Assembly: GCA_002010065.2 (NCBI GenBank)
Contig: MTMD02000013.1
Location: 1-31,357 of the forward strand
Origin: Candidatus Pyrohabitans jungbluthii
GTDB lineage: Archaea; Hydrothermarchaeota; Hydrothermarchaeia; Hydrothermarchaeales; BMS3B
DNA length: 31,357 nt
Reading direction: 5' to 3'
This document shows, in pieces, positions 1 to 31,357 of the stretch. The notes beneath the pieces are model-generated. The model saw only the letters and a list, made by a program, of their open reading frames with translations. It made no database searches and was not told where the DNA came from. Positions within the stretch are counted from its first letter, which is position 1. The number at the start of each line of letters is the position of its first letter. The position numbers and the translations under genes are program-made.

Positions 1-75
1 TGCTCCGGTCGGGATTCGAACCCGAGTCGCCGGCTCGAAAGGCCGGCATGATTGGCCGGGCTACACTACCGGAGC
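1..75 (-). tRNA. tRNA-Glu (anticodon TTC)
   Basis: Read on the minus strand this folds as a full cloverleaf. The acceptor arm GCTCCGG pairs with CCGGAGC, the anticodon stem is GC-rich around loop CTTTCGA (anticodon TTC, glutamate), and the T arm carries GGTTCGAATCC. The discriminator base is A at position 1. No CCA is encoded and no intron is seen. It is transcribed away from tRNA-Gln, which begins 173 bases to the right. Confidence 0.95.
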
Positions 76-173
76 ATTAAAACAAGCTACCATAAAGGCA
101 AGATTTACAATGGAAAAAGTTGCTGTAAATAGGAGCATCAAAGTGCGGCGCCCTAATATTGGCACGGAAGGGG

Positions 174-202
174 TAATAGGGGCGGGGAAGGTGCCCCTAT
201 TA
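174..202. repeat. Perfect 10-bp inverted repeat between two tRNA genes
   Basis: TAATAGGGGC (174-183) and GCCCCTATTA (193-202) are exact reverse complements around a 9-base loop. The hairpin lies between the divergent tRNA-Glu and tRNA-Gln genes, about 47 bases before tRNA-Gln. Neither tRNA is transcribed toward it from the adjacent side, so a terminator role is unlikely for them. It could be a protein-binding site or a structured small transcript. The remainder of 76-248 shows no gene. Confidence 0.6.
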
Positions 203-248
203 TGAGGGAAAATTTTTCACACGTTGGGAAAGTGGTTTTTTGTGAGCC

Positions 249-321
249 AGCCCCGTGGTGTAGTGGTCAATCATGCTGGCCTTTGGAGCCAGCGACGGCG
301 GTTCGAATCCGCCCGGGGCTA
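249..321 (+). tRNA. tRNA-Gln (anticodon TTG)
   Basis: A complete cloverleaf is visible: acceptor AGCCCCG (249-255) pairs with CGGGGCT (314-320), anticodon loop CTTTGGA gives TTG (glutamine), and the T loop is GGTTCGAATCC. The discriminator is A at 321. No CCA is encoded. The gene ends 48 bases before the stop codon of the convergent DsbA-like gene. Confidence 0.95.
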
Positions 322-369
322 TCACTATAACAGGGTGGGAAGGTACGGGAGAAGCCACCTATCCACGTT

Positions 370-1080
370 TCAGGAGAGTAGCCTCTGGATTATTACATCC
401 AGGTTCTGGGCCATGGCTACGACATCGTCGCCCGTGGGATGCGGGTTTACCATTATATTCCCGTTTATAATCAGCGTGGGTGTCTCCTCCACCCCGTATT
501 CCTGGGCAAGCCTTATGTTATTCAGCGCTTCCCGATTTGCTGCCCCAGATTTGAGCTTCTTCTCAAAATCTTCTCCCAAGCCAATCTGCCTGCCGAGAGC
601 TACAAGCACATTCACATCGCCTATATCCAGGCCCTTCTCAAATCTCGCTTTAAACATTGCATCTGCCATCTCCCTGCCCTTGCCGTAGCGCTCAGCCAGA
701 ATATAAGCCTCCACCGTCTTAATGGACTGCTTTCCCCACACTATAGGCACCAGTTTGAATTCAAGGGCGTCGCCGTACTTGTTTTCAAGCTGATGCTTTA
801 TGGCATTAAAGCGGTAGCAGTGATCGCAATAGAAGCTGAAGAATTCCACAATTTTAACCTTACCTGGCTCCTGCGTGCTTGGCTTATCCAACACTGGATA
901 AAGACCTAGAACTAACTGCTTACCAGCGCCCTGAGGGGAGGCCACCTCTGCCTGAGGCTTTTCCTTCCCGCCTGTCAATAGCAAAAATCCGATTAAAATC
1001 ACACCAATAACTACAGCCGCCTTCATACTGAAGGAACTTTTGCTCGCCGCCTTTGCCTTTTTCTGTCTCTTCTTCACCAT
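370..1080 (-). CDS. Membrane-anchored DsbA-family thiol-disulfide oxidoreductase
   Basis: This 236-residue protein starts with a Lys/Arg-rich cytoplasmic stretch, then one membrane segment at about residues 18-37, then an outward-facing thioredoxin-fold domain. The active site is FYCDHCYRF (C85, C88 counted from the chosen start). A cis-proline loop (VEETPTLIING) and a helical insertion between them are typical of DsbA rather than plain thioredoxin. DsbA-family proteins oxidise or isomerise cysteines of exported proteins. I chose the ATG at 1080 because GGAGAGGT lies 6-7 bases before it; a TTG six codons upstream is open but overlaps that site. It begins 4 bases after the stop of the Cys-rich gene upstream, so the two are translated together and that protein is a natural candidate substrate (inference). 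Confidence 0.85.
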   Translation of the reverse strand: MVKKRQKKAKAASKSSFSMKAAVVIGVILIGFLLLTGGKEKPQAEVASPQGAGKQLVLGLYPVLDKPSTQEPGKVKIVEFFSFYCDHCYRFNAIKHQLENKYGDALEFKLVPIVWGKQSIKTVEAYILAERYGKGREMADAMFKARFEKGLDIGDVNVLVALGRQIGLGEDFEKKLKSGAANREALNNIRLAQEYGVEETPTLIINGNIMVNPHPTGDDVVAMAQNLDVIIQRLLS

Positions 1081-1084
1081 ACCT

Positions 1085-1546
1085 CTACCTCTCCTCAATC
1101 GTGAATGTTGGTTTTATCTCATCCTCGGAGTGGCACCCTTCCATGCACCTCTCCCGCGCTATCTCCTCTTCCTTCACTCCGATCTGCGTCTCCAGTTTCA
1201 GAATTTCCCCCGTGATGGGGTCCACCTCAGTCCTGAGAATATTTAAGCCCTCCTCGCTTCCAAACTTACAGCCACACTCCTTCTCCACAATCTCTATCTT
1301 CCAGGTGTAGTTCTTCGAAGCTACGTCGTAGTTCAGGTTAATGCGGGTAATCCTGTTGCTCTCATTTCTCAGGTACTCATCTATAAACGCCTTTGCCTCA
1401 TCGTTGCTTTCCACAATCTCCAGCGCTTTTTCAGCGGTTATTGGAAACTCCAGACGCTCGCCAGAAGGAGCCTGGGCTGGTTTGATAGCCATGATAGCTG
1501 CGGCGATAATTATAAGCACGGTAGCGGCGTAGACCTTTAATTCCAT
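1085..1546 (-). CDS. Exported or membrane-anchored PepSY-like Cys-rich protein
   Basis: A 153-residue protein with an N-terminal hydrophobic segment (residues about 5-22, ending in an Ala-rich stretch) that is either a signal peptide or an anchor. The body resembles a PepSY-type domain: a TWKIEIVE strand followed by a strand-turn with VDPITGEIL, the usual PepSY ending. Between them is CGC, and near the C terminus CMEGCH, so there are four cysteines, unusual for PepSY. ATG 1546 is preceded by GGTGGTGA. It is first in a two-gene operon with the DsbA-like gene. PepSY domains often occur as extracytoplasmic inhibitory or redox-associated modules; the function here is not known. The cysteines could form disulfides handled by the partner or bind a metal. 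Confidence 0.7.
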   Translation of the reverse strand: MELKVYAATVLIIIAAAIMAIKPAQAPSGERLEFPITAEKALEIVESNDEAKAFIDEYLRNESNRITRINLNYDVASKNYTWKIEIVEKECGCKFGSEEGLNILRTEVDPITGEILKLETQIGVKEEEIARERCMEGCHSEDEIKPTFTIEER

Positions 1547-1579
1547 GTCACCACCATTAATCCATTCAAATTTTTTCGA

Positions 1580-1616
1580 ATTCCTTTTTTATCTTTTCCC
1601 AAATTATACCCAAATT
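1580..1616 (-). promoter_or_regulatory. Putative promoter with tandem CCCAAATT boxes for the PepSY/DsbA pair
   Basis: On the minus strand an A/T-rich TATA-like stretch (about 1580-1592, AAGATAAAAAAGG) lies 34-46 bases before ATG 1546. Immediately behind it CCCAAATT occurs twice, at 1598-1605 and 1609-1616 in plus-strand reading. The spacing is 11 bp, one helical turn, which is what an operator bound on one DNA face would show. No regulator is identified. Confidence 0.4.
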
Positions 1617-1689
1617 GGGGGCATGTATATTATTATAGATAGCCTTTAATACTATCACCTATAGACATTGTAACGGAAGAATTTTTCAG

Positions 1690-1719
1690 TAAAAAATATT
1701 ATGGCTAATATATATTAGC
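1690..1719 (-). terminator. Terminator-like palindrome after fmdE
   Basis: A 16-base perfect palindrome (GCTAATATATATTAGC, 1704-1719) begins 4 bases after the fmdE stop. On the minus strand it is followed by CCATAAT and a run of six T (about 1692-1697). A hairpin plus T tract right behind a stop codon suggests a transcription end. Confidence 0.5.
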
Positions 1720-1723
1720 TCTT

Positions 1724-2263
1724 TCAACGCTGTTTGGATTTTCCCTCCTCACGAGCAGCGAAGTAGCAGGGTAGGCAGAGCTTCTTTCCATTAATCTCCT
1801 TAACCTTTGTGTCCATTGCATATTCTCCGCACGCTGAGCAGCGCACAGAACTTCTTATCTCCGCCTCCTCAGGAAACTCGATGTCCACAAACTCTGCTAC
1901 AAACGCTTCCTCAGGCGAAAGCGAAAGCGCAAGTTCAACCTTCTCCTCCAAGCTCTTGCCTTTAAAAACCTCCGGATTGAAGTACAGGCGCAGCGCTTTG
2001 CCGCTCTTCCTTGAGCCAAAGATGAAGACATTCTTCCCGTAGTCGCGGATGTATAGGTTGCCCTTGCCCACAGTGCAGCCTGCTATAGCTTGAATCGCGT
2101 CAACGGCGCAGTTTGCAGTCTCGGCGATGCAGAACAGCTCTTCATCACCTGCACGAGAAACGCCCAGTTTCTCCATGGCATAGCTCGCCGCCTTTGCCCC
2201 CACCACAACGAAGGGGCAAAGGTGACCGTGGAACTCCACCGCCTTTCTCACTGTTTCGTCCAT
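1724..2263 (-). CDS. fmdE: FmdE-like protein (formylmethanofuran dehydrogenase subunit E family)
   Basis: The start at 2263 gives a 179-residue protein beginning MDETVRKAVEFHGHLCPF. The HGHLCPF motif is the FmdE family signature and a probable metal ligand site. Further family features are the ETANCAVDAIQ segment, with another conserved Cys, and a C-terminal treble-clef/zinc-ribbon with CSAC and CLPC. FmdE co-purifies with or is co-encoded with Mo/W formylmethanofuran dehydrogenase in methanogens, but many homologues are stand-alone with unsettled roles, and no fwd/fmd catalytic subunits are in this window. The frame stays open 127 codons further upstream, but that part is low-complexity and crosses the moeA start, so I reject it. 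The divergent moeA neighbour fits a molybdenum/tungsten context. Confidence 0.82.
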   Translation of the reverse strand: MDETVRKAVEFHGHLCPFVVVGAKAASYAMEKLGVSRAGDEELFCIAETANCAVDAIQAIAGCTVGKGNLYIRDYGKNVFIFGSRKSGKALRLYFNPEVFKGKSLEEKVELALSLSPEEAFVAEFVDIEFPEEAEIRSSVRCSACGEYAMDTKVKEINGKKLCLPCYFAAREEGKSKQR

Positions 2264-2328
2264 ACGTAGCGTTCTCCGTCTGGGGTTAAAACCTTTTGGG
2301 TAAGCACAGATGCTTACCATGAACCTAA

Positions 2329-2340
2329 GATTTTTATTCT
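2329..2340 (+). promoter_or_regulatory. Putative moeA TATA box
   Basis: The stretch AGATTTTTATTCT, centred near 2334, resembles an archaeal TATA element. A start site about 26 bases downstream would fall at or near ATG 2360, predicting a leaderless or nearly leaderless message. Confidence 0.35.
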
Positions 2341-2344
2341 TGGT

Positions 2345-4357
2345 ATGGGATTTATCCCCATGGAGCTGAAGGAATTTCATGATATTGTAACCATCGCCGA
2401 AGCGAGGCGACGCTTGGAAGAGCACTTTCCAGCTAAGCAAGAGGTGGAGGAGGTCCCCCTTGAGCATGCCCTTGGCAGGGTGGTTGCACGGGATGTCGTA
2501 GCGGGCATAGACGTTCCACCCTTTGACAGGGCGAGCATGGACGGGTATGCGGTTATTGCAAAAGATACATTCTACGCTGACGAGGAATCGCCGGTGGAGC
2601 TGGAGCTTCGGGGCTATATTCGCGCAGGCGATAGCTCCCTCCATGAAATTATCCCTGGTACGTGCATAGGCATAGCCACAGGTGCAGCGATGCCCAAAGG
2701 CGCGAATGCCGTGGTGATGGTGGAGTACACAGAGCAGGTGGAAAAGGCGGGGAAAAAATTTGTGAGAATATACAAGCCCGTGGCGCCTGGGGAGAACGTA
2801 ATGGCAGCCGGCACAGACATTATGCGTGGCGAAGTGGTGCTCAGGCAGGGCACGAGGCTAACTCCTCGCGAAATTGGTGTGCTCGCGGCGCTGGGCATGC
2901 ATAAGGTTGAGGTTTACCGTTCGCCCAGGGTGGCGATAATTTCAACGGGCGATGAAATCGTAGCTCCCGGCGAGGAGCTCAGCTTCGGCAAGATATACGA
3001 CGTCAACGCTTATGCGATAGCCCAGGCGGTGCGCGAATGTGGAGGCGAGCCCAGCTTTCTCGGCATAGTCAGGGATGAGCCCACTGAGCTTAAAGAGAAG
3101 CTGGAAGAGGCGCTTGCCCAAGACTACGACATAGTAATAACCTCAGGTGGCACAAGCGCTGGTATGGGTGACTTAAGCTACCGCGTAATAGACGAATTGG
3201 GTGAGCCTGGCATACTTGTGCACGGTGTGGCAATAAAGCCTGGGAAACCCACTATAATAGGCGTCGCTAAGGGGAAGCCCATCTTTGGGTTACCGGGCTA
3301 CCCCACGTCGGCGATGATAACCTTCGACGTGTTCGTGGCTCCGGTTATAAGGAAATTAGCCGGCTTCGAAGCACCGGAGCGTAAGCGGGTGAAAGCAAAG
3401 ACGGCGATGAAGTTCTACTCAGCCAGTGGACGCTACGAGTACAAGCTTGTAAATCTCGTCAGAGGGAGTGACGGGAGCTACAGCGCATACCCTGTGCTCA
3501 CGGGCTCTGGGGCGATAACCACTCTTGCTGAGGCGGACGGCTACATAGAGATACCCGAGAATGTGGAGATGCTGGGCGAGGGTGAGGAGCATGAGGTAAT
3601 TCTGCTGAGCGAGAGCATAAAGCTGGCGGACCTCACAATTATAGGGAGCCACTGCATAGGCGTCGACCTCTTGGTAAGCCTTATGAGCAAAGAAAAGCCG
3701 CTGAAGGCGAAGATTATAAACGTCGGTTCTTCCGGTGGCTTGGCGGCGGTGCGAAAAGGAGAGAGCGACATCTCGGGCACGCATCTCATAGATGAGGCAA
3801 CAGGCGAGTACAACATACCCTTCATCCACCGCCTTGGCTTGGCGGATAAGGCTTACCTGGTGCGGGGCTACGACCGGGAGCAGGGCTTGGTGGTAGCCAA
3901 GGGCAACCCCAAGGGCATAGCAAGCATAGCCGACCTCCTGCGCGAGGATGTGAGATTTATAAACCGCAATCCCGGCTCTGGCACGCGCGTGCTATTCGAC
4001 CTGGAGCTGAAGAAGCTCGCTGAAGAGCGGGGAGTTAGCATTAGCGAGCTTGCCAGGGAGATCAAGGGCTATGAGATTGAGGCGAAGTCGCACTCTGCTA
4101 TCGCTGCTGCCGTCGCCTACGGTAGAGCCGACGCCGGCTTGGCGATTCGCACGGTGGCGGAGCAGTACGACCTGGACTTCATACCCCTGCGGGAGGAGAA
4201 GTACGACTTCGCCATACCCAGGGAGAAGATGGCAAAACCAGAGGTTAAGAGGTTTATAGCCACGCTCGCCTCTGAGGAATTCAGAAAGCTCCTCGAGGCA
4301 ACACCCGGGCTGAACGCAAATGAGGAGACGGGTAAGGTTATATACGAGCCAGAGTAA
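2345..4357 (+). CDS. moeA: MoeA molybdopterin molybdenumtransferase fused to a periplasmic-binding-like domain
   Basis: This 670-residue protein has two parts. Residues about 1-415 are MoeA: DVPPFDRASMDGYAV near the N terminus, the GATGAAMPKGANAVVM stretch, and the MPT-binding core with TSGGTSAGMGD, PGKPTIIG and GLPGYPTSAM. MoeA inserts molybdate (or tungstate) into adenylylated molybdopterin. Residues about 425-670 match the LysR/ModA-like substrate-binding fold (GSHCIGVDLL, SSGGLAAVRKGESDI, RNPGSGTRVLFD). This fusion is a known archaeal and bacterial architecture; the extra domain is thought to bind an oxyanion or metal form, but its ligand is unproven. Two starts are possible, ATG 2345 and ATG 2360. 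Neither has a clear ribosome site, and the TATA position favours 2360. It is divergent from fmdE, and uspA follows after 9 bases. Confidence 0.92.
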   Translation: MGFIPMELKEFHDIVTIAEARRRLEEHFPAKQEVEEVPLEHALGRVVARDVVAGIDVPPFDRASMDGYAVIAKDTFYADEESPVELELRGYIRAGDSSLHEIIPGTCIGIATGAAMPKGANAVVMVEYTEQVEKAGKKFVRIYKPVAPGENVMAAGTDIMRGEVVLRQGTRLTPREIGVLAALGMHKVEVYRSPRVAIISTGDEIVAPGEELSFGKIYDVNAYAIAQAVRECGGEPSFLGIVRDEPTELKEKLEEALAQDYDIVITSGGTSAGMGDLSYRVIDELGEPGILVHGVAIKPGKPTIIGVAKGKPIFGLPGYPTSAMITFDVFVAPVIRKLAGFEAPERKRVKAKTAMKFYSASGRYEYKLVNLVRGSDGSYSAYPVLTGSGAITTLAEADGYIEIPENVEMLGEGEEHEVILLSESIKLADLTIIGSHCIGVDLLVSLMSKEKPLKAKIINVGSSGGLAAVRKGESDISGTHLIDEATGEYNIPFIHRLGLADKAYLVRGYDREQGLVVAKGNPKGIASIADLLREDVRFINRNPGSGTRVLFDLELKKLAEERGVSISELAREIKGYEIEAKSHSAIAAAVAYGRADAGLAIRTVAEQYDLDFIPLREEKYDFAIPREKMAKPEVKRFIATLASEEFRKLLEATPGLNANEETGKVIYEPE

Positions 4358-4366
4358 AATTTACTT

Positions 4367-4789
4367 ATGTACCGCAAGCTCCTAGTGGCGACAGATGGCT
4401 CGTTCTATGCAAAGCAGGCGGAGGAGAAGGCGCTGGCTCTTGCCAGGAGCTTCGGCTCCAGCATTGCTGCGATTTACGTCATAGATAAGGCGCGCTACCA
4501 GTGGGCAGAGGAGCTTATGCAGGAGATATACGAGAAGACAAAGAAGGAGGGGGAGGCTGTGCTGAGAGCATTTAAGGAGAAGGCGGCGCAGCATGGAATA
4601 GAGGCTGAGACAAAGTTCCGCGAAGGCATGCCCAGCGAGGAGATAGTTAAAGAAGCTGAAGCTGGAAGCTACGACCTCATAATCCTCGGCTCTCGTGGCA
4701 TGAGCGCAGCAGAGGAGGTTGCACTTGGAAGCGTGGTACAGCGCGTTGTGAGGCGCGCACCTTGCGATGTGCTTGTGGTGAAGCAGTAG
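4367..4789 (+). CDS. Universal stress protein (UspA family)
   Basis: A 140-residue single Usp domain, the normal length. It opens with the first strand KLLVATDGS, whose Asp is the usual nucleotide contact. It ends with LGSRGMSAAEEVALGSV, the G-x2-G-x9-G-S signature of the ATP-binding subclass, followed by the closing strand CDVLVV. Such proteins bind ATP/AMP and act in stress physiology; the specific partner is not predictable. It lies 9 bases behind moeA and is probably co-transcribed. The stop is TAG. Confidence 0.92.
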   Translation: MYRKLLVATDGSFYAKQAEEKALALARSFGSSIAAIYVIDKARYQWAEELMQEIYEKTKKEGEAVLRAFKEKAAQHGIEAETKFREGMPSEEIVKEAEAGSYDLIILGSRGMSAAEEVALGSVVQRVVRRAPCDVLVVKQ

Positions 4790-4957
4790 GCTGCCAGTTT
4801 GCCAATCAATTGACACCTGTGTTTGTCCAATAGCGCCGTAAATTAATCCGATAGTTTAGATTTTAAAATTAAAAAAGATAGGTAATACGGTATCGAAGAC
4901 CGTTATGTTTCCATCTCATTTACCCACATATCCCAGTCGGGGGAGAGGTATACCAAA
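4790..4957. other. Intergenic stretch without a recognisable gene
   Basis: AT-rich 3' region of uspA. The only structure I see is a weak 5-bp inverted repeat (ACGGT ... ACCGT) in the 4893-4910 area. No credible small ORF or RNA gene is visible. Confidence 0.5.
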
Positions 4958-4981
4958 GGAGAGGGGGTATTCCCCCTCTCC
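4958..4981. repeat. Perfect 10-bp GC-rich hairpin behind tRNA-Arg
   Basis: GGAGAGGGGG (4958-4967) and CCCCCTCTCC (4972-4981) are exact complements around a 4-base TATT loop. It begins 6 bases after the 3' end of tRNA-Arg in the direction of transcription. Position and stability fit a tRNA terminator or 3'-processing hairpin, but no T tract follows. Confidence 0.65.
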
Positions 4982-4987
4982 TGGCTA

Positions 4988-5062
4988 CGGACTCGGCGGG
5001 ATTCGAACCCGCGATCTTCGGCTTAGAAGGCCGACGCCCTATCCAGGCTAGGCTACGAGTCC
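4988..5062 (-). tRNA. tRNA-Arg (anticodon TCT)
   Basis: On the minus strand acceptor GGACTCG pairs with CGAGTCC. The anticodon stem TCGGC/GCCGA encloses loop CTTCTAA, giving anticodon TCT (arginine AGA). The T arm contains GGGTTCGAATCCC. The discriminator base is G (4988) and no CCA is encoded. A TATA-like TTTAATAATTC about 45-50 bases upstream (around 5107-5117) could drive it. Confidence 0.95.
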
Positions 5063-5114
5063 TCGCTAAAATTATTATAGAGAGGGATTAGAGTGCTGTT
5101 GAAAAGAATTATTA

Positions 5115-5241
5115 AACTCCGTCACGCCGCAACTTCGTTGCGGGTAACTCCGTCACCCTATCGCTCTGCAGCTTCACTGCGAGTAACCTCAGCGGTCCTT
5201 CCAGGACTGCTCCCAATTTCCCTCGTAGTTGCTCGGGAAAT
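5115..5241. repeat. Tandem array of four hairpins with a repeated AACTCCGTCAC box
   Basis: AACTCCGTCAC is repeated exactly at 5115-5125 and 5146-5156. Four hairpins follow one another. A is CCGCAAC-TTC-GTTGCGG (5127-5143, perfect). B is CTC-T-GCAG / CTGC-GAG (5164-5183, one bulge). C is AGCGGTCCT / AGGACTGCT (5191-5211, one G-T pair). D is ATTTCCC / GGGAAAT (5216-5241, perfect). A and B are followed by the same (G)GTAAC. The array separates the DUF473 gene from tRNA-Arg, and hairpin D overlaps the DUF473 stop codon and could act as its 3' end. It looks like a REP/BIME-type palindromic element rather than a CRISPR. Confidence 0.6.
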
Positions 5242-5627
5242 CACCAGCACTCAAACGTAGACGCGCTGAAATAGAATTTAACCTCCCTGAACTCGCCGCT
5301 CGCCTCGTACTTCGAAGCCCTGCAGATGTTCACCAGGCTGAGCTTAAGCCGTGCCACAAGCATCTCCCGCTCTTCAGGCTCCTCATGGGAGAACACCCCA
5401 ATGCGGCGCAGGCCGACGTTCTTCTCCATTATCCTTGCGAGAACACCCTCAGCGCCCGGCACGAGGTCTTCAAGGCTGTGTGGGGTGAGGAACACCAGGT
5501 CGCCAACTTGCGCGCGCGAGGCAGCGAGCACATTCTGAGAGCTTCTAAGTTCGACGGTTTTAATTCCATGCTCCACAAGCTCATCTATAACGCGCTTGGA
5601 AATTCCTGTCAGGCCGTAGACCTTCAT
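5241..5627 (-). CDS. DUF473-like conserved archaeal protein
   Basis: A 128-residue protein beginning MKVYGLTGISKRVIDEL, with TVELRSSQN and a GDLVFLT strand. This pattern agrees with my memory of the archaeal DUF473 family (LTGIS, IEIRS, GD-hydrophobic-FLT). No catalytic motif is visible and the function of the family is not known to me. I chose ATG 5627 because GGTGG lies 6 bases before it; a GTG three codons upstream is possible. It is the last gene of a leftward operon and starts 9 bases after the PAC2-gene stop, so it is probably translationally coupled. It is likely soluble: no signal peptide or membrane segment. Confidence 0.65.
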   Translation of the reverse strand: MKVYGLTGISKRVIDELVEHGIKTVELRSSQNVLAASRAQVGDLVFLTPHSLEDLVPGAEGVLARIMEKNVGLRRIGVFSHEEPEEREMLVARLKLSLVNICRASKYEASGEFREVKFYFSASTFECW

Positions 5628-5636
5628 CCTAACCAC

Positions 5637-6362
5637 CTAGTAGAACATGGGTAGCTCCTTCACTTCCTGCTGCTTGAGCTTGCGCGTCTGCTTTGCAAGT
5701 TCTTCCATTTTCGCCTCTATCGCTTCCGCTTCTTGGATTAGGGGTTCTACATCTATGTCGAAGCCGTGCAGGCGATTGAGCACCTTAATCAGCTCCGCCG
5801 CACCCCTCGGGTCAGGGTTCATCCCAGGAGTTTGAGCGAGGAGGCAGAAGGCAGGTATGCTAACCTGAGCGCAGTCAAGCAAAAGCTGCCCGGGCATGCC
5901 ACTTATAACGCCTTCCTGAAGTATCTCTACATCCTGACTCCTCAGGTAGTCTATCATTTCCTTTGTTGTAGCCACCCCGTAAACAGCGGGCTCCTTAAGA
6001 GGCGAGGGGAGACCTGCAAGGGTGATTATTCGCTCCGCCTTAACCTGCGAAGCCCACTCTACAATCTTCTTGCTCAGGTCGTAAGTAAGCGCGGGAGCAA
6101 TGGGCACGTCGCTGTAGAGCACCGCCACTCTATCCTTAGCATAAATCCGGAAAGGGTGCTGGGCAACCCCCTCGCGGAGTAGCGCCACAGGCGGCAAAAA
6201 GCGCGACTCCACGAAGCCAGCGAGCTCCATCTCCAGCTTGTCTACCATGAAGCTCGCCGCTATTCCGCCGACGAGACCAACGCCGGGCAAGCCCTCGATT
6301 ATTATGGGTGATTCCTCAAGCTCTTTGATAAGGGTTATTCTCACATCTTCCACCATCTCCAT
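5637..6362 (-). CDS. PAC2-family proteasome assembly chaperone (PbaB-like)
   Basis: This 241-residue protein has the PAC2 fold signature: IIIEGLPGVGLVGGIAASFM near the start, VAVLYSDVPI, and ISGMPGQLLLDC later. PAC2 proteins help assemble the 20S proteasome in archaea and eukaryotes. It ends in a charged helical tail rich in Glu/Lys/Gln and finally PMFY. A hydrophobic-aromatic(Tyr/Phe)-any triplet at the very C terminus is the HbYX-type motif that docks into pockets on the proteasome alpha ring, and archaeal PbaB uses such a tail. Here the middle residue is Phe, a known variant. GGGATGGAG precedes an alternative ATG at 6356. It is the middle gene of DUF434-PAC2-DUF473. Confidence 0.85.
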   Translation of the reverse strand: MEMVEDVRITLIKELEESPIIIEGLPGVGLVGGIAASFMVDKLEMELAGFVESRFLPPVALLREGVAQHPFRIYAKDRVAVLYSDVPIAPALTYDLSKKIVEWASQVKAERIITLAGLPSPLKEPAVYGVATTKEMIDYLRSQDVEILQEGVISGMPGQLLLDCAQVSIPAFCLLAQTPGMNPDPRGAAELIKVLNRLHGFDIDVEPLIQEAEAIEAKMEELAKQTRKLKQQEVKELPMFY

Positions 6363-6373
6363 CCCTATGATAA

Positions 6374-7039
6374 TTAGAACCTGAGTTCATATAAATCTTT
6401 ACACTCCGGCAGGCGAATAAGCTGCTCAGCGGGGATAACATAACCCGCGAGGTCGAATACGCGGGAAGCGCGTGCTATTACCGCCATGTCGCTGGTGCAT
6501 ACCACGCTCGCGCCGCTGGTGAGAAGCTCCGCATCCGGTGAGCGAGAGGTTCTCGCCTCCACGCTCATGCCAAAATCTTCTGCTTTTGCATTTATGTAGG
6601 CACATAGTCTTCCGCTGAAGCTTACCATGGAATCGAAGATGAATATAACTATAACAGGAGAAAGCTCGCTTAGAGCCCTGAAGATTCTATCAATGGCGAC
6701 GTCGGTTATGCCACGAGTAAATTTATGCTTCCCGTAGACCCCGCTCACATCGCGCACAAAGCCGTCGTCGCACGCAATTACCGCTTTCCCGCGAAGCCAG
6801 CTCTCAACGGTTATAAGAACATTGTAGCCATCGATTGCCAGGCTCTGTCCGCTAATCTCCTCTGCAGTTAATAGTTTTCGTCTGTGCATCTCCGCCTCTG
6901 CACGAGGGTAAACGCAGCGCAGCAGAAGGTTGCGCTCCTCTTTGGTAAGCCTGTACCTGTCTCCCACCACCTTCACGGCGGTGCTCCGCCTGTAGCCCCG
7001 CTCAAGGAGGTAGCGCAGGTCACATATCGCGTCTTTCAC
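6374..7039 (-). CDS. DUF434-domain protein with PIN-like C-terminal domain
   Basis: A 221-residue soluble protein. The N-terminal helical part (DLRYLLERGYRRSTAVKVVG, DRYRLTKEERNLLLRCV) matches the archaeal DUF434 family. The remainder begins LAIDGYNVLITVES and includes ACDDGFVRDVSG, VIFIFDSMVSFSG, SPDAELL and VVCTSDMAVI. Spaced acidic residues at strand ends (IDGYN, FDS, SPDAE, TSDMA) recall the PIN/NYN nuclease arrangement. Nuclease activity is an inference; no assay of the family is known to me. It is the first gene of the operon with PAC2 and DUF473 and is divergent from the CheY-like gene across 69 bases. Confidence 0.72.
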   Translation of the reverse strand: MKDAICDLRYLLERGYRRSTAVKVVGDRYRLTKEERNLLLRCVYPRAEAEMHRRKLLTAEEISGQSLAIDGYNVLITVESWLRGKAVIACDDGFVRDVSGVYGKHKFTRGITDVAIDRIFRALSELSPVIVIFIFDSMVSFSGRLCAYINAKAEDFGMSVEARTSRSPDAELLTSGASVVCTSDMAVIARASRVFDLAGYVIPAEQLIRLPECKDLYELRF

Positions 7040-7108
7040 AGAAATTAATTAGCGGTCAGAAGAAAAGTATTTTATGGGTGCGTAATGAAAATAAACGGGG
7101 GTGGATGA

Positions 7109-7492
7109 ATGGCAACGATTATGGTTGTGGACGACGAAGAGGATATTCTATCGCTTATCCAAAAAATCCTCACCAAGGAAGGGCATACTGTGATAACCGC
7201 TAGAGATGGAAAAGAGGCGCTGGAGAAATTGAAGCATGTAAAGCCGGATTTAATCCTCCTGGACATAATGATGCCTGGTATGAGCGGATATCAGGTGTGT
7301 AAAATAATAAAGCAGAGCGACGAAACCAGCTCCATAACTGTTGCCATGCTCACAGTAAAAGCTGATGATGAGGATAAGATCCGTGCTCTTGAGGACAGCC
7401 GTGCAGACTGGTACTTCACCAAACCCATAGATACAGAAAGGTTTGCAAAAAGCGTGGAATGGCTTTTAAAAAATCCCCCCAGAAGAGGTTAG
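7109..7492 (+). CDS. Stand-alone response-regulator receiver (CheY-like)
   Basis: A 127-residue receiver domain with no output domain. The acidic pocket is VVDDEED (D8, D9), the phospho-acceptor is D52 in LILLDIMMPGMSG, the switch Thr is T82 and the conserved Lys-Pro is K105-P106. It should take a phosphate from a histidine kinase encoded elsewhere, as none lies in this window. GGGGGTGGATGA lies just before ATG 7109. It ends 3 bases before the MinD-like gene, so the two form an operon and the ATPase may be its target (inference). The promoter is probably shared with the divergent DUF434 gene; AAAAGTATTTTATGG near 7062-7076 is TATA-like. Confidence 0.93.
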   Translation: MATIMVVDDEEDILSLIQKILTKEGHTVITARDGKEALEKLKHVKPDLILLDIMMPGMSGYQVCKIIKQSDETSSITVAMLTVKADDEDKIRALEDSRADWYFTKPIDTERFAKSVEWLLKNPPRRG

Positions 7493-7495
7493 CAC

Positions 7496-8236
7496 ATGCC
7501 GTGCATTTCAGTGGCTTCAGGAAAAGGTGGTGTGGGTAAGAGCATAATATGCGCAAATCTCGGGGTTGCGCTCTCGGAGCTTGGTTACAGCGTCGCTTTG
7601 GTTGACGCGGATATAGAGGGGGCAACCCTGGGCTTACTTCTGGGATACAACTTGGAGGATGATGCAACTCTACACGACTACCTCTCTGGAAACGCGACAG
7701 AGGAGGAGGTGTTGAAGAGTGTTAGCCCAATGCTCAATGTGGTCTTTGGAAGTGTGCAGCTCACTGCTCTCATGAAAGAGCTTAATCTTGAGCGACTGGA
7801 GAGGCTTACCTCCTGGCTCAAGGAGAGGCACGACCTCGTGCTAATAGATACACCCCCTGGTTTTGAGGAGGACACCTTTGCGGCCATAAAAGCGAGTGAT
7901 GCGGTTATCATAATACTCAACCCTGACATCCTCTCGGTTACCGGCGCCCTGAAGGTGAGGATAGTTGCAAAGAGGGAAGGTAAGCGCATTCTTGGGGTGG
8001 TGGTCAATAAGGCTGGGCATGAGTATGACATTCCCACGGAGGAATTAGAGGCATTCCTTGAGGAGGAAGTTCTGGCGGTTATTAAGGACGACCCCCTGGT
8101 TAGAAATTCGCTGCTGGAAGGGATCCCCCTGGTATCATCTTACCCAGATTCCCCCGCATCTAGGGGGATAAAAGAGCTGGCGAAGAGGGTTATGGAGAAG
8201 CTTACTCAAGATAAATCGCAGGTTTCAGGGGCATAG
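7496..8236 (+). CDS. MinD/ParA-family ATPase
   Basis: This 246-residue protein opens with ISVASGKGGVGKS, the deviant Walker A with signature lysine K10 and P-loop K15. VALVDADIEGAT is the A' motif and VLIDTPPG is Walker B. The C terminus (ELAKRVMEKLTQD) could form an amphipathic helix like the MinD membrane-targeting tail, but this is weak. MinD/ParA proteins dimerise on ATP at surfaces and position cellular structures. There is no MinE, MinC or ParB nearby; instead it is coupled to a CheY-like receiver 3 bases upstream. It ends in a 35-base tail-to-tail overlap with leuS. The exact subfamily is uncertain. Confidence 0.88.
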   Translation: MPCISVASGKGGVGKSIICANLGVALSELGYSVALVDADIEGATLGLLLGYNLEDDATLHDYLSGNATEEEVLKSVSPMLNVVFGSVQLTALMKELNLERLERLTSWLKERHDLVLIDTPPGFEEDTFAAIKASDAVIIILNPDILSVTGALKVRIVAKREGKRILGVVVNKAGHEYDIPTEELEAFLEEEVLAVIKDDPLVRNSLLEGIPLVSSYPDSPASRGIKELAKRVMEKLTQDKSQVSGA

Positions 8237-11054
8237 CCTTTGCGCTTTTATTGGCGGGGTCGTAGATTCCCTGCTCCCCGGCGCGCTGCACCACAACGCT
8301 TGCGTCAAAGGTGCGCTCAAAGAATTGCCTTGCCTCCTCGAGAACGCGAGCCTCGTCCACGTAGCCGCGGAACTCTATCTTAGCAGGGTCTTTAACCAGA
8401 GAAGGCAGGAGCTTCGCAATCTCTTTGCCGTGCTTCCTGAGCTCTTCCTCACGCATTAGCACCTGCATGGCATTCTTCAGCTCAGGTTTAAGCTGGTGGA
8501 GTATCTCCATCATGCGCCACTTCCAGCGTGGGGCGACGTAGAGGTAAATCTTCTTGGGTTTAATATTTGTTACCTGTACTATGCTCTCTATGTCTTCAAG
8601 GGTGCGCGCGATAAGCTCTTCGCCAAGCTCAGCCTCCTCATTCACAAGCTCTTCGCGATAGCTCGGCCAGGGAGCGAGGCTGATGTAGCCCTTCTCGCCC
8701 ATGAGGCTCCATACCTCTTCGCTTAAAGCTGGAGCGTAGGGCGCAATAAGCTTAACCCAGTCACGCAGTACTTCAAGGAGCACCTCTCTATTCGGCTCAT
8801 CCCTGCGCAGGTACCACCTCACGTCGTTGTAAACGTCGAAAAAGCCAGCCTGAAATGCGGAACGGGTCTTGAACTCCTCTAAGCTTTCTGTAGCACGCTT
8901 TATATGCCTCTGCATCCTGCTTCTTAACCAGGCGTCGATGCTCTTCTCCTCGGTGCGAGAGCTTTCCATGTTTATTATCTGCTTTGCCTGCTCCAGGAAG
9001 GCGAGAAGATTGGAAGCCATATCTCGGGCGTTCTTAGCCCGCCAGTCGGGGTCACGCATGCCCTCGCTGGCGTACAGCAGCGTGCATCGCGTGACGCTCG
9101 CCCCGTAGTCGCGCAGAGCATCCTTCAGCGTTATGAAGTTGCCCTTGCTCTTGGACATCTTCTCTCCTTCGATGCTCATCATGCCATTAACACCAATTGC
9201 GCGGGGCCATAGCTCGCGATCAAAGAGCGCCACGTGATGGAAGATGAAGAAGGTGAGGTGGTTGGGTATTAATTCCTTAGCTGAGTTTCTCAAATCTACC
9301 GGCATCCAGTAGAGAAACTCCCGGCGCATCTCCTCAAGAACCTCTTTAGCTATGCCGCTCTGCTTCGCAACCTCTTCTACGCTACCCCTGCCATAGAACA
9401 GGTAGTCGAACACCTCTTTGCTCAGCTTATCGCCGCCTATCCCGTGCTCATTTATATGCTTGGCTATGGTGTAGAAGGTCATGTATACGGTGGAGTCGCT
9501 TAGTGTTTCCACTTTCCACTCGGGGTCCCAGGGTAGGGGTGTCCCCAGCCCGGCTTTGCGGGCGCATGCCTTGTCCTCCAGCCACTCTATGGTGTTTTCA
9601 AAGTTGGAGCGCGCCTCTTCGGGAAATATCTTCATCCCCGCAAGAGCTTCTCTAACGCGAGCCTTCCATGCCTCGTCGCTGTACTTGAGGAACCATTGGT
9701 CCTTGAGAATTTTTACAAGGCAGCGCGTACCACAGCGGCACACCACCTCGTCGGTAAGCTCGTACATCTTGTCTGCGATACCCTGAGCGATAAAGTCAGC
9801 GATGAGCTCTTTCTTCGCCTCGTTCACCTTCTTGCCAGCGTACTTGCCAGTAATCTCCTTGAGCACGCCCTTGTAGAACTCCTCGCGGTAGATCGTCTCC
9901 GTCGCCTCTTCTAAGCGAGCGTCGTGCTGGTCAGCGATGCTCATGCGCTCGCATATCTCTATCGCCGGATGCTCCCCGTAGTTGGGCACCTTTATTAGGG
10001 AAATGGGTTTGATGCTAAGAAGTTCCTCTTTAGTTATGCCGTACTTCTCCACCTGCTCAGGGGCACGCTGAAGGTCTCTTAAAGCTACGTAGTCGTAGGG
10101 CGCATGCGAGGGCACAGACATAACCACGCCTGTGGCGTTGTCTGGGTCAACAAAGCTCGCGGGCAGAATGAGAATCTCACGCTTGCTAATCGGGTCGAGG
10201 CAGCGCTTGCCTATAAGTTTCTCTCCGGGAATCTCCTCCTCTACGCTAACATCATCCTTCTGCTCCTTTATCTTCGGCACAGCCTCCTTGCTAACTATCC
10301 AGCGCTCATTGCCAACGCGGATTTTTACATAGCTCGCTTCGGGATTGAGCCACATGTTGGTCACGCCGTAAATCGTCTCTGGTCTGAGCGTTGCCGCCAC
10401 GAGGTAGGCATCGCCAAAGCCAAACTTGAGCAGGATGAACTCAGTGGGCGAAACCCCTTCGCCGCGCAGGCGGTCATGATCTCCGGTTGGCGATTCATCA
10501 TGGGGACACCACACCACCGGGTGCGTACCTTTGGTAACATAGCCCTTCTCGCGAAGGGTGATGTACTGCCATTCGATAAATCTGGAAAAAGGAGGGTGAA
10601 GCGAGGTTGTTGTGAACTCTCGCCTCCAGTCTATACTGTGCCCCAGCTCCTTTAATGCACGCTTTGACTCGCGTATGTAGTAGCGCGCTATATACTCAGG
10701 GTCGGTGAATTTTTTAAGCTCCTCCTCGGGTACGCCGTCGATATCGCGGAAGATGCGAATCTGCTGCTCGTCGCCGCGCCTAACCCGCTCTGCAGCGCCT
10801 GCGATGGGCTCGCCGGTGATGTGCCATGCCCAGGGGAAGAGCACATTGTAGCCCTGCATGCGCTTGAAGCGCGCATATACGTCAACACGGGTTGAGGTGA
10901 ACGCATGCCCCAGGTGGAGGGGGCCATTCATGTATGGGAAAGGAAAGGTCACAAAAACCTTCGGTCTATTATCTGGGTCAGCTTCAAATACTCTATCCTT
11001 ATCCCAGCGCTCCGCCCACTTCCTGTCTATCTCCTTGAGCTCATCCGCGCGCAT
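8202..11054 (-). CDS. leuS: Leucyl-tRNA synthetase (archaeal/eukaryotic type)
   Basis: A 950-residue class Ia synthetase. The HIGH-type motif is HLGH at residues 47-50 in MNGPLHLGHAF. A large CP1 editing domain follows with the Thr-rich region TLRPETIYG and a later D in DPDNATGVV. KMSKS is intact at about 632-636 (GEKMSKSKGN). The C-terminal anticodon-binding and extension parts match archaeal LeuRS length. It charges tRNA-Leu with leucine. I start it at ATG 11054 because GAGGT precedes it by 7 bases and AAAATTTTAATAG sits about 35-50 bases upstream as a TATA candidate. The frame is open for 30 more codons upstream, but that segment is not LeuRS-like. The 3' end overlaps the MinD-like gene convergently. 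Confidence 0.97.
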   Translation of the reverse strand: MRADELKEIDRKWAERWDKDRVFEADPDNRPKVFVTFPFPYMNGPLHLGHAFTSTRVDVYARFKRMQGYNVLFPWAWHITGEPIAGAAERVRRGDEQQIRIFRDIDGVPEEELKKFTDPEYIARYYIRESKRALKELGHSIDWRREFTTTSLHPPFSRFIEWQYITLREKGYVTKGTHPVVWCPHDESPTGDHDRLRGEGVSPTEFILLKFGFGDAYLVAATLRPETIYGVTNMWLNPEASYVKIRVGNERWIVSKEAVPKIKEQKDDVSVEEEIPGEKLIGKRCLDPISKREILILPASFVDPDNATGVVMSVPSHAPYDYVALRDLQRAPEQVEKYGITKEELLSIKPISLIKVPNYGEHPAIEICERMSIADQHDARLEEATETIYREEFYKGVLKEITGKYAGKKVNEAKKELIADFIAQGIADKMYELTDEVVCRCGTRCLVKILKDQWFLKYSDEAWKARVREALAGMKIFPEEARSNFENTIEWLEDKACARKAGLGTPLPWDPEWKVETLSDSTVYMTFYTIAKHINEHGIGGDKLSKEVFDYLFYGRGSVEEVAKQSGIAKEVLEEMRREFLYWMPVDLRNSAKELIPNHLTFFIFHHVALFDRELWPRAIGVNGMMSIEGEKMSKSKGNFITLKDALRDYGASVTRCTLLYASEGMRDPDWRAKNARDMASNLLAFLEQAKQIINMESSRTEEKSIDAWLRSRMQRHIKRATESLEEFKTRSAFQAGFFDVYNDVRWYLRRDEPNREVLLEVLRDWVKLIAPYAPALSEEVWSLMGEKGYISLAPWPSYREELVNEEAELGEELIARTLEDIESIVQVTNIKPKKIYLYVAPRWKWRMMEILHQLKPELKNAMQVLMREEELRKHGKEIAKLLPSLVKDPAKIEFRGYVDEARVLEEARQFFERTFDASVVVQRAGEQGIYDPANKSAKAMPLKPAIYLE

Positions 11055-11173
11055 CTCTATACCTCGCATTTCTGAATCGCTCTCAACGCTATTAAAATTT
11101 TGCCCTTTCAGATTCCAAGCTATGGCGTGCCTGTTCGCCAGCATGAGATACAGCTTTTCCTCTGTCTAGCTAA

Positions 11174-13005
<1,832 letters not shown>

Positions 13006-13032
13006 AATTCCACATTACCTCATTTTCTCTTT

Positions 13033-13092
13033 ATAACCTTAATCTTTATCATGACAAATTATAAAAAGATGGATAGTTTACCTTTATCATGA
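13033..13092. promoter_or_regulatory. Divergent surface-gene promoter with 11-bp direct repeats
   Basis: CTTTATCATGA occurs exactly at 13044-13054 and 13082-13092, flanking an AAATTATAAAAAG TATA candidate (13057-13069) for the rightward giant protein. A TTATAAAGAG element read on the minus strand (about 13033-13042) could serve the leftward NEW3 gene, giving a near-leaderless start at 13005. Two identical boxes around the TATA suggest regulator binding shared by both genes. Confidence 0.45.
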
Positions 13093-13099
13093 AGGAAAA

Positions 13100-16000
13100 A
13101 TGAAGAAGTTTCTCATAGCTTTGGCAATTCTGCTCGCCTTTATTGGCGAGGTCCATGCTGTAACCCTGGCGAATATAACCATTGATGGAAGCTTTGAGGA
13201 CTGGGCGGGTGTGCTTTCCGATTCCGATAACTACGTGAATGATGGAATATCTGGGATAGATGACCAGGATAATCCCCAGTCAAAGCGTGATATAACCAAA
13301 TTCGCCTATACCTGGAACTCAACTCATCTGTTTTTTTATTTTAAAAGGTATCTTTCTCCAGGTGATGTGTACTTTCATGTTTACCTTGACGGCGACAGAG
13401 ACTTGCTAATGGAGACCAACGAGAAGGTGGTGAGGGCCTACTTTGCGGGGCAGGGGAATTTTGATGAAGGAGGTGTTGGCAACTATTCCCCCAGCGACGC
13501 TTCTGGCGATACCCTGTGCGGCGATGGTTGTACCCTGCCCGGAACCCTTAGTTCAGAAAACACAACAGCAGGCGTAACCGGAGCAAGCAATGGCTTGGAG
13601 TTTGAGGTAGCTGTGCCCTGGAGCGCTTTGGGCTTATCTCCTGGTACTCCCATGAAATTTAAAGCTTCGTCCTCAATCAACGGAAACCTACCACCTAACC
13701 AAGACAACACAAACATAACAGACTCGCTGTATGTTGGCGTCTCAATTTATCCCAACAATGTGGGAGGAGGGGTTAAAGGAAGTACGGTAAGTTATTTACA
13801 TACCGTGGAAAACCTTGGCAACGCCTACGATACCATAGAGATAAGCACCTCAGGAACGAGAAGCGACTGGAGCGTGGAGCTTTTCTATGCTGATGGTACG
13901 CCGCTGAGCGATACCGATGGCGATGGAAGTGTTGACGTGGGAAGCGTTGCCCCAGGCGAAAGCGTTGACATAATAGTGAACATCACCATTCCCTCAAGCG
14001 CAAATGAGGGCGATGAAGATGTAACCACCGTGACTGCGACATCCTCTCTCGACGAAAGCGTATCAAGCAGCGCCACAGACACCACTCGAGTTGGCTCGAT
14101 AGTGATAATACCAGACAACTCAGCTAAGGCGGTGCCTGGCACAGTTAACTACTACAACCATACCATTACCAACAACCAGGCTAAAGACGACACCATAGAG
14201 GTTAATGCAACCTCGAGCAAGGGGTGGAGCGTGGAGCTTTTCTATGCTGATGGTACGCCGCTGAGCGATACCGATGGCGATGGAAGTGTTGACGTGGGAA
14301 GCGTTGCCCCAGGCGAAAGCGTGGATATTATGGTAAAATTCTACGTACCAGCAGGCGCTAACCCAGGAGAGCAAGATGTTATAACAGTAACAATAACCTC
14401 CTCCCTTCCACCCTACCCCCAAAGTTCAGCCAACGACACCACCACTGTCGCCGAGAGGGTAACAATAGTACCTGACAACGAGGGCAGGGGAGGACCAGGA
14501 ACCACGATAAGTTATACCCACACTGTTACCAACAGCTGGAATGAGAGCGATGTGATTGAAATCTCTGCCTCAAGCTCTCAGGGCTGGGAGGTGAGCTTTT
14601 ACCATAGCGACGGCGTTACACCATTGAGCGATACCGACGGCGACGGTAGCGTGGATACGGGCGAACTCGCACCCAATGGAGGCAGCGTTGAGATAATAGT
14701 GAGAATTTCAATACCTTCAGGTGTAAGCGAAGGTACGAATGATACCACAACTGTAATTGCTACCTCATCCTTAGACGAGAACTATTTTGACTCTGCTACC
14801 GACATCACAATTGTGCAGACGCTGGTTACCTACAGCGATGCTTCGAGAACAACCTACTCAGATCTCTTCGCAATTGGTGACACAGTTTATGCAAGGGCAA
14901 GTGGTCTAACCCCTAATCGAGATGTGAGATTTGACTGGTTAGACTCCAGTGACACCCTGGTTAGGAGCGCCACATACAGGGTACCCGCCAATGGCATTGT
15001 AGACGACGAGTACACAATTGCGGAGAGTGACTTGCCCGGCAACTGGTGGATTATACTGTCGGAAGTCAGTGGTGGGAGAACCAACGAAATTACCAGAGTC
15101 CGCTTCTTCGTAGACTCCTCACCCGTGGTTGAGGTACTATCGCCGAACGGCGGCGAAATGTGGCGTGGCATTAGAAACATCACCTGGGATGCCTACGATG
15201 GCGACGAGATGAACAACCTTACCTTCACCATTCAGTACTCTCCTGACAACGGCACAACCTGGAGAAACATAACCTCAAGCTTGGCAAACGAGACCAGAAG
15301 CTACCTCTGGGATACTTCGCAGGCTACGCAGGAGTGGGGCGACGGCGACAACTTTTTGATAAGGGTGATAGCCTACGATGGCTATTTAAGCGGCTACGAC
15401 GTTTCCAACGCTACGTTTAGCATAGACAACACCCCCCCTGAGATTAGCAACGTAAGTGCCAGTCCAGACCCAGTATTACTAGGTGGAACAGTAAACATCA
15501 CCGCAAATATAACCGACGCAGCGCATGCTGTGGACACAGCACTTTTAGAGATAACCCTGCCCAACGGTAGCGTTGAGGGGAACTTCACTATGCTTTACGC
15601 TGGGGATGGTGTCTACTACTATGAGTACACCACAACCTTGGAGGGGCAGTACAACTTCGTCATCTATGCAAATGACACCTTCAGCAATCTCGCCTCTGTC
15701 TCAAGCAACTTCACCTCGGGTGGAGAGGTTATAGACGTGACCCTTTCCTGCTATACCTTAGATTTTGGAAGCGTAAATCCAGGTACAAACTATTCTCCAG
15801 CGGACTGCTTCCCCCTCGTGGTTATAATAGAAAACACCACCAATGTTGAGACAAACCTGACGATAAAAGGTACAGACATGGTTCACAACACCGACCCAAG
15901 CTATGCTATCGCCGTAGGAAACATAACCTACTCCAACCAAAGCGACGGAGCAAAAACCCAGCTGGACTATAACTACCTCTCGCCACCGCCCTATCCAGAC

Positions 16001-16129
16001 TGGGCAAATATACCTCCACCAGGTAGCGAAGATATAAACCGCTCGATCTACCTCTGGATTAGCGTACCGCCCGGACAACCTGCCGGAGTGTACAATTCAA
16101 CTATAACTGTAAAGGTGGAAAAAGCTTAG
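13100..16129 (+). CDS. Giant exported multidomain surface protein with calcium-binding repeats
   Basis: A 1009-residue protein with a clear signal peptide (residues 1-20, ending VHA). Domain order: (1) about 22-205, a CBM9/DOMON-like module (TIDGSFEDWAG, HLFFYFKRYL, EFEVAVPWSALGL) with an internal Cys pair CGDGC; (2) about 206-575, three NEW3-like beta repeats, each with GWSVELFYADG and an EF-type calcium loop DTDGDGSVD at 271-279, 390-398 and 511-519; (3) a fibronectin-like segment; (4) VLSPNGGEMWRG, the Kre9/KNH-type repeat signature; (5) an Ig-like domain from TPPEISNVSASPDP; (6) a C-terminal domain (about 880-1009) like the 174-residue exported protein encoded at 16916-17440. No C-terminal membrane anchor. 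Many N-x-S/T sites suggest glycosylation. Likely an S-layer-associated or adhesive protein; partner and ligand are unknown. GAAGGAA precedes ATG 13100. Confidence 0.8.
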   Translation: MKKFLIALAILLAFIGEVHAVTLANITIDGSFEDWAGVLSDSDNYVNDGISGIDDQDNPQSKRDITKFAYTWNSTHLFFYFKRYLSPGDVYFHVYLDGDRDLLMETNEKVVRAYFAGQGNFDEGGVGNYSPSDASGDTLCGDGCTLPGTLSSENTTAGVTGASNGLEFEVAVPWSALGLSPGTPMKFKASSSINGNLPPNQDNTNITDSLYVGVSIYPNNVGGGVKGSTVSYLHTVENLGNAYDTIEISTSGTRSDWSVELFYADGTPLSDTDGDGSVDVGSVAPGESVDIIVNITIPSSANEGDEDVTTVTATSSLDESVSSSATDTTRVGSIVIIPDNSAKAVPGTVNYYNHTITNNQAKDDTIEVNATSSKGWSVELFYADGTPLSDTDGDGSVDVGSVAPGESVDIMVKFYVPAGANPGEQDVITVTITSSLPPYPQSSANDTTTVAERVTIVPDNEGRGGPGTTISYTHTVTNSWNESDVIEISASSSQGWEVSFYHSDGVTPLSDTDGDGSVDTGELAPNGGSVEIIVRISIPSGVSEGTNDTTTVIATSSLDENYFDSATDITIVQTLVTYSDASRTTYSDLFAIGDTVYARASGLTPNRDVRFDWLDSSDTLVRSATYRVPANGIVDDEYTIAESDLPGNWWIILSEVSGGRTNEITRVRFFVDSSPVVEVLSPNGGEMWRGIRNITWDAYDGDEMNNLTFTIQYSPDNGTTWRNITSSLANETRSYLWDTSQATQEWGDGDNFLIRVIAYDGYLSGYDVSNATFSIDNTPPEISNVSASPDPVLLGGTVNITANITDAAHAVDTALLEITLPNGSVEGNFTMLYAGDGVYYYEYTTTLEGQYNFVIYANDTFSNLASVSSNFTSGGEVIDVTLSCYTLDFGSVNPGTNYSPADCFPLVVIIENTTNVETNLTIKGTDMVHNTDPSYAIAVGNITYSNQSDGAKTQLDYNYLSPPPYPDWANIPPPGSEDINRSIYLWISVPPGQPAGVYNSTITVKVEKA
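13868..14322 (+). repeat. Exact 98-bp internal duplication in the giant surface gene
   Basis: The segments 13868-13965 and 14225-14322 are identical over 98 bases, 357 bp (119 codons) apart. They encode WSVELFYADGTPLS through the calcium loop and SVAPGES. The third repeat near 14600-14690 is diverged in DNA though similar in protein. The exact identity points to recent duplication or gene conversion between the first two repeats. Confidence 0.9.
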
Positions 16130-16791
16130 CGCCTCCTCCTAAGCAGGAAGATTGCAGCAAAGAGTATTACCGCCACCACTGCAATGTACTCGGGCTTTAT
16201 TCCCTTCTCTTCCTCTGTTATTATCCTCTCCGTGTACTCCCGCTTTATTGTTTTAACCGTAAAGGCGAAGTTTCTCTGCTGGTTTAGAGCTACGTTGCCA
16301 CCTTCTCCTAGCCAGAAGGCGGTTCCCCTAACATTTATGGGGTACTCCTTCCAGAGCTCTGCATCTTTCGGAACCTTCACCTTGATTTTCACAACCTTAG
16401 CTGGTATGAATCCCTCTACCTTCCCGGATACCAAATATTCCATGCCTTCTGGAACCTGCTCTGGCTTCTCAGGGACTGGTTTTGAAGGTTCTACATATAA
16501 GTTCTCAGTTACTGTAATCACCCTTCCCTGCACCTCAACTTGCTGCTCGTGGATGGGTGGCTCAATCTCCACTTCCCAGCCTTCAGGATAGGAGGTGAGT
16601 TCAAGCTTAATGTGGGTTATTCTGTCGCCGTAGATGTTGAAGAAATAAAGGAGAAGTTCGCCCTCTTCTCCTGGCTCAAGAGATATGGACTTCATTTTCT
16701 GCATGCTACCAAAGTTGAAGGCGGCCGCATAAACAATACCTGTCAGGATTATTAAAAAAACTGATGTTACCATCATTCTGCGGACATGCAT
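16126..16791 (-). CDS. Exported protein with C-terminal membrane anchor and Arg-rich tail
   Basis: The start at 16791 gives 221 residues. It has an N-terminal signal peptide (VTSVFLIILTGIVYAAA), an extracytoplasmic beta-rich body with the NEW3-like phrase SYPEGWEVEIEPP, a Pro/Glu linker (KPVPEKPEQVPEG), and a C-terminal transmembrane helix closed by RRRR. I prefer ATG 16791 because AAGGAGG ends 9 bases before it; ATG 16800 abuts that site directly. Its stop overlaps the giant surface gene stop by 4 bases, tail to tail. The signal-body-helix-basic tail layout is that of archaeal surface proteins held in the membrane. I do not recognise the family. Confidence 0.75.
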   Translation of the reverse strand: MHVRRMMVTSVFLIILTGIVYAAAFNFGSMQKMKSISLEPGEEGELLLYFFNIYGDRITHIKLELTSYPEGWEVEIEPPIHEQQVEVQGRVITVTENLYVEPSKPVPEKPEQVPEGMEYLVSGKVEGFIPAKVVKIKVKVPKDAELWKEYPINVRGTAFWLGEGGNVALNQQRNFAFTVKTIKREYTERIITEEEKGIKPEYIAVVAVILFAAIFLLRRRR

Positions 16792-16800
16792 AATTTTCAT

Positions 16801-16915
16801 CCTCCTTATAATTCAAAAAAATAGAATTAACTATAAAAAAATTTCGTCAAAGTCAAAACCCCAAACAATAACTGTGATAGGTATAAAAATAAAAAATAGA
16901 AGGAGAGTTCCCAGA
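16801..16915 (-). other. Short AT-rich intergenic spacer
   Basis: A spacer between two leftward surface genes. It carries the strong ribosome site AAGGAGG for the downstream gene and several A/T runs that could end the upstream transcript or form a TATA element. No gene is seen. Confidence 0.5.
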
Positions 16916-17440
16916 TTAGGCGGGGTCTCCTGTTATGTAAACAGTTGTATTGTAAGTGTCTGCGGCCTGTGCACTGGGTATAGTTACCCTGAAGTACACG
17001 TCCACGCTATAGCCGGGTGCTATATTGCCTGCAAATTGGGTGGTGCTGTTGGTTACAGATGTCCAAGTGCCATCAAGCGAGGTATTGTACTCCATCTGCG
17101 TAATGGGAAAGCCATTGGACGGATTGGTTGTCCCATTGAAGTACTGATCTCCACTTATAGAAAAGTTTGCGTTTGTATTGCTGATTGCGTCATTGGTAAC
17201 AGTAAGCGGGAATCCGCTTCCAGATTGTGCGTTACTTGTTGAGCCTGGGTTCGTACTAGGAAAGTTTATTGGGGCATTAGTTAGTGTTATACTCAAATAT
17301 GTGGGAACTGTCACCTCAGCGTAGGTCTGTTCAGTCACTCCTGCAGCAGGTGACGCTGATAGCACGAGAAGCAGTGCAAGCGCTGCAACACCGAGTGCTC
17401 CTATCAGCCTAAAATCCAATTTTTCTCTGGTCATGTGCAT
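16916..17440 (-). CDS. Small exported surface-structure protein related to the giant protein C-terminus
   Basis: A 174-residue protein with a signal peptide: a basic start, a hydrophobic core at about 11-26, and a likely cut after SASPAAG. The mature part is one Thr/Asn/Ser-rich beta domain (TVPTYLSITLTN, NFPSTNPGS, FPLTVTNDA, NANFSISGDQ, SVDVYFRVTIPSAQ, TYNTTVYIT). The spacing of FxSxNPG, FPL-V, N-x-S-I-x-G, PG-x-V/I-x-R and YNTT/YNST repeats that of the giant protein's last 130 residues, so the two share a domain. It has no cysteine and no anchor. It may be a major secreted or assembled subunit (inference from composition and from its long regulatory upstream region). ATG 17434 is an alternative start. 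It is not archaellin-like at the signal peptide. Confidence 0.75.
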   Translation of the reverse strand: MHMTREKLDFRLIGALGVAALALLLVLSASPAAGVTEQTYAEVTVPTYLSITLTNAPINFPSTNPGSTSNAQSGSGFPLTVTNDAISNTNANFSISGDQYFNGTTNPSNGFPITQMEYNTSLDGTWTSVTNSTTQFAGNIAPGYSVDVYFRVTIPSAQAADTYNTTVYITGDPA

Positions 17441-17744
17441 ACCCCGACTTTTAGGTATAATATTTCTTATATTTACGTATACGTATCAATTAGTTTGCGA
17501 TTAAGTTAACTATTTAGAACATTTTTGAAAAATAAAGCCAGTAATATTCGACTTTTGTGAAAATAATTTCATATATATCGCCGTATGTGTAATGAATTAC
17601 ACAGAAATAAAGTTACGTAAATTTAATTACATAAAATTTATATTTTTGTATAAAAAACTTTACCTTGTGTTATCTAGTAATTATTTCGCTTCACCTAATC
17701 ACTTCCTCTCTTGGGTAGAGGTCACAAACATTCTCCAGGAGCCT
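17441..17744 (-). promoter_or_regulatory. Long AT-rich upstream region with two palindromes
   Basis: About 300 bases with no credible gene and much higher A+T than its surroundings. Two perfect palindromic sites stand out: TACGTATACGTA at 17474-17485, directly behind an AAATATAAG TATA candidate (about 17464-17472) for the small surface gene, and TGTGTAAT-GA-ATTACACA at 17586-17603. Both look like dimer-binding operators. The left end also contains the 3' end of the CGGC-protein transcript. Confidence 0.5.
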
Positions 17745-18299
17745 TTATTTCCTCTCGTGGAACCTCTTACCCAGAGCGAACTTTCCCACCTCGTGGTGCG
17801 TTCCCTCGACCACCTCTATACCAAGAGATTCAATGCTCTTCTTTATGTCTTCCTTGAAGATGCACCTGTTGAAGGGCTCCTCCATGAGCATGCAGGAACT
17901 CATGTGTATGACATCCACGCCGTAGCGTTTTAGTGTGTTCGCCAGCCTGAAGGTGCGCCTGCCTGAGCACCCGCCACAGGTGAAGAATCCTACCAAGCTG
18001 GTTTCCTCGCCCTCGTAGCGCTTGAAAAGCTCCTTTTTGTTCTCATACGCGAGCAGGCAGCCTATGCCAGGGCAAACCTCGCTGACTATGTCGCACCTAA
18101 CAATGGCGATCCTCTTTTTCTTTTTGCCCTCTTCCTCCTCCAGGCCCAGGTACTTAGCTTTGGCTTTAAGGGCGATCTCCTTGGTAACCTTCTCTAAACC
18201 CTCCTCTTTGGCAAGCTTTTCCACAGCTTTCTTAGCCAGGGGTCGAACAAAACTAGGAACTTCTTTCAGAACCTCCAGCGCGTCATCTTCCCACTTCAT
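17745..18299 (-). CDS. PCP_red-like domain fused to a CGGC-domain protein
   Basis: A 184-residue soluble protein. Residues 1-50 (MKWEDDALEVLKEVPSFVR, then helical AKKAVEKLAKEEG) match the small PCP_red-type helical domain found at the end of protochlorophyllide reductase subunits and on iron-sulfur proteins. Residues about 62-184 are a CGGC domain: RIAIVRCDIVSEVCPG, then FFTCGGCSGRR, then HMSSCMLMEEPFNRCIF. The CGGC domain is a Cys-rich module proposed to bind metal; its function is unsettled. At least seven cysteines are clustered in these motifs. GAGGAT lies 7 bases before ATG 18299. It follows a 39-residue zinc-ribbon gene by 34 bases, so the two are probably one transcript. Confidence 0.8.
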   Translation of the reverse strand: MKWEDDALEVLKEVPSFVRPLAKKAVEKLAKEEGLEKVTKEIALKAKAKYLGLEEEEGKKKKRIAIVRCDIVSEVCPGIGCLLAYENKKELFKRYEGEETSLVGFFTCGGCSGRRTFRLANTLKRYGVDVIHMSSCMLMEEPFNRCIFKEDIKKSIESLGIEVVEGTHHEVGKFALGKRFHERK

Positions 18300-18333
18300 A
18301 ATTCAATCCTCTTCCAGAGTCCTACTTCTGTGC

Positions 18334-18453
18334 TTAGCCGTGAATCAGCATGGGAAGGCACCGCACACAGATGTAGTGTTCTTCCTGCTTGTGGTAGTAC
18401 TCTATTATTGGTACTTCCTCTTCGCTTCTGCTGCAGTTTTCACACTTTTTCAT
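18334..18453 (-). CDS. Small zinc-ribbon-like protein (39 residues)
   Basis: Reading the minus strand from ATG 18453 gives MKKCENCSRSEEEVPIIEY, continuing to a second knuckle YICVRCLPM and a TAA stop at 18334. Two CxxC pairs (C4/C7 and C29/C32) 22 residues apart are a textbook treble-clef/zinc-ribbon layout. AAGATATAAAG ends 14 bases before the ATG, so the message is probably short-leadered. It sits upstream of and in line with the PCP_red-CGGC gene. The role is unknown; possibilities are metal delivery or a small accessory protein. Confidence 0.72.
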   Translation of the reverse strand: MKKCENCSRSEEEVPIIEYYHKQEEHYICVRCLPMLIHG

Positions 18454-18547
18454 AGTGATAGCTCAGCTTTATATCTTATCCCATTTTTCCCGAAAATGTT
18501 CGACCAATAACCTTTAACTTCGTTACCTCATAATTTCACAGCAGGTG

Positions 18548-19054
18548 ATGCCTTTGTACAAAAAAATTAAGGGCAGGGTGTGGCGTTTCGGTGCAAATGT
18601 TGACACTGATCAGATAATCCCGGCGGAGTATTTAATCACCGCCGACCCCAAGGAGCTTGCGAAGCACGCGTTTGAAAAGGTGAAACCTGAGTTTGCACAG
18701 CAGGTTAAGGCGGGCGACATAATCGTAGCTGACGAAAACTTCGGGTGCGGCTCCTCGCGTGAGCATGCGCCGAGGGCTCTGATGGGCGCCGGCATAAGCG
18801 TGGTAATTGCGAAGAGCTTCGCAAGAATCTTCTTCAGGAACAGCATAAACATAGGCCTGCCCCTAATCGAGGCAAGCGTGGACGCGGAAGAGGGGGATGA
18901 GCTTGAGGTTGACTTCTCGCAGGGCATAATAAAGAACCTCACAAAGAACAGGGAGTACACCTTTAAACCCCTGCCGGAGTTTCTCCTCAACCTTCTTGAG
19001 AGCGGGGGTTTGGTGGAGTACACCAAGCGTGAGCTTGAGAAGGCTCAAACTTAA
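18548..19054 (+). CDS. leuD: 3-isopropylmalate dehydratase small subunit (LeuD-type)
   Basis: A 168-residue swivelling domain of the aconitase superfamily: GANVDTDQIIPAEYLIT, then DENFGCGSSREHAP, then SFARIFFRNSINIGLP. It pairs with a LeuC-type large subunit, which is not in this window. The specificity loop after the first strand reads YLIT. From memory, archaeal homoaconitases carry YLRT there, with Arg contacting the substrate carboxylate, and isopropylmalate isomerases carry hydrophobic residues. Ile at that place (I30) favours the leucine-pathway enzyme. ATG 18548 is preferred over the adjacent GTG 18545. A SufS-like gene follows after 25 bases, which fits the [4Fe-4S] cluster carried by the large subunit. 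Confidence 0.9.
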   Translation: MPLYKKIKGRVWRFGANVDTDQIIPAEYLITADPKELAKHAFEKVKPEFAQQVKAGDIIVADENFGCGSSREHAPRALMGAGISVVIAKSFARIFFRNSINIGLPLIEASVDAEEGDELEVDFSQGIIKNLTKNREYTFKPLPEFLLNLLESGGLVEYTKRELEKAQT

Positions 19055-19079
19055 TAAGGCCGCAGCATAAGATTACGTC

Positions 19080-20315
19080 ATGCTACCAGAGAAGCTGAGG
19101 GAAGACTTCCCCGCCCTGAGCAGGCTGCGCAACGGCAAACCCCCTGTTTACCTGGACAGCGCATGCATGAGTTTAAAGCCCAGGCAGGTAATCCAAGCGA
19201 TAAATAAGTATTACGAGAATTACCCAGCGTGTGGCGGGCGCGGACGGTCGCAGCACTGGTTTGCCAGCGAGGTTAAGGAAGCCACAGAAAAGGCGCGGGA
19301 GAGGGTGGCTGGTTTCATAAACGCCTCGCCAGAGGAGATTGTGTGGACGAAAAATACAACAGAGGCGATTAACCTCGTTGCCCACAGCTTCAAGCTTGAG
19401 CGGGGCGATGTAGTGTTAACCAGCGACAGGGAGCACAATTCCAACCTTGTACCCTGGCTGGAGCTTGAAAAGAGCAGGGGAATAAGGCACGAGGTGGTGC
19501 CTTCGCGGGAAGATGCCACCTTCGATCTGGAGAAGTTCAAGGATATGCTCTCTCCCAAGGTTAAGCTTGTGAGCGTGGTGCACGTCTCAAACCTCGACGG
19601 CTACGCCCTGCCCGTGGAGGAGATTATAGAAATAGCTCACGATTATGGAGCCAAGGTTTTGCTGGACGCTGCGCAGAGTGTGCCTCATCGTAGCGTAGAT
19701 GTTCGTCGTCTGGATGTGGACTTCCTTGCCTTCTCTGTGCACAAGATGCTGGGTCCCAGCTTAGGGGTGCTCTACGGCAAAGAGGAGGAGCTTCGCGGGC
19801 TTAGTCCCTTTATCGTTGGCGGGGATACGGTGAGCGATTCCTACTACAACCGCGCTGTGTTCCTGCCGCCGCCCCACCGCTTTGAAGCAGGGCTTCAGAA
19901 TTACGCAGCGCAGATAGGCGCTGCTGCAGCGGTTGAGTACCTCCGCAGGGTGGGGCTGCGCAGGATTGAGGAGCACGAGCGCGCTCTGACGGAGTATCTC
20001 TCGAAAAGGCTGGCAGCTATTGAGGAGGTGCGCTTTGTTGGCGTTACCGAGGCAAAGCTGCGCTCGGGGATAGTAAGCTTCCGCTTGGAGAGACGCGGAC
20101 GAAGCCTTGTAGCGCCGAGCGACGTTGCCGAGCTGCTCGACCGCCACTACAACATAATGCTGCGCGCGGGCGACCATTGCATTCATTCTTGGTTTAACGC
20201 CCGCGGAATAGGGGCGAGTGGCTCCGTGAGGGCAAGCCTCTACCTCTACAACACCCGCGCAGAGTGTGATTTACTCGTGGAAGGTGTAAAGAGGATAGTT
20301 GAGATGGAGGGATAG
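19080..20315 (+). CDS. sufS: SufS-like cysteine desulfurase (class V aminotransferase)
   Basis: This 411-residue PLP enzyme has VYLDSACMSLKPRQV at the start, the PLP phosphate region WTKNTTEAINLVAHS, LLDAAQSVPHRSVDV with the ring-contacting Asp, and the Schiff-base lysine K222 in FSVHKMLGPS. The catalytic Cys is C367 in RAGDHCIHSW, followed by SVRASLYLYNT, as in SufS/CsdA. It removes sulfur from cysteine for Fe-S cluster or other sulfur use. No SufU/SufE partner is seen here. It lies 25 bases after leuD. The stop is TAG, and an 81-codon coding-like frame continues directly in phase behind it, described separately. Confidence 0.93.
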   Translation: MLPEKLREDFPALSRLRNGKPPVYLDSACMSLKPRQVIQAINKYYENYPACGGRGRSQHWFASEVKEATEKARERVAGFINASPEEIVWTKNTTEAINLVAHSFKLERGDVVLTSDREHNSNLVPWLELEKSRGIRHEVVPSREDATFDLEKFKDMLSPKVKLVSVVHVSNLDGYALPVEEIIEIAHDYGAKVLLDAAQSVPHRSVDVRRLDVDFLAFSVHKMLGPSLGVLYGKEEELRGLSPFIVGGDTVSDSYYNRAVFLPPPHRFEAGLQNYAAQIGAAAAVEYLRRVGLRRIEEHERALTEYLSKRLAAIEEVRFVGVTEAKLRSGIVSFRLERRGRSLVAPSDVAELLDRHYNIMLRAGDHCIHSWFNARGIGASGSVRASLYLYNTRAECDLLVEGVKRIVEMEG

Positions 20316-20318
20316 AAA

Positions 20319-20561
20319 ATCGATGAGGAAAAAAAGCGCCTTCTCTTAGAAATCCTTCGCTCCCTCGGCGAAGCAAAGCTGGCGAGGATTCAGGAAGAGG
20401 TCGAGGCGCGCCGTTTAGAGGAGCCTGAAAAATATGAAGCTTTAACTGGGTGCAACCTTCAGGATTTGCTTATAGAGATGGCGGAGGAAGGCTTGGTTGA
20501 GAGGATTTTTCCCGAGTGGGGTGCGCCGGTATACAGGGTTAGGGAATCAAAAACCTTATAA
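20319..20561 (+). CDS. Winged-helix-like ORF lacking a standard start codon
   Basis: Behind the sufS TAG and in the same phase, the frame reads DEEKKRLLLEILRSLGEAK, then LARIQEEVEARR, then LQDLLIEMAEEGLVERIF, then APVYRVRE, ending at TAA 20559-20561. Helix-rich sequence followed by a beta-wing-like ending suggests a small winged-helix protein of about 80 residues. No ATG, GTG or TTG lies before the conserved-looking part. Three readings are possible: an unusual ATC start at 20319, which has GGAGG 8 bases upstream; an ATG at 20323 put in frame by one extra A in the A7 run at 20329-20335; or readthrough of the sufS TAG. I cannot choose from sequence alone. Family not recognised. Confidence 0.5.
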   Translation: MDEEKKRLLLEILRSLGEAKLARIQEEVEARRLEEPEKYEALTGCNLQDLLIEMAEEGLVERIFPEWGAPVYRVRESKTL

Positions 20562-20564
20562 ACT
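20550..20564 (+). promoter_or_regulatory. Putative promoter of the nucleotide operon
   Basis: AAAACCTTATAAACT resembles an archaeal BRE/TATA element. A start about 25 bases on would fall near 20583, roughly 12 bases before the small ORF at 20595 and about 100 bases before purA. It overlaps the end of the winged-helix-like ORF. Confidence 0.45.
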
Positions 20565-20594
20565 AAGAGCAACATATCCCACTTACTGTTTTGC

Positions 20595-20687
20595 ATGAAA
20601 TTACCGAGGCTCTTCTGGGACATTGGCACGGCTTTGTGTGAGGGGGAGCTATCTCGTTCTTCCGCTAGTGAGGTGATTGCGTGGTAA
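20595..20687 (+). CDS. Possible 30-codon leader ORF overlapping purA
   Basis: ATG 20595 opens a frame beginning [19 protein letters not shown] that ends at TAA 20685-20687, overlapping the purA GTG start by 7 bases. It is the first ATG after the putative TATA box. It has no Shine-Dalgarno site, so translation would rely on a short leader. It may be a coupling or leader peptide, or chance. Family not recognised. Confidence 0.25.
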
Positions 20688-21697
20688 CCATCGTTGTAGG
20701 CGGTCAATGGGGCGACGAAGGCAAGGGAAAGGTGATAAGCTACCTGTGCATGAAGGATGAGCCAGACATAATTGCACGTGCTGGTGTTGGTCCGAACGCA
20801 GGCCACACCGTGGTTTATAGAGGGAAGAAGTACCCCCTGCGCCTTACCCCGAGCGGTTTTCTGTATGAGAAGGCGAAGCTGCTCATAGGCGCAGGTGTGC
20901 TTGTGAACCCCGAGGTAATGCTAAAGGAGATTAGAGACCTGGGCATAGAGAATAGGATAGGGATAGACTACCGCTGCGGGATAATAGAGGAGGAGCACAT
21001 CGCGAGAGATAAAGGCTCGGGGCATCTCGCGGGTAAGATAGGCAGCACGGGCACAGGCTGCGGGCCTGCGAACATGGACAGGGCAAACAGAAGCTTGAAG
21101 CTGGCGCAGGATATTGCAGAGCTCAAGCCCTACCTCACCGATGTGCCCCAGGAGGTCAACGAGGCGATTGATGCTGGTAAAAAGGTGCTGGTGGAAAGCT
21201 CTCAGGGTTTTGGGCTCAGCTTATTCTACGGCACTTACCCCTATGTTACCTCAAAAGATACGACAGCAAGCATGGCGTGCGTTGATGTGGGAATAGGTCC
21301 AAGGAGGGTTAGGGATGTGATAGTGGTGTTTAAATCCTTCCCAACCCGCGTTGGCGCAGGTCCATTCCCCACTGAGATGTCACAAGAAGAGGCGGAGAGG
21401 CTTGGAATAGTGGAGTACGGCACCGTTACCGGGCGAAGGCGAAGGATAGGGAGGTTCGACTTTGACATGGCGCGCTATGCTGCAATGCTAAACAGCGCCT
21501 CGCAGATAGCACTCACCTGCGTTGATTATATTGACGAGGAGAGCAGAGGTGCGAGGAGCTACGACGAGCTCAGCAAAGCTGCGCAGAGCTTTGTGGAAGA
21601 GGTGGAGCGCCGCGTGGGCGTGCCGGTGACAATAATCTCCACGGGGCCAGAGCTTGAGGACACCATAGATTTAAGGGAGGAGAAGCTTGGAATATGA
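20681..21697 (+). CDS. purA: Adenylosuccinate synthetase
   Basis: A 338-residue protein, matching the compact archaeal form of the enzyme. The P-loop-like [11 protein letters not shown] is at residues 7-17, with catalytic D12. Further motifs are [23 protein letters not shown] (IMP site), [10 protein letters not shown] and [10 protein letters not shown]. It joins IMP and aspartate using GTP, the first step from IMP to AMP. The start is GTG 20681, preceded by GAGGTGA. Its TGA overlaps the pyrG ATG (ATGA at 21694), so translation is coupled. It leads a purA-pyrG-guaAB operon. Confidence 0.97.
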
Positions 21698-23301
21698 CCA
21701 AGTATATAATTGTAACCGGTGGTGTGCTTTCTGGCTTGGGTAAGGGCGTGACCACCGCAGCCATAGGCTTAATTTTGCGTTCCCGCGGGCTGCGCATAGA
21801 CGTGTGCAAGATAGACCCGTACCTCAACGTGGACCCGGGGCTAATGAACCCCTTCCAGCACGGCGAGGTTTGGGTTACAAAGGATGGGTACGAGGCAGAC
21901 CTGGACTTCGGGCACTACGAGCGCTTCCTGGATGTGGAGCTAACCCGAGACCACAACATTACGACGGGCAAAATCTACCTTTCCGTGCTGGAGAAGGAGC
22001 GCCGGGGTGAGTATCTCGGCCAGACGGTGCAGATAATTCCTCACGTCACCGATGAGATAAAGAGGCAGATTCGCGAGATCGCGCGGATTAACAACCCGGA
22101 CGTGCTCATAGTTGAGATCGGAGGCACGACTGGCGACATAGAGAGTATGCCCTTCCTTGAGGCGCTGCGCCAGCTCAGGATGGAGCTGGGCAAGGAGAAT
22201 GTGCTTTTCATCCATGTCACGCTTGTGCCCACGCTTGAAACCGTGGGGGAGCAGAAGACCAAACCCACACAGCACAGCGTCAAGGAGCTTCGCGGTATAG
22301 GAATACAGCCCGACATACTCGTATGCAGGACTCGCGACCCTCTATTAGATGAGACCAAGGCGAAGCTCTCCCTGTTCTGCGATGTGAGCAAGCGCGATGT
22401 GATAAGCAACCACGACGTGAAGATAGTCTACGAGGTTCCCCTTGTGATGGAGGCTCAGGGATTGGGGGACACAATCCTTGAGAAGCTCAACCTGCGCGAG
22501 CGCAAGCACGACCTGCGCGAGTGGGACAGGTTCATAAAGAAGATAAAGAAACCCAAGGAGAAGGTCACCATAGCCATAGTTGGTAAGTACACCCACCTCC
22601 ATGACTCTTACATAAGCATCGTCGAAGCCCTGAAGCATGCGGCGTGGAAGCTTAACCATGATGTGGAGATACTCTGGATGGAGGCTGAGGAGATAGAGGA
22701 GGAACCCGAGAAGATTAAGGAGCTTGAAGGTGCGCACGGCATTCTGGTGCCAGGCGGTTTCGGCGCGCGAGGGGCAGAGGGTAAGATCGCTGCGATAAGA
22801 TACGCGAGGGAGAACAATGTGCCTTACCTCGGGATATGCTTCGGCTTTCAGCTTGCCGTCGTCGAGTTCGCGCGCAATGTGCTTGGGTTAAGCCAGGCAA
22901 ATAGCGTTGAGCTCGACCCCAAAACCATGCATCCGGTAATAGACCTCCTGCCTGAGCAGCGGAAGATTGAAAAGATGGGTGGCACCATGCGCCTCGGTGA
23001 GATAAAAGTTAATATAAAGCCCGGAACCAAGGCGTATGAGATATACGGCTGCACCGAGGTGGGCGAGCGCCACCGCCACCGCTACGAGGTTAACCCGGAT
23101 TACATCCCCCAGCTTGAAAGCGCAGGGATGGTGTTCTCTGCCACCAGCGACGGCGGACGCAGAATGGAGATATGCGAGCTTCCCTCGCACTTCCACTTTC
23201 TGGCGACGCAGTTCCACCCGGAGTTCAAGTCTCGACCGCGTCGTCCTTCTCCAGTGTTTCTTGCTTTTGTTGATGCCGCAATAAGGAAGAAGAGGTTGTA
23301 G
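21694..23301 (+). CDS. pyrG: CTP synthase
   Basis: A full-length 535-residue enzyme. The N-terminal synthase domain has [36 protein letters not shown] and [11 protein letters not shown]. The C-terminal class I glutamine amidotransferase domain has the oxyanion segment VPGGFGARG, nucleophile C382 in GICFGFQ, and H508/E510 in QFHPEF. It aminates UTP to CTP using glutamine and ATP. It overlaps purA by 4 bases and precedes guaAB by 2 bases. Confidence 0.98.
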
Positions 23302-23303
23302 TT

Positions 23304-24233
23304 ATGTTTGATGCAAAGAAGTTTATTGAAGAAGCGGTGAAGGAGATTCGCGAGCAGGTGGGTGAGGAGACCGCAATCATAGCTTTATCGGGCGGCGTTG
23401 ATTCGAGTGTCGCCGCTACACTTGCCCACCGCGCACTTGGAAAACATCTCGTAGCTGTCTTTGTCAACCACGGCTTTATGCGCAAGGGCGAGGAAGAGGA
23501 GATAGTGGAGATTTTTAAGAATAAGCTTGGAATGAACCTCCGCGTTGTGCATGCGCAGGAGCGTTTTTTCAAGGCGCTCGAAGGGGTGCGTGACCCGGAG
23601 GAGAAGCGAAAGATTATAGGCAGGATTTTCATTGAGGTGTTTGAGGAAGAGGCAGCCAAGGTGGGGGCGAAGTACCTGGTTCAAGGCACAATAGCGCCGG
23701 ACTGGATAGAGAGCAGCGGCGGGATAAAGAGTCACCACAACGTCGCTGGTTTGCCAAGTGGCATGGTTTTGGAGCTTGTGGAGCCCCTGCGCGACCTGTA
23801 TAAAGACGAGGTGCGCATAGTTGCCCGGGAGCTGGGCTTACCTGAGAGCATCTCTGAGCGTATGCCCTTCCCGGGTCCAGGCTTGGCGGTGCGCGTGATT
23901 GGAGAGGTGACACCGGAAAAGGTGGAGATAGTTCGTGAGGCAAATGCCATAGTGGAGGAGGAGATTAAAAAGGCGAAGCTTAAACCCTGGCAGGCTTTCG
24001 CCGCGCTCCTGGAAGGAAAGACAGTTGGGGTAAAAGGCGATATCCGCGACTATGGCTATACCATCGCTGTTCGTGTGGTGGAGAGCGTTGATGCGATGAC
24101 GGCAACGGCAATGCAGGTGCCCTGGGAGGTACTCAAGCGCATCCAGAAGAGAATTACGCGAGAGATTCCCGGCGTCACCCGGGTGCTCTACGACATAACC
24201 GATAAACCCCCGGCGACGATTGAATACGAGTAA
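23304..24233 (+). CDS. guaAB: GMP synthase subunit B (ATP pyrophosphatase subunit)
   Basis: A 309-residue protein beginning with the PP-loop [13 protein letters not shown] (SGGVDSS at 29-35) and ending with the GMP synthase dimerisation domain ([26 protein letters not shown]-like region and KPPATIEYE terminus). It activates XMP by adenylation; the glutamine amidotransferase is a separate subunit in archaea (guaAA), which is not in this window. It starts 2 bases after pyrG. With purA and pyrG it completes a set of NTP-forming amination steps. Confidence 0.97.
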
Positions 24234-24259
24234 ACTTTCATCAACAACGGAAAGGTTGG

Positions 24260-24308
24260 AGGTGAAATGCCCGAGAAAAAGGAGAGGAGGAGGTGGGGCA
24301 TTTCACCT
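24260..24308 (+). promoter_or_regulatory. 13-bp perfect hairpin covering a ribosome site and start codon
   Basis: AGGTGAAATGCCC (24260-24272) and GGGCATTTCACCT (24296-24308) are exact complements around a 23-base purine-rich loop. The left arm contains the GGTGA ribosome site and the ATG of the 32-codon ORF. Folding would hide both. Alternatively it is the 3' hairpin of the purA-pyrG-guaAB transcript, 26 bases after the guaAB stop, though no T tract follows. Confidence 0.65.
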
Positions 24309-24365
24309 TACCCAGTAATATTGCACATACCGAAGGTAAACATTATTGTTGATTTAATGCCTTAA
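24267..24365 (+). CDS. Small 32-residue ORF with strong ribosome site
   Basis: ATG 24267 is preceded by TTGGAGGTGAA, one of the best Shine-Dalgarno matches in the window. The frame reads MPEKKERRRWGISPYPVI, continuing into a hydrophobic strand ending in NIIVDLMP before TAA 24363-24365. A basic N-terminus followed by a beta-like hydrophobic half is protein-like, but at this length I cannot prove coding. It sits between guaAB and the endonuclease IV-like gene, and its start lies in a hairpin arm. Confidence 0.4.
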   Translation: MPEKKERRRWGISPYPVILHIPKVNIIVDLMP

Positions 24366-24375
24366 GGTAAACGTT
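24333..24375 (+). promoter_or_regulatory. AAGGTAAAC(A/G)TT direct repeats upstream of the endonuclease gene
   Basis: AAGGTAAACATT (24333-24344) and AAGGTAAACGTT (24364-24375) differ at one base and are 31 bp apart, about three helical turns. The second runs into AAACGT-TG-ACGTTT (24368-24381), a perfect 6-bp inverted repeat. This lies just before the ribosome site of the following gene and could be an operator. Confidence 0.4.
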
Positions 24376-24395
24376 GACGTTTGCAGGTGTGGTGA

Positions 24396-25223
24396 ATGGC
24401 GCTGCTCTTCGGCACTGCGGGTGTTCCCATTTCCTCACCCTCTAGAGACACCGCTTCGGGTATAGCGAGGGTGCATGAGCTTGGGCTGGGGTGCATGGAG
24501 ATAGAGTTTGTTCGCGGGGTGAGGATGGGTATGGAAAAAGCAAAAGAGGTGCGCGCAGTGGCGGAGAAGCTTGGGGTAGCGCTGACTGTACACGCCCCCT
24601 ACTACATAAACCTTAACTCACCCGAGGAAGCCAAGCTTAAGGCGAGTGTGCAGCGCATCCTCGACTCCGCTAAAGTGGGCTACGCCTGCGGTGCCCGCGA
24701 TATAGCATTTCACCCAGGCTACTACATGAAAAGCTCCAAGGAAAACGCGTATGCTAAGGTAAAAGAGCAGCTTGAGGGTATAGTTAAGACCCTCGAGGAT
24801 GAGGGCATAGATGTGGTGCTCCGCCCTGAGACGACAGGCAAACGCACCCAGCTTGGAAGCCTTGAGGAGGTTCTCAGCCTTAGTGCAGAGCTTTCCAGGG
24901 TAATGCCCTGTGTTGACTTCGCCCACCTCTACGCAAGGAGCAGGGGCGCGGCGAACAGCTACGAAGCCTTTGCAGAGATGCTGGCGAAGATAGAGAATGC
25001 GCTTGGCAGCGAAGCGCTCCGCGACATGCACATCCACGTCTCTGGCATAACCTATGGCAAGGGTGGAGAGCGCTCCCATCTTGTGCTTAAAGAGTCGAAG
25101 TTCAACTACAAAGCACTGCTTCGCGTTCTGAAGGATTACCGCGTTGAGGGCAAGCTCATATGCGAGAGTCCCAACCTCGAGGAAGATGCGCTGCTTTTGA
25201 AGCAGAGGTATGAGAAGATTTGA
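24396..25223 (+). CDS. Endonuclease IV-like TIM-barrel protein (AP endonuclease family 2)
   Basis: This 275-residue barrel has metal-site motifs in endonuclease IV order: VHAPYYINLNS, DIAFHPGYYM, VVLRPETTGK, MPCVDFAHLYA, MHIHVSGITYG with GERSH, and ICESPN at the end. The His, Glu and Asp residues needed for a trinuclear zinc site are present. True endonuclease IV cuts DNA at abasic sites. The archaeal branch of this family is sequence-divergent, so a sugar-phosphate isomerase-like role cannot be excluded. GGTGGTGA lies before ATG 24396. It converges on the tes gene with a 20-base gap. Confidence 0.8.
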   Translation: MALLFGTAGVPISSPSRDTASGIARVHELGLGCMEIEFVRGVRMGMEKAKEVRAVAEKLGVALTVHAPYYINLNSPEEAKLKASVQRILDSAKVGYACGARDIAFHPGYYMKSSKENAYAKVKEQLEGIVKTLEDEGIDVVLRPETTGKRTQLGSLEEVLSLSAELSRVMPCVDFAHLYARSRGAANSYEAFAEMLAKIENALGSEALRDMHIHVSGITYGKGGERSHLVLKESKFNYKALLRVLKDYRVEGKLICESPNLEEDALLLKQRYEKI

Positions 25224-25243
25224 GAGCAATAGAAATAAAAAAC

Positions 25244-26959
25244 CTAAAATCCTGCACTCTGTATGCAGTTCCTGTAAAACTCGTCTATCTCTCTCATCTC
25301 TTCCTCTGTGAATCTCCTCACGTACTTGTCCTCGCGAAGCCTCTTGCCCGTCTTCGCTTCCCATTCGCTGGCAGGTATACTGAACCTCTCCTGTATGCGG
25401 TCGCGGTAGAGCTCCGGCAAAACGTTGAAAGAGCAGAAGGGCACAATGCGAAGGTCAGGCAGGGCGTAGTGCACGCTGCACTTCCTTACGCGAGCGATGT
25501 CGTAGTTGTAGGTGTCCTGGAAGTGCATCATCCCTATGAAGAGGGAGTTTCGGTTAAGCTCCTTGAGCTCAGCGTAGGAGCCCCTCGTTAAGGAGGATAT
25601 GAGTACCCGCTTGAGGTCGAGGTACTCCGGCTTCTTTTCCTCGTCGATAAAACGGGAGATGTTGGCGAGTGCTTTAATGATTGAGATGCCCTTGCCAGCG
25701 AGCTTAAAGCGGGAGTGCTCCACCTCAAAGCTCAGCTCATGAAGGAACTCCAGGAAGCCCTCCACATCGAAGAATCGCGTCAGCGGCACTAGCTTGTCGC
25801 CCTGCTTGAAGGCGTAGGTTGCCATTCCGCATGCGAAGTGTGTAGACAGGCGGTACTTCGGTCTAGCGAAAATCGCCTCCATGAAGTCGGTTAGGCGAGC
25901 GGTACTCGGCACCGGGAAAAAGTCCTCCCTCGCTATGGCTCCGTCGGTCTGCTCCTCTATAGCCTTGATCACCCCGGGTATGGTTATGCGCTGCTTTTCG
26001 CGCTCCTCGCGAGGCATTCTTCCCACGAGGGAAACAGGCTGGAAGTTGACCCCGCGAACCACATCTAAGTTAGCGAAGGCAAAGCGTAAAATATCTCCCA
26101 ACTCGTGGTCGTTCGTACCTCGAATAACTGTGGGAACGAGCACCATGTTCATTCCGGTGATGCGCGCATTGCGTATTACCCCTGGCACCTCGTAGTAGTT
26201 CTTGGGATTCGTTTTCGGCGTAACCCCGTCGAAGCTCATGTAGAGAATGATATGCCCGCGCTTGCTTCCCACCTCTTTTATCTTCCTCATAAGCTCCAGA
26301 TTGCGGGAAAGCTCTATCCCGTTGGTGTTTAGCAGGATGTGCTGGAAGCCGGCTTCGCGGCACGCGGCGATTATCTCGAGCAGGTCATCCCGCAGCGTTG
26401 GTTCGCCCCCTGTGAGCTGTACCGCCTCAGCACCAACTGGGCGCTCATTACGAAGCACCTCAAGCATGCGCTTAATCCTCTCCAGCGAGGGTTCGTATAT
26501 CCTTCCACCCTCCTTAGCGTAGAAGAAGCAGTACCAGCACGCGATATTGCAGCGGTTTGTCACGACGATGTTCGCCAAGCCGGTGTGGGACTCATGCTCC
26601 TCGCAGAGGCCGCACTTCAGTGGGCACCTCGCCTTTGGCGCTTCCACGTTGGGATTGTGGAGCTTTATACCATCGTCAGCAAATCTGCTGGCTAAGTGGT
26701 ACATAGCTGCGTCTTCCCAGTAAACCTCTCTGGTTGCGCCGTGGGTGGAGCAGTACTTTGCTATCCACACCTTGTCATCCTTCTCATAAACCACCGCGTC
26801 TACGATCATTGCAGAGAAGTTCTTTTCTGAGGCGCAATCGGGGCAGAGCGAAGAGGTGTAGCGCAGAATCCTTGCATCCTCCCCTATAAGGCTGGAGAGA
26901 AAGCCAGACTCCACCTGTTGACCAAAGTCACAATTAAAGAGTGTACTCTGGCTTTCCAT
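25244..26959 (-). CDS. tes: Radical SAM tetraether lipid synthase (Tes) homologue
   Basis: This 571-residue radical SAM enzyme has the SAM cluster motif CNIACWYCFFYA (CX3CX2C), preceded by extra Cys groups LCPDCASEK, KYCSTHG and ARCPLKCGLC that match the auxiliary metal sites of Tes. QLTGGEPTLR is the SAM-binding GGE motif. The C-terminal CSVHYALPDLRIVPFCSFN and a YRDRIQE-type ending agree with the MJ0619/MA_1486 family. Tes joins the phytanyl tails of two archaeal lipids by carbon-carbon bonds to make membrane-spanning tetraethers (established for that family). GGGAGG lies 8 bases before ATG 26959. The multihaem cytochrome gene is 43 bases upstream on the same strand; the gap holds a TATA-like TTTTTTAAACC, so it may have its own promoter. 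Confidence 0.85.
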   Translation of the reverse strand: MESQSTLFNCDFGQQVESGFLSSLIGEDARILRYTSSLCPDCASEKNFSAMIVDAVVYEKDDKVWIAKYCSTHGATREVYWEDAAMYHLASRFADDGIKLHNPNVEAPKARCPLKCGLCEEHESHTGLANIVVTNRCNIACWYCFFYAKEGGRIYEPSLERIKRMLEVLRNERPVGAEAVQLTGGEPTLRDDLLEIIAACREAGFQHILLNTNGIELSRNLELMRKIKEVGSKRGHIILYMSFDGVTPKTNPKNYYEVPGVIRNARITGMNMVLVPTVIRGTNDHELGDILRFAFANLDVVRGVNFQPVSLVGRMPREEREKQRITIPGVIKAIEEQTDGAIAREDFFPVPSTARLTDFMEAIFARPKYRLSTHFACGMATYAFKQGDKLVPLTRFFDVEGFLEFLHELSFEVEHSRFKLAGKGISIIKALANISRFIDEEKKPEYLDLKRVLISSLTRGSYAELKELNRNSLFIGMMHFQDTYNYDIARVRKCSVHYALPDLRIVPFCSFNVLPELYRDRIQERFSIPASEWEAKTGKRLREDKYVRRFTEEEMREIDEFYRNCIQSAGF

Positions 26960-27002
26960 TCACTCATCCTCCCTGGTTTAAAAAATTGACCTGAGTAGTT
27001 TT

Positions 27003-28772
27003 TTATTTTTCCTGATATTTAAGCTTTCGCTTTTTTCTTGAAATGTAGGCTGCCGCCGCTATCCCGACGAATACACCCAGCAATAGGATGGTCGCTGAGA
27101 GAAGCAGGGGTCTCTTTTTCAGATATTTTGGTTTAATAGTCTCATGAACGCCGTCGTGGCATTTCTCGCAGTTTTTGTCATTACAGTATTTCACCTTGCT
27201 CTTTATTGAAAAATCACCTGGGAAATTCCATCGAATACCATAAATCCAGGGTGCGTACTGCTCTGCTTTTTCCAGAGGAATTTCACTGGTGTTTCTGAGG
27301 AGGATAAACATGCCTGAGGAGTTGGCTATTACATAGCTCTCTCCGGAGAAATACACACTCTCAGAGATGTGCTCCCCATCATAACTCCACACCGCATAGC
27401 TGCGCTGTTCGCCTGTGGAATGGCAGCTATCGCATTCCCTGCCCTTACCAAAGCCGTGGGATACCTTGTCCATGTGCACCCAGGCGATGATTTTGTTGTA
27501 CCTTGGCAGAGAAGAGAAGGTGCCCACTACAGCGAAGGCATCGCGCGAGGAGTTGCGCAGCCCTGGCAGGGTCCTGAAGCTCAGGCTGGTGGAGTTGAGG
27601 CTGTGCTTCATGTTCAGCACCGCCTGGGGCATGGGTTTGACGGGAATCCACTTCCCAGCGTCGTCCCTTATCAATATTGGCACATTCATAATCCCGTAGT
27701 AGTTTATCTTCGCCAGAGGTGTGGGCATGCCGTAGTAGTCGCCAGGTGCCCAGAAGGTCGCCTGGTAGCCGGCTAAGCTCGAGACGTGGCACGCCTCGCA
27801 GGTTAAGTTTGCGTGCACACTCTTTGCAAGTTTAGCTTCTTCCCTTAGATGGCAATCGCCACAGGTGGCACTTCTGGTTATGTTGTGGTCCTGATAGGTG
27901 TGGCACTCCAGACAGGAAAGGTTCAGGTCAGCGTGTACATCATTGGGCAAGCCAAAAACCTCTTCACGGAAGTAGCCGGCGCCGCGGCGGTATTCCTCCG
28001 CGCCCACGTGGCATATTCCGCGCCCACCACCGAAGTAGCACGTGCTCGCCTCCACTCTGCGGGAGAAGAAGTGCGTACCTTCGCCTTTATCTGGCTGATA
28101 GTGGCAGTCCAAGCAGGAGGTGTGGCACTGCTGGCACACTCGATCGTTGAGCGCCGCCTGCTCCTCAGAGTAGGGCACCACCAGATCCTCGCGGATTTGG
28201 GAGATGTTTACAAGCCAGTAGCCGCAGTTGTGAGGCGCCGGCGAGGTGAATTTTGGATATGCGCTCTGCATTCTGGCGTTGCCCATGTTCGATGTCAGGT
28301 AGTCCTCCACCTGGCGGGGATGGCACTTTCCGCAGGTAGCGTTGGCGATGCTGAAGTTGAAGGCATAGCTCTCTTTGTTTCTGTCATGGTATAGCACCGT
28401 CTTGACCCGGTAGGGGTTGTTTATAATTCCCAGCGCAAGGCTTCCGGGATAATAAATGTCTATTTTTGGATAATAAGAGCGGTTGAGCTTAAAAAGAGCG
28501 TCCTCGCGGGAGATGATTAACAAAGAAAGCATTCCAGCGTGAGCGCCCTCCTTTGTGTAGTTCTCAGCATCGCCGAGGTGGCAGTCCTCGCACTGAGGGC
28601 CACCTAACCCCTGACGGTACATCTTGCTCTGATTCCACACCTCCTCAAGCGTAATCACAAACTCCTCGTAGCCCTGCATCAGCGTGGCATTCTCATGACA
28701 GTAAGTGCAGGAGCTTGCCTCCAGCGCGGGGAGGAGTACCCCCATTGCGAGTATTAAAAGCATCGCCCTCAT
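27003..28772 (-). CDS. Membrane-anchored multihaem cytochrome c (ten CxxCH plus one CX8CH)
   Basis: A 589-residue exported protein. The signal peptide spans residues 1-20, and CTYCH follows at once. In order the haem motifs are CTYCH, CEDCH, CGKCH, CQQCH, CLDCH, CLECH, CGDCH, CEACH, CDSCH and CEKCH. Between the fifth and sixth lies CYFGGGRGICH, a Cys-X8-Cys-His arrangement that could hold an eleventh haem. A C-terminal helix (LLLSATILLLGVFVGIAAAA) and a Lys/Arg tail anchor it with the haems outside. A 150-residue stretch without haem motifs between CEACH and CDSCH may be a separate domain. It should carry electrons at the outer membrane face; donor and acceptor are not deducible. Its ATG overlaps the stop of the thioredoxin-like lipoprotein (ATGA), so the two are coupled. 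Confidence 0.92.
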   Translation of the reverse strand: MRAMLLILAMGVLLPALEASSCTYCHENATLMQGYEEFVITLEEVWNQSKMYRQGLGGPQCEDCHLGDAENYTKEGAHAGMLSLLIISREDALFKLNRSYYPKIDIYYPGSLALGIINNPYRVKTVLYHDRNKESYAFNFSIANATCGKCHPRQVEDYLTSNMGNARMQSAYPKFTSPAPHNCGYWLVNISQIREDLVVPYSEEQAALNDRVCQQCHTSCLDCHYQPDKGEGTHFFSRRVEASTCYFGGGRGICHVGAEEYRRGAGYFREEVFGLPNDVHADLNLSCLECHTYQDHNITRSATCGDCHLREEAKLAKSVHANLTCEACHVSSLAGYQATFWAPGDYYGMPTPLAKINYYGIMNVPILIRDDAGKWIPVKPMPQAVLNMKHSLNSTSLSFRTLPGLRNSSRDAFAVVGTFSSLPRYNKIIAWVHMDKVSHGFGKGRECDSCHSTGEQRSYAVWSYDGEHISESVYFSGESYVIANSSGMFILLRNTSEIPLEKAEQYAPWIYGIRWNFPGDFSIKSKVKYCNDKNCEKCHDGVHETIKPKYLKKRPLLLSATILLLGVFVGIAAAAYISRKKRKLKYQEK

Positions 28773-29167
28773 TTTTCCAGAAGCTCTAGTATCATTTCTT
28801 CAAATCTGTCCTCGGGGATGTACCCGACTGCGCCACCCACCATCTCGCCTTTTGAGTTTAAGAGCACAAATGTGGGCGTCCCTCTTATTCCAAACTTCTT
28901 TACCAGCGCCTTTTCCTTGTCGTAGTTGAGTATTACGATGTTCACCCTGTCACCATACTTTGTCTTCATCTTTTCCACCGTTGGGGCCATGCGCAGGCAG
29001 ATGCTGCACCAGGTAGCTGAGAACTCAACAATTGTCGGCTTTCCGCTCGCCAGCGCCTTTTCATAATCTTCGCGGGTGTCAAAGCTTATCCCATCATTTC
29101 CCCCCTTCTCTCCGATGCATGCCGCAAATAAGAGGGTAACCATGAAAACTGCCAACAACTTCTGCAT
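28769..29167 (-). CDS. Thioredoxin-like lipoprotein (TlpA/ResA type)
   Basis: A 132-residue protein with a lipobox LLFAAC (C17), so it is probably lipid-anchored outside the cell. The thioredoxin domain has ATWCSIC (C54, C57), the cis-Pro turn RGTPTFVLL and the closing strands GGAVGYI. Extracytoplasmic CxxC thioredoxins next to cytochrome c genes commonly reduce the apocytochrome haem-binding cysteines before haem attachment. The coupled multihaem gene, which needs at least twenty reduced cysteines, makes that role likely (inference). GGTGAT directly precedes ATG 29167; a TATA-like AAATATTTTATTAAG lies about 30-50 bases upstream. Confidence 0.88.
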   Translation of the reverse strand: MQKLLAVFMVTLLFAACIGEKGGNDGISFDTREDYEKALASGKPTIVEFSATWCSICLRMAPTVEKMKTKYGDRVNIVILNYDKEKALVKKFGIRGTPTFVLLNSKGEMVGGAVGYIPEDRFEEMILELLEK

Positions 29168-29321
29168 ATCACCACTCTCCTTTCAGAAATAATCACCATA
29201 TCTTAATAAAATATTTACGAATCCGGTTTTGGGGAACTGTGGGTGGTTGTTCCCATCTTATGCATAACCTATTGACGCCTTGTTTTATTTTAAGCATATA
29301 TCAAATGTTATTTTATAATTA

Positions 29322-29416
29322 AATCGGAAAAATTTATATAGGGGTTTCTTAGAAAATTAGCCTGAAACCCGAGAGACTTCGGGTGAGACCGAAAGGATCT
29401 TTGAGTAAGGAGGTGA
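29322..29416 (+). promoter_or_regulatory. Strong promoter and structured 5' leader of the propeller gene
   Basis: ATCGGAAAAATTTATATAGG (about 29323-29342) is a near-ideal archaeal BRE plus TATA box. Transcription should start near 29360. The roughly 60-base leader holds two tandem hairpins: ACCCGA/TCGGGT (29367-29372 with 29379-29384, 6-base loop) and AGACC-GAAA-GG-A-TCT (29386-29400, GNRA tetraloop, bulged A). An ideal ribosome site GGAGGTGA follows at 29409-29416. The rest of 29168-29321 shows no gene. Confidence 0.65.
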
Positions 29417-29420
29417 ACAT

Positions 29421-30671
29421 GTGGCAAAGCCTAGGACTCTGGCAGTACTTTTAGGTTTAGTTTTGGTTCTCGGAATACTCAGCGCAGGGTGTGCACAGAA
29501 GCCAGCGGAGCAGGTACCAAGTGAGGAGAAGCCTGCTGTGGTAAAGAAGACCCACAAAGCTAGAATATACACCAACGGTCACGGTGGACATCTCTCAGTA
29601 ACTGACATAGAGATAGACCCGCGCACAAAGGAAGTGCGAGTGGTTGCTGGTCCTGCAAGGCTCAAGGCTCAGGGCTATGGCAGCGACAAAGCTTCGCATG
29701 CGGTTTCACTCAGCAAGGACGGCAAGACGCTCTACTGGGCAGCTCTTGACGGCACCATAACAGAGATCAACCTCGCTGAGGTTGGGTTAACCTTCGACAA
29801 GACTCCATGGGGTAAGCTCAAGCGCTTTAAGACCTACGTGGCGAAGAATGTGGAGTGGAAGGAACTCGGTGGTAGCGAGGACAACCTGCACTGTGGCACA
29901 AGCCTGAGCCCTGACGGCAAGCTTCTGTATGTCTCGAGCATAGCGAGCGGTGCGGTGCTGGTGTACGACACCCAGAAGCACCAGAAGGTTGACAAGATAC
30001 CTGTCGACGCCTTCCTGTGCACTGCGCAGGTAACCCGTGACGGCAAGTATCTCTATGCTGCGAACATGGCGAGCGGTGTGCTCAACAAGGTCAATCTGAA
30101 GACGGGTGAGGTTGAGAAGAAGGTCGACCTTACTGAGATGAACGGTTACTTCCTGCACATTGGCGAGATTGAGCCCACAGGACGCTATCTGTGGCAGACC
30201 GCAGCCAATGAGTTCAAGGAGGGCAAGCCCTACAACATACCCGTGGAAGGCGCCACCGGCATTGGTCAGGGCTACATAATAATCTACGACACCGTCAAGG
30301 ATGAGCCGGTTGAGGCAATCAACGTGCCGGGCAACCCCCACGATGTGACCTTCACCAAAGACGGGCGCTTCGCTATCTCCTCAATACGCCATCCGCCGAG
30401 CGATCCCACGAGCAGCGCCATAATAGTTATAGACACCCAGAGCAAGCAGCTCCTCAAGATAAAGGACGAGCAGACAGGCAGCGAGGTTACCGAGTTTGAC
30501 GTCTGCAACGCTTGCCACAATGAGGTTGGCGCCGACCTGAGCAACTTCGTTGACCCCGAAACCCAGGTTCTGGTGAACCTCGGCTTGCTGGAGCACCCCG
30601 AGAAGGGCATTGCTCTGCACTGCGGTATAGACGCAGCGTGGGCAGAGAAGGTTAGCCTCGGCTGCGGCTGA
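29421..30671 (+). CDS. Beta-propeller lipoprotein with C-terminal haem c motif
   Basis: A 416-residue exported protein. Lipobox LSAGC (C24) follows the hydrophobic core. Residues about 45-350 form YVTN/cytochrome-d1-like propeller blades, shown by repeated SKDGKTLYWAALDG, SPDGKLLYVSSIASGAVLVYD, TRDGKYLYAANMASG and TKDGRFAIS strands. Near the C terminus lies CNACH (C362, C365, H366), a single haem c site, then a tail with HCGID and a final SLGCG. Other cysteines sit in HCGTS and FLCTA. The start is GTG 29421, 4 bases after GGAGGTGA; the nearby ATG opens only a short frame. It may pass electrons to or from the multihaem cytochrome (inference). I do not recognise a characterised enzyme of this exact layout. 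Confidence 0.82.
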   Translation: MAKPRTLAVLLGLVLVLGILSAGCAQKPAEQVPSEEKPAVVKKTHKARIYTNGHGGHLSVTDIEIDPRTKEVRVVAGPARLKAQGYGSDKASHAVSLSKDGKTLYWAALDGTITEINLAEVGLTFDKTPWGKLKRFKTYVAKNVEWKELGGSEDNLHCGTSLSPDGKLLYVSSIASGAVLVYDTQKHQKVDKIPVDAFLCTAQVTRDGKYLYAANMASGVLNKVNLKTGEVEKKVDLTEMNGYFLHIGEIEPTGRYLWQTAANEFKEGKPYNIPVEGATGIGQGYIIIYDTVKDEPVEAINVPGNPHDVTFTKDGRFAISSIRHPPSDPTSSAIIVIDTQSKQLLKIKDEQTGSEVTEFDVCNACHNEVGADLSNFVDPETQVLVNLGLLEHPEKGIALHCGIDAAWAEKVSLGCG

Positions 30672-30680
30672 AGATCTAAA

Positions 30681-30702
30681 CCTTTCTCCCTTTTTTATTT
30701 TT
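30681..30702 (+). terminator. T-rich terminator after the propeller gene
   Basis: CCTTTCTCCCTTTTTTATTTTTG begins about 10 bases after the TGA stop. Runs of T without a stable hairpin are the usual archaeal termination signal. Confidence 0.6.
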
Positions 30703-30721
30703 GTGAATCTGTGGTGTGTTT

Positions 30722-31273
30722 ATGAAAAGATTGCTTTTTTTACTGCTTATTTTACTGCCTTCCACTGTTTTAGCTGAACCCACGCTTCTTGTGGACATTC
30801 AGGAGAAAGGCAAGGCTAAGATTACATATGAGATGAAGGACGTGGAGAACATTAAGAATCTCACTCGCACAATGCAAGATCCGATGGTTCAGGCCATAGT
30901 TGGGGAGCGCATCGCCTCACTCTTCTGCTGGGCAATAGAGGACTTCCTCATTGTGCCGGGTGAAGACAGGGTTACAATACTTGTAGATTGTGGTGAGTTT
31001 GCAAAAAAAGTGGGCAAAACTTGGGAAACTGAGGCGAAAAATCTGACAAACATAAAACCGGTGACCATAACAATAAATCTGCCTGGAGGGAGCACATTAG
31101 TTGCGGCTGAGCCAGAGCCAAGTGAGGTTAGAGACAACTCTCTTGTGTGGAAGGAAGTAACCTACATGCCCCGGGTGGTTTACAAGGAAGAAGGTTATCC
31201 CCTAAGCTATGGGGTGGCGGGGGTAATAGCTATCGCGGGCATATTGCTGATCCTCTGGAAGCGGAGAAGATAA
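30722..31273 (+). CDS. Exported protein with C-terminal membrane anchor
   Basis: The start at ATG 30722, 5 bases after GGTG, gives 183 residues; a GTG two codons upstream is possible. It has a signal peptide (KRLLFLLLILLPSTVLA), an extracytoplasmic beta-rich body with two Cys (SLFCWAIEDF and ILVDCGEF, perhaps a disulfide), the phrase LPGGSTLVAAEPEPSEV, and a C-terminal helix (GVAGVIAIAGILLILW) closed by KRRR. The layout copies the anchored surface protein at 16126-16791 although the bodies differ. It follows the propeller gene by 50 bases, beyond a T-rich terminator. Function unknown. Confidence 0.75.
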   Translation: MKRLLFLLLILLPSTVLAEPTLLVDIQEKGKAKITYEMKDVENIKNLTRTMQDPMVQAIVGERIASLFCWAIEDFLIVPGEDRVTILVDCGEFAKKVGKTWETEAKNLTNIKPVTITINLPGGSTLVAAEPEPSEVRDNSLVWKEVTYMPRVVYKEEGYPLSYGVAGVIAIAGILLILWKRRR

Positions 31274-31357
31274 GGAGTTCTTCAAAGGCTGGTTTGTTGT
31301 ATTTCCATTTTTTCGGTATTTGGCATCATTTTATTGATATCGATCAGGATTAGGAGT
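31274..31357. other. Window edge, no gene seen
   Basis: The last 84 bases contain a T run (about 31307-31316) that may end the preceding transcript. No gene start or RNA is recognisable before the window ends. Confidence 0.5.

Follow-up and report, generated by a model that had tools for sequence, protein, structure and literature searches.

Propeller enzymes with a metal site are few, namely NosZ, thiocyanate dehydrogenase (TcDH) and methanethiol oxidase, and their chemistry is weighty for the climate and the sulfur cycle. The copper sites of NosZ and TcDH are made up of histidines throughout, and the histidine of the NosZ motif SPHG is an established ligand of the CuZ centre. TcDH splits thiocyanate, yielding cyanate and sulfur, and in vitro a single-haem cytochrome takes up the electrons (PMC9456337). 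A propeller combined with haem c or another tetrapyrrole is found in cytochrome cd1, NirN and NirF; these propellers have eight blades, and in cd1 and NirN the haem domain is N-terminal. NosL and PCu(A)C are chaperones of copper sites (PMC6530538), and ExtN, ExtO and ExtP of Geobacter are Ext cytochromes connected with selenite and tellurite reduction (PMC5877670). The window studied here, i.e. the whole stretch of 31,357 nucleotides from Candidatus Pyrohabitans jungbluthii, encodes a propeller lipoprotein which by the defining features tested is not NosZ, L-NosZ, TcDH, cytochrome cd1 or a class I cytochrome c. Judged from its sequence and from structural models, it may be placed among the metal-site propeller enzymes as a new variant with a predicted metal site.

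The sequence-only reading of this DNA had described a propeller lipoprotein with one CxxCH, facing on the opposite strand a thioredoxin-like lipoprotein and a membrane-anchored multihaem cytochrome. The open reading frame, the lipobox LSAGC and the motif CNACH were all recovered, and both neighbours are as described (Table 1). By chance 0.003 CxxCH motifs would be expected in the propeller protein, which contains a single one. The chain has exactly seven cysteines: Cys24 (lipid), Cys158, Cys200 and Cys401 (the ring described below), Cys362 and Cys365 (CxxCH) and Cys415 (tail), so that with the ring assignment every one of them has a place. Upstream of the gene the AT-rich element AAAAATTTATATA presumably forms part of the promoter, whereas an RNA element 5′ of the gene was rejected with an Rfam match at chance level only and a fold z of −1.4.

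Table 1. Features of the propeller gene and its neighbours on the opposite strand (positions in the window)
Feature	Position	Strand	Remarks
Decahaem cytochrome	27003..28772	-	589 aa; exactly ten CxxCH; C-terminal hydrophobic helix/anchor
Thioredoxin-fold lipoprotein	28769..29167	-	CSIC active site; divergent neighbour
TATA-like AT-rich element AAAAATTTATATA	29327..29341	+	identical in 4/4 orthologues
Ribosome-binding site AAGGAGGTGA	29408..29417	+	directly 5′ of the GTG; strong
Propeller lipoprotein ORF (type A)	29421..30671	+	416 aa; GTG start; one CxxCH
Signal peptide and lipobox LSAGC	29421..29492	+	lipidation of Cys24 predicted from the motif
GHGGH, residues 53–57	29577..29591	+	aligns with SGGHSGE of true NosZ
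Ring residue H93	29697..29699	+	blade 2 inner strand
Ring residue C158	29892..29894	+	blade 3 inner strand
Ring residue C200	30018..30020	+	blade 4 inner strand; His in type B
Ring residue H246	30156..30158	+	blade 5 inner strand; Arg in type B
Ring residue H307	30339..30341	+	blade 6 inner strand; equals TcDH His482 and the His of NosZ SPHG by alignment
CNACH haem c attachment motif, residues 362–366	30504..30518	+	linker between blade 6 and closing strand
HCGIDAAW closing (velcro) strand with ring residue C401	30618..30641	+	predicted inner strand of blade 1; same in type B model
C-terminal tail VSLGCG	30651..30668	+	within the phylum confined to propeller relatives and one PCu(A)C

Profile searches split the family into three types. 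Type A comprises the proteins of the window, of its genus and of G010 (65% identical), and type B is a paralogue (24–28% identical) present in G006, G007, G020 and G021. Type C was found in G044, outside the phylum, where the contig ends within the gene, and G011 holds an untyped propeller fragment. The family occurs in nine of 394 archaeal genomes, eight of them from the phylum of the window. The window genome itself is archaeal (1.99 Mb); a copy 97% identical is present in the Candidatus Pyrohabitans MAG JdFR-17 and copies 81–83% identical in further MAGs, of which one bears the label Hydrothermarchaeota, and a scan of GTDB contigs returned only three close relatives, all hydrothermal-type archaeal MAGs. 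A tblastn search of plasmid records with the propeller gave no match. In the literature searched, whose coverage is incomplete, no described propeller with a C-terminal CxxCH was found. The type A gene (window 29405–29450) and a type B gene (L009 1580–1645, minus strand) agree almost fully in the ribosome-binding site and in the first part of the signal peptide (GGAGGTGANCATGTGGCAAAGCC, AKPKTLA), and such 5′ ends on genes for proteins about 25% identical overall suggest that the 5′ end may have been exchanged.

Every homologue of type A or B keeps C-x-(A/S)-C-H, and in the form C-x(2,3)-C-H the motif extends to all three types; homologues lacking it, which the sequence-only reading had named as a refutation, were thus not among them. 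From the haem motif to the closing strand the types read CNACH...HCGID, CKACH...LCGID and CRKACH...LCGA, with a Cys-Gly-(Ile/Ala) strand in each. The type C gene (L056:9098–9916) has CxxxCH (CRKACH) instead of CxxCH, and haem-c assembly genes are present in its genome; should CxxxCH bind haem, it would be one of the rare haem motifs. Near the N-terminus H57 of GHGGH is near-invariant in the homologue alignment.

The sequence-only reading had proposed that the blades be counted by structure prediction. The AlphaFold model of type A has six four-stranded blades (pLDDT 76, pTM 0.79) and that of type B likewise (pLDDT 83, pTM 0.79), the blades having been grouped by us from the strand lists of both models. 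Both models, of proteins about 25% identical, place a helix with CxxCH behind blade 6 and a cysteine in the closing strand, and in both the inner-strand place of blade 1 is taken by the final strand of the chain (residues 400–407 in type A, 392–396 in type B). CNACH is therefore predicted to lie in the linker that leads from blade 6 to the closing strand ALHCGID, after which the chain re-enters the propeller. With this placement there would be no separate or appended haem domain. The motif indeed follows all six predicted blades, as its description as C-terminal had implied, but it precedes the closing strand and is not an appendage; similarly, HCGID and the final GCG are real, but what had been taken for an unusual Cys-rich tail is the strand that closes the blade, followed by a short tail. 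The gap from CxxCH to this strand measures 13–33 residues, so that a normal-size cytochrome c domain would not fit. A class I cytochrome c domain (about 80 residues, helical, with a distal Met) was rejected on this short gap and on the missing Pfam cytochrome c match. The linker around CxxCH belongs to the least certain parts of the models (pLDDT 46–69 in type A). The protein has a lipobox for export and the CNACH motif, and the haem-c assembly protein Cytochrom_C_asm is encoded in all six genomes tested; on this basis CNACH would carry a covalently attached c-type haem.

The Pfam model Cytochrom_D1 matches the window propeller marginally (26.7 bits against a cut-off of 25.5), as do generic propeller models, and type C reaches 38.5 bits. 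An automatic pipeline would therefore assign a cd1 haem domain, to which the blade count and the domain order are opposed: membership in cytochrome cd1 was rejected, as the d1 propeller has eight blades and six are predicted here, and as the sole CxxCH lies at residues 362–366 and not in an N-terminal cytochrome c domain. Nevertheless, these scores and the genomic position of type B, whose gene, together with that of a permease, has hemA, an AhbD-like radical SAM gene and dsrAB as neighbours in G006 and G007, would suit a relative of NirF, NirN or cytochrome cd1 engaged in the biosynthesis or use of a modified tetrapyrrole (haem d1 or sirohaem). We regard such a role as very unlikely, since besides the blade count the match to NirF is weak, and the dsr/hemA locus of the window genome is devoid of a propeller, the type A gene being located elsewhere.

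In the models one inner-strand position is occupied by His or Cys in all six blades, yielding a ring of C401, H93, C158, C200, H246 and H307. This ring, the most striking feature of the propeller, was missed by the sequence-only reading. H93, C158, C200, H246 and H307 each stand exactly 8 residues ahead of the Gly of the five xDG/xTG turns (5/5), while in the window protein the other turn offsets hold at most one His or Cys each; five His or Cys at any offset from 3 to 13 arose in 1 of 200,000 shuffles. In YVTN-type repeats, a His at this distance from the turn is no rarity. The sixth member, C401, is supplied by the closing strand. Assigned by eye, from sequence, the ring of type C reads H, C, C, H, H plus a Cys (the CGA strand being kept), and that of type B, from sequence and model, C, H, C, H, R, H, so that C-H-C and the His of blade 6 are kept. 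The ring residues are predicted to occupy the inner-strand positions of the metal ligands in NosZ and TcDH. As the sequence likeness is weak and the fold is common to many propellers, the ring supports a metal site and is no proof of a metal or of copper.

The likeness to TcDH is local. For residues 270–350 the best PDB matches are thiocyanate dehydrogenases (E 0.003–0.02), and of the His ligands of the three-copper centre only His482, which equals H307, can be aligned in this match; PDB entry 6sji is the TcDH mutant H482Q, 482 being the full-length numbering. As in TcDH from Thioalkalivibrio paradoxus (PMC9456337), we see a propeller in which the metal ligands would sit at the starts of inner strands, H307 corresponding to His482. 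TcDH passes its electrons to a single-haem c cytochrome and uses a sulfur substrate, and the window propeller may have counterparts of both. On the contrary, TcDH has seven blades, three copper ions and a separate cytochrome, whereas the window propeller has six predicted blades, three cysteines in the ring and the haem motif in its own chain. Membership in the TcDH family was rejected on the blade number of the two predicted models.

The model of type B aligns with TcDH over 286–295 residues by VIA-align (Z about 20), but many non-enzyme propellers also match structurally at Z about 20, and the top structural matches of the type A model are six-bladed YWTD-type propellers (Z 27, 257 residues, 2.5 Å). 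A strong structural match to any propeller is thus to be expected, and fold likeness is weak evidence. Given that the best PDB sequence match is a YVTN surface-layer protein, one might regard the protein as a structural surface protein of this type, in which CxxCH and the other cysteines form disulfides or have another role and neither haem nor metal is bound. The specific conservation of ring, CxxCH and CGI, the constant decahaem neighbour described below and the presence of the haem-c machinery make this highly improbable.

With NosZ (TIGR04244/TIGR04246) and the clade III L-NosZ (NF052460) the propeller has in common a His at the same inner-strand position, a GGH motif and copper chaperones of the NosL/PCu(A)C type in the genomic surroundings. 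In the profile comparison with true NosZ, NPHD falls on SPHG and GHGGH on SGGHSGE. Unlike NosZ, the window propeller has neither the CuA cupredoxin domain nor HHxH, and it has six blades and cysteines in the ring. As NosZ or L-NosZ it was rejected on three grounds: by score (38–49 bits with NF052460, 42.5 in the membership test, against 700; 16.9 with TIGR04246 against 625), by the CuA domain, as the chain ends nine residues past the closing strand and has no cupredoxin match, and by the seven CuZ histidines including the HH pair, as the ring holds three His and three Cys and blade 2 reads SHAV where NosZ has THHPH. The two true NosZ proteins used in the profile comparison, both of the same phylum, reach 892 (G006) and 921 bits against the cut-off of 625, and a search for nosZ in the window genome gave no match over the cut-off. 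In the sister genome G006 (L084:5569–11813, G006:C7) a true TAT-type nosZ is followed by nosR-like, apbE-like and nosD-like genes.

Close orthologues of the decahaem cytochrome (48–94% identity) are found in 8 of the 23 phylum genomes. Seven of these eight contain an intact propeller gene, and in all seven the decahaem gene lies within about 2.5 kb of it (hypergeometric 2.5e-4, calculated by hand and uncorrected for relatedness), so that the neighbourhood survey proposed in the sequence-only reading bears out the linkage. The exceptions, G011 and G012, are both 62% complete. A decahaem partner was not found in the type C genome G044, where a membrane ferredoxin (Fer4_5) is encoded at the type C locus. 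In G010 the genes next after the decahaem gene encode a Rieske protein and a cytochrome b resembling ExtP. The decahaem neighbour is weakly similar to ExtN and ExtO and the G010 cytochrome b is similar to ExtP (1.2e-53), all under the curated cut-offs; we know of no propeller of the window kind in ext clusters. A second, longer decahaem paralogue (about 43% identical) was noticed in G007:C130, G008:C116, G009:C27 and G021:C59, once without a propeller.

The conserved haem motif, the decahaem neighbour in all intact cases and the cytochrome b and Rieske genes nearby in relatives could also mean that the protein is a pure electron-transfer haem lipoprotein whose propeller docks the decahaem cytochrome and whose only cofactor is the CNACH haem. 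We consider this unlikely, as it leaves unexplained both the conservation of the His/Cys ring across types A, B and C and the tail in common with a copper chaperone (see below). This alternative corresponds to the electron-transfer side of the sequence-only reading, which had seen an undescribed extracellular electron-transfer or redox-enzyme module; the propeller lipoprotein is indeed uncharacterised, and its gene is physically linked to the decahaem gene, but no evidence was found for extracellular transfer to solids. The surrounding genes speak rather for a metalloenzyme of sulfur or copper biology.

Sulfur genes adjoin the propeller in some genomes only. In G020 and G021 the type B gene is followed by DsrH/TusB and DsrE-type genes, the decahaem gene and YeeE/YedE-type transporters, with TusA in G021, while in the window genome sulfur genes are located on another contig. 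A strict co-occurrence of dsrA and propeller was rejected, as dsrA is also present in genomes without the propeller and G009 has no match over the cut-off.

The pattern V-x-L-G-C-G-stop occurs six times in the 23 phylum genomes, in five propellers and in the PCu(A)C protein of G020; the reversed control pattern occurs zero times. In G020 the last nine residues, EEEVQLGCG, are identical in PCu(A)C (G020:C5:10711–11181; L071:5712–6182) and propeller (L012:1486–2751). Type B of the genus, G021 and type C lack the tail, and in G010 it reads LGCM. One may guess that a common tail means a common partner or handover signal. In G010 the genes that come after the propeller encode a pair of FtsX-type permeases, an ATPase resembling LolD and the copper chaperone PCu(A)C. 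The links to copper chaperones come from relatives and not from the window cluster. In the window genome tandem permeases of the linked family lie on another contig beside TusA, YeeE and a cupredoxin, and on a third contig one permease of the CC-type family lies beside NosL.

Could the propeller then be a carrier or assembly factor for copper or another metal, in which ring and GCG tail bind the metal for delivery and the haem or CxxCH reduces it? The PCu(A)C genes of G010 and G020, the latter with the same tail, and NosL beside the linked permease would suit such a role. The constant decahaem partner with Rieske protein and cytochrome b fits catalysis or respiration better, and several relatives are without the tail, which leads us to judge a carrier quite unlikely.

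A CC pair in the outer domain is common to most permeases of the propeller-linked family. These FtsX/MacB-type permeases, with the CC pair before GFDPxTDF (L070:7072–8274, L069:8515–11623, L017:9305–12417, L021:1676–2842, L056:986–2176), recur beside propeller, NosL, TusA/YeeE or PCu(A)C, and possibly they constitute a transport or assembly system for metal or sulfur. They may resemble the P19-linked ABC genes of Campylobacter.

The hole ringed by His and Cys, the haem site and the gene for a ten-haem partner together indicate that the window propeller is probably an undescribed metal redox enzyme, acting perhaps on sulfur compounds. Tentatively, and with a little less than even confidence, we propose a lipid-anchored propeller oxidoreductase with haem c and a metal site of Cys and His, perhaps filled by copper; it would exchange electrons with the decahaem cytochrome and use a sulfur substrate. 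The gene, its motifs, their conservation, the periodicity of the ring and the gene linkage are observed, and the six blades with the ring on their inner strands come from computed models; what we infer beyond these is that a metal is bound and that it is copper, that haem is attached, which route the electrons take, that the substrate is a sulfur compound and which way the reaction runs. In this scheme the protein would be an outward-facing lipoprotein whose metal centre sits where the central channel opens, held by the ring of three His and three Cys. The metal could be copper. The haem c at CNACH, beside the strand closing blade 1, would relay electrons between the metal centre and the decahaem cytochrome, which, on the pattern of the relatives, would connect to Rieske protein and cytochrome b and to the quinone pool. 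The sulfur-relay and dsr genes nearby suggest, by analogy with TcDH, an inorganic sulfur substrate, likely a small species that might undergo a TcDH-like two-electron step and whose sulfur would be handed to YeeE/TusA/DsrEFH in genomes that encode them. Sulfidic vents offer little copper, and an Fe-S centre, haem or another metal could be bound by the Cys3His3 ligands instead.

A more far-reaching proposal, which in its entirety appears doubtful to us, is a new class of metal-propeller enzymes with six blades, a Cys3His3 ring (Cys2His3 in type B) and a haem relay in the blade-closing segment, supplied with metal by a PCu(A)C-type chaperone with the same C-terminal tag and coupling extracellular inorganic sulfur chemistry to a decahaem/cytochrome b chain. 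If true, hot deep-sea archaea, often with DsrAB, would have a new design of metal site with cysteines in the ring and a built-in haem. The ring provides defined residues for testing, and the tail common to propeller and copper chaperone makes metal delivery directly testable.

Two further observations were made. The radical SAM gene adjoining the decahaem gene (25244–26959, minus strand) matches the tetraether lipid synthase Tes above the curated cut-off (665 bits against 450). In the window genome the dsrAB/hemA locus (L035:12136–12538, G000:C7) cleanly lacks the pair of type B propeller and permease by comparison with L021 and L022; the pair, present at this place in two congeners, may be a lost or mobile cassette.
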